From the NCBI GenBank assembly GCA_002869535.1, contig PKUK01000002.1:213154-277153 (forward strand): a DNA stretch of 64,000 nt, read 5' to 3'. A program made the translations under genes and the position numbers. Positions 1 to 64,000 of the stretch are shown here, piece after piece. Each line of letters begins with the position of its first letter. Within the stretch, counting starts at the first letter, position 1. This DNA comes from Arcobacter sp. Lineage in GTDB: Bacteria > Campylobacterota > Campylobacteria > Campylobacterales > Arcobacteraceae. The notes under the pieces were generated by a model, which ran no database searches, was not told the DNA's origin, and worked only from the letters and a program-made list of their open reading frames with translations.

Positions 1-826
1 CATTCATAACTCCATCAACCTTTGAAATCATCTCATCTTTTGAGATAAATACAGGATGAACTCTAAGTTCAATTTGACTTCCTATTTTTTTAGCGATAGT
101 TAGAAGTTTAATTGTATAGTTAAACTCATTTGCAAAATCAATATCAGGAGTATCAATATCTTGAATACCTTCAATTAAGATATCTTCAGGTTTTGCATCA
201 ATACCATAAGCAATAGAACCTAAAATAAGAAGTTTATGTGCTGCATCAAAACCACCAACATCAAAAGTTGGATCAGCTTCTGCATAACCTAACTCTTGAG
301 ACTCTTTTAAAATAGTATCGTAGTCTACACCTTCATTTATCATTTTTGTAAGCATATAGTTACAAGTACCATTCATAATCCCTCTAATAGACTGAATATG
401 ATTAGCTGTCAATCCATCTCTTAAGGCATTAATAATTGGAATACCACCAGCAACTGCTGCTTCATATTCAAAAGGAATATTTCCTGCAAGTTTTTCTAGG
501 TCATATCTATGATAAGCAAGAAGTGCTTTATTAGCAGTAACTACTGATTTACCCTTTAAAAGGGCTTTTTGTACGATTTCATAAGGTTTTTCAATTCCAC
601 CCATTAGTTCAACAATAATATCAATAGAGTCATCTTCTAAAACTTTATCAATATCATTTGTTAATTCAATAGTTACATCTCTTTTTTTACTCAAATCGTT
701 TACAACACCAATAGTAGGAACAATTTCAATACCAGCACGTGCGGTTATAATATCTTTGTTATCTTTTAATATGTTTGCTACACTTGCACCAACAGTTCCT
801 ACACCAATAATTGCGACTTTTAACAT
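1..826 (-). CDS. hom: Homoserine dehydrogenase, C-terminal part outside window
   Basis: NAD(P)-dependent homoserine dehydrogenase, which reduces aspartate semialdehyde to homoserine for threonine and methionine synthesis. Translating the minus strand from ATG at 826 gives MLKVAIIGVGTVGASVANIL, a Rossmann GxGxxG start. It continues with the family motifs VELMGG, VTANKALLA, YEAAVAGGIPII, GIMNGTCNYML and GYAEADPTFDVGG. About 275 residues are visible and the frame is open to base 1, so the catalytic C-terminus and any ACT domain lie outside. A good ribosome site (aagaagg) precedes the ATG. In Campylobacter hom sits directly next to the aminotransferase gene; here two extra genes separate them. 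Confidence 0.95.
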   Translation of the reverse strand, partial: MLKVAIIGVGTVGASVANILKDNKDIITARAGIEIVPTIGVVNDLSKKRDVTIELTNDIDKVLEDDSIDIIVELMGGIEKPYEIVQKALLKGKSVVTANKALLAYHRYDLEKLAGNIPFEYEAAVAGGIPIINALRDGLTANHIQSIRGIMNGTCNYMLTKMINEGVDYDTILKESQELGYAEADPTFDVGGFDAAHKLLILGSIAYGIDAKPEDILIEGIQDIDTPDIDFANEFNYTIKLLTIAKKIGSQIELRVHPVFISKDEMISKVDGVMN

Positions 827-841
827 TTTTATTAATCCTTC

Positions 842-1273
842 TTATATTTCAATAGCAGTTGTATTATAAATTTTATGAGATAATGTAATGTGTTTAATTC
901 TTTTGTTTAATAATCTTTTTTTTACCATACTATCACTAAATTTTTTACATATAAATATGCATTTGTGTATATTTATACCTTGGTTTTCTAAAATTCTGTA
1001 AACATTAGATATTTGTTCAATAATCTCTTTTAATATATGATTTGTAACTGTACCACATTTTATTTCAAGAAGTGTAATCTTATCATTCTTATGGATAATT
1101 AGACAGTCACAAAGCGTTGGTTCTATTGAACCAAATATTGATTTTTTCATTTTTAAGTCTTTTATTCCTAAATCTGGCTTGTATATTTGTTTAATATCTT
1201 TTTTACTTAGTTTACACGTATTATCTTTACATTCTGATGATGTATTAAATATTAAATTTAAAGTATTAATCAT
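842..1273 (-). CDS. Small PD-(D/E)XK-like protein paired with AAA ATPase
   Basis: A 143-residue protein that I do not recognise by name. The middle has the pattern expected of a PD-(D/E)XK nuclease core: Asp56 in a hydrophobic strand (CDCLII), a short turn, then the strand LLEIK with Glu70 and Lys72, followed by a helix (HILKEIIEQI). Four of the six Cys/His-rich positions are near the N-terminus (C15, C20, C55, C57), so metal binding is possible. It overlaps the end of the upstream ATPase gene by 8 bases, which implies translational coupling and a shared job. It ends 15 bases before hom. A nuclease role is inference from one motif; it could also be a non-catalytic member of the fold. Confidence 0.7.
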   Translation of the reverse strand: MINTLNLIFNTSSECKDNTCKLSKKDIKQIYKPDLGIKDLKMKKSIFGSIEPTLCDCLIIHKNDKITLLEIKCGTVTNHILKEIIEQISNVYRILENQGINIHKCIFICKKFSDSMVKKRLLNKRIKHITLSHKIYNTTAIEI

Positions 1274-2612
1274 TTTTATTTAATATTCTTTCATTTAATT
1301 CATCACTTCTATCTAAAAGTTCATCTAGAACTTCATCAAAATTATCATTTGAAATACCAAATTTGTCTATTTCAAGTTTATTGACAGTTGTCTTTGTTTT
1401 TTCATTTTTAAATAAATAGGCTGAAACATCATCTTTTGATATTGCAAATTCATTATCTTTTTCAATATTGTCTAACTTGATACAGTTATTAATTTCATTT
1501 AAAATATAATCACTATGTGTAGTTACTAAAACTTTTGCTCCTGAATTAGAAAGTAAGACAATAAATTTGGCCATTTGTATTTGTGCTTTTGGATGGAGGT
1601 GAGCTTCTGGTTCTTCTATAACAAAAAAAGTTTTAGAAATATCTTCTGTATTTTTTAAAAAAACAATAAAAGGTAAAGTTTCCAATGTTGCTGAAGAGGC
1701 TAAATGCAAATCTAACCTTGTATTATTTTTTGTTTTTAAGTAGAAGTTTTTATAATTATCATCCAATTTTTCTTCTTCAATTGAACCCTTTATTATATTT
1801 CTTTGTAAAAAGTCAATAAGAAGTGTTTGAAGTTTTTTATTATCTGGATTGTCATGTTTAAAAATAGACAACCATTTAATATCTAATTTATTTGATCTAA
1901 TATCAGAATAGTTTGTAATGAAATCTATCGTTGGTTTTGTAAGTCTTGCAGAGCTTGATTGTCCTTTATATTTGTCTCTTAATAATCCAGAGACAATTTC
2001 ATCAAATGCTAAGATGAAACCTGTTCTTGAGGCTGGAAAATACTTTATACCTGAATAGCTAGAAAGATTATTTTTAAAGTATAAGAATATTTTATCAAGT
2101 ATGTTACTTAAAAGCATGTATATGATTAAATCGTCATCAACATCTTTTGTATCATTAAATATTTCAATTTCATATTGATTTTCTTGAAATAAATCAGCTA
2201 GATTTAAATTATTTTCATAAAATATTTTTTCTAAAACATTTGAATTATTATTAAAACTTTTATTGATTAATTTTGTAAATAATGTATTTATTAAAAAATA
2301 CATATGATTGATAAGATTATTAAAATCAGTTCTTTTATTTTCAAATGAAAAAATTACATGAGTAAATTTTCTATTTGTTTCTTTGATGTCTCTTCTTTCT
2401 ATAATTGTTTCAATAAGAAACTTTGATTTTGGAAATAAAAGAAATAGAATTTCTTTTTCTTCAGGTTTCTCTTTTATTAAAGTTAAAAATTCATAAATAA
2501 TGTGAGCCATATAACTCTTATGAGTAGAATTTTGTCCTACAAAAAGAGTTAAGTTTTTAACTTCAACTTCTGCTTCTTTTATATTTGCAAGATTTTCTAC
2601 TCTAAGCTTCAT
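1266..2612 (-). CDS. OLD/ABC-type AAA ATPase (AAA_15/AAA_21-like)
   Basis: A 448-residue ATPase of the overcoming-lysogenization/RecF-like group. Walker A is at residues 26-33 (GQNSTHKS), where His replaces the usual Gly before Lys. A signature-like segment LASSATLETLPF comes before Walker B (FFVIEEPEAHLHP, about 329-341), and the switch His is in VLVTTHSDYIL (about 366). The middle, about residues 60-290, is helical and poorly conserved in appearance. There is no TOPRIM domain at the C-terminus, unlike true OLD nucleases. The ribosome site (taggaga) overlaps the stop codon of the upstream aminotransferase, so the pair is stitched into a housekeeping operon. ATPases of this type drive several phage-defence systems, but I cannot assign this one to a named system. 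Confidence 0.85.
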   Translation of the reverse strand: MKLRVENLANIKEAEVEVKNLTLFVGQNSTHKSYMAHIIYEFLTLIKEKPEEKEILFLLFPKSKFLIETIIERRDIKETNRKFTHVIFSFENKRTDFNNLINHMYFLINTLFTKLINKSFNNNSNVLEKIFYENNLNLADLFQENQYEIEIFNDTKDVDDDLIIYMLLSNILDKIFLYFKNNLSSYSGIKYFPASRTGFILAFDEIVSGLLRDKYKGQSSSARLTKPTIDFITNYSDIRSNKLDIKWLSIFKHDNPDNKKLQTLLIDFLQRNIIKGSIEEEKLDDNYKNFYLKTKNNTRLDLHLASSATLETLPFIVFLKNTEDISKTFFVIEEPEAHLHPKAQIQMAKFIVLLSNSGAKVLVTTHSDYILNEINNCIKLDNIEKDNEFAISKDDVSAYLFKNEKTKTTVNKLEIDKFGISNDNFDEVLDELLDRSDELNERILNKND

Positions 2613-2624
2613 TATTTATATCTC

Positions 2625-3833
2625 CTATAAACTATTTAAATATTTTTTTATATTTTTTGCTGCTTGTCTAATTCTTTTTTCATTTTCAATTAAAGCAATT
2701 CTTACATATTGGTCACCATATTGTCCAAATCCAATACCAGGACTAACTGCTACTTTTGCTTCTGTAAGAAGTTGTTTAGAAAATTCCATACTTCCAAGAT
2801 GTGCAGCTTTTTCAGGGATTTTTGCCCAAATAAACATAGAAGCATTTGGTTTATTCATTTTCCATCCAGCATCTTTAAATGCTTCAAGCATAACATCTCT
2901 TCTATAATTATATTTTGCAATATGCTCTGCAACACAATCTTGTGGACCATCAAGGGCAATAGTTGCTGCAACTTGAATAGGTGTAAACATTCCATAGTCA
3001 AGCCATGACTTGATTCTTTTTAAAGCACCTATTAGTTTCTCATTTCCAACCATGAAACCAACTCTCCATCCTGCCATATTGTATGATTTACTTAAAGTAA
3101 ATGATTCAACAGCAACATCAAGTGCACCTTCAGCTTGGAAAATTGACGGAGTTGTATATCCATCAAAAGTGATATCAGCATAAGCAATATCAGAGATAAT
3201 ATAAAATCTCTCTTTTTTAGCAAGGTCAACTAATCTTTGGTAAAACTCAGGTCTAACTGTTGCACAAGATGGGTTATGTGGGAAGTTAACTAAAACATAT
3301 TTTACTTTTGGAATAGACTCTTTTAATGTTTTATTTAATCTTTCGAAAAATAACTCTTCATCTACTTCAAAACCTTCACCAAATGGTAATTCAAAATTAT
3401 GAATAGCAGCACCTGCTAACATAAATGCATAAGAGTGAATAGGGTATGTAGGGTCTGGAACAACAGCCACATCTCCAACATTTACAATAGCTTGTACTAA
3501 GTGAACATATCCCTCTTTACTTCCCATTGTAGCAACGGCATGTTTATCTGGGTCTAAATAATCTACACCATATTTTCTTTTGTACCAATTACAAATAGCA
3601 AGTCTAAGTTTATAAATACCAGCACTTGCACTATAGCCATGGTTTTTTGACTTATCAGCTGTCTCTTTTAATTTATCTATAATATGTTGAGGTGCAGGAC
3701 CATCTGGATTTCCCATTGAGAAATCTATGATATCTTCACCTTTTCTTCTAGCTTCCATTTTTATATTATTAACTTCAGCAAACACATAGTTTGGAAGTCT
3801 TTTCATTCTTTCAAATTCAATTTCGGGGAACAC
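2625..3833 (-). CDS. alaC: Class I/II aminotransferase, AlaC-like
   Basis: PLP-dependent aminotransferase of 402 residues, fold type I. It closely resembles E. coli AlaC, the pyruvate-glutamate (alanine) transaminase, along its whole length: MGNPDG near the start, YSASAGIYKLR, VLVNFPHNPSCATV, and the PLP-lysine segment SFTLSKSYNMAGWRVGF near residue 250. The C-terminal VRIALIENEKRIRQA carries the carboxylate-binding Arg. It corresponds to the gene adjacent to hom in Campylobacter, where its exact substrate is less certain, so an aspartate or other keto-acid role is possible. It is probably the head of the short operon running into the ATPase pair and hom. Confidence 0.88.
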   Translation of the reverse strand: MFPEIEFERMKRLPNYVFAEVNNIKMEARRKGEDIIDFSMGNPDGPAPQHIIDKLKETADKSKNHGYSASAGIYKLRLAICNWYKRKYGVDYLDPDKHAVATMGSKEGYVHLVQAIVNVGDVAVVPDPTYPIHSYAFMLAGAAIHNFELPFGEGFEVDEELFFERLNKTLKESIPKVKYVLVNFPHNPSCATVRPEFYQRLVDLAKKERFYIISDIAYADITFDGYTTPSIFQAEGALDVAVESFTLSKSYNMAGWRVGFMVGNEKLIGALKRIKSWLDYGMFTPIQVAATIALDGPQDCVAEHIAKYNYRRDVMLEAFKDAGWKMNKPNASMFIWAKIPEKAAHLGSMEFSKQLLTEAKVAVSPGIGFGQYGDQYVRIALIENEKRIRQAAKNIKKYLNSL

Positions 3834-3835
3834 AT

Positions 3836-4657
3836 TTACTCCTTGATTAATACACTTAATCCACGCTTTATATTAAATAGCGTGTATAAGTCTGTTATTT
3901 TTATATATTTTGTATTTTCTGGTATAGAAAGTGTTATACTTCTATAAACTTTTTCCTCTTTTGAAACCTTTAGTATATTCAAGTGTTCATCATAAAAAAC
4001 AACATAAGGTAACCATCTATTTAGTGTTCTACTTACTATGTATATTTTACTTGCTTTATCAACTCGTATAAAGTAAGGAGATAAAGGTTTTGAAAAAACT
4101 ACTTTTTCATTATTTGTGATATATGTTGCATCAAATAAAGAAGCATTTGTAGTATCTAGTTCATAAGTCCATTTATCATTATTTCCTTTTGTTATATCCA
4201 ATACTCTACAGTCATGTTGAAATAACTCATTTGATAATACCAAAGGGTCAATGGCGGCTTCTGTTTTCAACTTTATTGTCCAAGTTAAACTTTCACTTCC
4301 ATCATATATTGTGTGTTTTGTAAAATAGTAGTAATAACCTAGTGATTTTAGAGTATATTTTAATATCTTAAATGATTTTACAGGATTACTATTTATTTTA
4401 AAAGTAACTTCTATATTTTTAGGATTGTTGAATGCTAAGTTTAAAAGTCCATTATCTTTTAAAGTTTTTAATATAGTTTGATAATTGAGTCCATCTACTG
4501 TTGTGTATTGGTACTCTTTTTTAAAGATAAAATTTATTAAATTTTTATGTGTTAGATAGTTTTGTGTACCTATAAAGTTTTCAATCTTTTGATTTAATAG
4601 CTCATTTGCATTTAAACTTATTACTAAAAAAATAGAAATTAAAATTTTTTTTATCAT
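3836..4657 (-). CDS. Exported periplasmic protein of unknown function
   Basis: A 273-residue protein starting with a clear signal peptide (MIKKILISIFLVISLNANE; cleavage probably after LNA). The mature part is rich in Lys, Tyr and beta-strand-like segments and has no domain I can name. It ends 2 bases before the aminotransferase start and begins 11 bases after rlmB, so it is co-transcribed. In Campylobacter a periplasmic protein of unknown function holds the same place, which supports orthology by position only. Confidence 0.8.
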   Translation of the reverse strand: MIKKILISIFLVISLNANELLNQKIENFIGTQNYLTHKNLINFIFKKEYQYTTVDGLNYQTILKTLKDNGLLNLAFNNPKNIEVTFKINSNPVKSFKILKYTLKSLGYYYYFTKHTIYDGSESLTWTIKLKTEAAIDPLVLSNELFQHDCRVLDITKGNNDKWTYELDTTNASLFDATYITNNEKVVFSKPLSPYFIRVDKASKIYIVSRTLNRWLPYVVFYDEHLNILKVSKEEKVYRSITLSIPENTKYIKITDLYTLFNIKRGLSVLIKE

Positions 4658-4668
4658 TATCTTCTCTT

Positions 4669-5361
4669 TTATTTCATTAAATTATATATTAAAATACCAG
4701 CTGCAACAGACACATTTAAAGAATCAAAATTGTTTTCCATACCTATTGAAACTTTTAAATCCAATTTACTAATAATCTTATTAGATAAACCTTCCCCTTC
4801 ACTTCCTAGAAAAAGTGCAACTTTATCCTCTTTTGTGATGGTTCCATATTTTTTTAAATCTGTACCATTCATAGTTGCACCAATAAGTGCATAACCACAC
4901 TGCTTTAACTCATTTGCAAGATCCAAAGAGTTTGGATACAAAGAAAATGGCATGTCTAGCATAGCACCAGAACTAGTTCGTATAACACCTGATTCATTCA
5001 GTGATTTTACTCCAGAAGCAACTATTCCATCAACACCTAGTGCGTAAGCAGTTCTTGTGATTGCTCCAATGTTACCCACATCTGTAAGACCATCAAGCAC
5101 TACTATAAAATTGTTTTGTTTCATTTCGTTTATTGGAGTGTAATCGAACTCTTCTTTTAGTTTTAGAAAAAATCCTTGATGATTCCCACCTTTTGCCAAA
5201 GATTGGGCTTTTTTATTGTCAAGTCTGATTATTTTTTTACCAAGTTTTAAAAACTTTGAAAAAATCTTTTTATCTAATTCTTTAGAAAACATAACCTCTT
5301 CAATGATTGAAGGATGATTCTCTAAAACGTATAAAACTATTTGTTTGCCATATATTATCAT
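4669..5361 (-). CDS. rlmB: 23S rRNA guanosine-2'-O-methyltransferase, TrmH/RlmB type
   Basis: SPOUT-family RNA 2'-O-ribose methyltransferase of 230 residues. The three SpoU motifs are present in order: motif 1 LDGLTDVGNIGAITRTAYALG, motif 2 ALFLGSEGEGLS and motif 3 SLNVSVAAGILIYNL. The N-terminal substrate-binding L30e-like domain (about residues 1-75) is there. Family knowledge points to methylation of G2251 in 23S rRNA; other TrmH members act on tRNA, so the exact target is inferred. The neighbour is a second rRNA methylase, rsmI. Confidence 0.88.
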   Translation of the reverse strand: MIIYGKQIVLYVLENHPSIIEEVMFSKELDKKIFSKFLKLGKKIIRLDNKKAQSLAKGGNHQGFFLKLKEEFDYTPINEMKQNNFIVVLDGLTDVGNIGAITRTAYALGVDGIVASGVKSLNESGVIRTSSGAMLDMPFSLYPNSLDLANELKQCGYALIGATMNGTDLKKYGTITKEDKVALFLGSEGEGLSNKIISKLDLKVSIGMENNFDSLNVSVAAGILIYNLMK

Positions 5362-5450
5362 AGGGGGATTCTATCCAAAATATGTTGATAATTATCTTTT
5401 GTATAAGTATATTTTTATTTAATAGTTATTCTAGTGTAAAATTGTGATGA

Positions 5451-6266
5451 TTAATTTTTGTCTAAAAGTTTTTGATAGATATCTTTAATCTTTTCACCTG
5501 TTATTTTTGCAAGGAGTTTTGCTTTTACTTTTGGTGGTAAATCAAGCTCTTGAATGTCACTTAGTCCTAAGTTTTTACCAGAAGTCTTAATAGGTTCAAT
5601 TATGACAACCCATTCACCTCTTATATTTGTGTCTTTAAGGTTTTTGTATAGATTTATTGAGCTATCTTTGAAAGTTGTTTGGTATTGTTTTGTTAACTCT
5701 TTTGCTAAAAAAACAGTTCTATTTTCATCAATATCTTTTAACTCTTCTAAAAGTTTTAAAAGTCTATGTGGAGATTCGTATAAAATTGGTAGAATCTCAC
5801 TATTCATTACTTTTTGTAGTTTCTCTTTTCGATCAGTTCCCTTATGGGCTAAGAAACCAAAAAAAGTAAATTCAGTATGCTCAAATCCACTCATGGCAAA
5901 AGCTGTTAAAACTGCATTTGCTCCGGGAATCACATCATATTTTATATCATTTTGTATAGCAAACTCTACTAAGCTAGCTCCTGGGTCTGAAACACAAGGC
6001 ATACCTGCATCACTTACGTATACAATATTTTTATCAAAATCATCTTTACTAAGAGTTTTTAAAACTTGTTGTTCATTATGTGAATGAAATGATTTAAAAT
6101 CTGTACAAGGGAAAGTTAGGTTGTATTTTGAAGCAAAAAGTGTTAGAAGTTTTTTTGTGACTCGTGTATCTTCACAAAAAATTAGTTCCGCTTCCAATAG
6201 GGCATCAAGTGCACGCTTAGAGATATCTTCTAAGTTTCCTATTGGTGTTGGAACTAAAGTAAGCAT
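5451..6266 (-). CDS. rsmI: 16S rRNA cytidine-1402 2'-O-methyltransferase
   Basis: RsmI, which methylates the ribose of C1402 in 16S rRNA using SAM. The 271 residues match the family's usual length. Seen in sequence: LTLVPTPIGNLEDISKRALD at the start, CEDTRVTKKLL, the SAM-binding YVSDAGMPCVSDPG, VIPGANAVLTAFAMSG and YESPHRLLKLLEEL. The gene lies 16 bases downstream of rpmE on the same strand, as in Campylobacter. Confidence 0.95.
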   Translation of the reverse strand: MLTLVPTPIGNLEDISKRALDALLEAELIFCEDTRVTKKLLTLFASKYNLTFPCTDFKSFHSHNEQQVLKTLSKDDFDKNIVYVSDAGMPCVSDPGASLVEFAIQNDIKYDVIPGANAVLTAFAMSGFEHTEFTFFGFLAHKGTDRKEKLQKVMNSEILPILYESPHRLLKLLEELKDIDENRTVFLAKELTKQYQTTFKDSSINLYKNLKDTNIRGEWVVIIEPIKTSGKNLGLSDIQELDLPPKVKAKLLAKITGEKIKDIYQKLLDKN

Positions 6267-6282
6267 AATAAGACTTGTGGTC

Positions 6283-6483
6283 TTATTTTTGTGCGTATTT
6301 AGCTTTGAATTTTTCTACTCTACCAGCAGCATCAACGATTTTTTGCTCACCTGTGAAGAATGGGTGACAAGCTGAACAAATATCAATTCTTAATGTTTCA
6401 ACATTTGATCTAGTTTCAAAAGTGTTACCACAAGAACAAGTTATAGTACAAGCTTTATAGTCTGGGTGAATTTCTTTTCTCAC
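6283..6483 (-). CDS. rpmE: 50S ribosomal protein L31
   Basis: Zinc-type (C+) ribosomal protein L31, 66 residues. It begins MRKEIHPDY and has the Cys ligands CSC near residue 16-18 and CSAC near residue 37-40. The start codon is GTG at 6483, preceded by aaaagga. The rpmE-rsmI order is conserved in Campylobacterota. The upstream region carries a stem-loop and a -10 box, annotated separately. Confidence 0.95.
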
Positions 6484-6514
6484 TTTGTTTCCTTTTAATT
6501 ATGTAATATGTAAC

Positions 6515-6543
6515 AAAAGGTCGCGTCTCATTTGTCGCCCTTT
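6515..6543 (-). promoter_or_regulatory. Stem-loop in rpmE leader, candidate L31 autoregulatory site
   Basis: Inverted repeat AAAGG-TC-GCG / CGC-CCTTT around a 10-base loop, lying 32 bases upstream of the rpmE GTG. A TATAAT -10 box on the minus strand (6569-6574) places it inside the rpmE transcript. L31 leaders that bind the protein are known in other phyla. Here the function is inference, and the hairpin could instead terminate miaA. Confidence 0.35.
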
Positions 6544-6568
6544 ATTAAATATTTAAAATAAGATTGGG

Positions 6569-6574
6569 ATTATA
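6569..6574 (-). promoter_or_regulatory. Candidate -10 box of rpmE
   Basis: A perfect TATAAT on the minus strand, about 86 bases upstream of the rpmE start and touching the 3' end of miaA. It suggests rpmE has its own promoter rather than depending on miaA transcription. No strong -35 is visible. Confidence 0.4.
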
Positions 6575-7448
6575 CTGTAAAATACTTAAGAATATCTGAA
6601 TTTAAGTTCTCTATAATATTGGTTTCTTGGCTTTTATTAAATTGTGATTTATTAAAGGTAGTTTGTCTTTTAGCCAGTTTTGCTGTGTTTAGAGCTACCT
6701 TTTCTTCTAATTGTTCTTTTGTAAGTTTGCCATCAAGATATTCTAAGGTTTCAATAATGCCAATAGAACTCATGGCATTTGGCTTTCTTGTATATTTTTT
6801 TTCTAAAAACAAAACTTCATCAATAACCCCATCTTTTATCATCTGTTTTGTACGAAGTGCTATTCTTTTTTTAAGTTCTTCTTTTTCCCAATGGATTTCA
6901 AAAAGTTTAAGCTCAGGAGATATTGGTTTTTTGGGATTTTCTAAAAAATACTGAGTAGGAGTTAATCCACTCTTTCTATAGATAGAATAGGCTTTTTGTA
7001 TTCTATACTTGTCATTTGAAGCGATTTTTTCCATATGTTTTTTATCTAACTCAAAAAGTAATTTATAAATCTTCTCGTGGGGCATATCAAGTTCTACATC
7101 TTCACCAACACCTTGGCTTATTCCTTCAATTAGAATCTTTAGGTAAAAGCCAGTACCACCTACGATGATAAGATTTTTATCATTTTTAGTGGCATATTTC
7201 TTAGCTTTTTTATAGCAATCTAGGAATTCAACCACATCAAACTTCTCATTTACAAAAACTTCATCTATACCAAAATGTATGATTCCCTCACGCTCTTTAA
7301 GTGTAGGTTTCGCTGAAGCTATATCTATCTCTTTATAAACTGAAAGTGAATCAAGAGATAATATTATAGAGTTTGTTTTGTGGGCTATATCTATTGATAA
7401 GCCCGTTTTACCAGAAGCTGTTGCCCCTATGATTGCTATTTCTTTCAT
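6570..7448 (-). CDS. miaA: tRNA dimethylallyltransferase
   Basis: MiaA transfers a dimethylallyl group to A37 of tRNAs reading UNN codons. The 292 residues fit the family. Seen: P-loop GATASGKTGLS at residues 8-18, DSLSVYKEIDIASAKPT, VGGTGFYLKILIEG, YRIQKAYSIYRKSG and MSSIGIIETLEYL. It is followed by rpmE and preceded at 13 bases by the GNAT-nitrilase gene on the same strand. Confidence 0.95.
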   Translation of the reverse strand: MKEIAIIGATASGKTGLSIDIAHKTNSIILSLDSLSVYKEIDIASAKPTLKEREGIIHFGIDEVFVNEKFDVVEFLDCYKKAKKYATKNDKNLIIVGGTGFYLKILIEGISQGVGEDVELDMPHEKIYKLLFELDKKHMEKIASNDKYRIQKAYSIYRKSGLTPTQYFLENPKKPISPELKLFEIHWEKEELKKRIALRTKQMIKDGVIDEVLFLEKKYTRKPNAMSSIGIIETLEYLDGKLTKEQLEEKVALNTAKLAKRQTTFNKSQFNKSQETNIIENLNSDILKYFTV

Positions 7449-7461
7449 AACCTTTGATTTC

Positions 7462-8988
7462 CTATACTCTTATAACATCATAAATATCTGTTCTTCTATC
7501 TTTTAGATTATTTACACTTCCTACACTATGTAGTTCTGTTAAAAGTTCTAAATCCACATCTGCTATTAGTATCATCTCTGTATTTGGCGTTGATTCTGCT
7601 TTTACACCATTTGCAGGGAAGGCAAAATCACAAGGTGTAAATACTGCTGATTGGGCATATTGGATATCCATGTTTTCAACCTTTGGTAAGTTTCCAACAC
7701 ATCCAGCTATTGCAACATAACATTCGTTTTCTATTGCTCTTGCTTGTGCACAAATTTTTACTCTTGAGTAACCATTTTGGGTATCCGTTAAAAATGGTAC
7801 AAAAAGTATATCCATACCTTCTTTTGCAAGAAGTCTGCTTAGTTCTGGAAACTCACTATCATAGCAAATAAGAACTCCAATTTTCCCACAATCAGTATCA
7901 AAGGCTTTTATCTTATCTGAGCCTTTCAATCCCCAAACTTTTTGTTCATCTGGAGTTACGTGTATTTTGGCATATTTTTCAACTTCACCATTTCTCTTAC
8001 ATACAAAACCTACATTGTTTAGAGTTCCGTCAATAAGTTCTGGCATACTTCCTGATATAATATTTATATTATATGCAATAGCTAGTCTTGAGAAGTCTTC
8101 TTTAAATCTTTCAGTGTATTTTGCAAGTTCTCTTATGGCATCTGCTTCACTTAGGTGGTTAAACTCTGCCATTAAAGGTGCGTTAAAAAACTCTGGGAAA
8201 AGGGCAAAGTCACTTCTATATCCAGATACTGCATCTATAAAGTATTCAGCTTGTTCAATTACCTCTTCATAATTTTTATAAAGTCTCATTTGCCACTGTA
8301 TTAGTCCTAGTCTTATGACTTTTTTCTGTGCCATTGGTTTAACTGTTGGTTTTGCATAATATATATTATTCCACGCAAGTAAACAAGCATAGTCTTTGCT
8401 GTATATGTCACCTTCAAGATAGTTTTTTATAACTCTTTTTACATAAAAGTCGTTTGATAGTTGAAAGTTAAGTACGGGATCATATATTTCCCGCTCTTTT
8501 ACTTTTTGTATATACTCTTTTGGTGTTATTTCATCTGCATATTTAGAATAATTTGGAATTCTACCACCAAAAATTATTCCTTGTAAATTAAGTTCTTCAC
8601 AAAGCTCTTTTCTAAAGTCATACAATCTTCGGCCAAGTCTTAGCCCTCGAAATTTCTTATTGATAAAAACATCTACCCCATAAAGCATATTTCCATTATC
8701 ATCATGGGTATCAAAAGTATAGTTACCTGTGATTTCTTTGTAAGTGTGCGTATCGTCAAACTTTGTATAGTCAACGATAATACTAAGTGCGAAACCTGCA
8801 AACTCACCATCAATTTTTATAGCTACTTGACCATTTGGAAACTTTTCAATTAAAGAGTCATACTCTTCTTTACTCCAAGCTGATTCATCAAGATGTCTAT
8901 ATTCATCTTCCATTAAAGTGCAAATACTATTGTGATTTTCTTTTTTTAAATAGACTAATTCAATTTTGTCTATATGTTTTATATCCAT
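7462..8988 (-). CDS. GNAT acetyltransferase-nitrilase fusion protein
   Basis: Two-domain protein of 508 residues. The N-terminal half (about 1-200) is a GNAT acyltransferase with the acetyl-CoA loop FRGLRLGRRLYDFRKELCEE. The C-terminal half (about 220-508) is a carbon-nitrogen hydrolase of the nitrilase superfamily with its triad visible: Glu in FALFPEFFNAP, Lys in YAKIHVTPDE and Cys in VLICYDSEFPE. The same architecture occurs in B. subtilis YhcX. The substrate is unknown; an amidase acting on a small amide is likely. It is divergent from the prenyltransferase gene that follows. Confidence 0.88.
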   Translation of the reverse strand: MDIKHIDKIELVYLKKENHNSICTLMEDEYRHLDESAWSKEEYDSLIEKFPNGQVAIKIDGEFAGFALSIIVDYTKFDDTHTYKEITGNYTFDTHDDNGNMLYGVDVFINKKFRGLRLGRRLYDFRKELCEELNLQGIIFGGRIPNYSKYADEITPKEYIQKVKEREIYDPVLNFQLSNDFYVKRVIKNYLEGDIYSKDYACLLAWNNIYYAKPTVKPMAQKKVIRLGLIQWQMRLYKNYEEVIEQAEYFIDAVSGYRSDFALFPEFFNAPLMAEFNHLSEADAIRELAKYTERFKEDFSRLAIAYNINIISGSMPELIDGTLNNVGFVCKRNGEVEKYAKIHVTPDEQKVWGLKGSDKIKAFDTDCGKIGVLICYDSEFPELSRLLAKEGMDILFVPFLTDTQNGYSRVKICAQARAIENECYVAIAGCVGNLPKVENMDIQYAQSAVFTPCDFAFPANGVKAESTPNTEMILIADVDLELLTELHSVGSVNNLKDRRTDIYDVIRV

Positions 8989-9100
8989 AATTATTCCTAT
9001 GATTTGTATAAAAAGATTATATTATATTATTTGATTGTTACTCATAAAACAATTAAACGTAAAATATCTTTCAAATAAATTATTTGATAAAATGCGCCAC

Positions 9101-9964
9101 ATGAATAATATATTGAAAAAACTTAATGATTTTAACGAACTAGTAATGTTTAAACACTCTATTTTCTCTCTGCCTTTTATCTTTATAGCAATGGTTGTAG
9201 CAGCCAATGGCTGGTTTGGGTGGAACTTACTTTTTCTAGGTGTTTTAGCAGCACTAACTGCTAGAAATTTTGCTATGGGATTTAATAGATATTTGGATAG
9301 AGATATTGATGCTTTGAATCCAAGAACAGCAAATAGACCAAATGTTGATGGAAGATTATCTGCTAACTCAATTTTATCATTTACTTTACTTAATGCTGCT
9401 GGATTTATAATAGTTGCATTTTTAGTAAATAAATTAGCTTTGGTTTTATCAATTCCTATTTTGATAGTGATTGGTTCATACTCATATTTTAAAAGATTTT
9501 CATATTTGGCCCATCTTATTTTAGGTGTCTCTTTAGGTCTAGCTCCTATTGCTGGAGTAGTTGCTGTTAGCCAAACGATTACTTTATGGTCAGTCTTTTT
9601 AAGTCTTGGAGTAATGTTTTGGGTTGCAGGATTTGATTTACTTTATTCGCTTCAAGATATAGATGTAGATAAAAAACTAGGACTTCACTCTGTTCCAAGT
9701 AAATTTGGGGCTAAAAAAACAATGCTTTTTTCAAAGATAGCACATAGTTTTACAGTACTGTTTTGGCTACTTTTTGTTATTAACTCGGAAGGTACATTAT
9801 TTGCATATTTAGCTGTTATTGTAAGTGCTTTGATGTTAAGTTATGAACACTACTTAGTAAATAAAGATTTTAGAAAAATAGACAAAGCTTTTTTTACAGT
9901 AAACGGATACTTAGGGATTATATTTTTTATCTTAATAATAATAGATGTAGCCTTTGTTAAGTAA
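9101..9964 (+). CDS. mqnP: UbiA-family prenyltransferase, MqnP-like
   Basis: Membrane prenyltransferase of about 287 residues that attaches a polyprenyl chain to the aromatic quinone precursor. In Campylobacterota this is expected to be the futalosine-route menaquinone enzyme MqnP. Seen: the first Asp-rich motif NRYLDRDIDALNPRT, the second one around DLLYSLQDIDVDKKLGLHS, and seven to nine hydrophobic helices. In-frame starts exist at 9035, 9092 and 9101. I prefer 9101 because a -10-like TTGATAAAAT lies just upstream, which would put the RNA start close to the ATG. The symbol rests on lineage rather than on a diagnostic residue; plain ubiA is the alternative. Confidence 0.85.
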   Translation: MNNILKKLNDFNELVMFKHSIFSLPFIFIAMVVAANGWFGWNLLFLGVLAALTARNFAMGFNRYLDRDIDALNPRTANRPNVDGRLSANSILSFTLLNAAGFIIVAFLVNKLALVLSIPILIVIGSYSYFKRFSYLAHLILGVSLGLAPIAGVVAVSQTITLWSVFLSLGVMFWVAGFDLLYSLQDIDVDKKLGLHSVPSKFGAKKTMLFSKIAHSFTVLFWLLFVINSEGTLFAYLAVIVSALMLSYEHYLVNKDFRKIDKAFFTVNGYLGIIFFILIIIDVAFVK

Positions 9965-10069
9965 TTCTTTACAAATAGCATAGAAAAAAAATATAGTTGA
10001 GATTTAGATTTATTTTTTAATAATAAACTATTATAATCAATATGATTATTTTTTTAATTTAGGAGTATT

Positions 10070-10876
10070 ATGGAAAATAAATTAAAAGAAGTGACGTACT
10101 TAACGTTAAAAAACTTGAAAAAACATAATATTGTTCTACCTGAAACTTATTTAAAAACATTTCAAGATATCGCAAAAGAACTTCATGTTGATATAAAATA
10201 TGAAGATTTAGCTCTAAAGAGTTTTGAAAAAGATGCTAAACATGTAGAGAATATTGTTAAAAAAACTAACGAAAGCCTGACTAATTTAAATAAATCTACT
10301 TCTGAGGCTAGAAAAGCAATTGAAAATAAAGATGATAACTCCTTAAAAAAAATAAATGCTGATTTAGAGAGAATGCAAAAACAAATAGACTTTTTACAAA
10401 AGGAACTATTTGCTGACCCTTTAACAAGTGCGTATAATAGAAAATGGTTTTCAGATTATTATCTTAAAAATGATAAATTTCAAAATGATGGACATATAGT
10501 TTTTATAGACATAAATAACTTTAAAAGAGTAAATGATACTTATGGACATGTAATTGGTGATCAAGTCTTAAAATACATGGTGAAGTTTTTAGAAAAAGAG
10601 TTAGCACATCCAAATATTGATATAGTAAGATTTGCAGGAGATGAGTTTATTATTTTATTTAATAATAAAAAAACTTCAAAAACAGTTGATGCAAATAAAT
10701 GTATGCAGGAACTTCAAGATAAACTTTCAAAAAGAAGATTAAAAACAGAAAAAATCAAAGAGTTTGGTTTTACTTTTTCGTATGGAATCACAGCTTTTAA
10801 AAAAGAACAAGAAGTCGAGCCAGTCTTAGAATTGGTCGATAGTTTGATGTACAAAAATAAAGAGGCTAATAGATAA
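10070..10876 (+). CDS. Diguanylate cyclase with N-terminal coiled coil
   Basis: A 268-residue soluble GGDEF protein that would make c-di-GMP. The C-terminal domain starts at about residue 115 (FADPLTSAYNRKWF), has VFIDINNFKRVNDTYGH, and carries the active-site motif AGDEF, a variant that is normally active. No RxxD inhibitory site precedes it. Residues 60-110 look like a coiled coil with many Asn, Lys and Glu residues, suited to dimerisation. A strong ribosome site (ttaggag) fixes the start. There is no recognisable sensor domain. Confidence 0.9.
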   Translation: MENKLKEVTYLTLKNLKKHNIVLPETYLKTFQDIAKELHVDIKYEDLALKSFEKDAKHVENIVKKTNESLTNLNKSTSEARKAIENKDDNSLKKINADLERMQKQIDFLQKELFADPLTSAYNRKWFSDYYLKNDKFQNDGHIVFIDINNFKRVNDTYGHVIGDQVLKYMVKFLEKELAHPNIDIVRFAGDEFIILFNNKKTSKTVDANKCMQELQDKLSKRRLKTEKIKEFGFTFSYGITAFKKEQEVEPVLELVDSLMYKNKEANR

Positions 10877-10931
10877 ATTTATAAAACATTTATAAGCTTA
10901 TATGTGATACTATTCCCATCTACTTTTAAAC

Positions 10932-11008
10932 GCGTCTGTGGCTCAACTGGATAGAGCACTGGGTTTCGGCCCCGGCGGTTACAGGTTCGACTCCTGTCAG
11001 GCGTACCA
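10932..11008 (+). tRNA. tRNA-Arg (anticodon UCG)
   Basis: A complete 77-base cloverleaf. The acceptor arms are GCGTCTG and CAGGCGT, with discriminator A and encoded CCA. The D-stem is GCTC/GAGC, the anticodon stem CTGGG/CCCGG with loop TTTCGGC giving anticodon TCG (reads CGA), and the T-stem ACAGG/CCTGT with TTCGACT loop. The first acceptor pair is a G-U wobble. The island that follows starts just beyond its terminator, as is common for elements that integrate at tRNA genes. Confidence 0.95.
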
Positions 11009-11012
11009 TCTT

Positions 11013-11060
11013 AAAGCTCGATTTATTCAATCATTGGATTGTTTAGGTCGGGCTTTTTTT
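11013..11060 (+). terminator. Rho-independent terminator after tRNA-Arg
   Basis: Long imperfect stem beginning AAAGCTCGA and closing with GGTCGGGCTTT, including several G-U pairs, followed by seven T. It lies 5 bases after the tRNA CCA end. Confidence 0.8.
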
Positions 11061-11158
11061 ATATTTTAGTGATACTAACTCCCACTTATTTCCCACTAAA
11101 AAAGATTTATGATTATACTATATTAAATAATCTATTATGCATATCAAACTTATAAAAT

Positions 11159-11176
11159 ATTTTCGCTGGCGAAAAT
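11159..11176. repeat. Perfect palindrome upstream of the orphan gene
   Basis: ATTTTCGC-TG-GCGAAAAT has 8-base perfect arms with a 2-base centre. It sits 18 bases before the preferred ATG of the downstream gene. It looks like an operator or a small hairpin; no T-run follows, so a terminator is unlikely. Confidence 0.4.
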
Positions 11177-11193
11177 TTCAATATAGAAGGAAT

Positions 11194-11499
11194 ATGTTTA
11201 TTTACTATATATTAGGAAATACATATATTTATAAAGAAGAAATCAAGAAGTTAAAACTTACAAATAAAGGCTTTAAAAAATGGTGGAAATACAATAAAGA
11301 CTTTAAGTCTTGGGAACTTGAAGTATCAAATGTATTTAATACTAAAAAGTTTGAAGATAGTGTGCGAGCTTTTTGTAAAGAGTATACGTTAGAACTGAAG
11401 AGGTTAGAGAATCCAAGAGGAGTAACGAAGTCTAGTAAGGACTTTTATACTCCAGAGGTTTTTTTTGAGTATTTTCATGGAGAAAATAGTATGTTATAG
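11194..11499 (+). CDS. Orphan 101-residue protein in tRNA-Arg island
   Basis: I do not recognise this protein. It is basic and rich in Lys, Phe, Tyr and Trp (KGFKKWWKYNKDFKSWELEV), with no signal peptide or membrane helix. I chose ATG at 11194 because agaagga sits in front of it; an in-frame ATG at 11137 would add 19 residues but has no ribosome site and would run through the palindrome. It converges on the ROCO gene and overlaps its 3' end by 6 bases. It may be an island-specific cargo gene. Confidence 0.6.
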   Translation: MFIYYILGNTYIYKEEIKKLKLTNKGFKKWWKYNKDFKSWELEVSNVFNTKKFEDSVRAFCKEYTLELKRLENPRGVTKSSKDFYTPEVFFEYFHGENSML

Positions 11500-14400
11500 A
11501 TGTTTTATATGAATTCTCATTAATGTATCATTTATTTTGTTATATAACGATTCTAAGTTAATTTCTGCAATACCTAAATTGGCTTTCAATGTTAATATTT
11601 TTTCTTCAATTGTTTTTTTCTCAATTTTTTCAACTTTTTCATTAAGTTTTAAGAGTTCTTGAAGAACAGTTTGAATTAATAAAAATTCTTCTTCTTCTTT
11701 TGAGCGAACACTTCCTAATAATTCTCTAATATCATATTCTTTACAAATACTATTATTAGCAGATTCAGGTGTGAATTTTAGTATTCCTGCTTTTTCTAAT
11801 TGTTTTAGGTAAAGGTAAGAAATAGGTTTAGGCTCAGTATTTTTTTCTTCAATTTTTAAAAGCATATTAGGTGCTTCAATAGTATCAAAAAAAGGTTTGT
11901 GTATTTTTTCAATTGTATTTCTTATTATTGCTAAGTACTCTTTCTTATCATCTCCTGAAACTTTTACATGGAGCGTTTTTCTCTCTTTATCTGCTTTTAT
12001 CTCTGCTTTACAATTAAATATTTTACTTTCTAATAAAACACCTTGTTTCCAAACAATATCATTTAAAATATCTTCATTTAAATTAACAATTATTTGAGGC
12101 ATTATAGATGCTGGCATAAAAACATATTGATAAATTACATAAATGTAATCATTTAATGGTGCATAATCATGATAGTCACCGGATAATAGATCTGGCAGGA
12201 GCATTTTGTTGTCAATCATAAATCCTAATTTAAAGACTTTAAATAATGTAATAATAAATTTACCTTCTAAACGGTTATAGGTATAGTTCTCTAGTTCAGG
12301 ATATTTTTTAAACTCTTTAAAGTCATTAAAGTTTAAAATATCAAGGATGTTCGATTCATTTAATTCTCCCTTATTCAGTTTAATCGTAGGAGAATTAATA
12401 ATTTTATATGCGGCGTCTAATACCCATTTTGGTTTGAGAATATAATAATTTTCTAAAATTAGATCACCTTCAAAATGTAACATTATCCCTAATTCATGCA
12501 ATAAAGATATTAACTCTTTTCTATGACTTTGGGGAATATTATATTTTGTACAAAGGTTATCGAACATATTATATTCTTGATGATTTTCTTTTGAGCCTAA
12601 AAGAGTGTCTTTTATTTTAACCCATTTTGTTGGAATTGGTGTTCCCAATGACAAATGTTCGTTATTGGAGGTATGTATAAAGTTAAAGAGTTCTTTTTCT
12701 AATTTTTTTGTGCCTTGTTCATTTTCTTTAAGACAGTTTAATTCAATAAAATTTACTATTGAAGGATATTGCTTATGTAAGTCTTTTTGGCTTATATCAA
12801 AAACATTAGAGTCTTCTTTTTTATTTAATGCTACAAATATAGGAGAATCACCTCCAAAACTTTTAATCATATCAAGCCAATATTTAGGTTTTTCATCTTT
12901 TCTTCCATCTAAGACCAAAACATATACACATCTTTTTGATAGAAAAAATTGGTGTGTAGAATGCATTATATCCTGTCCACCAAAATCCCAAAAATAGATA
13001 GTTTTATCTTTATCTATTTTTTGATTAATTCGTATTCCATGTGTTTTTGGTTCATCAATATTAAAAATATTTTTTGTAATTCTATTAATAATTGAAGTTT
13101 TACCAGCTGAACCTTCTCCAATAAATATAATTTTTACTTCTTTAAGCTCTTCACTACCTTCTTCAAGAGCTTCAATGTAAGTATGTAGTGTATCACCACC
13201 TTTTTCAATAAATTCTAGTGGAGGGAAAATAATAGGATTATTGAAAACAAAAATACCCTCATCTTGTTCTGTAACCTCTTCTTTTAATTTAATTTTATTA
13301 AATAATGTAGAAGGTATTTCTTTCAATTTATTATTATTTAAATCTATAACATTAATATAATCTATATTATCTGGAATAAAGCTAATATAGTTATGTTCTA
13401 AATCTAAAGCTCTTAAATTTTTTAACAATACAATGTCTCTTGATATTTCAGTAAGATGATTAAAGCCTAGAAATATACTTTTTAAAGAAGTCACCTTTAG
13501 CAATTCTTCTGGAAATTTAATAAATTCATTATGCCTTAATTCTATAAGAGCTAATTTTTTTAGAGATTTGATTTCTGATGAAATTGCATCAATTTGATTA
13601 TTGTTTGCATATAAGTATTGTAGTTTTGTGAGGTATTCAATTTCTTTGGGTATTTCCGCAAGCTTATTTTCAGAAATATTTAAAAAGGATAAATTGGGAA
13701 GTTGCCCTTTCTCAATATTAAAAGTAGTAAGTTGATTTTTAGAAATTTCTAATCTATCTAGTTGTTCGAATTGAAATATTTCACTAGGGAAGATAGTGAA
13801 TTGATTTTCATTAATTTCTAAAGTGGTTAATTTTTTTAGATTTGTAAGTTCAGGTATTAATTCTCTTAATTCATTGTTGTTTAATTGTAATGTATTGAGC
13901 ATACTAATTTTAGATATTTCTTGAGGAAGATTAGATAATTTATTAGAATTAATAGTTAAAATTCTAAGTTTATGCAAATATCTAATTTCAGCAGGAAGAC
14001 TAACTATATTATTGTTAGAAAGATCTAACATATTTAATTCTGAAAGGTTTCCAATTTCAGCAGGTAAAGTACTTAAATTATTGTGTGAAATATCTAAACT
14101 GTCCAATTTTTCAAGGTTCCCAGTCTCTGATACTAAATTGGTTAAGTTATTGTTTGATATGTAAAAAGATTCTAAATTCAAAAGGTTTCCAATTTCAATT
14201 GGCAAACTAGATAGTTTATTATTACTGATAAAAAAAGATTTTAAATTTAAAAGATTTCCAATTTCAGTTGGCAAATGAGATAGTTTATTATTACTTAGAT
14301 ATAAATATTGTAAATTTAAAAGGTTTCCAATTTCAGTTGGTAAATTAGATATATTATTGTTATCAAAATTTAGAAAAGTTAACTTTTCTAAATTTCCAAT

Positions 14401-15171
14401 TTCAGTGGGTAGAATTGATATATTATTGTTAGAAATCTCTAATCTATTTAAATTCTTAAAATGTGAAATAATAGATGGGAATTTTGTTATTGCATTACTA
14501 GAAATATGTAAGGTGTTTAAATTTAAATGATTTTTAATTTCAACGGGGAAGCTAGATAAATTATTGTTAGAAATGTCTAAAAAATTTAAATTTAAAAGAT
14601 TTTCAATTTCAACGGGGAAGCTAGATAAATTATTATTAGAGATGTCTAAGAAATTTAAGTTTGAAAGGTTTTTAATTTCCTTAGGCAGGGTAGTGATGTT
14701 ATTGTGAGAGATAGTTAAATTATTTAAATTTTTTAGGCTTAAAATATTATCATTAAGTTTTACTGAATTAGAATATGTAATTGATAAAGTTGTCAATTTA
14801 GTTAAATTTTCTATTTCAGGAGGGAAGTCTGAAAATTCACATTTTTCGAGCGCTAATGAGTTTAAATTAGGAATTTCAGTAATTTCTAATGGAAATTCTT
14901 TTAAATATTCGCAATTTATATCTAGTAGTTCTAAATTTTTTAAGTTTTTAATTCCTTTAGGTATGGATGTACCTAGATATAGACTTTCTAATGTATCTAT
15001 AAGAGTAATATAATCTAGTATATTTTGTTCTTGCATATTTATTAAATTTAAACCAATAATATCTTTTTTATCATCTAAACAATAACTATTGCTTTTATAT
15101 CCTAACTGTTTATAAGTAGTTACTTCTGTTGCAATTTCAAATAGATTTGATTTTAAAATATTGATATCCAT
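11494..15171 (-). CDS. ROCO protein: LRR-Roc GTPase-COR
   Basis: A 1225-residue protein of the ROCO family, the group that includes human LRRK2. About residues 60-640 hold roughly 25 leucine-rich repeats of 23 residues (pattern LxxLxISxNxLxxLPxEIGN). The Roc GTPase follows: P-loop GEGSAGKTS near 685, G3 DFGGQD near 728 with the following HSTHQFFLSKRC, and G4 NKKED near 780. The COR region runs from about 850 to 1080. The C-terminus (about 1150-1225) is predicted coiled coil (LNEKVEKIEKKTIEEK). There is no kinase domain, as is usual in bacteria. Known bacterial ROCO proteins are nucleotide-controlled dimers with unclear roles. Its place in a tRNA-linked island suggests accessory, perhaps sensing or defence, function; that is inference. 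Confidence 0.93.
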   Translation of the reverse strand: MDINILKSNLFEIATEVTTYKQLGYKSNSYCLDDKKDIIGLNLINMQEQNILDYITLIDTLESLYLGTSIPKGIKNLKNLELLDINCEYLKEFPLEITEIPNLNSLALEKCEFSDFPPEIENLTKLTTLSITYSNSVKLNDNILSLKNLNNLTISHNNITTLPKEIKNLSNLNFLDISNNNLSSFPVEIENLLNLNFLDISNNNLSSFPVEIKNHLNLNTLHISSNAITKFPSIISHFKNLNRLEISNNNISILPTEIGNLEKLTFLNFDNNNISNLPTEIGNLLNLQYLYLSNNKLSHLPTEIGNLLNLKSFFISNNKLSSLPIEIGNLLNLESFYISNNNLTNLVSETGNLEKLDSLDISHNNLSTLPAEIGNLSELNMLDLSNNNIVSLPAEIRYLHKLRILTINSNKLSNLPQEISKISMLNTLQLNNNELRELIPELTNLKKLTTLEINENQFTIFPSEIFQFEQLDRLEISKNQLTTFNIEKGQLPNLSFLNISENKLAEIPKEIEYLTKLQYLYANNNQIDAISSEIKSLKKLALIELRHNEFIKFPEELLKVTSLKSIFLGFNHLTEISRDIVLLKNLRALDLEHNYISFIPDNIDYINVIDLNNNKLKEIPSTLFNKIKLKEEVTEQDEGIFVFNNPIIFPPLEFIEKGGDTLHTYIEALEEGSEELKEVKIIFIGEGSAGKTSIINRITKNIFNIDEPKTHGIRINQKIDKDKTIYFWDFGGQDIMHSTHQFFLSKRCVYVLVLDGRKDEKPKYWLDMIKSFGGDSPIFVALNKKEDSNVFDISQKDLHKQYPSIVNFIELNCLKENEQGTKKLEKELFNFIHTSNNEHLSLGTPIPTKWVKIKDTLLGSKENHQEYNMFDNLCTKYNIPQSHRKELISLLHELGIMLHFEGDLILENYYILKPKWVLDAAYKIINSPTIKLNKGELNESNILDILNFNDFKEFKKYPELENYTYNRLEGKFIITLFKVFKLGFMIDNKMLLPDLLSGDYHDYAPLNDYIYVIYQYVFMPASIMPQIIVNLNEDILNDIVWKQGVLLESKIFNCKAEIKADKERKTLHVKVSGDDKKEYLAIIRNTIEKIHKPFFDTIEAPNMLLKIEEKNTEPKPISYLYLKQLEKAGILKFTPESANNSICKEYDIRELLGSVRSKEEEEFLLIQTVLQELLKLNEKVEKIEKKTIEEKILTLKANLGIAEINLESLYNKINDTLMRIHIKHL
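13290..14960 (-). repeat. Tandem 69-bp LRR-coding repeats
   Basis: The LRR part of the ROCO gene is a DNA repeat array with a 69-base period. Neighbouring units vary widely, but some are nearly identical, notably the two at about 14517-14654 that each encode NFLDISNNNLSSFPVEI. This points to recent unit duplication. Confidence 0.85.
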
Positions 15172-15207
15172 TTCATTCCTTTACTAAGATATTAGCTAAA
15201 TAAGATT

Positions 15208-15543
15208 TTAATTATTATTATATAAGTTATTAATAGCTTCTCTTCCACTATCAGTAGATAATTTAGCATATCTCAATGTCATATTTATATCCCTATGATT
15301 CATCAGTTTTTGAATAGTATAAATTGGAGTACCTTTTATTGCAAGATTACTTGCAAAACTATGTCTAAAAGTATGTATTACAACTCTATTCTTTGAGTCT
15401 TTAACATCTAAACCATCATTAAATAAATCATCTAGGATTGGTTTTAATCGCTTTTGAGTTTGGCTTGTTATTGATTTACATACTCATTTGTTTTAAATGA
15501 TTGATTAGTACCCATCTTGGTTGTAATAAAATCTTTATACATA
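15208..15543 (-). pseudogene. Tyrosine recombinase (integrase) C-terminal remnant
   Basis: The minus strand encodes the end of a phage-type integrase. The box II segment VVIHTFRHSFASNLAIKG (His-x-x-Arg) is followed by IQKLMNHRDINMTLRYAKLS, with the nucleophile Tyr, and a stop at 15208. The upstream segment YKDFITTKMGTNQSFKTNEY is in another frame, joined by a frameshift near 15480; going further up, a TAG interrupts the frame near 15558. The N-terminal arm-binding and core-binding domains are absent. It is therefore dead and cannot move the island. It marks the far end of the insertion that begins at tRNA-Arg. Confidence 0.82.
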
Positions 15544-15557
15544 CTATTATTCTATAC

Positions 15558-15574
15558 ATCCCTAAAATAGGGAT
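15558..15574. repeat. Hairpin ATCCCTA-AAA-TAGGGAT
   Basis: Perfect 7-base arms with a 3-base loop, just upstream of the integrase remnant and between the island and the GGDEF-EAL gene. It could be part of an attachment site or a remnant control element. No T-run follows, so a terminator is not convincing. Confidence 0.35.
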
Positions 15575-15665
15575 TTCCAAAGTTTCTTAAAGTTGATTGT
15601 GCTAAAACTGTGCCAAAATATGTTTTAACTTTTATAATAATTAAAAAATGTATATTTGTTAAAGA

Positions 15666-17624
15666 TTAATCTAACAGTGGTGCTGGCATACCGAAATAAT
15701 ACCCTTGTGCATAGTCGACACCAATTTCATGTACTTTATTGTAGACAGCTTCTGAGTGAATAAACTCTGCTACAGTTTGAATATTCATTTTTTTAGCAAA
15801 ATCAATAATAGTCTCTGTAACCATTTGTGAATCTCTATTTGTATCAATATCTTTTATCATCGAAGCATCAATTTTAATATAATCAACTTTTAGTTTCATA
15901 AGATATTCAAAATTAGAGTAGCCTGTACCAAAATCATCAATAGAGATTTTAGCCCCAAATGTTTTTACCTCTTTAATAAACTCTAATACCTCTTCAAAAT
16001 TCTCAATACCATCTGATTCAATGATTTCGAATATGATTCTATCACCTAGTTGATACTCTTCTAATTTTTTTAAAATGGCTGCGTGGACGGTTTCATTTAA
16101 TATATCTGATACTGAAAGATTAATTGAAACCTTTTCTTCTCTATTTTTAAATTTCTCAAATGTTTTATCTAACATAATTAAGGTTAGTTGAGGATAAAGT
16201 TTATTTTTCTTTGCTAACTCTAAAAAGAAAAAAGGTGAGATGTATTTCCCATCATCATCAAGTATTCTCATAAGAGATTCATATTTTATGATTTTTTTAG
16301 TATTAATATCAACAATTGGTTGATAAAGTGGTACTACTTTGTCATTTTTGATTGCATTTTTAATTCTTTTTGCCCATTTGAGATTTTGGTCATACTCATG
16401 CTCAATATTCATAAAAGAGTCATATACCAAATATTTTTTCTTGGTTCTTTTTGCTAATTTTAGGGCAATATCTGAATTTGTCAAAAGAGAAGTACTTCCA
16501 TACGCAATTCCAAAGGTAGCATTGATAAAAATTTCAGAACCATCAATATAAAAAGTTTCATTTTCAATTATATTTGTTAAATGAATGGCGATACTTTTAA
16601 TCTCTTCTATATCAACATCTGCCTCATAATAAAGAGCATATTCATCGGCGTGTAGTTTAAAAAGCTTTGATTCTGGTGATTTACTTCTCTCTAAAAGTTG
16701 TGCGGTTTCTTTTAAAATCTCATTCCCAAGAGCATCACCATATAAATCATTAATCTCTTGAAACTTATCAATATTTATTATCATCAGTACTGCATTTTTA
16801 GTTGTTGTAATAGTTTCAATAAGACGTTTACGATTTGGTAAACCAGTTAATGTATCATTATAAAATTGGTATTCTATAGAATCAAGCATTTTATTAAATA
16901 CTACTTGCATGGAATGTAGCTCTTCCACATCATTTTCTAAATCAATTCGTTTAGTAATATCTTTCTCTTTTGAGATTGCAAGTATATTGCTAATGAGTTT
17001 ATTGATAGGTTTTACTAAGTATTTATCAAATTCAAAAAATAAAGCAACAAAAATTGCCAATGAAAAAATAAGGACAAATATAATAAAAAAGTTGATGATT
17101 GAAGAGAGCGAGATTTTAAGTTCATCAATTGGATAACTAATGGCTATGACACCTAAAACTTCTCCTGTAGTAGCATTTGTATGGCATTTCTTACACTCTT
17201 GTGTTGCAATAATTGGATAATAATAATCAATTTTTGAATCATTTCCTAGATTAAGTATTTCATCTTTTTGAAAAGCTTTTTTCACATAAAAGTTCTCTTT
17301 TCTCACCTTTACATCTCTTGGTATATCTCCAAACATTTCAGCAACTGTTTCACCACGATAGATATTAACAACCATATTTTTTTCTATGGAGTTAATTCTT
17401 TTGATAATATCATTTAAATCTTCTTTAGTCCAGCCTCTTGCCATGGCTGAATAAAAACTCTCAAATATTAATTTTGTGGTTTTTTTTGCTTCAATTTTTG
17501 ATAATGATTCAATCGCATCTTTTTTCATGATTTGAGCATAAAAAAAAGCAATGGCTAGTGAAATAGTGAGGGTCATAATGATTATTCTTAATATTAGTCG
17601 TGTATAGGTTGTCTTGTTTTGCAT
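15666..17624 (-). CDS. Membrane GGDEF-EAL protein with periplasmic CxxCH motif
   Basis: A 652-residue c-di-GMP enzyme. There is a membrane helix at about 10-30, then a periplasmic domain of about 160 residues containing the haem-attachment motif CKKCH near residue 143, a second membrane helix at about 180-205, and a HAMP-like segment (LVKPINKLIS). The GGDEF domain is degenerate (HADEY in place of GGDEF). The EAL domain looks active: ESL, INLSV, FEIIES, DDFGTGYS, YIKID and AEFIHS provide the metal and catalytic residues. It is likely a phosphodiesterase regulated by redox state or gas through covalent c-type haem (DUF3365/Tll0287-like sensors are known). It stands alone next to the island. Confidence 0.88.
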   Translation of the reverse strand: MQNKTTYTRLILRIIIMTLTISLAIAFFYAQIMKKDAIESLSKIEAKKTTKLIFESFYSAMARGWTKEDLNDIIKRINSIEKNMVVNIYRGETVAEMFGDIPRDVKVRKENFYVKKAFQKDEILNLGNDSKIDYYYPIIATQECKKCHTNATTGEVLGVIAISYPIDELKISLSSIINFFIIFVLIFSLAIFVALFFEFDKYLVKPINKLISNILAISKEKDITKRIDLENDVEELHSMQVVFNKMLDSIEYQFYNDTLTGLPNRKRLIETITTTKNAVLMIINIDKFQEINDLYGDALGNEILKETAQLLERSKSPESKLFKLHADEYALYYEADVDIEEIKSIAIHLTNIIENETFYIDGSEIFINATFGIAYGSTSLLTNSDIALKLAKRTKKKYLVYDSFMNIEHEYDQNLKWAKRIKNAIKNDKVVPLYQPIVDINTKKIIKYESLMRILDDDGKYISPFFFLELAKKNKLYPQLTLIMLDKTFEKFKNREEKVSINLSVSDILNETVHAAILKKLEEYQLGDRIIFEIIESDGIENFEEVLEFIKEVKTFGAKISIDDFGTGYSNFEYLMKLKVDYIKIDASMIKDIDTNRDSQMVTETIIDFAKKMNIQTVAEFIHSEAVYNKVHEIGVDYAQGYYFGMPAPLLD

Positions 17625-17992
17625 ATAAATCCATAGTTTTGTTAGTTATTTAATTAATAATCTATAAGTATATATAAAATTAGCTTCAAAGTATGATTTT
17701 TAACATCTTATGAGTTTATTTTAAAACTTATAGATAACTTTTTTATTTATACTTTTTGTTAAAGTTTTGTTCATGTTAGTTTGTTAAAGTTCTCTTCTAA
17801 ATTTGAATGTATTATTAGAAAGGAAAATGAGTTGAATGACTAACTACTCATATTTCCTCTTCTTACTTACTTTAAACGTACAATTATTATCTCTCGTATA
17901 TATATTATTTCATTTTGTAATATTTTTTATAGTAGTTTTCTATTTTAGATAATATTTTATTATAAGAAACTTTGTAGAAAAAAGGGGTTAAA
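17625..17992. other. Gene-free stretch of about 370 bases
   Basis: Very AT-rich. It holds two copies of TTTGTTAAAGTT about 26 bases apart (around 17755 and 17780), which may be binding sites for a regulator of the divergent GGDEF-EAL gene. I see no structured RNA, tRNA or open frame of note until the 41-residue frame at 17993. Confidence 0.5.
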
Positions 17993-18118
17993 ATGATAAA
18001 TATATTTACTAGCACAATATTAATTGTAGCTATTTTAGGAATATACACTTATATAAAAGTTAAAATTGAACAAAGAAAAAAGATACCTTTTAATATTAGA
18101 TATGAAAAAAGGGATTAG
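17993..18118 (+). CDS. Small membrane protein, 41 residues
   Basis: ATG at 17993, preceded by aaagggg, opens a frame of 41 codons ending in TAG. It encodes an N-terminal membrane helix (STILIVAILGIYTYI) followed by a basic tail (KVKIEQRKK). It converges on the next gene with a 4-base overlap. The good ribosome site and the helix-plus-charged-tail design support a real gene, but length alone cannot exclude chance. Confidence 0.5.
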   Translation: MINIFTSTILIVAILGIYTYIKVKIEQRKKIPFNIRYEKRD

Positions 18119-18483
18119 CCTGCCTGTCTTACTTTCTCTTTGCCAAAAGGTATGTATCCATCTATAATTCTTGAATAACTATCATTTCTACAATTAGGAC
18201 ATTCAATATTGTAGGTTGATTCATCTTTTTCACACATTACACAAGGATTTTTTGAAGAGAGTGAATCATTTAAATCTATTTTTTCAACAGCATGTATATT
18301 TGCTATAAAAGCAACATTGAAAGAGGGATCATGTTGTAAGATATTTAGTGTTTCTTGGGAAGTATTTGGATTTCTTGCTACTGCTCTTCTTACTTTATAA
18401 TCAAAAGAGTTTGAAAGCTCATCTAATTCACGGACATCATTACTTCTTTTTGCTTTAATTATATTCTCAACACACTTTTCCAT
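18115..18483 (-). CDS. LRV-repeat/zinc-ribbon protein
   Basis: A 122-residue protein. The first half has a leucine-rich-variant or HEAT-like repeat (VRRAVARNPNTSQETLNILQ). The second half has two Cys pairs, CVMCEK and CPNC, that would form a zinc ribbon. Function is unknown; such proteins are often small scaffolds. A ribosome site (taggaga) precedes the ATG at 18483. The gene stands alone. Confidence 0.75.
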   Translation of the reverse strand: MEKCVENIIKAKRSNDVRELDELSNSFDYKVRRAVARNPNTSQETLNILQHDPSFNVAFIANIHAVEKIDLNDSLSSKNPCVMCEKDESTYNIECPNCRNDSYSRIIDGYIPFGKEKVRQAG

Positions 18484-18653
18484 GGATATCTCCTAATGTA
18501 GTTTAAAATTCTTGTAGTAACAATATTATAATGACAAATCAGAAAAAAATTAATAACTTTTAAAGTAACTTTAATTGAGTTTTTCATTATATTTAACAGT
18601 GATAAAAGTAGTTGACATAATAACATAATTAATTTAATTATGCAAAGGAATAG

Positions 18654-18755
18654 TTATTTATTTTTATTTTGAAGTTTTTGGGTTAGAAAAGCTAAAGCAA
18701 TTATAACTATAGAAACAATTATAAATCCAATTAATTCACTTTGTAAATCTGACAT
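18654..18755 (-). CDS. Small membrane protein, 33 residues
   Basis: ATG at 18755 with a good ribosome site (ttagga), starting 8 bases after the end of the next small membrane gene. It encodes MSDLQSELIGFIIVSIVII and a short basic tail. A single transmembrane helix with a cytosolic Lys/Asn end is predicted. Tight coupling to the 64-residue membrane protein suggests a small two-gene unit of unknown function. Confidence 0.55.
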   Translation of the reverse strand: MSDLQSELIGFIIVSIVIIALAFLTQKLQNKNK

Positions 18756-18763
18756 TTAAAATC

Positions 18764-18958
18764 CTAATCTTTAGTAAAATATACAACAAAATAACCCAAT
18801 GCCATCTCTGCAAAACTTACTAATGCCCACATTGGTGTATAAAAAAATCCAGAAACTATGGATATACAAAGAATAATAAAAAAAGATTTTTTAGGCTCTT
18901 TTATAACTTTTGCTATTATAAAACCAACAATAGCAAATATAATTAGGTAGGTCAACAT
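18764..18958 (-). CDS. Small two-helix membrane protein, 64 residues
   Basis: A hydrophobic protein with two or three membrane segments (LTYLIIFAIVGFIIAKVI, FFIILCISIVSGFFY, ALGYFVVYF) separated by the basic turn KEPKKS. No family is recognised. It lies 19 bases downstream of the histidine kinase gene and 8 bases upstream of the 33-residue gene on the same strand, so it may be part of the sensory operon. Confidence 0.65.
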   Translation of the reverse strand: MLTYLIIFAIVGFIIAKVIKEPKKSFFIILCISIVSGFFYTPMWALVSFAEMALGYFVVYFTKD

Positions 18959-18977
18959 TGTATACTCTCTTGTTTTA

Positions 18978-21236
18978 TTATATTAGGCAGGCATCTTTAA
19001 AAGTAATTTGAAAGTATGCTCCTGTGTGTGTTTTATCATTATATTCGTATGTACTATTAAATACTTCAATTGTGGCATTATGATGTTCTGCTATTATTTG
19101 ATACGCCATTGAAAGACCAATTCCTGTTCCTATGCTTTTGTGTTTTGTGGTAAAGTAAGGTTCAAAAATTTTATGGATAATATCATCTTTTATTCCACCT
19201 GCACTATCTTTTATAATCAAAAATAACTCATCTTTTATAAATTGTGTTTCAACAAAAATTAATTTGTCTTTATCAACTGTTTTTTCTTTTAGAGCATCTT
19301 TTGCATTATTTAGGATATTTATAAAAGCTTGAATAAGCTGGTTTTCAAAGCCATCGATATAAATATCATCTTTTAAATTAACAATTAAATTAATATGATT
19401 ATTACTTATTGATGGCTTTATAATAGATAAAGACTTTTCTATTGTATTAACTAATGAAATTCTTTCTTTATCATTATTCTCTTTTATGAAATTTCTAAAG
19501 TCATCTATTGTATTAGATAGATATTTTGTTTGTGATATGATTTTTTCCATATTTGAAGATACATCTACATTATCTGTTATATTTAGTTCATTTTTTACTA
19601 ATATTCCACTTGCAATTGTTGAAATCATACTTAATGGCTGTCTCCATTGATGAGCAATATTTCCTATCATTTCTCCCATAGAAGCTAACTTTGATTGTGA
19701 CTCTAAGGCTTTTCTTTGGGATATATCTTGTGCAATACCAAGATATCCATATGTTTCATCATTTTTATTTTTTAAGGCTGTAATATTTAATAAAACAGGA
19801 ATGTGTTCACCTTTTTTTGAAATATATGTCCATTCATTTTCATTTTTTAAGCCTAGTTTTGTCTTTTCAACAAATACTTCAAACCCTTTTTGAATCTTTT
19901 TGTTTAGTTCTTTTGAAAGATATTCTGCTTTTAAAATAATTTCAGATTTTAAATGAAAGATTTCTGGGGTATGGATATTTATTACCTCTTTTGCTTCATA
20001 TCCTAAAAGTTTTTCTGCTTCTTTATTAAACTGTTGAATAATTCCATTTTTATCTGTACTTATCATCAAATATCCAGAGTTATCAAAAATTGTTGTTTGT
20101 AACTCTAGTGCTTTATAAAGGCTAGCTTCATTTACCTTCTCATTTGTTACATCATAAAACCAACCAATAATTGCTTTCTAACCATCAAAGTCAATATTCA
20201 TATATGAAGCTAATGCCCATGTTTGTTTATTTTCAATATTAAGTTCAATCATTATATTGTAAATACGATCACCATTTTCTAGAGTTTTTATAATATGTTC
20301 GTAAGTATCTTTATTTACATAATAATCTTTTGGGTTTTTTCCACTAATTGTTCCCTCTTTAAGATGCAATAATTTTGAATATGCCTTATTTGCAAAAATT
20401 ACGTATTCTCCTCTATTTTTTGCAATTCTTACAGCTATTGGACTTAATTCCAAAAGATATTCAAGTCTGTGTTCATTTTTTTCTAAATTATCTCTTGAGG
20501 TCTTTATTGACTTAATCATTGTGTTTATACTATTTGTTAGTGCGGAAACTTCTTTACTACTAGAGTCAGGTATTAAAGTATTTGGAATCCCTGTTCCATC
20601 ACCATCATTAATTGTATTTATAATATTTGAAATAGGATTTAAAATATAATACCTAATACTTATATAAAGAAATAGAGTTAAGAAAATAGATAATAAAATT
20701 GTATTAAACAGTGTATCACTTACTATTTTTTTTAGCTCTTTTTCAATCTCATTGTTTGTAATATAGATAGAAAGTGTTCCTAAAATTTCATTAGAAGAGT
20801 TTGTGATATTAACACTTTTTGTAAAAAAAGCATTTTCTAAGAGTTTATTTTGATTTTTATCTTTAATATTATAATCAAGAATATTTACTTCTGAATTTTT
20901 TATTTTACCTGTAATGTAGACATCTTTACCTAGGATTTTACCCATGGCATAATCTTTTACAATAATCGCAAATATATCTTTACTTTGGAGTTCATTGATT
21001 ATAAGTTTTTCATATTCATTTATTGAATAAGAGATAATTAGGTTTGTAATATTACTTTTCAATGAAAGGATAGCTTCATTTGAATTATCTTTAATCTCAT
21101 CTATAATTCTATTTTTTATATGGTAATAATTATATGCAGCGTTTATAGTTAAAATAGATGTAACGGAAATAGTTATTATTAGGGCAAGAGTTAAAAATAG
21201 AGATAGTTTATATTTTTTTGTTTGGGTATTTTTCAT
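18978..21236 (-). pseudogene. Membrane histidine kinase split by in-frame TAG
   Basis: One kinase gene interrupted at 20178-20180. The upstream part (21236 to 20181) has two membrane helices around a periplasmic domain, then HAMP and a first PAS domain ending WALASYMNIDFDG. After TAG the same frame continues without another stop (KAIIGWFYDVTNEKV), which finishes that PAS, followed by a second PAS (MISTDKNGIIQQFN), the H-box IAHQWRQPLSM, the N-box NILNNAKDAL and the G-boxes DSAGGI and GTGIGLSM. A TTG at 20069 could start a soluble kinase fragment of 363 residues. The usual residue at the stop in such PAS ends is Glu, so GAG to TAG is likely. No receiver domain is attached. The upstream binding-protein gene overlaps or abuts it. 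Confidence 0.85.
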
Positions 21237-21237
21237 A

Positions 21238-22212
21238 TTACTTTTCAATACCAAGTACATTTAATTTTATAATAGGAAGTTTTTCTTCTATATTTTTTGC
21301 TGAGATAATAAGTATAGGTAGTTGTAAATCTTTTTTAACACTTATACCATTTATATGATTATCTAGTTGTACTAATGCTGTCTCTCCCATCAAATGAGGT
21401 TGTTGCATACCTGAAGCAATAATTACTCCTTTTGGAATAAGATTTAAAAACTCTGGTTCTGCATCAAAAGTAACCAATAAAATTTTATCTTTTTTTTCGG
21501 ATTCATTTATAGCTTTTAATGCACCTTTATAAATATGAGATGTCTGAAGCCATATGGCGTGAAGATTAGGAAACTTATCTATCATCTCTTTTGTGTATTT
21601 ATATGTTTTTTCATTTGTCATGGATTCAAACTGTTTTAAATCTGCATTTACTATATTTGATTCATCTAGTGCTTTTATAAAGCCAATAGTTCTCTCTTGT
21701 CCGTTTAATCTTTTTTGAGGTATTGCTATAATTCCAACTTTTCCATTTGAAAAGCCTTTTTCAATCATCTTATTTGTTAGAAGTTTTCCTATTTTGTAAG
21801 CACCATTTTTATTATTAGAAGATACATAAGAGACATATTCTCCCCCATCTGTACCAACATCAGAAATTACAACAGGAATGTTTGCTTCATTTGCAAGCTT
21901 CAAAATAGTAACACAAGCAGATGAATTTGTAGGAGATACAATTATTCCTATGACTTTTTCTTTTATGGCTTTTACTGTATTTTCTAACTCTTTTTTAGCA
22001 CTATTTTGTGTGTCAAGTATTTCAAAGTCATAGCCCAATAAAGTAGCTCTTTTTTCTATTCCTTTTGCCATAATATTCCAAAATGGAATATTTATATTAG
22101 GGACTATATATACAATCTTTTTTTTGGTAGGTTGATTTTGTACTAATTCATTTGCATTTGCATATAAAAAGAAGAAAGTCAAAAAAGCAAGTAAAAGTTT
22201 TGATATATTCAT
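21238..22212 (-). CDS. Periplasmic type-1 binding protein, LuxP/ribose-binding-like
   Basis: A 324-residue exported protein with a signal peptide (ISKLLLAFLTFFFLYANA). The mature part has the two-lobe fold of sugar-type binding proteins (Peripla_BP_4): VYIVPNINIPFWNIMAKGIEKRA, GIIVSPTNSSACVTIL, VVISDVGTDGG, GIIAIPQKRLNGQERTIGF and LLVTFDAEPEF. No ABC permease or ATPase is nearby. Instead the histidine kinase follows at once, as in LuxP-LuxQ pairs, so it probably presents a ligand to the kinase sensor domain. The ligand is unknown (a sugar or AI-2 are options). Confidence 0.87.
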   Translation of the reverse strand: MNISKLLLAFLTFFFLYANANELVQNQPTKKKIVYIVPNINIPFWNIMAKGIEKRATLLGYDFEILDTQNSAKKELENTVKAIKEKVIGIIVSPTNSSACVTILKLANEANIPVVISDVGTDGGEYVSYVSSNNKNGAYKIGKLLTNKMIEKGFSNGKVGIIAIPQKRLNGQERTIGFIKALDESNIVNADLKQFESMTNEKTYKYTKEMIDKFPNLHAIWLQTSHIYKGALKAINESEKKDKILLVTFDAEPEFLNLIPKGVIIASGMQQPHLMGETALVQLDNHINGISVKKDLQLPILIISAKNIEEKLPIIKLNVLGIEK

Positions 22213-22388
22213 TTAGTATCCCACTTTAAAATAATTATTTAGTTTTTTATTTTATCATGTAAAAAGGTGGTTTTTTATTAAATAATAAAAAAAGAGAAAA
22301 AATAGTATATTTGAATGGATATATGAATGTATAAAAATTATACAGTTTACTTCTTAAATTGAAGAAAGGGTTAAGCTATACTAAAAAG

Positions 22389-23174
22389 ATGTTACAAAAA
22401 GATAATAAAACGGAATATCTGATTTTTACAGACTTAGATGGAACACTATTAGATCATGAAACATATGATTTTAGTGAAGCTAATGATATGCTTAATTTTA
22501 TAGATAAGCAAAAAATACCTCTAATTATTGTTACAAGTAAAACAAAAGATGAGGTTTTAGAACTTCAAAAAAAGCTAAATATATCTATGCCATTTATTAT
22601 AGAAAATGGTGCAGGAATATTTATCCATAAAAACAATGGTTTTGATCTTATTGCTTTAGGAAAAACTTACGAAACTACAATTACAACTTTTAAAAAGTAT
22701 TAAAAAAACTTTCCCTTAAAAGGTTTCCATGAAATGAGTGATGCTGCGGTGTCATTATATACGGAACTTCCTATAGACAAAGCAAAACTTGCAAAAAGAA
22801 GAACATTTAGTGAACCTTTTATTTTAGAAGATGAGAGTAAATTAGAGGCTTTGAAAAAACTTGCAATTGCAGATGGCTTTGATGTGGTGAAAGGTGGTAG
22901 GTTTTATCACTTAATTACTTATGGACAAGATAAAGCAAAAGCAGTAAAATATATGAAGAGTTATTATGAAAACTTGTATAATAAAAGTTTTCAAACTATA
23001 GCTTTGGGTGATGGGGAAAATGATATAACCATGCTTGAAAGTGTAGATACTGCTATCTTGATAAAAAAATATGATGGTACTTTTACAAAATGTGGTATTA
23101 AAAATCTTATAAAATCAGAATATATAGGTCCAAAAGGTTGGAATGAGAGTTTAAAAAGGATTCTAAATGCTTAA
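22389..23174 (+). pseudogene. HAD phosphatase (MPGP/GPGP-like) with in-frame TAA
   Basis: A HAD-IIB phosphatase of the mannosyl/glucosyl-3-phosphoglycerate phosphatase family, which would release the free glycosylglycerate. Part one has motif I FTDLDGTLLD and motif II VTSKT; part two has AKLAKRRTFSEPF and motif IV GDGENDITML. A TAA at 22701-22703 lies between them, and the frame is open on both sides with only ten codons (KNFPLKGFHE) before ATG at 22734. One change, such as GAA to TAA, explains it. Part two could be translated from 22734, so two half-proteins are possible. First gene of the long sugar operon; it overlaps the glycerate kinase gene by 8 bases. Confidence 0.85.
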
Positions 23175-24480
23175 TAAAAAAGAGTTAGAAAATTGTTTTT
23201 TATCTATATTAGAAGAGATACATCCTAAAAAGCTTATAAAAAAACAGTGCAAATTTGAAGATGATAAATTTTATATAAATAGTGACTTTCTTGAAATTCC
23301 TAAAAATAAAAAAATACATATTTTAGGTTCAGGAAAAGCAGTTATTAGTATGGCTGAAGCTTTATATGAAATCATGGAAGAAAAAATACAAAAGGCCACT
23401 TTAGTAGGTGCCTATGAAAACAATTTAGAAAAAAACAATCTTACATATATAAAGAGTACTCATCCCCTACCAAGTCAAAAGAGTATAGAAGGGGCAAAGG
23501 CTTTGATAAAAGAGTTTGAATCTTTAGGGGAGGATGATTTTTTTATATATTTATTATCAGGAGGAAATTCAGCTTTAGTTGAACTGCCTATTGATGGAAT
23601 AAGCCTTGAAGAGTTTCAAGAAACTACTCAGCAGATGCTTCAAAACTCCATGCCAATTGAGTCAATAAATTGTGTAAGAAAACATCTCTCAGCAGTAAAA
23701 GGTGGAAGATTGGCAACTTTTACAAAAGCAAAAGGAGTTGTTTTAACTCTAAGTGATGTTTTAGGTAATAATTTAGAGGCTATTGGTTCTGCTCCTCTTT
23801 ATTTTGATAGTACTACTTTTCAAAATGCCCTTGATGATTTGAAAAAGTTTGATATTTTAGAAAGCTTACCTTCTAGTGTAAGAGGATATCTTGAAAATGC
23901 AGTTCAATCAAAAACTTTAGAAACACCTAAAAAAGAGTTCCCAAATATTAAACACTATTTAATAGGGTCAAATGATATTTTACTTAATAAAGCTAAAAAT
24001 ATTTTAGAAAAGAAAAATCTAAATCCTATAATAGTAGATGAAAAAATAGAAGATGATGTAGAAATTGTATGTGAAAATCTTTTGAACTTTTGTAAAGACA
24101 AAGAGGAAGGATGTTTTATTTACGGTGGAGAAGCAACTGTAAATGTAAAAGGCAAGGGAAAAGGTGGAAGAAATCAACACCTTGTGTTATCCTTTTTGAA
24201 CTCTTATCCCAAAGATAAAGATATTATATTTTTAAGTGGAGCAAGTGATGGCATTGATGGTAATTCTGATGCTAGTGGTGCTATAATTGATAAAGATACA
24301 ATAAAAAAAATGCAAGAGTTAGATTTAGATATAAAAACTTATATGGAAAACTTTGATTCAAATGGGTTTTTTGAGAAGTTAAATCAACTCTTAAAACCAG
24401 GACCTACACACAATAATATGTTAGATATTGTAATAATATATATAAATTCAAACAAAAACAAAGGAGATAAAAATGTCTGA
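23167..24480 (+). CDS. Glycerate 2-kinase (DUF4147/MOFRL type)
   Basis: Glycerate kinase of 437 residues that phosphorylates glycerate to 2-phosphoglycerate, returning it to central metabolism. Seen: the N-terminal domain with ILGSGKAVISMAEAL, STHPLPSQKSIEGA, LLSGGNSALVELP and the C-terminal MOFRL domain GGEATVNVKGKGKGGRNQH and LSGASDGIDGNSDASGA. In this operon its substrate is most likely the glycerate released from glucosylglycerate by the downstream phosphorylase. Overlaps on both sides (8 bases each) show translational coupling. Confidence 0.9.
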   Translation: MLNKKELENCFLSILEEIHPKKLIKKQCKFEDDKFYINSDFLEIPKNKKIHILGSGKAVISMAEALYEIMEEKIQKATLVGAYENNLEKNNLTYIKSTHPLPSQKSIEGAKALIKEFESLGEDDFFIYLLSGGNSALVELPIDGISLEEFQETTQQMLQNSMPIESINCVRKHLSAVKGGRLATFTKAKGVVLTLSDVLGNNLEAIGSAPLYFDSTTFQNALDDLKKFDILESLPSSVRGYLENAVQSKTLETPKKEFPNIKHYLIGSNDILLNKAKNILEKKNLNPIIVDEKIEDDVEIVCENLLNFCKDKEEGCFIYGGEATVNVKGKGKGGRNQHLVLSFLNSYPKDKDIIFLSGASDGIDGNSDASGAIIDKDTIKKMQELDLDIKTYMENFDSNGFFEKLNQLLKPGPTHNNMLDIVIIYINSNKNKGDKNV

Positions 24481-25684
24481 TTTCTTTCAAAATGGTGTAA
24501 TAACTACCTTACAAAAATTGGGGGATAGAACACTAGAAGATATGGAAAAAGAGCTTGAAAAATATAGTGATAGAAGAAAAATGGTACTTCTGCTTCCTGC
24601 CCTTTATTCAGAGTTTGAGACTCCCGCCATGCACAAGATTATAGAAGAGTTAAAAAATGTAAAGTATCTGTATAAGATAATTTTAGGTTTAGATCAAGCT
24701 ACAAAAGAGCAGTTTGAAGAGGTAAAAAAACTTATGTCAGTACTTACGTGTAAGGTTGACGTTTTATGGAATGATGGTCCAAAAATCAAAGAACTTTATG
24801 AGGACTTAACAAAAGAGGGGTTTCCCGGACTTGATACTCCTGGAAAAGGAAGAAATGTTTGGACAATGATGGGCTATGGTTTAGCAGATAAAGATGCTTA
24901 CGCCTTTGCACTTCATGATTGTGATATTGTAAATTATAATAGAGAGATTCCAGCCCGTCTTTTTTTCCCAATAGTTCATCCCGCATTGGATTTTGAGTTC
25001 AACAAAGGGTTTTATTCAAGAGTTACAGATAAGCTTCATGGACGAGCTACTAGATTACTTTATACTCCTTTAATTAACTCCCTTAAAAAAGTTTATGGAG
25101 TAAATAGGTATTTAGATTATATGGAAAGTTTTAGATATGCATTATCAGGAGAGTTTTCATTTATAAGATCTCTTGGTCGAGGGATTGCTATTTCTCCAAC
25201 TTGGGGATTAGAAGTTTCAACACTTAGTGAAGTTTATAAAAATACTTCAAATAAAAGAATTTGCCAAACAGAAATAATGGAAACATATGAACACAAACAC
25301 CAAGAGCTAGGAAGTCAAAGTGAAGGTGGAGGTATTTATAAAATGGCAAATGATATTGCTAAAACTATTTTTAGAGTGATGGCTCAAGAGGGAGTTGTTT
25401 TCTCTTCTAGTTCATTTAAAACTCTACTTGCAAGATATTATCAAGAATCTAGATTTGAAATATCAAAATTCAATGCTTTGAGTAAATTAAATGCCTTAGA
25501 ATATAATAGAGAAAAAGAGATACATGCTGTAAATGCTTTTGAGGATGCTATAAAAGAAGCAGCTGAAGAGTTTTATGATGATCCTATGGGTATACCATCT
25601 TTATCTCCTTGGATTACTGTTCGTTCAGTTATGCCAGATTTTTCAGCAAAGTTTGTTAAATATGTAAAAGAAGATAATCAATGA
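24473..25684 (+). CDS. gpgS: Glucosyl-3-phosphoglycerate synthase
   Basis: Nucleotide-sugar glycosyltransferase (GT-A fold, GT81-like) of 403 residues that transfers glucose to 3-phosphoglycerate. Seen: the sugar-nucleotide region KMVLLLPALYSEF, GKGRNVWTMMGYGLA, the metal-binding HDCDIVNY, and GEFSFIRSLGRGIAISPTWGLEVSTLSE. It resembles the Persephonella/Methanococcoides type. Neighbours (phosphatase, glycerate kinase, glycoside phosphorylase and galU, which makes UDP-glucose) support glucosyl over mannosyl as donor, though the donor is inferred. The start has a strong ribosome site (aaaggag). Overlaps the next gene by 4 bases. Confidence 0.86.
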   Translation: MSDFFQNGVITTLQKLGDRTLEDMEKELEKYSDRRKMVLLLPALYSEFETPAMHKIIEELKNVKYLYKIILGLDQATKEQFEEVKKLMSVLTCKVDVLWNDGPKIKELYEDLTKEGFPGLDTPGKGRNVWTMMGYGLADKDAYAFALHDCDIVNYNREIPARLFFPIVHPALDFEFNKGFYSRVTDKLHGRATRLLYTPLINSLKKVYGVNRYLDYMESFRYALSGEFSFIRSLGRGIAISPTWGLEVSTLSEVYKNTSNKRICQTEIMETYEHKHQELGSQSEGGGIYKMANDIAKTIFRVMAQEGVVFSSSSFKTLLARYYQESRFEISKFNALSKLNALEYNREKEIHAVNAFEDAIKEAAEEFYDDPMGIPSLSPWITVRSVMPDFSAKFVKYVKEDNQ

Positions 25685-27411
25685 AACATATATCAGACCC
25701 CAGTCATACAATAAATAAAAGAATTCATCGTCTTTATCCTGAAGATATAGCTCAAAGAGCCGTAAATGATATTATTGATTTGATTTTTAAATATAAACAA
25801 AGAATTAAATCAAAAGAGTATCACTTAAGTCAAAAAGATATTGTACTTATCACTTATGGAGACCAAGTATCAAAATATCATGAACCATCTTTAGGTACTT
25901 TAAATAGTTTTATGGATAAGCATTTAAAGGGTGTTATAAACTCTATTCATATTTTGCCTTTTTATCCATACTCAAGTGATGATGGCTTTTCGGTAGTTAA
26001 TTATAATGCTGTAGATCCACACATGGGTTCATGGAGAGAAATAGAATCAATAAGTTCAAGTTATAGACTTATGGTAGATGGCGTTATAAATCACATTTCA
26101 CAGTTTTCTGATTGGTTTAAAGCCTACTTGGCAGGGGATCCGTATTTTCAAGATTTTTTTATTGATATTGACCCTTCTACTGATTTAAGTAAAGTAGTTC
26201 GTCCAAGGGCAACTCCGTTATTGAGTGAATATATTGATGATGATGGAAAAATAAGAAATATTTGGACAACTTTTAGTAAAGACCAAGTCGATTTAAACTA
26301 CAAAAGTCATAGAGTTTTACGAAACGTTTTAGATGCGCTTTTTTATTATATAGAAAAAGGGGCAACTTTAATAAGACTTGATGCTATTGCATTTATTTGG
26401 AAAGAGATAGGTACTCCTTGTGCTCACCTTCCTCAAACCCATGAGTTAATACAACTTATGAGAGAAGTTCTACATGAAGTGGCTCCTGAAGTTATAATTA
26501 TTACAGAAACAAATGTTCCCCACCATGAAAATATTTCATATTTTGGAAGTGGTGCTGATGAGGCACAAATGGTATATAATTTTGCTTTACCACCTTTATT
26601 GCTTCACTCAGTTTTACATGGAAATACAAAGAAGCTTACTGCTTGGGCTAAAACTTTAACCCTACCTAGTGATAAGGTTTGTTTTTTTAACTTCACAGCA
26701 AGTCATGATGGAATAGGTATGCGTCCAGTTAAAGGGCTTTTAGAAGATCATGAGATTGAATATTTGGTAAATTGTGTTAAAGAACATGGTGGATTGGTAT
26801 CTTATAGGGCTGAAGAGGATGGAAGTCAAACTCCATATGAGTTAAACTGTTCTTATATAGATGCTCTAACAAATCCAAATGAAGACCAATATTTAAGAAT
26901 AAAAAGAATGCTAGTAACTCAAGCTGCTGTTTTAGCTATGCCAGGAGTTCCTGGGATTTATTTTCATTCTCTTGTAGGTTCTAAAAATTATCATGAAGGG
27001 GTTAAACACTCTGGAATAAATAGAACAATAAATAGAGAAAAGTATAATATTGACTGGCTTGAAAATGAACTCTCTAGTCAAGGAACTGTGGCAAAAACAA
27101 TGTTTGATTCATATAAAAGACTTATCTCAATAAGAATAAATGAAGAAGCATTTAACCCTTTTGGAGATTTTGAAATTTTAGATTTAGATGATAGGCTGTT
27201 TGTAATAGACCAGTCATGTTGTGGGCATGAGACTAGAATAATAGCATTACATAATTTTTCAAATGAAGAGGTTATTTGTAAGTTACCTGATAACATTTCT
27301 CTTCCTCTTTGTGATATACTATCTTCAAATTGTATGACAAATAATGGTCAAAATGCAGATGAACTCAAACTAGAACCTTACCAAATAATGTGGTTAAAAG
27401 GTAAAATTTAA
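25681..27411 (+). CDS. GH13_18 glucosylglycerate phosphorylase-like enzyme
   Basis: A 576-residue sucrose-phosphorylase-type glycosidase. Catalytic regions: VDGVINHISQFSDWF, nucleophile Asp in LIRLDAIAFIWKEIG, acid/base Glu in IIITETNVPH and transition-state Asp in TASHDGIGMRP. Members of this subfamily phosphorolyse sucrose, glucosylglycerol or glucosylglycerate. The operon (gpgS, glycerate kinase) points to glucosylglycerate, giving glucose-1-phosphate and glycerate. There is no signal peptide, so it acts in the cytosol. It starts in an ATGA overlap with gpgS. Confidence 0.85.
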   Translation: MKHISDPSHTINKRIHRLYPEDIAQRAVNDIIDLIFKYKQRIKSKEYHLSQKDIVLITYGDQVSKYHEPSLGTLNSFMDKHLKGVINSIHILPFYPYSSDDGFSVVNYNAVDPHMGSWREIESISSSYRLMVDGVINHISQFSDWFKAYLAGDPYFQDFFIDIDPSTDLSKVVRPRATPLLSEYIDDDGKIRNIWTTFSKDQVDLNYKSHRVLRNVLDALFYYIEKGATLIRLDAIAFIWKEIGTPCAHLPQTHELIQLMREVLHEVAPEVIIITETNVPHHENISYFGSGADEAQMVYNFALPPLLLHSVLHGNTKKLTAWAKTLTLPSDKVCFFNFTASHDGIGMRPVKGLLEDHEIEYLVNCVKEHGGLVSYRAEEDGSQTPYELNCSYIDALTNPNEDQYLRIKRMLVTQAAVLAMPGVPGIYFHSLVGSKNYHEGVKHSGINRTINREKYNIDWLENELSSQGTVAKTMFDSYKRLISIRINEEAFNPFGDFEILDLDDRLFVIDQSCCGHETRIIALHNFSNEEVICKLPDNISLPLCDILSSNCMTNNGQNADELKLEPYQIMWLKGKI

Positions 27412-27430
27412 AAATGAAAAAGGATAAAAA

Positions 27431-28282
27431 ATGAATAATAAAGAAAAATCAATAACAAGCTGTCTATTTCCAGCCGCAGGGTATGGGACAAGATTTCTTC
27501 CAGCAACAAAAGCTATGCCAAAAGAGATGTTACCAGTTCTTACAAAACCTCTTATTCAATATGGTGTTGAAGAGGCTATGGAAGCTGGCTGTGATATTAT
27601 GTCGGTAATTACAGGACGAGGGAAAAGAGCAATAACAGACCACTTTGATATCTCTTATGAGTTAGAACACCAAATTCAAGGTTCATCAAAAGAGAAGATG
27701 TTAGCAGATATTAGAAATATCATTGATAAGTGTACATTTACTTATACAAGACAAAATGAGATGAAAGGTTTAGGTGATGCTATCTATAAAGGTAAAGTTT
27801 TAGTAGGGGATATTAATCCTTTTGCTGTAATACTTGCAGATGACCTTTGTGTAAATCCAAAGGGTGATGGAATATTAGCTCAAATGGTAAAGCTTTATAA
27901 TAAATATAAATGTTGTATCGTAGCTTGTATGGAAGTTCCTAAAGAGGATGTACATAAATATGGGGTAATAGAAGGAAACCAGATAGAAGATGGTGTATTT
28001 ATGGTATCAAATATGGTAGAAAAACCTGATAATGATAAAGCACCTTCAAATCTTGCAGTTATTGGAAGATATATTCTGACACCAGATATTTTTGAGATTA
28101 TTCAAAATACAAAACCTGGGAAAAATGGAGAGTTACAAATTACAGATGCCCTATGTACACAAGCAAAAAAAGGCATGGTAATGGCTTATAAATTCCAAGG
28201 TAAAAGATTTGATTGTGGAAGTGTTGATGGTTTTGTTGAAGCCACAAACTATTTTTATAATTTAGAGAATAAAAAGAAATAA
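27431..28282 (+). CDS. galU: UTP-glucose-1-phosphate uridylyltransferase
   Basis: GalU joins glucose-1-phosphate and UTP to UDP-glucose. The 283 residues fit the family. Seen: the nucleotide-binding LFPAAGYGTRFLPATKAMPK, ILADDLCVNPKG, VEKPDNDKAPSNLAVIGRY and DCGSVDGFVEATNYF. In this operon it would supply the donor for glucosyl-3-phosphoglycerate synthase. Only 1 base separates it from zwf. Confidence 0.95.
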   Translation: MNNKEKSITSCLFPAAGYGTRFLPATKAMPKEMLPVLTKPLIQYGVEEAMEAGCDIMSVITGRGKRAITDHFDISYELEHQIQGSSKEKMLADIRNIIDKCTFTYTRQNEMKGLGDAIYKGKVLVGDINPFAVILADDLCVNPKGDGILAQMVKLYNKYKCCIVACMEVPKEDVHKYGVIEGNQIEDGVFMVSNMVEKPDNDKAPSNLAVIGRYILTPDIFEIIQNTKPGKNGELQITDALCTQAKKGMVMAYKFQGKRFDCGSVDGFVEATNYFYNLENKKK

Positions 28283-28283
28283 A

Positions 28284-29744
28284 ATGAATACAAAAAATAA
28301 TCTATGTGATTTTATACTTTTTGGAGGGCATGGTGATTTATCATTTAGAAAACTCATGCCTGCACTATATCATTTATGCAAAGATGAATATATATCAAGT
28401 GAAAGTAGAATAATAACAATCTCAAGAAAAGAGATAAGCATAGATGAGCATATAGACTTGATAAAAGAAAAGCTCATTGAGTTTTTGAGTGAAGAAAAAC
28501 TTGATGAGAAGTTTTTTGAAGTCTTTAAAAAACAACTTTTAATGGTAACTATAGATTTTTCAAATGAAAGCTCATATGAAAAGCTACAAAATATCTTAAA
28601 TGAACATACTGATAGAGATAGAATCAATTATCTATCAACTTCACCTGATTTTTTTGGAAGTATATGCAACTCCCTAAATAATTGGGATTTGATAAGTAAA
28701 CAGACAAGAGTTGTATTAGAAAAGCCTTTAGGTAGAGACCTGAAGTCATCCCAAGAGATTAACAAAGAGGTTTTAAAATATTTTGAAGAAGACCAAGTAT
28801 ATAGAATAGATCACTATTTAGGTAAAGATACTGTTCAAAATATTATGGCTTTACGTTTTTCAAATAGGCTTTTTGTACCCCTTTGGAACTCTAATCATAT
28901 AGACCATGTCCAAATTACAGTTGCAGAGAGTGTTGGTGTTGAGAATAGATGGGGCTATTACAATGAGTATGGAGCCCTAAGAGATATGATTCAAAATCAT
29001 CTTATGCAACTACTTTGTCTAATAGCTATGGAGCCACCTTGTTCACTTGAAGCAAATAGTGTAAGGGATGAAAAAGTAAAAGTTTTACGCTATTTTAGAA
29101 AAGTAAGTGATGAGGATATTAAAACTAAAACAGTAAGAGCTCAGTACAAAGCTGGCTCTTCAGATGGTTCAAGTGTTCCTGGATATTTAGATGGTAAAGA
29201 TGAAGAAAGTAATACAGAAACATTTGCAGCAATAAGAGTTGATATTGATAACTGGCGATGGAATGGGGTTCCTTTTTATATAAGAAGTGGTAAACGTCTT
29301 CAAAAAAGAAATTCTGAGATAGTAATACAGTTTAAAACTATTCCCCACTCTATTTTTGGTGGAGATGAAACTTCAATAAATGCAAATAGACTTGTGATAA
29401 CCTTACAACCAAAAGAGAGTATTGAGTTAAAACTTATGAATAAAATTCCAGGACTAAGTGATACTATGAAGCTTCAACAAGTAGACTTAGAACTAAACTC
29501 ACCCCATAATAGCCACAGAAAACCAGATGCTTATGAAAGACTTATTTTAGATGTAATTCGTGCTAATCCAACACTGTTTATGAGACTTGATGAGGTAGAG
29601 ACAGCTTGGAAATGGGCAGATAAAATTATTGATGGTTGGGAAAAAAATCTATCACCTATGAAAACCTACACAGCTGGAAGTGATGGTCCTAGTGCGGCTA
29701 TTCAATTAATCGCAAAAGATGGAAGAAGTTGGAACGATGAATGA
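28284..29744 (+). CDS. zwf: Glucose-6-phosphate 1-dehydrogenase
   Basis: Zwf oxidises glucose-6-phosphate to 6-phosphogluconolactone. It is 486 residues long. Seen: the cofactor loop FGGHGDLSFRKLMPALYHL, the lactone-binding signature YRIDHYLGKDTVQNIMALRF, and IRSGKRLQKRNSEIVIQFK. This is the first step of the Entner-Doudoroff branch. The zwf stop overlaps the start of the lactonase gene. Confidence 0.96.
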   Translation: MNTKNNLCDFILFGGHGDLSFRKLMPALYHLCKDEYISSESRIITISRKEISIDEHIDLIKEKLIEFLSEEKLDEKFFEVFKKQLLMVTIDFSNESSYEKLQNILNEHTDRDRINYLSTSPDFFGSICNSLNNWDLISKQTRVVLEKPLGRDLKSSQEINKEVLKYFEEDQVYRIDHYLGKDTVQNIMALRFSNRLFVPLWNSNHIDHVQITVAESVGVENRWGYYNEYGALRDMIQNHLMQLLCLIAMEPPCSLEANSVRDEKVKVLRYFRKVSDEDIKTKTVRAQYKAGSSDGSSVPGYLDGKDEESNTETFAAIRVDIDNWRWNGVPFYIRSGKRLQKRNSEIVIQFKTIPHSIFGGDETSINANRLVITLQPKESIELKLMNKIPGLSDTMKLQQVDLELNSPHNSHRKPDAYERLILDVIRANPTLFMRLDEVETAWKWADKIIDGWEKNLSPMKTYTAGSDGPSAAIQLIAKDGRSWNDE

Positions 29745-30429
29745 TCTTAAAGAATTTTCTTCAAGTGAAGAACTAGCCCAAAACTTAGCTCAAAATATAG
29801 CTTTAATACTTGAAAATAGTATAAAAGCTTATGGGCAAGCCACCCTTTTAGTATCAGGAGGGAATACCCCAAAACTATTTTTTCAAAAGCTTTCAGAAAT
29901 AAATATTGCATGGAAAAAGGTAACCATTGGACTAGTTGATGAGAGATGGCTTGAAAATGATTCTAAAAATAGTAATGCTTTTTTAGTTCAGGAAAATTTA
30001 CTTATCAATTTTGCAAAAGAAGCTAGATTTGTAGGGCTTTATGTAAAGGGAGTCAGTGCAAGTTCAGCTCAAAAAATTTGCTCTAAGATTTATGAAAAAG
30101 AGTTTGAAAGAACTGATGTATTAGTTTTAGGAATGGGTACTGATGGTCATACGGCATCACTGTTTCCCAATAATGAAAGACTAAAAGAGGCTTATGATTT
30201 AACAAATGACAATTTTTGTATCTCTATTGAGCCAAAAACAGCTCCATATGAAAGAATGAGTCTAACTCTTAGAAAAGTTCTTGAAGCCAAAAATATAATT
30301 TTACATATTGAAGGAAAAGAGAAATTAGAAGTTTATCGTAGTGCTATAGAAGCAAAAGATATTTACAAATATCCTGTAAGCTCAGTTTTAAATCTAAAGG
30401 GCAAAGAAATCGAGGTTTATTACTCATGA
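29737..30429 (+). CDS. pgl: 6-phosphogluconolactonase
   Basis: Pgl hydrolyses 6-phosphogluconolactone. It is 230 residues from the ATG at 29737, which I prefer over an in-frame ATG at 29719 because ggaagaag lies just before it and it gives the usual 8-base overlap with zwf. Seen: LLVSGGNTPKLFFQKLS, IGLVDERWLEND, LVLGMGTDGHTASLFPN and RMSLTLRKVLEAK. It is followed with a 4-base overlap by edd. Confidence 0.93.
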   Translation: MNDLKEFSSSEELAQNLAQNIALILENSIKAYGQATLLVSGGNTPKLFFQKLSEINIAWKKVTIGLVDERWLENDSKNSNAFLVQENLLINFAKEARFVGLYVKGVSASSAQKICSKIYEKEFERTDVLVLGMGTDGHTASLFPNNERLKEAYDLTNDNFCISIEPKTAPYERMSLTLRKVLEAKNIILHIEGKEKLEVYRSAIEAKDIYKYPVSSVLNLKGKEIEVYYS

Positions 30430-32246
30430 ACAAAATAATCAAAGATGTAACAAATAGAATAATAAAAAGGTCGCAAAATAGTAGAAAAATCTATTTAGCA
30501 AGAATAAACGAAGCTAAAAAAAATAGTGTCAATAGGGCTGTTTTAGATTGTGCTAATTTAGCCCATGCAATTGCTCCTATGAATGATGAAGAAAAAACAC
30601 ATTTAAGTGATATGAAGTCTTTTAATATGGGAATTGTAACTGCATATAATGATATGTTATCAGCCCATGAACCGTACCATGCATATCCTGACATATTAAA
30701 AAAAGAGCTTATAAAATATGGCTCTACTGCACAAGTTGCAGGGGGTGTTCCTGCTATGTGTGATGGGGTTACTCAAGGACAACCAGGTATGGAATTGTCC
30801 CTATTTTCTAGGGATAATATTGCAATGGGAACAGCAATTGCCTTAAGTCATAATACTTATGATGGAGCATTTTATTTAGGGATTTGTGACAAAATTGTGC
30901 CAGGTTTATTAATAGGAGCTTTGAGTTATGGTCATCTGCCTGCTATTTTTGTGCCTTCTGGTCCTATGCCTTCTGGTATTTCTAATAAAGAAAAAGCAAA
31001 AACACGACAAGAGTTTGCCCAAGGTAAAGTTAATGAAAAGGTACTTTTTGAAGTTGAAAAAGCTTCATACCATAGCTGTGGTACTTGTACCTTTTTTGGA
31101 ACAGCAAATTCAAATCAAATGCTTTTAGAGATGATGGGACTACAACTTCCTAATGGCTCTTTTGTAAATGCTAATACACCTCTAAGATATGCTTTGACAA
31201 GAAAATCAGCTCAAAGACTTATTGATTTATGTGATAAAAAGATATCAATATCTGATATTGTAAATGAAAAATCTTTTGTAAATGCAATAGTTGGATTAAT
31301 GGCAACGGGTGGTTCTACAAATCATACAATACATTTAATTGCTATGGCAAAAGCTGCAGGTATTGTTCTTACTTGGGAAGACTTTGATGATATTTCAAAG
31401 GTAACACCATTGCTTTGTAAAATGTATCCAAATGGAAGTGCAGATGTAAATCATTTTAGAGATGCAGGTGGGATGAGTGTTGTAATCGCACAACTTTTAA
31501 AAGCTGGCTTAGTGCATAATGATGTTCAAACAGTTGTTGGAACAGGATTGGATGATTTTATAAAAGAGCCAGTTTTACAAAATGAAGAGGTGCTGTTTAG
31601 TGATGGAGCAATTATTTCTAAAAATTATGAAGTAATATCTGACACTAAAAACCCATTTTCATCTGAGGGTGGATTGAAACTTTTACTTGGAGATATTGGT
31701 AAAAGTGTTATAAAAACTTCAGCACTTAAAGATGAACATCTATATATAAAAGCACCTGCACTTGTATTTAATTCCCAAGAAGAGTTACAAGAAGACTTTA
31801 TACAAGGAAAACTTGAAAAAGATTTTATTGCAGTTGTTAGATATCAAGGACCCAAATCAAATGGTATGCCAGAACTTCACAAACTTATGCCTCCTCTTGG
31901 AGCTTTGCAGGATAAAGGTTTTAAAGTTGCAATTATAACTGATGGTCGTATGTCTGGGGCTTCTGGAAAAGTTGCTTCTGCAATACATCTTTATCCAGAA
32001 GCCGTTGAAGGCGGACTTATTTCAAAAATAGAAAATGGTGACATAATAGAGATGGATATTAGAAATGGAACTATAAAACTTTTAGTTGATAAGGAAGTTT
32101 TAGAAAAAAGAGAAGTTAAACAAATAGATTTAGAAAAAAATAGACATGGCTTTGGAAGAGAACTATTTTCAGCAATTAGAGAAAATATAAGTTCAAGTGA
32201 AACTGGAGCTACAATTTTTAAACTTGTAGGAGAGGAAAATTCATGA
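30426..32246 (+). CDS. edd: 6-phosphogluconate dehydratase
   Basis: Edd dehydrates 6-phosphogluconate to KDPG, the key Entner-Doudoroff step. It is an iron-sulfur enzyme of the IlvD/Edd family, 606 residues. Seen: TAYNDMLSAHEPYHAYPD, GGVPAMCDGVTQGQPGMELS, the cluster Cys in SCGTCTFFGTANSNQMLLE, MATGGSTNHTIHLIAMA, and IITDGRMSGASGKVASAIH near the end. It overlaps eda by 4 bases. Confidence 0.96.
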   Translation: MNKIIKDVTNRIIKRSQNSRKIYLARINEAKKNSVNRAVLDCANLAHAIAPMNDEEKTHLSDMKSFNMGIVTAYNDMLSAHEPYHAYPDILKKELIKYGSTAQVAGGVPAMCDGVTQGQPGMELSLFSRDNIAMGTAIALSHNTYDGAFYLGICDKIVPGLLIGALSYGHLPAIFVPSGPMPSGISNKEKAKTRQEFAQGKVNEKVLFEVEKASYHSCGTCTFFGTANSNQMLLEMMGLQLPNGSFVNANTPLRYALTRKSAQRLIDLCDKKISISDIVNEKSFVNAIVGLMATGGSTNHTIHLIAMAKAAGIVLTWEDFDDISKVTPLLCKMYPNGSADVNHFRDAGGMSVVIAQLLKAGLVHNDVQTVVGTGLDDFIKEPVLQNEEVLFSDGAIISKNYEVISDTKNPFSSEGGLKLLLGDIGKSVIKTSALKDEHLYIKAPALVFNSQEELQEDFIQGKLEKDFIAVVRYQGPKSNGMPELHKLMPPLGALQDKGFKVAIITDGRMSGASGKVASAIHLYPEAVEGGLISKIENGDIIEMDIRNGTIKLLVDKEVLEKREVKQIDLEKNRHGFGRELFSAIRENISSSETGATIFKLVGEENS

Positions 32247-32866
32247 ATGCAAATGATGTAATGAAAATATCACCAATTGTACCTGTTATTGCACTTGATG
32301 ATGTAAAAGATGCTTTACCTTTAGCAAAAGCTTTAAGTGAAGGTGGAATAAATATCATGGAGATAACATTAAGAACACCTGCTGGACTTAAAGCTATAGA
32401 GGTTATCTCAAAAGAGATGCCTTCTATGCATGTAGGAGCTGGAACAGTTTGTAATAATGTAGATTTATTAGAAGCAAAAGCAGTTGGAGCTAAATTTGTA
32501 TTTTCACCTGGAATTAGCCAAGAGTTAATAGATAGTTCAAAAAAACACAATATGACTTTGATTCCAGGAGTTGCTACTTCTTCAGAAGTTATGCTTGCTC
32601 AAAATAATGGTATTTATAATTGTAAACTTTTCCCTGCAACACTAAGTGGTGGTGTTGATATTTTAAAAGCATTTCAAGGACCATATTCAAAAATGAATTT
32701 TTGTCCTACTGGTGGAGTTAATTTAGAAAACCTCAATGATTTCATATCTTTAAAAAATGTTTTATGCGTAGGTGGAACATGGATTGTTCCAAAAGATGTT
32801 ATAAAAAATGGTGATTTTAATAAAATTACCCAGTTATGTATTGAAGCACTAAAAACTATAATATAA
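32243..32866 (+). CDS. eda: KDPG aldolase
   Basis: Eda splits KDPG to pyruvate and glyceraldehyde-3-phosphate. It is 207 residues. Seen: Glu in GGINIMEITLRTPAGLKAI, AGTVCNNVDLLEAKAVGAKF and the Schiff-base Lys in CKLFPATLSGGVDILKAFQG, with phosphate binding at CPTGGVNLENL. This completes the pathway that starts at zwf. Confidence 0.96.
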   Translation: MNANDVMKISPIVPVIALDDVKDALPLAKALSEGGINIMEITLRTPAGLKAIEVISKEMPSMHVGAGTVCNNVDLLEAKAVGAKFVFSPGISQELIDSSKKHNMTLIPGVATSSEVMLAQNNGIYNCKLFPATLSGGVDILKAFQGPYSKMNFCPTGGVNLENLNDFISLKNVLCVGGTWIVPKDVIKNGDFNKITQLCIEALKTII

Positions 32867-32878
32867 AAGGAGAATATT

Positions 32879-34513
32879 TTGTCAAATGATTTAGCAGGAA
32901 AAAAAGCACCCAAAGAGATTTTAGAAGATATTCCAAAACTAATTTCCTCTTATTATGATAATAAGCCAGATATAAATAAAGTAACACAAAAAGTTAGTTT
33001 TGGGACATCAGGACATAGAGGAAGTTCATTAAAAATAAGTTTTAATGAAGACCATATTTTAGCTATTTCACAAGCCTTATGTGAATATAGAAAAAGTTCA
33101 GGTATAAGTGGAACACTATACATAGGAATAGATACTCATGCTCTCTCAACTCCTGCTCAAACAACAGCTTTGCAAGTATTTGTAGCAAATGAAGTAAAGT
33201 GTAAAATTGCCCAAGATAAAAACTTCACTCCCACCCCAGTAATCTCATATACTATTTTACAAGCAAATAAAAATAGTAAAGTTTTAAATGATGGAGTTGT
33301 TATAACTCCTTCTCACAATCCTCCAAGTGATGGTGGTTTTAAATATAATCCACCAAATGGAGGGCCAGCTGATAGTGATGTTACAACTATTATAGAAAAT
33401 AGAGCAAATGAGATTTTGGCAAATAATTTAAAAGATGTAAAAAAAGTCTCAATAGAAGAGTTAGAAAATTCTAATTTTATAGAAGAGTTTGATTTTATTA
33501 CCCCTTATGTAAAAGATTTAATAAGCATTATTTATATGGATTGTATAAAAAAAGCAAATCTTAAAATCGGTGTTGACCCAATGGGTGGTTCAGGAATAGA
33601 AGTTTATAAAAAGATAAAAGAGATATATGGCTTAAATCTTGAAATTGTAAATGATAAAGTTGATCCAACATTTTCATTTATGACTTGTGACCATGATGGG
33701 AAGATAAGAATGGACTGTTCTTCAAAAGATGCGATGGCTTCATTGATTGGCTTAAAAGACAAGTTTGATTTAGCATTTGCAAATGACCCTGACTTTGATA
33801 GACATGGAATAGTAACTCCTAGTGTTGGGCTTATGAATCCAAATCATTATCTCTCAGTTGCTATTTGGTATTTGTATTCAAATAGACCTTGGAGTGATGA
33901 CCTAGGCATTGGAAAAACACTTGTTTCAAGTTCTATGATAGATAGAGTTGCAAAGATGTTAAATAAAAAGCTTTATGAAGTGCCTGTTGGCTTTAAGTGG
34001 TTTGTTGATGGATTATATAAAGGAACATTAGGTTTTGGTGGAGAAGAGAGTGCTGGAGCTTCATTTTTAAGATTTGATGGAACTGTTTGGTCAACGGATA
34101 AAGATGGAATTATTTTAAACCTATTAGCTGCTGAAATTACTTCAAAACTAAAAAAAGACCCAGGAATTATTTATAAAGAGTTAGAAGAAAAAAATGGAAC
34201 TTCATTCTATAAAAGAGTTTATGCACCGGCAACTTTAGAGCAAAAGGCTAAATTAAAAAACCTAAGTGTTGAAGATATTGTTTCAAAAGAGCTGGCAGGT
34301 GAAAATATTGAAAATATTTTTACTAAAGCCCATGGAAATAAAGCATCCATTGGAGGGCTTAAAGTGGTCACCAAAAATGGCTGGTTTGCAGCACGTCCTT
34401 CAGGTACTGAAGATATATATAAAATCTATGCAGAGAGTTTTATTAGTAGTGAGCATTTAGAGCTTATTTTAGCCCAAGCTCAAGATATAGTAACACAAAG
34501 TATAAAAGGATAA
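32879..34513 (+). CDS. pgm: Phosphoglucomutase (alpha-D-glucose specific)
   Basis: Pgm interconverts glucose-1-phosphate and glucose-6-phosphate, linking the phosphorylase and GalU to Zwf and Pgi. It is 544 residues. Seen: FGTSGHRGSSLK, catalytic Ser in ITPSHNPPSDGGFKYNPPNG, the metal loop DPDFDRHG, GGEESAGASFL and the phosphate loop AARPSGTEDIYKIYAE. The start is TTG at 32879, fixed by a strong ribosome site (aaaggaga) 7 bases upstream. Confidence 0.95.
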   Translation: MSNDLAGKKAPKEILEDIPKLISSYYDNKPDINKVTQKVSFGTSGHRGSSLKISFNEDHILAISQALCEYRKSSGISGTLYIGIDTHALSTPAQTTALQVFVANEVKCKIAQDKNFTPTPVISYTILQANKNSKVLNDGVVITPSHNPPSDGGFKYNPPNGGPADSDVTTIIENRANEILANNLKDVKKVSIEELENSNFIEEFDFITPYVKDLISIIYMDCIKKANLKIGVDPMGGSGIEVYKKIKEIYGLNLEIVNDKVDPTFSFMTCDHDGKIRMDCSSKDAMASLIGLKDKFDLAFANDPDFDRHGIVTPSVGLMNPNHYLSVAIWYLYSNRPWSDDLGIGKTLVSSSMIDRVAKMLNKKLYEVPVGFKWFVDGLYKGTLGFGGEESAGASFLRFDGTVWSTDKDGIILNLLAAEITSKLKKDPGIIYKELEEKNGTSFYKRVYAPATLEQKAKLKNLSVEDIVSKELAGENIENIFTKAHGNKASIGGLKVVTKNGWFAARPSGTEDIYKIYAESFISSEHLELILAQAQDIVTQSIKG

Positions 34514-34516
34514 AAG

Positions 34517-35725
34517 ATGAATTATAGCGCAAATTTTAATCCAAGGGTTTCAGATGCTGAGATTTTTGAAAGTATAAAAAAAGAGAAACAAGATATTGGG
34601 TATTATAATTTACCTTTTCAAGATACAACTGAAATTAAAGAGTATGCCCAAACTGTTAAACAAAAAGATATAGCAATAATTGGGATTGGTGGGAGTACTT
34701 TAGGAACATATGCAATTTATAGTTTTCTAACAAGAACACATAATTTTTATAAAAAATTACATTTTTTTGAGTCCACTGACCCCATTGATATAAATACTAG
34801 ATTGGATAGGCTAGATTTAAAAGACACGTTATTTATAGTTATTAGTAAATCAGGAACTACAATTGAGACAATAAGTGTTTTTAAATATTTGTATTCAAAA
34901 GTTAAAATTGATAAAGAAAACTGTTTGGTAATAACAGAAAATGATAGTAAGCTGAATGATTTCGCTGTGGCAAATGAGATAAAAACTTTTGAAGTACCTA
35001 AAAATGTAGGTGGAAGGTTTTCTGTTTTTTCTACAGTAGGACTTGTACCACTTGCTATTGTTGGAATTGATATTGATAGATTATTGGATGGGTGTAAAGA
35101 GGCTTATAGTGAGTACTTTGAACAAGAACTTTTATATAAAAGAATTATGACAAAAGCTAGATTTATGGCTGAATACAAACATAAGTTTAATAACAATGTT
35201 GTTTTTTCATATGCTTCAGAACTTGAAGGCTTTAATAAGTGGTATGTTCAACTTTGGGGTGAAAGTTTAGGGAAAATTGATAATGATAATACTCACCAAG
35301 GTCTAACACCAATTGGACTATTAGGACCTGTTGACCAACACAGTTTTTTACAACTTATTATTCAAGGAAAAAGAGATAAAACAGTTACTTTTATAAAAAT
35401 AAAAGATTTTGCTGATAATTCAAAAATTCCTGATGTTAAATTAAAAGGTTTAGAAGAACTTGATTATATCAATAATTTAAAATTTTCTGAACTAATAAAT
35501 CATCAAGCAGATGCAACAATAGAAGCAGTGCATAACTTACAGGATATTCCTTGTGATACTATTACTATGGAAAAAGTTGATGGATTTAACCTAGCTAGAC
35601 TGATGTATATATATGAACTTTTAACTTCAATTGTTGGTAAGTTTTTATATATAAATACTTATGACCAACCAGGTGTTGAAAGTGGTAAGATAATATTAAA
35701 AGAGAAGTTAAAAGGTAAAAAATAG
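34517..35725 (+). CDS. pgi: Glucose-6-phosphate isomerase
   Basis: Pgi interconverts glucose-6-phosphate and fructose-6-phosphate. It is 402 residues, the short form seen in Campylobacterota. Seen: IGIGGSTLGTYAIYSFL, VISKSGTTIETISVF, NVGGRFSVFSTVGLVPLAI and QLWGESLGKID. It is the last gene of the sugar operon and starts 3 bases after pgm. It would let gluconeogenic carbon enter the glucosylglycerate branch. Confidence 0.95.
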   Translation: MNYSANFNPRVSDAEIFESIKKEKQDIGYYNLPFQDTTEIKEYAQTVKQKDIAIIGIGGSTLGTYAIYSFLTRTHNFYKKLHFFESTDPIDINTRLDRLDLKDTLFIVISKSGTTIETISVFKYLYSKVKIDKENCLVITENDSKLNDFAVANEIKTFEVPKNVGGRFSVFSTVGLVPLAIVGIDIDRLLDGCKEAYSEYFEQELLYKRIMTKARFMAEYKHKFNNNVVFSYASELEGFNKWYVQLWGESLGKIDNDNTHQGLTPIGLLGPVDQHSFLQLIIQGKRDKTVTFIKIKDFADNSKIPDVKLKGLEELDYINNLKFSELINHQADATIEAVHNLQDIPCDTITMEKVDGFNLARLMYIYELLTSIVGKFLYINTYDQPGVESGKIILKEKLKGKK

Positions 35726-35804
35726 TCTATAGAAAGTATTTTTAGATATATGAATGATATTTGAATTAATGTATAATCTTATATAAAAGATGTAAGGAAA
35801 AATT

Positions 35805-36755
35805 ATGAAATTAGGAATATCATCATGTTTGATTGGAAATCTTTGTCGTTATGATGGCGCGCACTCAAAGGATGCCTTTGTATACAATATCCTTCAAAAA
35901 TATTTTGAGATAGTTCCATACTGTCCTGAAGATATGATATTTGGTTCACCAAGGGAAACTATTAGGTTAGTTAGAGAGGGTGAGGATATTAAAGTTACCA
36001 CAAGTGATGGCTCAAAAGATGTGACAAAAGAGCTGGATGATATCTCTGTTGTTTGTGCACAAAAAATAGCGAAAGACGATATTTGTGGTTTTATTCTAAA
36101 ATCAAAGTCCCCAACTTGTGGTATGGAGAGAGTTAAGGTATATCAAGCCAAAAATGCTCCAAGTGTAAAAGAGGGTGTGGGTTTTTTTGCAAAACGAATA
36201 AAAGAGCATTACCCTTATTTACCTGTTGAAGAAGAGGGTAGATTAAATGATGCTTGGCTAAAAGAAAACTTTTTAATGCAAATATTTGCCTATAAAGATT
36301 TACATGAGTTGCTAAAAAAAGATATAAAATTAAATGACTTAGTTGAGTTTCATACTTCATATAAATATCTAATTTATGCAAAATCACAAGAGTTTTATAA
36401 AGAGTTAGGGAATATTGTTGCAAATCATGATAAAAAGCCTTTATCAGAGATTTTAGATGAATATAAACTGAGTTTTTTACAAGCTATTAGTCAAAAAAGC
36501 ACTATCAATAAAACTTACAATGTCTTGCTTCATATCTTTGGTTATTTTAAAAAGCATATATCAAAAGAAGAAAAAGAGTTATTACTTATAACCATGGATG
36601 AATATAAAGATGGTATAGTTCCTTTGATAACAATAGTTAAGATGTTTAAAATCTATATTAGTAAACATGATATAGAATATCTAAAAAAACAAAAGTTTTT
36701 AAATCCATACCCTGCAGAGTTAGCGCTAAGGTCTGATTTAAAAGCAAATAAATAG
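35805..36755 (+). CDS. DUF523-DUF1722 (YbgA-like) protein
   Basis: A 316-residue protein with two conserved domains. The N-terminal DUF523 part has GISSCLIGNLCRYDGAHSKD, CPEDMIFGSPRETIRLV and the Cys pair region SKSPTCGMERVKVY. The C-terminal DUF1722 part covers about 190-310 (HTSYKYLIYAKSQEFYKELG). The conserved Cys suggest metal or Fe-S binding. The biochemical role is not established; 2-thiouracil desulfurase activity and a link with photolyase genes are reported for some DUF523 relatives. A ribosome site (taagga) precedes the ATG. Confidence 0.88.
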   Translation: MKLGISSCLIGNLCRYDGAHSKDAFVYNILQKYFEIVPYCPEDMIFGSPRETIRLVREGEDIKVTTSDGSKDVTKELDDISVVCAQKIAKDDICGFILKSKSPTCGMERVKVYQAKNAPSVKEGVGFFAKRIKEHYPYLPVEEEGRLNDAWLKENFLMQIFAYKDLHELLKKDIKLNDLVEFHTSYKYLIYAKSQEFYKELGNIVANHDKKPLSEILDEYKLSFLQAISQKSTINKTYNVLLHIFGYFKKHISKEEKELLLITMDEYKDGIVPLITIVKMFKIYISKHDIEYLKKQKFLNPYPAELALRSDLKANK

Positions 36756-36762
36756 GTTTAAT

Positions 36763-37221
36763 ATGGAAGTTTTTAATAATATCCCCCTTCATATGAATGT
36801 AATGGTAATATTTTTTTCGATATTACCCTTTGTAGTTTTATTAAGTATTAATTACGCAAGAAATAAAAAGTACAAACTACATCTTATCTCTCAAGGTTTT
36901 GTCCTTATATTAACACTCTTAGTGTTAGCATATTTTGAAGTTATGATTAGAATAGATGGTGGTTTTTTTGAGTTTGCAAAGCAAAGTAATATGTCCCACG
37001 ATTTCTTAGTTAAATATCTTTTCTTCCATATTGCATTATCTATTATTGCAGCTATTTTGTGGATAAGACTCTTTTTTAATTCGATGAGCGTATATAGAGC
37101 AGGCAAGATAGACAGCTTAAAAAACTCAAAACATAAACGAGATGGAAAGATAACATTTTTATTTTTATTGCTTAGTTGCGTGACGGGAGTATTTCTTTAT
37201 CTATTTTTATTTATTTTTTAA
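36763..37221 (+). CDS. Four-helix membrane protein, DUF420-like
   Basis: A 152-residue integral membrane protein with four hydrophobic segments (MVIFFSILPFVVLLSI, GFVLILTLLVLAYF, FFHIALSIIAAILWIRLFF, FLFLLLSCVTGVFLYLFLFIF). His residues in the loops and the overall length resemble DUF420 proteins linked to haem-copper oxidase assembly, but I am not certain. It begins 7 bases after the previous gene and is followed by a bidirectional terminator. Confidence 0.7.
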   Translation: MEVFNNIPLHMNVMVIFFSILPFVVLLSINYARNKKYKLHLISQGFVLILTLLVLAYFEVMIRIDGGFFEFAKQSNMSHDFLVKYLFFHIALSIIAAILWIRLFFNSMSVYRAGKIDSLKNSKHKRDGKITFLFLLLSCVTGVFLYLFLFIF

Positions 37222-37233
37222 AAAAGGTAATAA

Positions 37234-37259
37234 AAACCCTCTACCTAAGTAGAGAGTTT
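37234..37259. terminator. Bidirectional terminator between convergent genes
   Basis: Stem CTCTAC/GTAGAG extended by AAAC/GTTT, with a 4-base loop (ctaa), between the ends of the membrane protein gene and purT. Confidence 0.75.
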
Positions 37260-37260
37260 C

Positions 37261-38430
37261 TTAACAATCAGAGAAGTTTTTTATTATCTCTTTTGCACTT
37301 TTTAGGGCTTTATCACTTGAATCTTTATCAAAAGTAAGTGCTACTGCCATTCTTCTTCCAATGTGAGATTGAGGTTTCCCAAAAACTCTTACAAATGATT
37401 TATCACTAAAGGCATTTTCATTTATGTCAATAATAGGATTAAAAGTATCTGCAACAGCTTTATATGCTGCACTTGCACCTGCTCCATATTGAATGTAATT
37501 TAATGGCAATCCAAGTACTGCTCGTACATGAAGCGCAAATTCACTTTGAGATTGAGTAATCATTGTTACCATTCCTGTATCATGTGGTCGGGGACTTACT
37601 TCTGAAAAATAAACTTCATCCCCTTTTACAAACAACTCAACTCCAAAAATACCTCTACCGCCAAGGCCATCTGTGATTTTTTTAGCTATCTCTTCTGATT
37701 TTTTGATTGCTATTTCACTCATATTCATTGGTTGCCATGAAAAAACATAATCACCATCTTTTTGTATATGACCTATTGGTTCACAAAAAATAGTTTGTTT
37801 TTCATTTCGTACAGTTAATAGTGTTATCTCATAATCAAATTTAATAAACTCTTCTACAATCAACTCACTAGCATCTCCTCTAGCTTCCTTTGCAATTTCC
37901 CACGATTTTTCCAAATCATCTGCACTTTTAGCAATACTTTGTCCATGTCCTGAACTACTCATTACAGGTTTTATAACACAAGGAAAATCAATATATGCTG
38001 CTGCATCTTTTAACTCATCAAAACTTTTTACAAATTTATATTTGCTTGTAGGTATATTTAACTCTTCTGCTGCAAACTCTCGTATATTTTTTCTATTCAT
38101 AGTTTTATTTACAGCTTCAGCATTTGGTATTACATGAAATCCCTCTTTTTCAGCAGTAAATAAAGCATCTATATTGATAGCTTCAACTTCTGGCAAAATA
38201 TAATCAGGCTTTTCTCTTCTAATTACATCTAAAATCTCATTTTTGTTTTTCATATTGATTGTATAAGATCTATTTGCAACTTGTTGTGCAGGAGCATTAT
38301 TATAACTATCAACAGCAATTGTTTCAATACCTAATCTTTGAGCCTCAATTATTACCTCTTTACCTAATTCACCACTACCAAGTAGCATAATTTTGATTGA
38401 ATCAGATTTCAATGGAGCACTAAATTTCAT
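37261..38430 (-). CDS. purT: Formate-dependent GAR transformylase
   Basis: PurT makes formyl-GAR from GAR, formate and ATP in purine synthesis. It is an ATP-grasp enzyme of 389 residues. Seen: [80 protein letters not shown] and SAAYKAV. Its start overlaps the end of the broken bax-like gene by 11 bases. Confidence 0.95.
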
Positions 38431-39166
38431 TTTTTTCCTTTGTTAAATTATTGTAAAATTTTTCATCATATTTTTGTAGCTTATTTTTTTTGATAACATT
38501 TTTTAATATACGTAAATATTTCTCTCTTATTTGTGAGTAGTTTATCATTGTTTGACTCAATGGTACACCTGTGATTTTTTTCTTTTGTTTTACTAGTTCT
38601 CGTCTTTTATTTCTAAAAGTGTAGTAGGCCTTTGTTCTATTAAGGTTTAACATATATGCAGAAATAGAGTCCTCAAATGAGTCAAATATTCTTATTAAGT
38701 GTTTTGCCTTTGCATCTCTTCTTAAGGGCATAATACCTTTTTTACCATAAGTCCAGTGTCCAAATAAGTTATTTCCAAGTTTTACAAATCTACTCATACC
38801 CCAACCACTCTCAACGGCAGCTTGAGCTAAAGCCATAGAGGGTGGTACTATATTTACTTTTTTTAAGAGTTTGTCAAAATCAAGAGGATCTTTAACACTA
38901 TATTTTTTTGCTATTTGAGTTAGTTTTAAAAACTATTGAGACTCTTCATCTAAGTCTTTATTATCTTTAAGAGATAAAATAAATTCTCTCTCTTTTAAGA
39001 TATTTTTATTTGCATTTTCAATGTGGGGGTACAAATAATCAAAAAAATAGTTTTGTTTTTTTATTGTAGCTCTCATTTTATAATAATCTTCAGGAAAACC
39101 TGTAGTTTGGGCAAAACTATAAGAAAAAAGAAATGTAATAAATAAAGCAGATAATACCTTCTTCAT
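38420..39166 (-). pseudogene. Bax-like glucosaminidase with in-frame TAG
   Basis: An exported peptidoglycan hydrolase (glucosaminidase family, Bax-like). The first part, from ATG at 39166, has a signal peptide (KKVLSALFITFLFSYSFA) and the segment FPEDYYKMRATIKKQNYFFDYLYP. TAG at 38933-38935 interrupts it after DEESQ. The same frame is open straight after (FLKLTQIAKKYSVKDP) into ALAQAAVESGWGMSRF, which holds the catalytic Glu region, and NNLFGHWTYG. One base change of a Glu or Gln codon would explain the stop. The C-terminal piece from ATG at 38836 would lack a signal peptide and be useless in the periplasm, so the gene is probably inactive unless read through. Confidence 0.82.
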
Positions 39167-39167
39167 T

Positions 39168-39905
39168 TTAAACCTCCGTTGTAAAAACTTTTTTTACAGC
39201 ACCTTTGAAAAATAAGTTACCATCTTTAATACTTAGAGTTAACTCTTCTTTACTTTTAGGATATACAAAAGTTTTATTATTTACAAGATTAAGGTTATTT
39301 GCTCTTAAAAATGCAGCCGCCATTCCTGTTCCGCAAGCTAATGTTTCACCTTCAACACCTCTTTCATAGGTTCTTATAAATATTTTTTTATTTTCTATTT
39401 TTATAAAGTTTACATTTGCATTGTATGCATATCTCATTTTTGCACACAAATCATGGTCATATTTTTCTAAATCATCTACAATAGTTACCAAGTGAGGAAC
39501 ACCAGTATCTGCAAGCCACCAAGTAAAACCCTCTTCTTCAAACTCTTCTTTTAAAACTTTTGGTGTTGTTAATTGTGTTTCAACAATATTATCTTCCACA
39601 ACAGACTCTATTTTTCCAGCACCTGTTAAAAATTGCATTTTATTTGAAGCTAAGCCATTGTTAAAAGCATAGTGAGCACACGCTCTTGTTGCATTGCCAC
39701 ACATGGCGGCATCACTTCCATCACTATTATAAAATAGCCATTTGAAATCAGCATCACTAGTAGGAATTAGTACCACAAATCCATCTGCTCCAATTCCTTC
39801 AGTTCTATTGCATAGTCTTATAGCATCTTGTGAAAAATCTTTTTGTAAAAATGAGTGTGATATTATAAAGTCATTCCCACTTGCACTATATTTTGTATAA
39901 GTCAT
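39168..39905 (-). CDS. dapF: Diaminopimelate epimerase
   Basis: DapF converts LL- to meso-diaminopimelate for peptidoglycan and lysine. It is 245 residues. Seen: YTKYSASGNDFII, the first catalytic Cys in DAAMCGNATRACAHYA and the second in GETLACGTGMAAAFLRA. Its start overlaps the coaE stop by 4 bases. The coaE-dapF order is conserved in Campylobacterota. Confidence 0.95.
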   Translation of the reverse strand: MTYTKYSASGNDFIISHSFLQKDFSQDAIRLCNRTEGIGADGFVVLIPTSDADFKWLFYNSDGSDAAMCGNATRACAHYAFNNGLASNKMQFLTGAGKIESVVEDNIVETQLTTPKVLKEEFEEEGFTWWLADTGVPHLVTIVDDLEKYDHDLCAKMRYAYNANVNFIKIENKKIFIRTYERGVEGETLACGTGMAAAFLRANNLNLVNNKTFVYPKSKEELTLSIKDGNLFFKGAVKKVFTTEV

Positions 39906-40492
39906 ATAATCTCTCCTATAACTCTCTCAACCTCTTTTTGGAGGTTTTTTAAATTTGTTGAATTATCAATTACTAAATCTGCTAACTCTTTTTTCTTTTC
40001 TATATCCATTTGATTTGAAATCTTTAATTTCGCCTCTTCTTCGCTTATTTTATCACGTTCCATCAGTCTTTTTATTTGTAACTCTTTAGGTGTATATATT
40101 ACCAAAGATTTCTTAATGGGATAATTCATTTTTTCATAAAATAGAGGAATATCTATAAAGTAGGGTTTTCCTTGTCCTTCAAAGATTATTGACTCTTTTT
40201 CTATCTCTTCTTTTATTAAAGGATGAATAAAGTTCTCTAGTTTCTCTTTATTTTCTTGATTTGAAAAAATTATAGGCCCTAACTTTTTTCGAAGAACCTT
40301 TCCATTTTCAACATACTCTTGACCAAACATTGAAGCTATTTTATCACTATGTATATCTAAAAGTTTATGAGCTATCTTATCTGCATCAATTGTCAAAAAG
40401 CCATGTAGTTTAAAAAGACTACAAACGGTACTTTTACCTGTGGCTATACCACCTGTTAGTGCAATAGCATATTTAAATGTTTAGTTATTCAT
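39902..40492 (-). pseudogene. coaE: Dephospho-CoA kinase with in-frame TAA at codon 4
   Basis: CoaE makes coenzyme A from dephospho-CoA. The minus strand from ATG at 40492 reads MNN, then TAA (40481-40483), then TFKYAIALTGGIATGKSTVC, containing the P-loop, and continues without a stop to 39902. The remaining motifs are intact: TIDADKIAHKLLD, PYFIDIPLFYEK and LMERDKISEEEAKL. The only normal downstream start, TTG at 40396, would remove the P-loop and kill the enzyme. A non-standard start (ATT at codon 9) could still spare the P-loop. CoaE is generally essential, so this is either a sequence error, a rescued start or readthrough. The sense codon replaced is probably GAA or AAA. Confidence 0.8.
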
Positions 40493-40553
40493 TATTAGAT
40501 TTTACAATAAAGTTGATTAATTTTAAAGGCGGATGGATTTTGTATCGCAAAGC

Positions 40554-41108
40554 TTATCGCTTTGCAATACCTGTTAAATCTTTTTGAATGTGAGTAGGAA
40601 ATACGAAAGATGCATGTTGAATCTCCGTAGAATAGTAGTTTAAGTCCACAAGTAAATCAGATCTTTGTAAAATAATATCAGCTGTTGGATGATACTTTTT
40701 AGATGCTAATACACAAGTTGTATGTCCAAAATTATATGGCATACAAATCCAAAAATTAGCCCCAGTGATTGTTAAATCGTTTTTTAACCTATTGGCATCT
40801 TTAGAATAACTATCTGTTTTATATGAAATTAGGCCGTCATCTTTTAAAACTCTTTGAATATTTGCTAAAACTATTTCATCAATATTTGTATCTGTTAAAA
40901 TTACTACATCAACGTTTTTTTCATTTTTAGAGTTTAATAAAGAGATGTCTCCGTATTCTACATTTAATTTGTGTTTTGCTACTTCAGATTTTAGTTCTTC
41001 ATCACAGTTTCCTATAACTAAGATATTTTCTGGTTCTTTGTGTGTACACAATGGAACATGAACAATCATTTCATTAAAGCTGAAATTTTTGTTTTCAATA
41101 CTTGACAT
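40554..41108 (-). CDS. Spermidine-synthase-like protein, reduced
   Basis: A 184-residue protein that resembles the C-terminal Rossmann half of spermidine synthase (SpeE): NILVIGNCDEELKSEVAKH, VEYGDISLL, VDVVILTDTNIDEIVLANIQRVLKDDG and the YNFGHTTCVLASKKYHP end. It is shorter than true SpeE (about 280 residues), and the GGGDG substrate loop is not recognisable, so catalysis is doubtful. Related short proteins sit beside purM and coaE in this lineage. It is divergent from purM. Confidence 0.7.
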   Translation of the reverse strand: MSSIENKNFSFNEMIVHVPLCTHKEPENILVIGNCDEELKSEVAKHKLNVEYGDISLLNSKNEKNVDVVILTDTNIDEIVLANIQRVLKDDGLISYKTDSYSKDANRLKNDLTITGANFWICMPYNFGHTTCVLASKKYHPTADIILQRSDLLVDLNYYSTEIQHASFVFPTHIQKDLTGIAKR

Positions 41109-41131
41109 TATCAGTCCTTTTATTTTATTAA

Positions 41132-41154
41132 TTTTTCGATATAATACCGAAAAA
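41132..41154. promoter_or_regulatory. purM -10 box inside an inverted repeat
   Basis: TATAAT at 41140-41145 on the plus strand lies between arms TTTTTCG (41132-41138) and CGAAAAA (41148-41154). It sits in the divergent space between the SpeE-like gene and purM. The arms could be an operator covering the -10. Confidence 0.45.
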
Positions 41155-41212
41155 GTTTTAAATTAATAATAGATAATTATTTTAATTGTAAAAAGTAAAA
41201 AAAAGGTGAAGA

Positions 41213-42208
41213 ATGAGCACAGTTAGTTACAAAGATGCTGGTGTAGATATAGATGCAGGAAATCAGTTTGTTGAAAATATTAAACCATATGTTAAATCAA
41301 CAATGATTCCAGGTGTACTTGGAGGAATAGGTTCTTTTGCAGGTGCCTTTGAGTTACCAAGTGGTTACAAAAAACCAGTATTACTTTCAGGAACTGATGG
41401 TGTTGGAACAAAACTAAAATTAGCAATTGATTCTAAAAAATTTGACACAGTAGGAATTGACTTAGTTGCTATGTGCACAAATGATTTATTATGTAATTTT
41501 GGTGTGCCACTATTTTTCTTAGACTATTATGCAACAGCAAAACTAGAAGTAGATGAAGCAACAGATGTTGTAAAAGGAATAGCTGAAGGGTGTATTAGAA
41601 GTGAATGTGCACTTGTAGGTGGAGAAACTGCAGAGATGCCAGGAATGTACAAAGAGGGTGATTTCGATTTAGCTGGTTTTTGTGTTGGAATTGCTGAAAA
41701 AGATGAATTAAATAGAATTGAAAAAATCTCTGTTGGAGATACTTTGATTGCACTTCCATCTTCTGGAGTTCACTCAAATGGTTTCTCACTTGTGAGAAAA
41801 CTATTATTAGAAAAACTTGAAATGTCTTTAGATGATGATTTCCAAGGAAAACCACTAAAAGATGTATTATTAGAGCCAACTAGAATTTATGTAAAAGAGT
41901 TCAAAGCAAACAAAGATAATATCAATGCCTTAGCTCATATTACTGGTGGTGGGATTACTGAAAACTTACCAAGAGTTTTACCAGATAATTTTAAAGCAGT
42001 AGTGCATAGAGATAAAATAAAAGTATTACCAATCTTTGAATTTATGTCTGAATATGTTGAAGTAGAAGAGATGTATAGAACCTTTAACATGGGTGTTGGT
42101 ATGGTTTTAGTTGTAAATCCTGCAAATGTAGATGCCGTTTTAGCAAATACAGATGGTTATGTAATAGGTGAGATTGCTGAGGGTGAAAAAGGTGTAGAGT
42201 TTATCTAG
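41213..42208 (+). CDS. purM: Phosphoribosylformylglycinamidine cyclo-ligase
   Basis: PurM (AIR synthetase) closes the imidazole ring in purine synthesis. It is 331 residues. Seen: YKDAGVDIDAGNQFVENIKP, LSGTDGVGTKLKLAID, DLVAMCTNDLLCNFGVPLFF, CALVGGETAEMPGMY, ITGGGITENLPRVLP and the late RTFNMGVGMVLVV. The ribosome site aaaggtgaag precedes the ATG. Confidence 0.96.
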   Translation: MSTVSYKDAGVDIDAGNQFVENIKPYVKSTMIPGVLGGIGSFAGAFELPSGYKKPVLLSGTDGVGTKLKLAIDSKKFDTVGIDLVAMCTNDLLCNFGVPLFFLDYYATAKLEVDEATDVVKGIAEGCIRSECALVGGETAEMPGMYKEGDFDLAGFCVGIAEKDELNRIEKISVGDTLIALPSSGVHSNGFSLVRKLLLEKLEMSLDDDFQGKPLKDVLLEPTRIYVKEFKANKDNINALAHITGGGITENLPRVLPDNFKAVVHRDKIKVLPIFEFMSEYVEVEEMYRTFNMGVGMVLVVNPANVDAVLANTDGYVIGEIAEGEKGVEFI

Positions 42209-42226
42209 ACTTTTAATAGTTTATTT

Positions 42227-42256
42227 AAAAGGTAAGTTCTTATGAGCTTGCCTTTT
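42227..42256 (+). terminator. purM terminator
   Basis: AAAAGG-t-AAGTTC / GAGCTT-g-CCTTTT stem with a 4-base loop, followed by a T-run. It is just after the purM stop and just before the convergent CDGSH gene. Confidence 0.85.
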
Positions 42257-42266
42257 TTTATGCTTT

Positions 42267-42911
42267 TTAAAAAGTATAACTATCATCTTTTAGATTTGCA
42301 TGGGAATAGTCACAAAAAGGTTTGTTTTGAGAGTTTCCACAACGGCAAAGGGTAAACTTTGTTTTGTTTGCAAATGATGACCATTTTTCAATTTTGATAT
42401 TAATAGGACCACGCACTTGTATAGGACCATGTTTAATAATATCTATTTTCTCTTTTTGACAATCTTCTAATTGACAATCATCATTTTTGTTTAAAGTATA
42501 TGATAGTGCACCAGAAGGGCAATCTTCTACTGAGGCTATGATATCTTCAATAGTTCCTTTTTCAAGATTAATCCAATCATTTGAACCAGATGTATAGATA
42601 TCTGGAAATTTCTTTACACAGTTTTCAGAACCTGCACAAATTGATCTATTAAAGGTAACTGTTACACTTTTTGAATCATAAACTTGAAGTATCTCTTCTT
42701 CTAAATCATTTTGTGATGTGAACTTATATTTTATATGTGTTCCATCACAAAAGGGTTGAGTATTTGATCTTCCACATCGACATATAAGGTTAGTTTTAGC
42801 CAAATTCATGGCTTGGCAGTCATAAAAAAGTATATCTTTTAAAGTCTCTTTTGTTTGGTTAACAATTTTTAAAGGCCCATTTTTAATAGGTTCTATTGAC
42901 AACTTTTTCAT
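42267..42911 (-). CDS. CDGSH-ferredoxin-CDGSH iron-sulfur protein
   Basis: A 214-residue protein with three iron-sulfur modules. The first CDGSH motif is CRCGRSNTQPFCDGTH (about 45-60). Then comes a divergent ferredoxin-like (Fer4_19) stretch with VTFNRSICAGSENCVKKFP and CPSGAL (about 85-140). A second CDGSH motif CRCGNSQNKPFCDYSH ends the protein. I chose ATG at 42911, six bases after aagga, over TTG at 42917. It is the last gene of the MarR cluster, so an electron-transfer or redox-sensing role is likely. Confidence 0.87.
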   Translation of the reverse strand: MKKLSIEPIKNGPLKIVNQTKETLKDILFYDCQAMNLAKTNLICRCGRSNTQPFCDGTHIKYKFTSQNDLEEEILQVYDSKSVTVTFNRSICAGSENCVKKFPDIYTSGSNDWINLEKGTIEDIIASVEDCPSGALSYTLNKNDDCQLEDCQKEKIDIIKHGPIQVRGPINIKIEKWSSFANKTKFTLCRCGNSQNKPFCDYSHANLKDDSYTF

Positions 42912-42948
42912 AATCAATCCTTTTTTTATGATTTATTTAATAATAACC

Positions 42949-43653
42949 TTAAGCCTCTTTCATTTCAATAAATAGAAAATGAGAATTTGTTATAGCCTCT
43001 ATAGTTATTTTTTCCTCTTTTGTTATCTCCATGGCATCACCACTTTTTAACTCAATTCCATTTATTTTTGAACTGCCTTCTATTTGTGCAAAATATACTT
43101 GTCTTTGGTTTTGTATTTCAAAATCTAGACTTTTTGATTTTTCTAATTCACTTACATACATATTTACATCTTGATGAAGCTTGATTTTGGCATTGCCATC
43201 TTGTGATGATACGATATTCAATAATTTATTTTTTCTTTCATCTTGAAGATATCTTTTTGAACCATAAAGTCTTGGAAGGCCATTTTTAGGAGGTATAATC
43301 CAAATTTGCAAAAGTCTTAAATCTTCAGTTTTATTGAGATTATGCTCACTATGATAGATGCCATCACCTGCACTTAGGTATTGTACTTCACCTCTTTTAA
43401 GAGTTTCACTATTACCCATAGAATCCTTATGTGTAATCTCTCCTCTAACAACATAAGAGACTATTTCCATATTTGCATGTGGGTGTGTATCAAAACCACT
43501 TTCAGTGTGAATAATATCGTCATTTAGAACTCTTAATACTCCAAAGTTAATATTATCTGCATTTCTATAGTCTGCAAAACTAAAGTGAAATCGACTTTCT
43601 AACCATCCTAAATTAGAAGTGCCCATATTTTCCTTTAAAAGTTTTTTTAACAT
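42949..43653 (-). CDS. Pirin-like bicupin (YhhW type)
   Basis: Pirin-family protein of 234 residues. The N-terminal cupin has SRFHFSFADYRN and the metal motif DTHPHANMEIVSYVVRGE with GDGIYHSEHN. The C-terminal cupin (about 150-230) is weaker. E. coli YhhW is a quercetin dioxygenase; the true substrate here is unknown. Only 3 bases from the reductase gene, and in the MarR cluster, so a role against aromatic or quinone stress fits. Confidence 0.87.
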   Translation of the reverse strand: MLKKLLKENMGTSNLGWLESRFHFSFADYRNADNINFGVLRVLNDDIIHTESGFDTHPHANMEIVSYVVRGEITHKDSMGNSETLKRGEVQYLSAGDGIYHSEHNLNKTEDLRLLQIWIIPPKNGLPRLYGSKRYLQDERKNKLLNIVSSQDGNAKIKLHQDVNMYVSELEKSKSLDFEIQNQRQVYFAQIEGSSKINGIELKSGDAMEITKEEKITIEAITNSHFLFIEMKEA

Positions 43654-43656
43654 AAG

Positions 43657-44160
43657 TTACTCCTTTATTATTTGGACAAACTGCTCTAAGATTTTTTTTG
43701 AACTTTCTTTATCCAATGATTTTGTATAAGTTGTTATTATTTCTCTTGGCATAACAATGGAACCTAATCTTGTAAATTGGTTTCTCATTGCATTTGATAC
43801 ATCAATTCCATTACTTCCCGAGTGAGTTGCTAATTGAATTTTTTTTAATGAAAATAAAGCTCTAAAGTCATCTCCTATTCTTGAAATCCATGCAATCATA
43901 TTTACCAATGATGGAGGTAGTGAAAAGTTATATTCAGGAGAAACAAAAACGTAAGCATCTGCTTTTTTCATTTTATTGGCAATATCTAAAGCTTTTTGTG
44001 GGATACCATCATTTTGCTCTTTTAAAGTATCATACATTGGAAGCTCAAGTTCTACTAAGTTTATTATTTCGCTTGTTTTATTCTTTTCTTTTAATTGTTC
44101 TTGTAATATTTTTGCAAGTTTCATATTTTCATTTAAACTTGCCACAAAAATTAATATCAT
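43657..44160 (-). CDS. NADPH-dependent FMN reductase family protein
   Basis: A flavodoxin-fold reductase of 167 residues. Seen: an N-terminal strand-loop (IFVASLNENMKLAKIL), ELELPMYDTLKEQNDGIP, and the FMN-binding YVFVSPEYNFSLPPSLVNMIAWIS. Members reduce quinones, azo compounds or chromate. It is 3 bases from each neighbour on the same strand, so it is translated as part of the MarR cluster. Confidence 0.87.
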   Translation of the reverse strand: MILIFVASLNENMKLAKILQEQLKEKNKTSEIINLVELELPMYDTLKEQNDGIPQKALDIANKMKKADAYVFVSPEYNFSLPPSLVNMIAWISRIGDDFRALFSLKKIQLATHSGSNGIDVSNAMRNQFTRLGSIVMPREIITTYTKSLDKESSKKILEQFVQIIKE

Positions 44161-44163
44161 AAT

Positions 44164-44940
44164 TTACTCCTCAAATAATATAGTATCCATTGATAGATTT
44201 CCATACATATAAACATCATGTAAAGATTTACCAACTTTACTTTTAGATGCACCTAAACTCACAAAAAGAGGTAAAAAATGCTCAAGAGTAGGGTGGTTGT
44301 GTGCTAAATAAGGAGCTTGTTTATAGTTAGAAAGGGAGTCTATATCTGCTTTTTCCAGTTTATCTACTACCCAATCTCTAAACTCTTTTGCATAAGGTTT
44401 TACATCTGATTTATTTTCATCCCAAACTATATCACCTAGATTATGAGTCATTGAACCACTGCCAATAATTAAAGTATCTTCTCTTAGTTTATATAAAACT
44501 TCTCCTAAATGCATCAACTCTTTGGCATCATAAGTTAAAGGTAAAGAGATTTGTATGATAGGAATATCTGCTTTTGGATATAAAAACTTAAGAGGTGACC
44601 AGACACCATGGTCATAACCACCTCTTGAGTAATCCTTTTGTATATCAATTCCATTTGATGTAAGTAAATTTACGATTTCATCATTTTTTTCTTTACTACT
44701 AGGGGCTTCATAAGTTAATGCATAAAGTTCTTTTGGAAAATTATAAAAGTCATATATAGTGTGAGGGTTATCTTCATACAGTATTTTTAAACTGTTTGTT
44801 ACCCAATGTGCAGATATTACCAAGATATATTTAGGGGTCTGGAACTTTGTTGAAAGTTCTTCTAAAAATTTTGTTGTATTATTTTTCATCAAGGCAAGTC
44901 CAGGACTGCCATGTGAAATATATATACTTGGTAACATCAT
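44164..44940 (-). CDS. Class III extradiol dioxygenase (LigB/DODA family)
   Basis: A 258-residue enzyme of the non-haem-iron aromatic ring-opening group, similar to E. coli YgiD. Seen: SIYISHGSPGLAL (first His), VISAHWVTNSLKI (second His), the His pair in YSRGGYDHGVWSPLKFLYP, and IGSGSMTHNLGDI. Likely substrates are catechols. Its place between yceI and the reductase under a MarR regulator supports detoxification of aromatics. It ends 3 bases before the reductase start. Confidence 0.88.
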   Translation of the reverse strand: MMLPSIYISHGSPGLALMKNNTTKFLEELSTKFQTPKYILVISAHWVTNSLKILYEDNPHTIYDFYNFPKELYALTYEAPSSKEKNDEIVNLLTSNGIDIQKDYSRGGYDHGVWSPLKFLYPKADIPIIQISLPLTYDAKELMHLGEVLYKLREDTLIIGSGSMTHNLGDIVWDENKSDVKPYAKEFRDWVVDKLEKADIDSLSNYKQAPYLAHNHPTLEHFLPLFVSLGASKSKVGKSLHDVYMYGNLSMDTILFEE

Positions 44941-44946
44941 ACTTCC

Positions 44947-45513
44947 TTATTTAGCTAAAATACCTTCTAGTTCTACATTGATTTTTACTGTTTCACCAAC
45001 AACAACTCCACCTGCTTCTAAAGTTTTGTTCCAGTTAAGTCCATAATCTTTTCTATTGATTTTTCCACTTAATGCTAAACCAACTCTTCTATTTCCCCAT
45101 GGGTCAACAATACTTCCATTATTTTCAAAATCAAGTGCAACTTCTTTTGTAACACCTCTCATTGTTAACTTACCATATGCCTTATCATCTTCAATTTTAT
45201 CTAAAGTGAAAGTAAGATGAGGGAAATTTGCTGCATCAAAAAAATCTTCAGATCTTAAATGTTTGTCTCTTTTTTCATTTTCAGTATTTATTGAAGCTAC
45301 TACAACATTACCAGTTAAATTTTCTAAGGTGTTAGTTTTTTCGTCATATTCAAAAGAACCTGTAAATTTATCAAACTTTCCAGTTACACTTGAAATCATT
45401 AGATGTTTAACTTTAAAGCCAACATTTGAGTGATCTTTATCAACGTTATATGTTCCTGCAAATAATGCACCAGCTGCCAATATTGAGATTAAACCTAATT
45501 TTACGATATTCAT
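44947..45513 (-). CDS. YceI-family periplasmic protein
   Basis: A 188-residue lipocalin-like protein with a signal peptide (KLGLISILAAGALFAGTY). Seen: NVDKDHSNVGFKVKHLMISSVTGKF, AASINTENEKRDKHLRSEDFFD-like features, and MRGVTKEVALDFE. YceI proteins bind isoprenoid quinones or lipids in the periplasm. It is the first gene after marR, and a marR-like palindrome (45529-45540) lies just in front of it. Confidence 0.93.
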   Translation of the reverse strand: MNIVKLGLISILAAGALFAGTYNVDKDHSNVGFKVKHLMISSVTGKFDKFTGSFEYDEKTNTLENLTGNVVVASINTENEKRDKHLRSEDFFDAANFPHLTFTLDKIEDDKAYGKLTMRGVTKEVALDFENNGSIVDPWGNRRVGLALSGKINRKDYGLNWNKTLEAGGVVVGETVKINVELEGILAK

Positions 45514-45528
45514 TTTCTTTCCTTTAAT

Positions 45529-45540
45529 TACTAATTAGTA
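45529..45540. promoter_or_regulatory. Candidate MarR operator before yceI
   Basis: The perfect palindrome TACTAATTAGTA, 16 bases upstream of the yceI ATG. The same palindrome, with an identical flank (GTATA, inverted), occurs before marR at 46022-46033. This repeated site is good evidence for one regulator binding both. Confidence 0.7.
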
Positions 45541-45555
45541 GTATATGTTTAAATT

Positions 45556-45996
45556 TTAATTTACTTTATAGACTTTATCAAGTAGAGAATATAAAGTATA
45601 CAACTCTTCGTCATCTAAAACTTCTAAAGCATTATATAGATTTTTTGCATGATTTGGAAATACTTTTTCTATTACATCTTTACCTTTTTGAGTAATGGTT
45701 AAAATAGATGCTCTGTTATCGTTTGGATCTTTTATTGAAGTTATCCAGCCATCTCTTTTTAGGTTTTTTATAACTACTGTTATATTGCCTGGCGTACTCA
45801 TGGTAAGTTTTGTAATAGAACCAATATTTAAATCACCTCTATGATATAAAACTTCTAAAACTTTAAATTGATTAAATGTAAGGTCAAATTGAGATAAGTA
45901 AGTTATAGTTTTATTTGTAATTTTTAGTGCAGTCTTTTCTAATCTAACAATTGTTTTCATAGATTTGTCTGTTCTTTTCCCATAACTTTTCATCAT
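45556..45996 (-). CDS. MarR-family transcriptional regulator
   Basis: A winged-helix repressor of 146 residues. Seen: QFDLTFNQFKVLEVLYHRGD, GSITKLTMSTPGNITVVIKNLKRDGWI (recognition helix) and the wing DPNDNRASILTITQKG. I chose ATG at 45996 because aaggag is 6 bases upstream, while the in-frame TTG at 46002 has no room for it. It heads the cluster yceI-dioxygenase-reductase-pirin-CDGSH, probably sensing a phenolic or oxidant. Confidence 0.92.
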   Translation of the reverse strand: MMKSYGKRTDKSMKTIVRLEKTALKITNKTITYLSQFDLTFNQFKVLEVLYHRGDLNIGSITKLTMSTPGNITVVIKNLKRDGWITSIKDPNDNRASILTITQKGKDVIEKVFPNHAKNLYNALEVLDDEELYTLYSLLDKVYKVN

Positions 45997-46021
45997 CTTC
46001 AACTCCTTAAAAGAAGTATAC

Positions 46022-46033
46022 TACTAATTAGTA
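46022..46033. promoter_or_regulatory. Candidate MarR operator before marR
   Basis: The perfect palindrome TACTAATTAGTA, 25 bases before the marR ATG, in the inverse orientation of the yceI copy when the flanking GTATA is included. It implies autoregulation. Confidence 0.7.
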
Positions 46034-46046
46034 ATAAATGTCAAGT

Positions 46047-46085
46047 AAAAAAGCCTAAGACTTTTATATTCTCTTAGGCTTTTGG
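46047..46085 (-). terminator. Terminator of the H1-like gene
   Basis: AAGCCTAAGA/TCTTAGGCTT, a 10-base perfect stem with an 11-base loop, ending in a T-run on the minus strand. It isolates marR from the gene upstream. Confidence 0.88.
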
Positions 46086-46090
46086 AATAA

Positions 46091-46273
46091 TTATGCTTTT
46101 TTAGCTATTTTTTTAGCAGCTTTTTTAGCAGTTTTTACTTTAGTTGGTTTTTTAGCGATTACTTTTTTAGTAATTTTTTTAGCTAATTTTTTAGCAGGTT
46201 TCTTTTTTGCAACTTTTGATGCAGCCTTTGTTGCTATTTTTGCAACTTTTTTCTTTTTAAGTAATTTTGACAT
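46091..46273 (-). CDS. Lys/Ala-rich histone-H1-like protein
   Basis: A 60-residue protein with 27 Lys and 13 Ala, in repeats such as KKxAKK and PAKKLAKKITKK. It resembles the C-terminal tail of histone H1 and the small DNA-binding proteins of some bacteria (Hc1-like). It would coat DNA or RNA. A ribosome site (aaggaaaa) precedes the ATG and a strong terminator follows, which argues against a chance frame despite low complexity. Confidence 0.75.
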   Translation of the reverse strand: MSKLLKKKKVAKIATKAASKVAKKKPAKKLAKKITKKVIAKKPTKVKTAKKAAKKIAKKA

Positions 46274-46472
46274 GTTTTTTCCTTTTGTATTTATCTATTA
46301 CTTCTATATAAAAGTAATAATATATAGACATTGTAATGAATAAAAAATATTTTGTCAAGGTATTTAAAAGAAAAAGCTAAAAAATCTCAAAATTTACGTT
46401 TAACCATTTAATAATCTATCTTTGGATAAAATTTACCGTTTTACTCAAATGAAAGAAAATTAAGGAAAATGA

Positions 46473-47582
46473 ATGTTATTGACTCCAGGTCCTACTCCAG
46501 TACCAGAATTCGTAAGAAAAGCTATGGCTGACGTTACAATTCATCATAGAACACCAGAGTTTGAATCTATTTTTGGACAAACTAGAGAATTATTATTAGA
46601 AATTTATGGAATGGATGAGGTTGTGATGCTAGCATCTAGTGGCTCAGGTGCAATGGAAGCTTGTGTTACTAACTTAACAACAAAGAAAGCCCTTACTATC
46701 AACTCAGGAAAGTTTGGTGAGAGATTCGGGAAAATTTGTAAAGCTTTTGATATCCCATATACAGAAATAAAAAATGAATGGAACACTCCTGTTAGTGTAG
46801 AAGAAGTTATAGAAGCAATAAAAAATGATAAAGAAATTGACGCAATATTTATTCAAATCTGTGAAAGTGCAGGAGGATTAAGACATCATGTTGAAGAGAT
46901 TGCAAAAGAAGTAAAAGCATTAAATAAAAGCATTACAATAGTAGCTGATGGAATTACTGCAATTGGTGTAGAAAAAATCGATACTACAAATCTTGATGCT
47001 GTAATAACAGGAAGTCAAAAAGCACTTATGCTTCCTCCTTGTCTTGCAATGATTGGTTTAAGCAATGTTGCTGTTTCAAAAATTGAAAGCCAAGCAAAAG
47101 GTTTTTATTTTAATTTAGCAACTGAAATTAAAAAACAAAAAACTAATACAACAGCTTGGACAGCAGCAACAACATTGATTATAGGTTTAAAAGAAATTTT
47201 ATCACATATAAAAAATAGTGGTGGGTTTGATGCTTTATATGAAAAAACAGCTTTAAGAGCAAAAGCCTCAAGAGAAGCTTTAAAAGCAATTGGGTGTGAG
47301 ATATATCCAAAATCACCAGCTGATGCTATGACAACAGTTTATACTGAAAATGCTCCAGCTATTAGAAAACTTTTAAAAACAAAATATAATGTAAATATTG
47401 CAGGTGGTCAAGATCATATTAAAAATTCTATTTTTAGAATCAACCACATGGGACTAGTTGAAGATTTTGAAGCTTCATGGGCTGTAAATGCAGTGGAACT
47501 TGCAATGGATGAGTTAGGATTAAGAGAGTTTGATGGTACAGCAAACAGAGTATTTTTAGCAACAACTTTTAAAGGTAATTAA
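46473..47582 (+). CDS. Class V aminotransferase (alanine-glyoxylate/serine-pyruvate type)
   Basis: PLP enzyme of 369 residues. Seen: LTPGPTPVPEFVRKAMAD at the start, HHRTPEFESIFGQTRELL, ASSGSGAMEACVTNL, VADGITAIGVEKID and the PLP-Lys in VITGSQKALMLPPCLAM, with GGQDHIKNSIFRINHMG near the end. The family includes serine-glyoxylate and alanine-glyoxylate transaminases; the true substrate is uncertain. A ribosome site (taagga) lies before the ATG. Its stop overlaps the next start. Confidence 0.88.
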   Translation: MLLTPGPTPVPEFVRKAMADVTIHHRTPEFESIFGQTRELLLEIYGMDEVVMLASSGSGAMEACVTNLTTKKALTINSGKFGERFGKICKAFDIPYTEIKNEWNTPVSVEEVIEAIKNDKEIDAIFIQICESAGGLRHHVEEIAKEVKALNKSITIVADGITAIGVEKIDTTNLDAVITGSQKALMLPPCLAMIGLSNVAVSKIESQAKGFYFNLATEIKKQKTNTTAWTAATTLIIGLKEILSHIKNSGGFDALYEKTALRAKASREALKAIGCEIYPKSPADAMTTVYTENAPAIRKLLKTKYNVNIAGGQDHIKNSIFRINHMGLVEDFEASWAVNAVELAMDELGLREFDGTANRVFLATTFKGN

Positions 47583-48427
47583 TGATATTTGAACATGAAA
47601 TACCTAAAGGAAGCCGTCTTTATTTTGGAAAAACAGCCAAATTAAAAAGAGAACTTGAAAATAAAATTAGTGATATATTATATGAGAATAATTTTGAAGA
47701 GATAGTAAGTCCTAACTTTTCATACTCTCAACATCAATCAATAACTGATGAGAAAAAATTAATTAATTTTTCAGATGTAGAAAATAATCAAGTCTCTTTA
47801 AGAGCTGATTCTACACTAGATGTAGTAAGAATTATTACTAAAAGATTGGGAAGAACTACAGCACATAAAAAATGGTTTTATGTGCAGCCTGTATTTTCTT
47901 ATCCTTCAAAAGAGGATTATCAAATTGGGTGTGAGTGGATTGACCATGACGATATAGGGGATATTTTAAATCTGATTGCAAATATTTTAATAAATATTAA
48001 TGTTAAACCAATTTTACAATTATCAAATATCAATATTCCAAAACTTGTATCAAAAGAGTTAGATATAGATATTGAACTTTTCAAAAATGGTGAAATAGCA
48101 CAGTTATTTGATTTAGATATATCTTGGTTAAACTCTTTGATTAGAGTTAAGAGTATTGAGGATTTAAAAGATGTAGTACCCTTGGTACCAAGTAGTATAA
48201 AAACACATCTTGAAAAGCTTTTGAATACAGCATTAAAAGTTGACTATGACAATTTGGTTATAGCTCCTTTATATCATGGTAGTTTAAAGTATTATGATGA
48301 TGTTTATTTTAGAGTTATTCAAAATAATTTTGTTATCTGCAAAGGTGGCAAGTATAGTGCTGATGGTATAAGTTCATTAGGGTTTGCACTATATACAGAT
48401 AGTTTACTAAAAATTTTAGAGGATTAA
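47582..48427 (+). CDS. hisZ: HisZ-like ATP phosphoribosyltransferase regulatory subunit
   Basis: A 281-residue paralogue of the histidyl-tRNA synthetase catalytic core: MIFEHEIPKGSRLYFGKTAKLKR, EIVSPNFSYSQHQS, SLRADSTLDVVRIITKRL, WFYVQPVFSYPSKEDYQIGCE and KGGKYSADGISSLGFALY. No anticodon domain is present, so it is not a synthetase. HisZ activates the short form of HisG. In this lineage it lies before purA. The name follows the family; the partner HisG is not in view. Confidence 0.75.
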   Translation: MIFEHEIPKGSRLYFGKTAKLKRELENKISDILYENNFEEIVSPNFSYSQHQSITDEKKLINFSDVENNQVSLRADSTLDVVRIITKRLGRTTAHKKWFYVQPVFSYPSKEDYQIGCEWIDHDDIGDILNLIANILININVKPILQLSNINIPKLVSKELDIDIELFKNGEIAQLFDLDISWLNSLIRVKSIEDLKDVVPLVPSSIKTHLEKLLNTALKVDYDNLVIAPLYHGSLKYYDDVYFRVIQNNFVICKGGKYSADGISSLGFALYTDSLLKILED

Positions 48428-48430
48428 TAG

Positions 48431-49684
<1,254 letters not shown>

Positions 49685-49689
49685 TATTT

Positions 49690-50241
49690 ATGAGAATGAA
49701 ATTACATCATACACCCTACATATCAAGAAGAATTTCAAGAGACCTTGTAAATTGTGAATTTGTAGAAGTAAGAAAAACTAGAGATGAAATCACAAATGAA
49801 GTTGAGAGAATTTTAGATATAGATATCGAAAAAGAGCATGACTTAGATGAAAAAGTTGATGAAATATTAGCAGAACAAGAAGAAGAGATTGCATTCTTAA
49901 ATGCTGATTATAGACAACTTTTTTGGATGACTAAAAAAAGACTTGCCAATGAGTTTGGCGTAATTTTAAATAATGATGATAGATTTTCAGACATCTCTCA
50001 CCAAATTTTAGACTTCCTTTGGGAAGAGGATTATATTCATTATACTGTATCAGATAATAAAGTAAAAAATGTTATATTTGATTCAATTAGTGAATTTCTA
50101 AAAGGTTTTGAAAAAGCAGATGATGCAGTATATGAAAAAGTTAAGAATTATAAAAGAAAATTAATACCAGGTACTGATGAGTATGATATTGTTTATCATA
50201 GATTATACGAAGAAGAGTTAATAAAAAGAGGATTGATTTAA
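49690..50241 (+). CDS. DUF507-family protein
   Basis: A 183-residue acidic and helical protein with two related halves, each with a basic start (MKLHHTPYISRRISRDLV and LFWMTKKRLANEFGV). DUF507 is found in Campylobacterota, Aquificae and others, and its role is not known. Its place between purA and carA is the same as in Campylobacter. Confidence 0.85.
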   Translation: MRMKLHHTPYISRRISRDLVNCEFVEVRKTRDEITNEVERILDIDIEKEHDLDEKVDEILAEQEEEIAFLNADYRQLFWMTKKRLANEFGVILNNDDRFSDISHQILDFLWEEDYIHYTVSDNKVKNVIFDSISEFLKGFEKADDAVYEKVKNYKRKLIPGTDEYDIVYHRLYEEELIKRGLI

Positions 50242-50242
50242 A

Positions 50243-51361
50243 ATGCAAAAAGTGTGGATATATTTAGAAAACGGAACATTTCTAGAGGCAAATTCTTTTG
50301 GTGCAAAAGGTACAGCAGTTGGAGAGATTGTATTTAATACATCTTTAACTGGATATCAAGAAATAATAACAGATCCAAGTTATGCAGGACAGTTTGTTAC
50401 TTTTACTATGCCAGAAATTGGAAATGTTGGTGTAAACAAAGATGATATGGAGAGTAAGACAGCTTATTGTAAAGGTGTTTTAGTAAGAAATTATCACCAT
50501 GAATATTCTAATTATAGAGCAGAAGGTGATTTATGTGCCTTATTAAAAGAGCATAATGTTTTAGGTATAAAAGATATTGATACAAGATATATAACTAAAA
50601 TGTTAAGGGATGAAGGGGCGATGATGATGATTGCTTCTACTGAAATCTCTGATAAAGATGAATTAGCAAAACAATTAGAAAAAAGTCCAAGAATTGAAGA
50701 TATTAATTATATAGAAGAGGTTTCTACAAAAGAGACATATATTCATAAAAATGGTGCTTGGAATCATCAAAAGCTAAGATATAACAAAGCAGTAATGAGT
50801 GATAAAAAAGTTGTTGTTATTGATTTTGGTGTAAAAAGAAATATTCTAAATGAGTTAGTAGAAGCAGGTTTAGAAGTTGAAGTTGTTCCCTCTTCATTTA
50901 ATGCTGATGAATTAATAGCTAGATTTGAAGCAAAAGAGATAGGTGGTATATTTTTATCAAATGGACCAGGTGATCCCTTAACTTTAACAAAAGAGAAAGA
51001 GCAAGTACAAAAACTAATCTCAGCAAATATCCCAATGTTTGCTATTTGTTTAGGTCATCAAATGTTATCAATTGCCCATGGTTTTGATACATACAAATTA
51101 AAATTTGGACAACATGGTGGTAACCATCCTGTATCAAATAAAGGGATTGTTGAAATAACTGCACAAAATCATAATTATAATGTTCCTGATAATATAATTG
51201 AAATTGCAGATGTTACACATATGAATTTATTTGATAATACAATTGAGGGTGTTAAGTATAAAAATAAAGATATATTTTCTGTTCAACATCATCCAGAAGC
51301 TAGTCCAGGACCACATGAATCGAAATACATCTTTAAACAATTTGCAGATATTGTTAAGTAA
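50243..51361 (+). CDS. carA: Carbamoyl-phosphate synthase small subunit
   Basis: CarA is the glutaminase subunit that feeds ammonia to CarB for arginine and pyrimidine synthesis. It is 372 residues. Seen: GEIVFNTSLTGYQEIITDPSYAGQ, GIFLSNGPGDPLTL, nucleophile Cys in FAICLGHQMLSIAHG, HHGG-equivalent FGQHGGNHPV and the His/Glu pair in VQHHPEASPGP. It starts 1 base after the DUF507 gene. carB is not in view. Confidence 0.96.
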   Translation: MQKVWIYLENGTFLEANSFGAKGTAVGEIVFNTSLTGYQEIITDPSYAGQFVTFTMPEIGNVGVNKDDMESKTAYCKGVLVRNYHHEYSNYRAEGDLCALLKEHNVLGIKDIDTRYITKMLRDEGAMMMIASTEISDKDELAKQLEKSPRIEDINYIEEVSTKETYIHKNGAWNHQKLRYNKAVMSDKKVVVIDFGVKRNILNELVEAGLEVEVVPSSFNADELIARFEAKEIGGIFLSNGPGDPLTLTKEKEQVQKLISANIPMFAICLGHQMLSIAHGFDTYKLKFGQHGGNHPVSNKGIVEITAQNHNYNVPDNIIEIADVTHMNLFDNTIEGVKYKNKDIFSVQHHPEASPGPHESKYIFKQFADIVK

Positions 51362-51367
51362 ATAGTT

Positions 51368-51397
51368 ATTATTCTTTGCTTTTTAGTGAAGAATAAT
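51368..51397. repeat. Inverted repeat after carA
   Basis: Arms ATTATTCTT and AAGAATAAT with a 12-base loop, 7 bases after carA. No T-run follows; a TATACT -10-like box (51400-51405) does. It may be an operator for the cyclic-nucleotide-domain gene or a weak terminator. Confidence 0.4.
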
Positions 51398-51426
51398 AGT
51401 ATACTTGCATATCAGTAAGGAAAAAA

Positions 51427-51963
51427 ATGGAATCTCCAGAAAATAAAACAGAAGAAGTAGAAAAAACTAAAAAAGAAGATCCTTCCCAAGAAAAGCCAAA
51501 AGCTCCTGTAGAAGAAATTGATGCAATGGAGATGCTACTAAAATTAAGTCCTAAAATACCATTCTTTTCTATCATGACCAAAGATGAAATAAAACAAATA
51601 ATAAGTGAAGTAAAAATTATAACCTACAAAAATAAAGAGATTTTATTTCAAGAGGGTGAAACTACAAGAAATTACATATACTATTTATTAAAAGGTCAAC
51701 TAAATATAAATAAGAAAAAGCAAGTTGATGCAAAATCAAGTATTAGAATTGCAAGAATAGATAAACCAGCCCTATTTGGCGAGATGATGAGATTAACAGG
51801 AGAACCAAGAAGTGCTACTGTTGAAGCAGGAGAGCCTAATACTTTAGTATTAGCTTTTAAAATAAGAGATTTTAGAGAACAAACAAGTATCTCAAAATTT
51901 TATAAAAATGTAATTATTGAGTTATCTGACAAAATTGTACAAATGAATAAAAAGCTTTATTAA
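51427..51963 (+). CDS. Cyclic-nucleotide-binding-domain protein without HTH
   Basis: A 178-residue protein. Residues 1-35 are charged and low complexity (EEVEKTKKEDPSQEK). Residues 45-165 form a cNMP-binding beta-roll: KIPFFSIMTKDEIKQII, YKNKEILFQEGE, YYLLKGQLNI and ALFGEMMRLTGEPRSATVEA. There is no DNA-binding helix-turn-helix. It would therefore bind a nucleotide or act as a scaffold rather than regulate transcription. It converges on pgpA. Confidence 0.87.
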   Translation: MESPENKTEEVEKTKKEDPSQEKPKAPVEEIDAMEMLLKLSPKIPFFSIMTKDEIKQIISEVKIITYKNKEILFQEGETTRNYIYYLLKGQLNINKKKQVDAKSSIRIARIDKPALFGEMMRLTGEPRSATVEAGEPNTLVLAFKIRDFREQTSISKFYKNVIIELSDKIVQMNKKLY

Positions 51964-52442
51964 TTAATTACAAACTTCAGTAAAAGTTGATATGTTCCCG
52001 CTGCTGCAATCCCCGCTGCTAGACCTGCAAGTAAATCATCACCCATTACACCCCAACCACCTTTAACATCTCTATCAATCTTACCAATAATAGATGGTTT
52101 CCAAATATCAAAAAGTCTGAAAAATAAAAATGCTAATGCACCTAAAATGATAGTATTATTTGTATCGTGAATATTTATTCCGCAAATTGAAAGTGCTAGC
52201 CACATACCTGCAAGTTCATCAATAACAATCTCTTTACCATCATGTGCACCTACTTCTTTTTCATAGATGTCTATTTGTTTTACAGCAACTGCTGTAATAA
52301 GAAGACTTAATAAAAAAAGTGTTGATTCATGTACATATTGTAAAAGAGCAAGTCCCATAAACAAGGCAACAATACTTCCAACGGTTCCTGGAGCCTTAGG
52401 AGATAAACCACTATAAAAAAGAGTTAAAAATGCTTTTCTCAT
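51960..52442 (-). CDS. pgpA: Phosphatidylglycerophosphatase A
   Basis: PgpA dephosphorylates phosphatidylglycerophosphate in membrane lipid synthesis. It is 160 residues with four membrane segments. Seen: GLSPKAPGTVGSIVALFMG and the metal motif HDGKEIVIDELAGMW, then FRLFDIWKPSIIGKID and GWGVMGDDLLAGLAAG. It follows the HP1021-like regulator, as in Campylobacter. Confidence 0.93.
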   Translation of the reverse strand: MRKAFLTLFYSGLSPKAPGTVGSIVALFMGLALLQYVHESTLFLLSLLITAVAVKQIDIYEKEVGAHDGKEIVIDELAGMWLALSICGINIHDTNNTIILGALAFLFFRLFDIWKPSIIGKIDRDVKGGWGVMGDDLLAGLAAGIAAAGTYQLLLKFVIN

Positions 52443-53326
52443 TATTTTTTCTTCTCAATTCCTAGTTTTTTTCTTTTTTCCCAAAGGGACTTTCTTGAAA
52501 TTCCTAGTTTTTTTGATAATTCTGTGTCAGGGTATTTTGTTTGAAATGATAAAACCATCATTTTTACATAATCGTTAATAGTCATAATATTATTATTTAA
52601 CATAAACATATCAGGACGTAAAAATTCAAGTTTTGAAAAAGGGAAGTCATTCTCTTTTTCTAAAGAACTAATAATGCAATTTTTGTGTTCTATTGCAATA
52701 CATACATTCTCTTTAGCACTCTTTTTTAAAGTATGATAATCTGTTAGATAAACAATCTCTTTATTTGTTATTGTAGATAACTCTTTTTGCCAAGTTGAAC
52801 TAGTAAGGGCAATAAATTTAATGGGTAACTTTAATGTTTCTGATACTTCGAATGCAAGTTTATCAGTACATCTTTGAGAATTTGTTTCTATTAATGTTGG
52901 AAGTGAGTGGGCAATATTAACATCTGTTGTATCAATCTCTTCAAGTAAGAATTCAACATAAGTTTTTAGTGTAGCAAGTTCTTGTTTCATCTCTCTACAC
53001 TCTTTGTAATGATAGATTTTTCTAATCAATTCATCCATAATAAATGGTTTCATTATATAATCTTTAGCACCTTCATTAATAGGTTCAGTTACAGTCTCAT
53101 CACTTATATATGAAACAAGTAAAATAATAATTGAATTTTTATATTTTTGAATAGTTTTTTTTACCATTTCACTTGGTAGAGATGTAGATAACAAAATCAT
53201 ATCATAATCTTTTGTTAAGTTATCATTTGGCATCTCTACAAAGTCACAGGAGTGACCATCGTCAAGTATTCTTGATACTACTTTTTGTGCTAGGTAAATC
53301 TCATTTTCTATTATTAATATATTCAT
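52442..53326 (-). CDS. HP1021/Cj1608-like orphan response regulator
   Basis: A 294-residue atypical regulator. The receiver domain (MNILIIENEIYLAQKVVSRI to about 115) lacks the phospho-accepting Asp: the site reads MILLSTSLP, with Ser in place of Asp, while the late Lys is kept in YIMKPF. The C-terminus has a Fis-type helix-turn-helix (ELSKKLGISRKSLWEKRKKLG). Gene order ispDF-regulator-pgpA matches HP1021 and Cj1608, which regulate oriC firing and redox genes without phosphorylation. I chose ATG at 53326, where TAATG couples it to ispDF, over an in-frame TTG at 53338. No histidine kinase is adjacent. Confidence 0.88.
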   Translation of the reverse strand: MNILIIENEIYLAQKVVSRILDDGHSCDFVEMPNDNLTKDYDMILLSTSLPSEMVKKTIQKYKNSIIILLVSYISDETVTEPINEGAKDYIMKPFIMDELIRKIYHYKECREMKQELATLKTYVEFLLEEIDTTDVNIAHSLPTLIETNSQRCTDKLAFEVSETLKLPIKFIALTSSTWQKELSTITNKEIVYLTDYHTLKKSAKENVCIAIEHKNCIISSLEKENDFPFSKLEFLRPDMFMLNNNIMTINDYVKMMVLSFQTKYPDTELSKKLGISRKSLWEKRKKLGIEKKK

Positions 53327-54450
53327 TATTCTTTCCAATTAAAATATTTCAAGGTTGCAACAGAGTGAACAGTAATACCTTCACTTCTTCCTACAAATCC
53401 AAGTTTTTCTGCTGTAGTTGCTTTTACATTTACAAACTGCATATTTACATTCAATAAATGTGCCATAGACTTTTTAATCTCATATTTGTAAGGACTTATT
53501 TTGGGTTTCTGTGCAAGTATTGTAAAATCTACATTAACAATTTCATAGCCAACACTATAAACAAAATTAACTATCTTTTGAAGTAGTATTTTTGAATCGA
53601 TGTTTTTATAAGCCTCATCAGTATCAGGGAAAAACTCTCCAATATCTCCTGCTCCACAAGCTCCTAGAAGTGCATCAATTACAGAGTGTATTAAAACATC
53701 TCCGTCACTGTGGGCTTTAAACCCAAAGTCACTTTCAATTTCTACCCCACCTAGTACCATCTTTTTATTCTCTTCAAAGGCATGAATATCTATTCCAAAT
53801 CCAGTAAAAAAGTTTTTACAAGGAGCTTCTAAACAGTTATTTGCTTTTAAGTCATCTTCAAAAGTTAATTTATTGCTTTGTGTACTTCCCTTTATATATA
53901 AAACTGATTCACCTATGTTTTTTATTGCAGAGCTATCATCGGTGAAAAGAGTAGTTGTACTTAGGGCTTTTTTAAGAATTTTTGTATTTGAAAGTTGGGG
54001 TGTTTGTATAAGTTTTACATCATCTCTATTGATAGTTTCATTTTTAAATGTTACAGTATCTGAAACATTTAAGGTAGGAACTATACAAGAAGCTTTGTCT
54101 TTATTTGATATTAAATCTAAAATTACATCTTTTGGTACACAACATCTTGCAACATCGGTAACCATAACATAATCAGAATCAATAGTTTCAAGGGCATTTT
54201 TTATGGAGTCTTGTCTGGTGTCACCACCTAATACAAAATCATAATCATCAGAAAAATTTTTCATATAAGTTAATTCATCTTTTGATGAAGTAATAATGAC
54301 TTTGTCAAAATTATAGTATGAAGCAATTTTTTTAGTAACAAATAACCATAGTGGAATATTTCCCACTCTTAGCCACTGTTTTTTGCTACTAAGTCCAAAT
54401 CTTGAAGAAGATCCAGCACATAATACTAAAAGTGTAACTTTAGACAACAA
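53326..54450 (-). CDS. ispDF: Bifunctional IspD-IspF enzyme
   Basis: A fused enzyme of the MEP isoprenoid pathway, 374 residues. The N-terminal IspD half has LLVLCAGSSSRFG, KKQWLRVGNIPLW and VTDVARCCVPKDVI. The C-terminal IspF half has GFGIDIHAFEENKKMVLGGV, FKAHSDGDVLIHSVIDALLG and FTILAQKPKISPYK. The fusion is typical of Campylobacterota. TAATG overlap with the regulator. Confidence 0.95.
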   Translation of the reverse strand: MLSKVTLLVLCAGSSSRFGLSSKKQWLRVGNIPLWLFVTKKIASYYNFDKVIITSSKDELTYMKNFSDDYDFVLGGDTRQDSIKNALETIDSDYVMVTDVARCCVPKDVILDLISNKDKASCIVPTLNVSDTVTFKNETINRDDVKLIQTPQLSNTKILKKALSTTTLFTDDSSAIKNIGESVLYIKGSTQSNKLTFEDDLKANNCLEAPCKNFFTGFGIDIHAFEENKKMVLGGVEIESDFGFKAHSDGDVLIHSVIDALLGACGAGDIGEFFPDTDEAYKNIDSKILLQKIVNFVYSVGYEIVNVDFTILAQKPKISPYKYEIKKSMAHLLNVNMQFVNVKATTAEKLGFVGRSEGITVHSVATLKYFNWKE

Positions 54451-54534
54451 AACCCCCTGTGTAAAAAAGTTACAAATTATATCTAACGTTACTTATGATA
54501 AATTTAAGTAAGGAAATTAATTGCTATGTAAATG

Positions 54535-55353
54535 CTACTCTTCTTCTATTTTTACTTTTATTCTATCAATTGCATTAACAAGTGGTTCAACTTCTAATCC
54601 ATACTTTCCTGCAAGTGCTAAAGCTCTTTCTACACATGCATCACCAAGTGGTTCTCTAATATCAGTTAAAATTTTAACAACTTCTAAAATTTTAACTCTT
54701 CTTTGATACTCTTCTGGACATTGGTCAATTTTTCCAACAAATCCAATTGTAAAAATAAGATTATGACTTAAATTCCAGTGTTTGAAGATATTAGCTGTAA
54801 TTCTTGAGCATGAGAAACCAGTAAACTCTTCTTCAATCTCTGATAATAACTTATCTTCTTTTAATGCTTGTTGGAACTCTTCTACTTTACTTTGTTCTTG
54901 AATTAATTCAGAAATGATAAACTTTCCAGTTTCTTGTAAGAAAGCTGGTAAAAGTAACTCTTCTTTTAATCCAAAGTCAATTTCTCCAACCCAGTTATTT
55001 ATAATATTTGAGGCTAAATTAGATGCCATTAAGAAATCATCCGTAGAGATACTATATGCACTTAGATTAGATTTTATTAAATCTTGAACAACTGAACCTA
55101 AAGCAATAGAAATTGTAAAATTTATTCCAAGTAAATTTACTGCTCGACTTGGAGTTTCCACTTCACTTCTAAATCCAAACATGGCAGAGTTTGCAACTCT
55201 TAATAGTGTGGTAATGATAAGAGGATCTTGTTCGATTATTTTTAAAAGCTCTATTGGCTCTTTATCGGGTCGTCTTCTAAAGTTTTCTAACTCAATAACA
55301 CTATTTGGTAAAGGTGGTAACGACTCTATTTTTTCTATAATATCATTTTTCAT
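54535..55353 (-). CDS. HDOD-domain signalling protein
   Basis: A 272-residue HDOD domain protein. Seen: IESLPPLPNSVIELENF, IIEQDPLIITTLLRVANSAMFG, SRAVNLLGINFTISIALGSVV and TGKFIISELI. HDOD proteins are HD-GYP relatives without a catalytic metal site and work in signalling of motility and c-di-GMP responses. It is followed by ispDF on the same strand and lies 8 bases downstream of the large degenerate-GGDEF gene. Confidence 0.9.
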   Translation of the reverse strand: MKNDIIEKIESLPPLPNSVIELENFRRRPDKEPIELLKIIEQDPLIITTLLRVANSAMFGFRSEVETPSRAVNLLGINFTISIALGSVVQDLIKSNLSAYSISTDDFLMASNLASNIINNWVGEIDFGLKEELLLPAFLQETGKFIISELIQEQSKVEEFQQALKEDKLLSEIEEEFTGFSCSRITANIFKHWNLSHNLIFTIGFVGKIDQCPEEYQRRVKILEVVKILTDIREPLGDACVERALALAGKYGLEVEPLVNAIDRIKVKIEEE

Positions 55354-55361
55354 TTATATCC

Positions 55362-57803
55362 CTATTCTTCATAAAATAATAGATTATTTTTACTTATTAT
55401 TGCCTTATCTAACGTTTTTACAGATTTGCTATATACATCATATTGAGTAATTGTTACGCTAATAACGAAGTCAAGGTTAATCTCTTCGCCATTTTTATTT
55501 ATTTTAAACTTCATAAGTTTATCAATTAATGTATTAATATAATCCTTGTTTTGTAGTATTATACCAATTTTCCCTTCATTTAGATAGTATATTGAATCAT
55601 CATCATTAATTAATGTGGAAATTTTATTTATAATCGTTTGTAGGTATTTTTCTCCAACAGTAAATCCAAATTCTTGGGTCATTTTGCTAAAAGATTTTAC
55701 AAAGATTTGAATAAATATTGTTAAATAACCAGATTTATTAGTTAGGTCAAGTTTTAACTTATGTATATTTTCTAGTCCAGTTGTATTGTTTGTAAAAGTT
55801 TTGCTCTCTTTTTTATAACTTGACAAAATATTTTTTAAGTTATTGATAATAAAGTCTTGGTTTTGATTATTGATATATTTAAAATTATCTTCATAAACAG
55901 CAGGAAAAATAAATTGAATACTATACTCTTCATCTAGAGGGATAATATGCTTTTTATATCCTTCATCTACTATTGCGGAACTTTTTCTCGTAAGTCCTAA
56001 AATTGATATTTCACAAATTCCATAATAAACTTTTTCTGTTAAAAGTGAGCAAATTTGGCTATTAAGTCTCTCATAATTTAAATTATTGAGATTTAGAACT
56101 TCACTAGTTATTTGCACAAGTGCATCATTGATATCATATTTTGTTTTTAGTTCACCATACTTCATATAATTTCTAATACTAATTTTCCCCATTGAAGTTA
56201 ATTCTTCATTGCTTACTTTTTTAATATCAAAAGGAAGTTCTCTAAGCTGAAAATTTCCAAATTCTTTTAAGAGGTTGGAATTAATATATTTATATTCATT
56301 TTTTAATAAATCAAATCCATTAATATTTACAAATTTTGAGTATATATCCCTTGACTCTCTTATTGATTGAAAATCTTTAAATTTTGAAAAATAGTATGAA
56401 ATACTTAAGTATAGTTTTGAAAACATTGGCATAAGATGCGAAGCTATTTTATTCCGTTCTATATATTTATAAATATTTCTAACAAACTTTTCTACTTCTT
56501 TTGAGCTCTCATTATTTGTTAAAAAATTTAAAATAACATCAATGGTTTTTAATTTATAAAATTCGTAATAATCATTTTTAAGTGATTTTGAGTTTATTAA
56601 GGTTTGACCAATATTTATATAATAGTGTTGGTCGACATTTTCAGCCAACAACAAGATATTATGTATTGGCTCGATATTTTGTATATTATAATTGTCTGCC
56701 TCAATAATAAAGTCATTGATGGCACTTCTATAATCTTTTATTTGGCCTAAACTATTTTCATTAATGTATGTTAAAGCAAGTGAATCAATAAGGTCTTGAG
56801 TAAGTGATGATAGAGTGATTTCACCATTTCTTGAAAATGAGATAGAGAAGTTTTTTTCAAATAAAACTATACATCTTTTTAAAGAGTCACAAATAAAATA
56901 CTCCTCTTTTTTAAAGTCATTATGAAGTTTTTTTAGCATAATTAAAAACAGATATGAAGAGTTGCTTCTAAATCTAAAGTACTCTTCCTCTTTTAAACTA
57001 CTATTACCAGCAAAATTGGTATCTTTTGAAATATGGTACCCATCACTGATTTTTTCAAATAATAGATAATATTGCCCAATCAAATAGTTTAAATCTTTTC
57101 CCTTTGAGTCTACAAAAGGAAGGTGTGAAAAATAATAAAGGATTTGACCTAAAACATTATTTAAAATATTTAGATGTTTTTCCTTTAGTTTAGCCGTGAA
57201 TTTTAATAGATTTATTGTTTCTGTTAAAATCTCAGTGATTGGATTTATAGTCTGTTTTCTTTTAATATCAATTGAGTTTATTAAACAAAGTTTTGTATAA
57301 ACTTTTAATAAACAAGTATAACAATCAAAAGTAGAATCAAATAGTTCTTCATTTTGTATAGCTTGTAATGAACTCTCATACTCTCTAAATAACTCTTGTA
57401 TTCCTTCATAATCATAAGTATTATAATCTTTAAAAACTTTATAATTATTTGCCCTTGAAAGAAGATTTATTATGGAGTTTATATCTTTGAAAAATATTGC
57501 TGAACCATTTTTTAAAATATTATCTAGTTTTTTATTGATATATAAAACTAAATATTTATTAAAATAGAAATTATTCTTAATTATATTTGCTAAATCATCT
57601 GGAATATCTTTTTCCAAATAATATAAGTTGTCAATATAGTCTATAACTGTTATATAGTTCGTTTCTGATGAATTTAAAAGTTTGTCTGTGGTTTTGATAA
57701 TATTGTATTTTTCGATGATTTTGTGAATAGCTGAGTCTTCAAAATTATCAAATTCTTCTTTTGTTGACAATGAAAAGTTTGAGTTGTTAAAGTCTTCGTT
57801 CAT
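55362..57803 (-). CDS. Large protein with degenerate C-terminal GGDEF domain
   Basis: An 813-residue protein. About residues 1-640 are helical and unrecognised, perhaps a repeat-type solenoid. The C-terminus (about 690-813) looks like a worn GGDEF fold: YLTIFIQIFVKSFSKMTQEFG, then YYLNEGKIGIIL where GGDEF should be (NEGKI), so it should not make c-di-GMP. I chose ATG at 57803, with aggattttt before it, over TTG at 57818. Next to an HDOD gene, a c-di-GMP effector or scaffold role is plausible. Confidence 0.7.
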   Translation of the reverse strand: MNEDFNNSNFSLSTKEEFDNFEDSAIHKIIEKYNIIKTTDKLLNSSETNYITVIDYIDNLYYLEKDIPDDLANIIKNNFYFNKYLVLYINKKLDNILKNGSAIFFKDINSIINLLSRANNYKVFKDYNTYDYEGIQELFREYESSLQAIQNEELFDSTFDCYTCLLKVYTKLCLINSIDIKRKQTINPITEILTETINLLKFTAKLKEKHLNILNNVLGQILYYFSHLPFVDSKGKDLNYLIGQYYLLFEKISDGYHISKDTNFAGNSSLKEEEYFRFRSNSSYLFLIMLKKLHNDFKKEEYFICDSLKRCIVLFEKNFSISFSRNGEITLSSLTQDLIDSLALTYINENSLGQIKDYRSAINDFIIEADNYNIQNIEPIHNILLLAENVDQHYYINIGQTLINSKSLKNDYYEFYKLKTIDVILNFLTNNESSKEVEKFVRNIYKYIERNKIASHLMPMFSKLYLSISYYFSKFKDFQSIRESRDIYSKFVNINGFDLLKNEYKYINSNLLKEFGNFQLRELPFDIKKVSNEELTSMGKISIRNYMKYGELKTKYDINDALVQITSEVLNLNNLNYERLNSQICSLLTEKVYYGICEISILGLTRKSSAIVDEGYKKHIIPLDEEYSIQFIFPAVYEDNFKYINNQNQDFIINNLKNILSSYKKESKTFTNNTTGLENIHKLKLDLTNKSGYLTIFIQIFVKSFSKMTQEFGFTVGEKYLQTIINKISTLINDDDSIYYLNEGKIGIILQNKDYINTLIDKLMKFKINKNGEEINLDFVISVTITQYDVYSKSVKTLDKAIISKNNLLFYEE

Positions 57804-57880
57804 AAAAATCCTATGCAATAATTAAAAATTATATAGAAATGATACTTAGAAGATTAATAAATTCAAATTAATTTAATAGA

Positions 57881-57911
57881 TTAAGTTTTTATAAACTTAA
57901 CTTGATATAAT
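57881..57911. promoter_or_regulatory. Palindrome over the thiC promoter
   Basis: TTAAGTTT-ttat-AAACTTAA (57881-57900, perfect 8-base arms) lies 6 bases before a TATAAT -10 box (57906-57911), where the -35 would be. It is between thiC and the divergent 813-residue gene. A repressor site is likely; I see no TPP riboswitch motif here. Confidence 0.55.
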
Positions 57912-57939
57912 CAGGAAAATTTTTAGATAGGAATATTTT

Positions 57940-59289
57940 ATGAGAGATTGGCTAGATAATCATAAAGATGATGAAGTAAGAACACAGATGTATTATGCAA
58001 AAAAAGGCATAATAACTCCAGACATGGAATATGTGGCAAAAGTTGAAAAAATTGACCCCCAATTAGTAAGAGATGAAGTTGCAAGAGGAAGATTAATTAT
58101 TACTGCAAATGTAAATCATAAACATTTAAATCCAATGGCAATTGGTATGGCTTCAAGTTGTAAAATCAATGCAAATATTGGTTCTTCAGCTTTAGCTTCA
58201 GATATTGCAGGTGAAGTTGAGAAAGTTGATGTTAGCTTAAAATATGGTGCAGATACAATTATGGACTTAAGTACAGGTGGAGATTTAGATGCAATTAGGT
58301 CTGCTGTAATTGAACACTCAACTGTACCAATTGGAACAGTGCCTATTTATCAAATTATTCACGACTGTGGAAATGATATCAATAACTTAACAATTGAAGC
58401 GATGTTAGAAACACTTGAAAAACAAGCAAAACAAGGTGTAAGCTACTTTACAATCCATGCAGGCTTTCTATTATCAATGATGCCTCATGTTGCAAAAAGA
58501 AAAATGGGTATTGTTTCAAGAGGTGGTTCACTTATGGCTTCTTGGATGATGCATTATCATAAAGAAAATCCATTTTATGAAGCTTATGATGATATTTTAG
58601 AAATCTGTAGTAAATATGATGTATCTTTATCTTTAGGAGATTCTTTAAGACCTGGTTGTTTATATGATGCATCAGATGAAGCACAATTAGGTGAACTAAA
58701 AATATTAGGTGAACTTACACTTAGAGCTTGGGAAAAAGATGTTCAAGTTATGATTGAAGGGCCAGGACATGTACCTTTAAATCAAATTGAGCGAAATATG
58801 AAACTAGAGAGAGAGTATTGTCATGAAGCTCCTTTTTATATCTTAGGACCTCTTACTACTGATATTGCAGCTGGATATGACCATATTTCATCTGCAATAG
58901 GGGCTGCTGTTGGTGGATGGCATGGAGCTAGTATGCTTTGTTATGTTACACCAAAAGAGCACTTAGGTTTACCAAATGCTGATGATGTTAGAGAAGGTAT
59001 TATTGCATATAAGATTGCAGCACATAGTGCAGATATTGCAAGAGGTAGAAAAGGTGCAAGGGATATTGATGATGAGATGAGTGATGCAAGATACAGCTTT
59101 GATTGGAATAAACAGTTTGAATTATGTTTAGACCCAGAAAGAGCTAAAGAGTATCATGATGAAACACTTCCTCAAGATGTATTTAAAGAAGCAGAATTTT
59201 GTTCAATGTGTGGACCAAAGTTTTGTTCATATAAAATCACTCAAAAGATTGTTGAAGAGCATGGTAGTGAAATGGTAGCAGCAGGATAA
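57940..59289 (+). CDS. thiC: Phosphomethylpyrimidine synthase
   Basis: ThiC converts AIR to HMP phosphate for thiamine, using a radical-SAM 4Fe-4S cluster. It is 449 residues, the short bacterial form. Seen: [20 protein letters not shown] start ([14 protein letters not shown]), [45 protein letters not shown] and the cluster motif [13 protein letters not shown] is made by PurM in this window. The ribosome site is weak (ataggaat). Confidence 0.96.
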
Positions 59290-59299
59290 AAGAAGTTTT

Positions 59300-59512
59300 A
59301 TGAAAGTAAAAGTTCTTACTCATTGTCATTGTATTCGGAAACTAAAGTATGACAAAGTTTTTGAATATGATGATAAAGAAAAAGCTTTAAAAAAAGCAGA
59401 AGAAATTATTGATGTTATGAACGAAAAGAGTTGTCATACCCATGAACTTACAATTAATCAAAAAGATAATGAGATTGAAATATCAAGTAAAGTTAATTAT
59501 AAATCATGGTAA
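59300..59512 (+). CDS. Small conserved-looking protein, 70 residues
   Basis: I do not recognise it. It has a Cys/His cluster at the start (LTHCHCIRKLKYDKVFEY), a helix (KEKALKKAEEIIDVMNEK) and CHTHEL. The His/Cys residues could bind metal. It starts 10 bases after thiC on the same strand, so it may be co-transcribed. Confidence 0.7.
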   Translation: MKVKVLTHCHCIRKLKYDKVFEYDDKEKALKKAEEIIDVMNEKSCHTHELTINQKDNEIEISSKVNYKSW

Positions 59513-59599
59513 ATAGAGTATATTTTTTAATTAAGAGAAAAATTATCCTATTTAAAATATAATACGAAAAAATTTAATAATAATTTCAAGGAAATATTT

Positions 59600-60715
59600 A
59601 TGGCAGATATAACTAGTATAAAAAAAGAGTTAGAAAAAGTAATCTATCCAGGATTTACAAAATCAATTGTAGAATTTGGCTTTTTAAAAAATGTTGAGGT
59701 AAATGGTGATACAGTAAGTATACTTGTAGAGATAACTTCAAGTGCTCAAGAAGTAGAACATGAACTAAGAACAAATATTAAAAATGTATTAGAACAAATT
59801 GGTATTACAAATTTAGATCTTCAAGTAAAAAAACCAGAAGCACCAAAGCAAACAAGTAATAGTGTAAGTGGAAAGAATATTGCACCTCAAATAAAAAACT
59901 TTGTAATGGTAAGTTCAGGAAAAGGTGGAGTTGGAAAATCAACAACTACTGTTAATCTTGCTGTTGCAGCTGCAATGCAAGGCAAAAGAGTAGGTATTTT
60001 AGATGCTGATATTTATGGACCAAATATTCCACGAATGTTCGGATTACAAGGTAAAGAAGTTGAGATTGTAGGAAATAAAGCAAAACCATTCCATGCATAT
60101 GGAGTAGATGTTATGTCTATGGGCTCACTAATGGAAGAGGGGCAAGCTCTTATTTGGAGAGGTGCTATGATTATGAAAGCAATTCAACAACTTCTAAGAG
60201 ATATTTTATGGGAAGAGTTGGATATTTTATTTATTGATATGCCTCCAGGGACTGGTGATGCACAATTAACATTAGCCCAAAGTGTTCCTGTAACATGTGG
60301 AGTTAATGTTACAACTCCTCAACACGTTGCTCTTGATGATTCAAGAAGAAGTTTAGATATGTTTAAAAAACTTAACATACCAGTTGGTGGAATTGTAGAA
60401 AATATGAGTGGATTTATTTGTCCAGAGTGTAATACAGAATCAGATATTTTTGGAATGGGTACTTGTGAAGCATTGGCAAAAGAGTATGGAACAACTGTTT
60501 TAGGAAATCTACCAATTGAACCAGCTATTAGAGAAGGTGGAGACAATGGTAAACCAATTGTTTATTTCCAACCTGAGTCAATTTCAGCAAAAAGATATAT
60601 GAAAGCAGCAGAAACATTGATTACTTATATTGATGAGGTAAGTGAAAAGGCAGAAAATGCTTCTATTCAACCAACAACACCTCCTGGTGTATCTGCTTGT
60701 TCAACAGCAAAATAA
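59600..60715 (+). CDS. mrp: Mrp/ApbC-type Fe-S cluster carrier ATPase
   Basis: A P-loop Fe-S assembly protein of 371 residues. The N-terminal MIP18-like domain (1-85) is followed by the deviant Walker A SSGKGGVGKSTTTVNLA, DADIYGPNIPRMFG, DILFIDMPPGTGDAQLT and the cluster Cys pair CPEC near residue 274. It carries 4Fe-4S clusters to target enzymes; ThiC, encoded just upstream, is such an enzyme. Confidence 0.93.
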   Translation: MADITSIKKELEKVIYPGFTKSIVEFGFLKNVEVNGDTVSILVEITSSAQEVEHELRTNIKNVLEQIGITNLDLQVKKPEAPKQTSNSVSGKNIAPQIKNFVMVSSGKGGVGKSTTTVNLAVAAAMQGKRVGILDADIYGPNIPRMFGLQGKEVEIVGNKAKPFHAYGVDVMSMGSLMEEGQALIWRGAMIMKAIQQLLRDILWEELDILFIDMPPGTGDAQLTLAQSVPVTCGVNVTTPQHVALDDSRRSLDMFKKLNIPVGGIVENMSGFICPECNTESDIFGMGTCEALAKEYGTTVLGNLPIEPAIREGGDNGKPIVYFQPESISAKRYMKAAETLITYIDEVSEKAENASIQPTTPPGVSACSTAK

Positions 60716-60724
60716 TAATTTAAC

Positions 60725-60754
60725 AATATTTAGAGTTTTTAAACTCTAAATATT
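60725..60754 (+). terminator. Terminator after mrp
   Basis: Perfect 14-base arms AATATTTAGAGTTT / AAACTCTAAATATT with a 2-base centre, 10 bases after mrp. A short T-rich tail (tattcttct) follows. Confidence 0.75.
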
Positions 60755-60834
60755 TATTCTTCTAAACATCCCACAATATAGACTTTATAAGCAAAAATTA
60801 TTCTACTTATATCAAATGATTATAAATCCTTAGA

Positions 60835-60840
60835 TATAAT
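60835..60840 (+). promoter_or_regulatory. -10 box of the trans-sulfuration operon
   Basis: TATAAT placed 24 bases before ATG 60865. It argues that translation starts at 60865 and not at GTG 60841, which would be at or upstream of the RNA start. Confidence 0.55.
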
Positions 60841-60864
60841 GTGCAAAAAACTATTAGGCTTACT

Positions 60865-62016
60865 ATGAAAAAAAATATTGAAACAAAACTTTCACATCTA
60901 CAAGATTTTGCAACAATTCAAGATCCATATGGTGCTTCGCACTTTCCTATATACAATACAGGAACTTTTGATTTAAAAAAACAAGATGGCGAAAAGGTAT
61001 ATGATTATACAAGAAGTGATAATCCTACAAGAGAAGCCTTAGAAAATCTTTTTACTGATGTAGAAAATGGAGCAGGGTGTGTATGTACGCATACTGGAAT
61101 TGGGGCAGTATCACTTCTATTTGAAACAGTTTTAAAAGCAAATTCTCAAATTCTTGTTGAAGCTGACTGTTATGGTGGAACTTTTAGATTACTAAAAGTT
61201 TTCCAAGTAAAATATAATATTAAAGTACATTTTGCTAACTTTTTAAGTGAACCAGAGTTAGAAAAAATCCTAAAGAATAATAAAATAGATTTAGTTTTAT
61301 GTGAATCCCCAACAAACCCAGGACTTAAAATCATAGATTTAGGTATGGTATCAGTATTGGCAAAAAAGTATAAAGCACTTTTTGCAGTTGACAATTCATT
61401 AGCAACTTTTATTTGTCAAAGACCTCTTGATTCAGGTGCAGACTTTTCACTTTTTTCTACTACTAAATATATTTCAGGACATGGAAGTGTAGTTGCAGGT
61501 GCTATTGTTGCAAAAACAAAAGAGTTGGCAGAAGAGCTTCACTATTATGCAAATGCCCACGGGCGAAGTCAAAATCCTATGGATGTATTTTTAATCTCTT
61601 TGGGAATACCAACACTTAAAATAAGAATGGAAGCACATCAAAAAGCTTCAATTAAAATAGCAAAGTTCTTAGAAAAACAGAGTTTTATAAAAGCTGTTAT
61701 GCATCCAGGATTAGAGTCTCATCCTCAATATAAACTTGCAACTTATCAAATGGATTATATTCCAGGTGTTTTTTGTGCAGAATTTATAAATAAAGAGTTT
61801 GCAGAAAAATTTATAGAAAGCACTAAAATTTTTGGGGAAAAATGCTCATTTGGAAGTCCTGATTCTAGAGTTGAAATACCTGCAAAAATTTCCCATGCTT
61901 CATTTTCAAAAGAAGAACTTGCGGCAATTGGTATAAGTGATGGAACAGTTAGATTTTCTATTGGTTTAGAAAATGTAGATGATTTAATAAAAGATATTGA
62001 ACAAGCTGTAAAATAG
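60865..62016 (+). CDS. metB: Trans-sulfuration PLP enzyme (cystathionine gamma-synthase type)
   Basis: Cys/Met metabolism PLP enzyme of 383 residues. Seen: ASHFPIYNTGTFDLKKQDG, YDYTRSDNPTREALE, VDNSLATFICQRPLDSGAD and the PLP-Lys in SLFSTTKYISGHGSVVAGA, with ISDGTVRFSIGLENVDDLI at the end. The family includes cystathionine gamma-synthase, gamma-lyase and beta-lyase, so the exact reaction is uncertain. It is directly followed, without a gap, by a second related enzyme. Confidence 0.86.
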   Translation: MKKNIETKLSHLQDFATIQDPYGASHFPIYNTGTFDLKKQDGEKVYDYTRSDNPTREALENLFTDVENGAGCVCTHTGIGAVSLLFETVLKANSQILVEADCYGGTFRLLKVFQVKYNIKVHFANFLSEPELEKILKNNKIDLVLCESPTNPGLKIIDLGMVSVLAKKYKALFAVDNSLATFICQRPLDSGADFSLFSTTKYISGHGSVVAGAIVAKTKELAEELHYYANAHGRSQNPMDVFLISLGIPTLKIRMEAHQKASIKIAKFLEKQSFIKAVMHPGLESHPQYKLATYQMDYIPGVFCAEFINKEFAEKFIESTKIFGEKCSFGSPDSRVEIPAKISHASFSKEELAAIGISDGTVRFSIGLENVDDLIKDIEQAVK

Positions 62017-63513
62017 ATGGACAAAAGCGTTTTTATAGGCCAAGAGTGTGGACAAACCCTTCCACCAAATAATATTCACGCAGTTAGTGTGAGTATGCCA
62101 ATACTTCAAGATGTGATAGATTATGAAGAGGGTTATGGAGAGGCAGTAGAGAAGATTAAATCTGGATATCCCAGATTTACTATGCATCCTTATTTAAAAA
62201 TTCTTGCAATTCATATTAAACAAAAGTACAAAGTAAGTGATGCTTATGAAGTGGTACTTCTAAGTTCTCAAGATGCAGTTGATATTGTAAGTGATAAATA
62301 TTATATACATAATAAAATAGAAATAAATGAGCCTTTTGGAGTAATATTAGTTCAAAATGGAACTACACAGCTTCAAAAAGTCTTGATGTTTATTCAACAT
62401 GTTGGATGTAATTTATCTTCTAGATTTGCTGAGGATTACTTATATAATGTAGGATTAATAGATACAAAACATAAGGAAGAGATAGAAAAAGAAGAAGTTG
62501 CAAAAGATATAGTAATTTCAACTTTAGCAAAAGCTTATAATCAACCTACTAAAAATATTACCTTATCACCATCAGGTATGAATGCTATATATGGAGTGGT
62601 AAAAGGTTTACGTTCAATTCAAAGAAGAAATGGTAGAGATATCTTAATTCAACTAGGATGGTTATACCTTGACACTATGAATATAGTAAAACATCACTAT
62701 GATCAAACGAAAATTTTTCCAGATATTAAAAACTTAGATTTATTAGAAGAGTATTTAAAAGAAAATGGTTATAAAATAACTGCAATTATTACAGAAATAC
62801 CTACAAACCCACTTTTACAATGTGTTGATGCAAAAAGATTAAAATCACTTTGTAAAAAATACAATATTCCCTTAGTTGTTGATACAACACTCTCTACATC
62901 ATATAATATAAATTTTGAAGATTATGCAGATATTTGTATTGAATCACTTACTAAATTTGCATGTGGAAATGCAGATGTTTTAATGGGCGCAATTATTTTA
63001 AACAAAAACTCAAAATTATCCTACATGGATGTGGAGTTTTTTAAACATTGTGATAAAGCTTATATAAAAGATATCCAAAGATTGGCTTTTGAGATTAAAA
63101 ATTATGAATCAAGAGTTAAAAAAATTAGTTCAAATACAAAAGCATTAGTAGAGTATTTTAAAACATGCTCTTATATAGATAAGATATATTATTGTTTAAA
63201 TAGTGAAAATGAGTCAAACTATAAACAAATAATGAAAGATGAGAACTCATATACAGGGCTTATCTCTGTAACATTTAAAAAATCTTTTGAAATAGTTTAT
63301 AATAATTTAAATTTTGCAAAGGGCCCAAGTTTAGGTACTGAGTTTACTCTTCTTATGCCTTATACCTATCTTGCCCACTATGAATATACAAAAAGTGATC
63401 AAGGTTTAGAGCTTTTAGAGAAGATAGGACTCCCAAAAGATATACTTAGAATATCTGTAGGAAGTGAAAATATTAATGACATTATAAATGAATTTAAAAG
63501 ATTGGAGGATTAA
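62017..63513 (+). CDS. Second, divergent trans-sulfuration-type PLP enzyme
   Basis: A 498-residue relative of cystathionine gamma-synthase. The N-terminal 150 residues (MDKSVFIGQECGQTLPPNN) form an extension not seen in MetB. The PLP domain follows: SGMNAIYGVVKGL, ITEIPTNPLLQCVDAKRL, VVDTTLSTSYNINF and the Lys in CIESLTKFACGNADVLMGA. It ends LRISVGSENINDIINEF. The architecture resembles the long fungal-type cystathionine gamma-synthases. It starts immediately after metB, so the two may act in one pathway or form a complex. Confidence 0.82.
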   Translation: MDKSVFIGQECGQTLPPNNIHAVSVSMPILQDVIDYEEGYGEAVEKIKSGYPRFTMHPYLKILAIHIKQKYKVSDAYEVVLLSSQDAVDIVSDKYYIHNKIEINEPFGVILVQNGTTQLQKVLMFIQHVGCNLSSRFAEDYLYNVGLIDTKHKEEIEKEEVAKDIVISTLAKAYNQPTKNITLSPSGMNAIYGVVKGLRSIQRRNGRDILIQLGWLYLDTMNIVKHHYDQTKIFPDIKNLDLLEEYLKENGYKITAIITEIPTNPLLQCVDAKRLKSLCKKYNIPLVVDTTLSTSYNINFEDYADICIESLTKFACGNADVLMGAIILNKNSKLSYMDVEFFKHCDKAYIKDIQRLAFEIKNYESRVKKISSNTKALVEYFKTCSYIDKIYYCLNSENESNYKQIMKDENSYTGLISVTFKKSFEIVYNNLNFAKGPSLGTEFTLLMPYTYLAHYEYTKSDQGLELLEKIGLPKDILRISVGSENINDIINEFKRLED

Positions 63514-63516
63514 ATA

Positions 63517-63864
63517 ATGGATATGGAAAAAATAAAAGATTTAATTTTAACATTTTCAAAACAAAGAGATTTGGATAAATTTCATAATCCAAAAAACTTA
63601 GCAATGGCACTTAGTGTAGAAACAGCAGAATTAGTTGAAATATTTCAGTGGCTAAATGAAGAACAAAGTTTAAATTTAGATAAAGCAAAGAGAGAACATT
63701 TGGAAGAAGAGATTGCAGATATTGCAGTTTATTTGCTAAGAATTTGTTATTCACAGAATATTGACCTAGAAAAAGCAATTATCTCAAAGATGAAAAAAAA
63801 TATTGATAAGTACACACTACATGACAAAAATGGCCAAAAAATAGCCTATGGGAAGAAAAACTAG
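63517..63864 (+). CDS. MazG-like nucleotide pyrophosphohydrolase
   Basis: A 115-residue all-alpha NTP pyrophosphatase, similar to dCTP pyrophosphatase (RS21-C6-like). Seen: FHNPKNLAMALSVETAELVEIFQW with the metal EExxE-type residues, and HLEEEIADIAVYLLRICY. It removes non-canonical nucleotides. A ribosome site (ggagg) precedes the ATG at 63517. Confidence 0.9.
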   Translation: MDMEKIKDLILTFSKQRDLDKFHNPKNLAMALSVETAELVEIFQWLNEEQSLNLDKAKREHLEEEIADIAVYLLRICYSQNIDLEKAIISKMKKNIDKYTLHDKNGQKIAYGKKN

Positions 63865-63915
63865 CACCAAAACCCGAGAACTTTAAAAATTTAAGCCAAG
63901 ATTAAAGAAAAGCAC

Positions 63916-63944
63916 TTGACAAAGGATAAAAAACCTATTATAAT
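63916..63944 (+). promoter_or_regulatory. Consensus sigma-70 promoter, probably of an rRNA operon
   Basis: A perfect TTGACA (63916-63921), 17-base spacer and perfect TATAAT (63939-63944). Such a perfect promoter is rare in this AT-rich DNA. With the boxA-like leader that follows, an rRNA operon just outside the window is the best reading. Confidence 0.8.
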
Positions 63945-63983
63945 TCCCGTCCAATTTGAGTGATGGAAGTCACGAAGAGTTGA

Positions 63984-63998
63984 AGTTCTTTAACAAAC
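63984..63998 (+). promoter_or_regulatory. boxA-like antitermination element
   Basis: GTTCTTTAACAA matches the rRNA leader boxA pattern (TGCTCTTTAACAA in E. coli). It lies about 40 bases after the promoter and is the last recognisable element before the window ends; no 16S sequence is yet visible. Confidence 0.6.
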
Positions 63999-64000
63999 TA

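What the first reader, a model, noticed from the sequence alone, without database searches (positions are those of the whole stretch)
842..2612. ATPase plus PD-(D/E)XK-like gene pair inserted in the hom-alaC operon
In Campylobacter the aminotransferase and hom genes are neighbours. Here two coupled genes sit between them with gaps of only 12 and 15 bases and an 8-base overlap of their own. The ATPase has OLD-like motifs but no TOPRIM; the partner has the D56/E70/K72 nuclease-like pattern. Pairs of an ATPase and a small nuclease are the plan of several phage-defence systems (for example Septu and PARIS), but this combination does not match one I can name. The odd Walker A (GQNSTHKS) is another mark.
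Basis: partly seen in the sequence, partly recalled or inferred. Interest (0 to 1): 0.72.

Follow-up and report, generated by a model that had tools for sequence, protein, structure and literature searches.

The report
Phage-defence-like gene pair in core operon
Two overlapping genes, an ATPase and a small protein predicted to fold as a nuclease, sit seamlessly between two amino-acid synthesis genes in this likely Arcobacter-family bacterium and, in rare relatives, between other core genes; they are likely a phage-defence pair of the recently described WonAB/PD-T4-4 kind.

Summary
In detail: a 448-aa ATPase gene and a 143-aa gene, overlapping by 8 bp, lie between alaC and hom with gaps of 12 and 15 bp. 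The 143-aa protein models confidently as PD-(D/E)XK (pLDDT 93; nearest solved structure NucS/EndoMS, same D-x13-E-x-K spacing). The ATPase models as an ABC-type (PtuA/Rad50-like) ATPase and matches PADLOC's PD-T4-4_A over nearly its full length (1.5e-35). The combination is nameable: OLD-type ABC ATPase plus PD-(D/E)XK nuclease, as in WonAB and PD-T4-4, but the nuclease matches no PADLOC, Pfam or NCBIfam family. It is not housekeeping: the site is empty in 83 of 90 alaC loci of the family, both held congeners included. Related pairs also split gatB-gpsA, ubiX-coaD, and alaC-hom in another family. GC is below 47 other window ORFs tested. New details: four cysteines kept in 94 of 96 distinct nucleases; a lysine swap (K72 without K84 in 51 rows, K84 without K72 in 45); in one of three genomes with the ATPase but not this nuclease, the ATPase has lost its presumed H-loop histidine. 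Best reading: a new Campylobacterota branch of a known defence kind, embedded in core operons. Anti-phage activity and target are inferred, untested.

The parts
1266..2612 (-). ATPase gene, 448 aa, OLD-type ABC ATPase (predicted sensor/regulator)
   Evidence: ORF; Pfam AAA_15 1.3e-21 and AAA_21 1.4e-15; PADLOC PD-T4-4_A 1.5e-35 over residues 1-439; AF2 pLDDT 87.7, closest PtuA/SMC/Rad50 heads
842..1273 (-). 143-aa predicted PD-(D/E)XK nuclease gene (predicted effector)
1266..1273 (-). 8-bp overlap of the two genes (translational coupling inferred)
   Evidence: the listed ORFs also overlap by 8 bp in L014, L018, L115 and L141; in L016 and L139 they are 2 bp apart
2514..2537 (-). Walker A GQNSTHKS, ATPase residues 26-33
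   Evidence: census of 71 aligned ATPases
1058..1108 (-). predicted nuclease active site D56 ... E70-x-K72, flanked by C57 and C73
   Evidence: D56 and E70 in 96 of 96 distinct rows; K72 or K84 in 96 of 96; same spacing as NucS D160/E174/K176
2613..2624 (-). upstream junction: 12 bp between the alaC stop and the ATPase start; the sequence up to TTTATAGGA is shared with the empty site of a congener
827..841 (-). downstream junction: 15 bp with a ribosome-binding-site-like AAGGA before hom
2625..3833 (-). alaC-type aminotransferase, upstream host gene
Evidence: ORF; homologue in 103 of 104 family genomes.
1..826 (-). hom (homoserine dehydrogenase), downstream host gene, runs off the window start
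Evidence: similar to L014 6448..7710.

Best explanation
The pair is likely a two-gene phage-defence module, a Campylobacterota branch of the OLD-ABC-ATPase plus PD-(D/E)XK-nuclease kind (WonAB, PD-T4-4), that was apparently inserted without a scar into the alaC-hom operon. Shown: the two overlapping genes, their positions, the sporadic presence, the empty sites and the conserved motifs. Predicted: both folds. Inferred: the ATPase would form an ATP-bound dimer that senses infection and holds or releases the nuclease; the nuclease would then cut a nucleic acid needed by the infected cell (for WonB its authors suggest rRNA or tRNA), stopping phage growth by abortive infection. Also inferred: the cassette has no promoter of its own and is transcribed with its host operon.
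For: ATPase matches PD-T4-4_A over residues 1-439; three plasmid or phage relatives that were scanned are followed by a gene of 198-209 aa that hits PD-T4-4_B. PD-(D/E)XK model of the 143-aa protein. Active site kept: D56 and E70 96 of 96; K72 with I/V/T84 in 51 of 51 rows, L/M72 with K84 in 45 of 45 rows. Pair travels together. Sporadic: ATPase in 6 of 299 relatives and 6 of 397 of the phylum, the window's genome included in both, 2 of 200 of family f16, 5 of 175 of f6; nuclease in 5 of 150 relatives and 4 of 398 of the order, own included; these sets overlap. Empty sites: 83 of 90 alaC loci of the family, 29 of 29 other f16 loci read, 18 of 18 other ubiX-coaD loci with both genes. Foreign composition: GC 21.3% and 23.1%, below each of 47 other window ORFs tested (lowest 23.9%, median 30.1%). 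Lower synonymous divergence of the cassette than of its flanks between two species (35 of 332.5 against 132 of 524 sites, Fisher p 5.5e-8). ATPase without nuclease in G441 with H366N, H340Q and P341V. Mechanism by analogy: WonAB mutants and toxicity (PMC12137116; passages and section 7 read).
Confidence: 0.74

Rival explanations
1. The pair is a mobile or selfish toxin-antitoxin-like module: the ATPase restrains the nuclease, and persistence in core operons comes from addiction rather than phage defence.
For: Tight overlap of the genes; sporadic distribution; the WonB protein is toxic alone but not when wonAB is overexpressed (PMC12137116). G719 has HipA- and HepT/MntA-like genes nearby (read by eye).
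Against: The WonAB authors argue against a toxin-antitoxin system (passage, cut off before the full argument). In G441 the ATPase decayed where the nuclease is absent, as either model expects. The pair has no toxin-antitoxin family hit above cut-off except Pfam AAA_21, whose title mentions AbiEii.
Confidence: 0.13
2. The pair is a DNA repair or housekeeping module of this lineage, for example a Rad50-like ATPase with a NucS-like nuclease.
For: Nearest folds are NucS/EndoMS for the nuclease and, beside PtuA, SMC/Rad50 heads for the ATPase; location in core operons.
Against: Absent from nearly all relatives searched, both held congeners included; horizontal signals; PD-T4-4_A match.
Confidence: 0.06
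3. It regulates amino-acid synthesis, coupled to alaC and hom.
For: Position inside the alaC-hom operon in two families.
Against: Related pairs sit in unrelated operons: gatB-gpsA, ubiX-coaD; alaC and hom stand side by side without it in 83 of 90 loci of the family.
Confidence: 0.03

Closest known systems
WonAB (OLD-ABC ATPase + PD-(D/E)xK nuclease, Vibrio cholerae WASA-1 prophage; PMC12137116)
   Same: Two-gene operon, OLD-like ABC ATPase without TOPRIM followed by a nuclease of predicted PD-(D/E)xK fold; catalytic lysine at a similar residue number (K71 there, K72 here).
   Different: WonAB lies on a prophage, this pair in core operons without phage genes in the stretches read. The WonB sequence was not fetched, so homology of the nucleases is untested.
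PD-T4-4 (PADLOC PD-T4-4_A/_B)
   Same: ATPase matches PD-T4-4_A over nearly its full length; gene order ATPase then nuclease; the eight PD-T4-4_B-type proteins aligned here keep an Asp and a (D/E)xK in 8 of 8, the same plan as D56 and E70-x-K72.
   Different: Nuclease 143 aa against 193-210 aa in those eight; no PD-T4-4_B hit; four conserved cysteines; a lysine-swapped clade.
OLD-ABC ATPase + Novel REase class (Krishnan et al., as cited in PMC12137116 and PMC12409358)
   Same: Same domain plan; the WonAB paper says that homologues of this operon encompass all detected WonAB homologues.
   Different: The paper I took to be the original is not held, so membership was not tested.
Septu (PtuAB)
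   Different: Septu carries an HNH endonuclease (PMC10952713 table, passage); the partner here models as PD-(D/E)XK.
NucS/EndoMS
   Same: Nearest solved fold of the nuclease; same D-x13-E-x-K spacing (D160/E174/K176; PMC7343888, passage read).
   Different: 15% identity over the aligned part; NucS is a repair enzyme and no ATPase pair of this kind is known to me for it (recalled).

Membership tests
PD-T4-4 | A component: PD-T4-4_A ATPase | tested here: met
   PDLC04033 1.5e-35, residues 1-439 against 1-454 of 460
PD-T4-4 | B component: match to a PD-T4-4_B model | tested here: not met
   No PADLOC family at E<=1 for the window nuclease, nor at E<=0.1 for four relatives; hhalign against eight PD-T4-4_B-type proteins probability 2.3%, E 0.02
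PD-T4-4 | B component has a PD-(D/E)XK nuclease fold | tested here: met
   AF2 model and fold searches; PD-(D/E)XK listed for PD-T4-4 in PMC10952713 (table passage read)
PD-T4-4 | Protection against phage | not testable with these tools
   needs an experiment
WonAB / OLD-ABC ATPase + REase | OLD-type ABC ATPase with Walker A, Walker B and H-loop, no TOPRIM | tested here: met
   Motifs; Pfam without TOPRIM; ABC-type fold
WonAB / OLD-ABC ATPase + REase | Adjacent PD-(D/E)xK nuclease | tested here: met
   gene order; predicted fold
WonAB / OLD-ABC ATPase + REase | Sequence homology to WonA and WonB themselves | not tested
WonAB / OLD-ABC ATPase + REase | Nuclease alone toxic, translation arrest, abortive infection | not testable with these tools
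   needs an experiment
Septu | HNH nuclease PtuB partner | tested here: not met
   Partner models as PD-(D/E)XK; no Pfam hit
PARIS | AriB TOPRIM partner | tested here: not met
   Partner models as PD-(D/E)XK; AriA match weaker than PD-T4-4_A (3e-24 against 1.5e-35)
Gabija / OLD | C-terminal TOPRIM on the ATPase | tested here: not met
   448 aa, only AAA_15 and AAA_21 above the Pfam cut-off; best stretches of GajA and Old models lie in the ATPase part (25 of 54 matches shown)

The most novel reading that the evidence does not exclude
A phage-defence cassette whose way of life is to hide in core biosynthetic operons: promoterless and scarless, it slips between housekeeping genes (alaC-hom, gatB-gpsA, ubiX-coaD), borrows their promoter and ribosome-binding sites, spreads between species by recombination of the conserved flanks, and carries a compact, metal-stapled (Cys4) PD-(D/E)XK effector in which the catalytic lysine has moved to the following helix in one clade.
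Probability: 0.35. Interest if true: 0.72.

Novelty: new variant of a known kind. Interest (0 to 1): 0.5.

Why it matters
Defence systems are mostly looked for in islands, prophages and plasmids (general knowledge). A pair of the WonAB/PD-T4-4 kind embedded in core operons, with a nuclease that Pfam, PADLOC and NCBIfam do not recognise, would be missed by such searches. It extends the kind to Campylobacterota; two literature searches found no paper naming PD-T4-4 with Arcobacter or WonAB with Campylobacter. The lysine swap and the four cysteines make direct, cheap tests of the effector's active site possible.

Tried and rejected
Septu, PARIS, Gabija and OLD membership: rejected on the partner's predicted fold or on a missing TOPRIM. 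Housekeeping or vertical gene pair: rejected on empty sites. Phage or plasmid carriage of this very pair: the nuclease was not found in viral contigs or plasmids; the ATPase finds only distant relatives in phages (3 records), plasmids (23 records) and viral contigs (56 loci, not analysed further). Sequence search against solved structures: nothing useful (ATPase best 0.055, an OLD-family entry; nuclease best 0.016, an aspartate carbamoyltransferase chain, taken as chance). Pfam at E<=1 on five relatives of the nuclease gave only hits below the curated cut-offs, the best 4.8e-4 to AMP-dom_DIP2-like, taken as chance. A viral fold search of the nuclease gave no match at E<=0.001. Promoter scan 700-4800: 27 promoter-like sites against 29.9 in shuffles, so no information. 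Idea that K32 is the catalytic lysine in L72 rows: dropped, since G836 has N there, whereas K84 is present in all 45 rows with L or M at 72. Idea of a partner swap in G179/G492: left open; the 288-aa neighbour in G179 matches PADLOC PDC-S69 (3.2e-105), which may be a separate gene.

In G005 the pair lies on two contigs, read apart. Contig-length identity is a proxy for co-location. The GC comparison used 47 of the 49 ORFs listed (12605..12997 and 45556..46002 left out) and none of the other ORFs before 8000, save that alaC (32.9%) and the hom part (31.2%) were computed apart. The lysine swap may be a single event in the family's history, not 96 independent ones; the same caution holds for the cysteines. 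The tree was a quick one with SH-aLRT only.

Full report
OBSERVATION. The two ORFs are as described: ATPase 1266..2612 (-), 448 aa; small gene 842..1273 (-), 143 aa; 8-bp overlap; 12 bp from the alaC stop and 15 bp to the hom start. The genome holds one match to the ATPase at E<=0.001, its own.

ACTIVE SITE. NucS of Pyrococcus abyssi has D160, E174 and K176 and EndoMS D165, E179 and K181 (PMC7343888, passage read); the spacing equals D56, E70 and K72 here. In 96 distinct nuclease rows (93 database proteins plus 7 from loci, identical ones merged) D56, C57, E70 and T77 are present in 96 of 96. K72 is present in 51, L in 44 and M in 1. Residue 84 on the helix that follows (78-97 in the model) is I, V or T in 51 of 51 K72 rows and K in 45 of 45 L/M72 rows. 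I read this as a moved catalytic lysine; such moves in PD-(D/E)XK enzymes are recalled, not looked up (one search found no paper). C15, C20, C57 and C73 are all present in 94 of 96 rows; P0187 lacks C20 and C73 together, and P0209 lacks the N-terminal part. C57 follows D56 and C73 follows K72, so by strand alternation they should lie on the face away from the active site; a structural metal site is my inference, coordinates were not at hand.

WALKER A. GxN(S/G)T(H/N/Q)K(S/T) in 71 of 71 aligned ATPases. Outside the group an E. coli plasmid relative has GKNNVGKT, a Vibrio phage relative GPNSSNKT and a Bernardetia relative GKNNTGKT.

THE PAIR IS A UNIT. Of 93 nuclease clusters, 53 share the longest-contig length with one of the 120 listed ATPase clusters (of 256 found), 52 of 65 if contigs of at least 1850 bp are taken; shifted lengths give 2.0 on average, 7 at most. 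Distances within 49 presumed pairs (48 of the 53, 5 with an incomplete member left out, plus the window's own) correlate with r 0.744. In G441 the ATPase sits between alaC and hom without a nuclease (none found in that genome at E<=1) and departs at 7 of 83 conserved columns, H366N, H340Q and P341V among them, where the median is 0; among rows without long gaps only P0072, with 8, departs more. Against this: G179 and G492 also lack this nuclease, and G179's ATPase departs at 1 of the 83 columns (G492's, 355 aa, was too short for that count but shows the same Walker A, Walker B and TTHSDY stretches); the 288-aa neighbour in G179 matches PADLOC PDC-S69.

NOT HOUSEKEEPING. In the window's family alaC was found in 103 of 104 genomes (the one without is G039, 61% complete). 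The alaC loci of 92 of these 103 were examined; 11 were not fetched. Of the 90, 83 have alaC and hom side by side (gap 5-166 bp), one is the window's own, one ends with its contig, and five (genus g7) show no hom within the stretch. The other two, G023 and G005, carry the pair between alaC and hom. Both held congeners, G001 and G002, are empty (gap 8 bp). In family f16, G498 carries the pair and G441 the ATPase between alaC and hom, while 29 of 29 other loci read there (56 of 61 genomes had an alaC match, 30 loci were returned) are empty (gap -1 to 22). In G039 the pair splits gatB and gpsA; of 19 relatives with a gatB match (of 20 asked), 13 show both genes in the stretch, 11 of them 1-128 bp apart, two (G001, G002) 626 and 638 bp apart, and six show no gpsA. 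In G836 it splits ubiX and coaD; in 18 of 18 other loci with both genes they lie -16 to 152 bp apart. In G129 it lies beside rimO, in G719 beside an AraC-type gene and HipA- and HepT/MntA-like genes, in G717 upstream of bioB with the nuclease split into two ORFs. Gene names in this paragraph are my reading of the ORFs; no family search was run on them.

JUNCTIONS. At the window site the upstream sequence to TTTATAGGA is shared with the empty congener site, then the ATPase begins; at the other end a new AAGGA-type site precedes hom. No repeat beyond a short RBS-like stretch was seen by eye; no repeat search was run.

MOBILITY. GC is 21.3% (nuclease) and 23.1% (ATPase), below each of 47 other window ORFs tested (23.9-34.3%; 47 of the 49 listed). 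Between G005 and G023 dS is 0.363 in alaC, 0.193 and 0.106 in the two ATPase pieces, 0.047 in the nuclease and 0.260 in hom; cassette 35 of 332.5 against flanks 132 of 524 synonymous sites (p 5.5e-8). The dN/dS of 0.28-0.40 is below 1 but above that of the flanks (0.07-0.09). In the tree the alaC-hom occupants fall into two separate groups, and G039 of the window's family groups with the f16 side. This fits horizontal spread and more than one insertion or move, but an old shared insertion with moves and losses cannot be excluded.

HOW IT MAY WORK. WonAB is the best guide: the ATPase motifs and K71 of WonB are needed for protection, WonB alone is toxic, translation stops, and the authors suggest rRNA or tRNA as target; they also describe a wider, uncharacterised family of ABC-ATPase sensors paired with nuclease effectors and similarity to PD-T4-4 (PMC12137116, passages and section 7). 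Applied here this is inference.

NOVELTY. The plan is known; the nuclease family, its cysteines and lysine swap, the Campylobacterota branch and the operon-embedded habit are, as far as reach, not in print. One search listed 20 of 386 papers; the two system names occur in none of these 20. Searches found no paper.

Noticed in passing
L228 and L229 (G001, G002), between gatB and gpsA: The two congeners of the window's genome have 626 and 638 bp between gatB and gpsA with a MarR-like ORF on the opposite strand (named by eye), at the same junction where G039 carries the ATPase-nuclease pair.
   Followed up: partly
L017 7493-8359 and L116 2163-3029: A 288-aa gene matching PADLOC PDC-S69 (3.2e-105 for L017; the L116 copy was not scanned) stands directly upstream of the ATPase and beside argG in two genomes; its C-terminal part also matches a PD-DEXK-type PADLOC model.
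   Followed up: partly
L140 6048-6463: In G717 the nuclease reads as two separate ORFs in different frames after the ATPase: a decayed copy or an assembly error. Described only.
   Followed up: no
L139 2649-5990: Beside the pair in G719 lie AraC-, HipA-, HepT- and MntA-like ORFs, a toxin-antitoxin-like neighbourhood (read by eye).
   Followed up: no
L123, L126, L128 (small enterobacterial plasmids): Plasmids of about 4-5 kb consist largely of an ATPase plus a roughly 200-aa gene; those of L123 match PADLOC PD-T4-4_A and PD-T4-4_B (the other two were not scanned).
   Followed up: partly
window 1117-1134: A 7-pair stem-loop followed by T-rich DNA on the + strand inside the nuclease gene; 1 found against 0.9 expected, so likely chance.
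   Followed up: no
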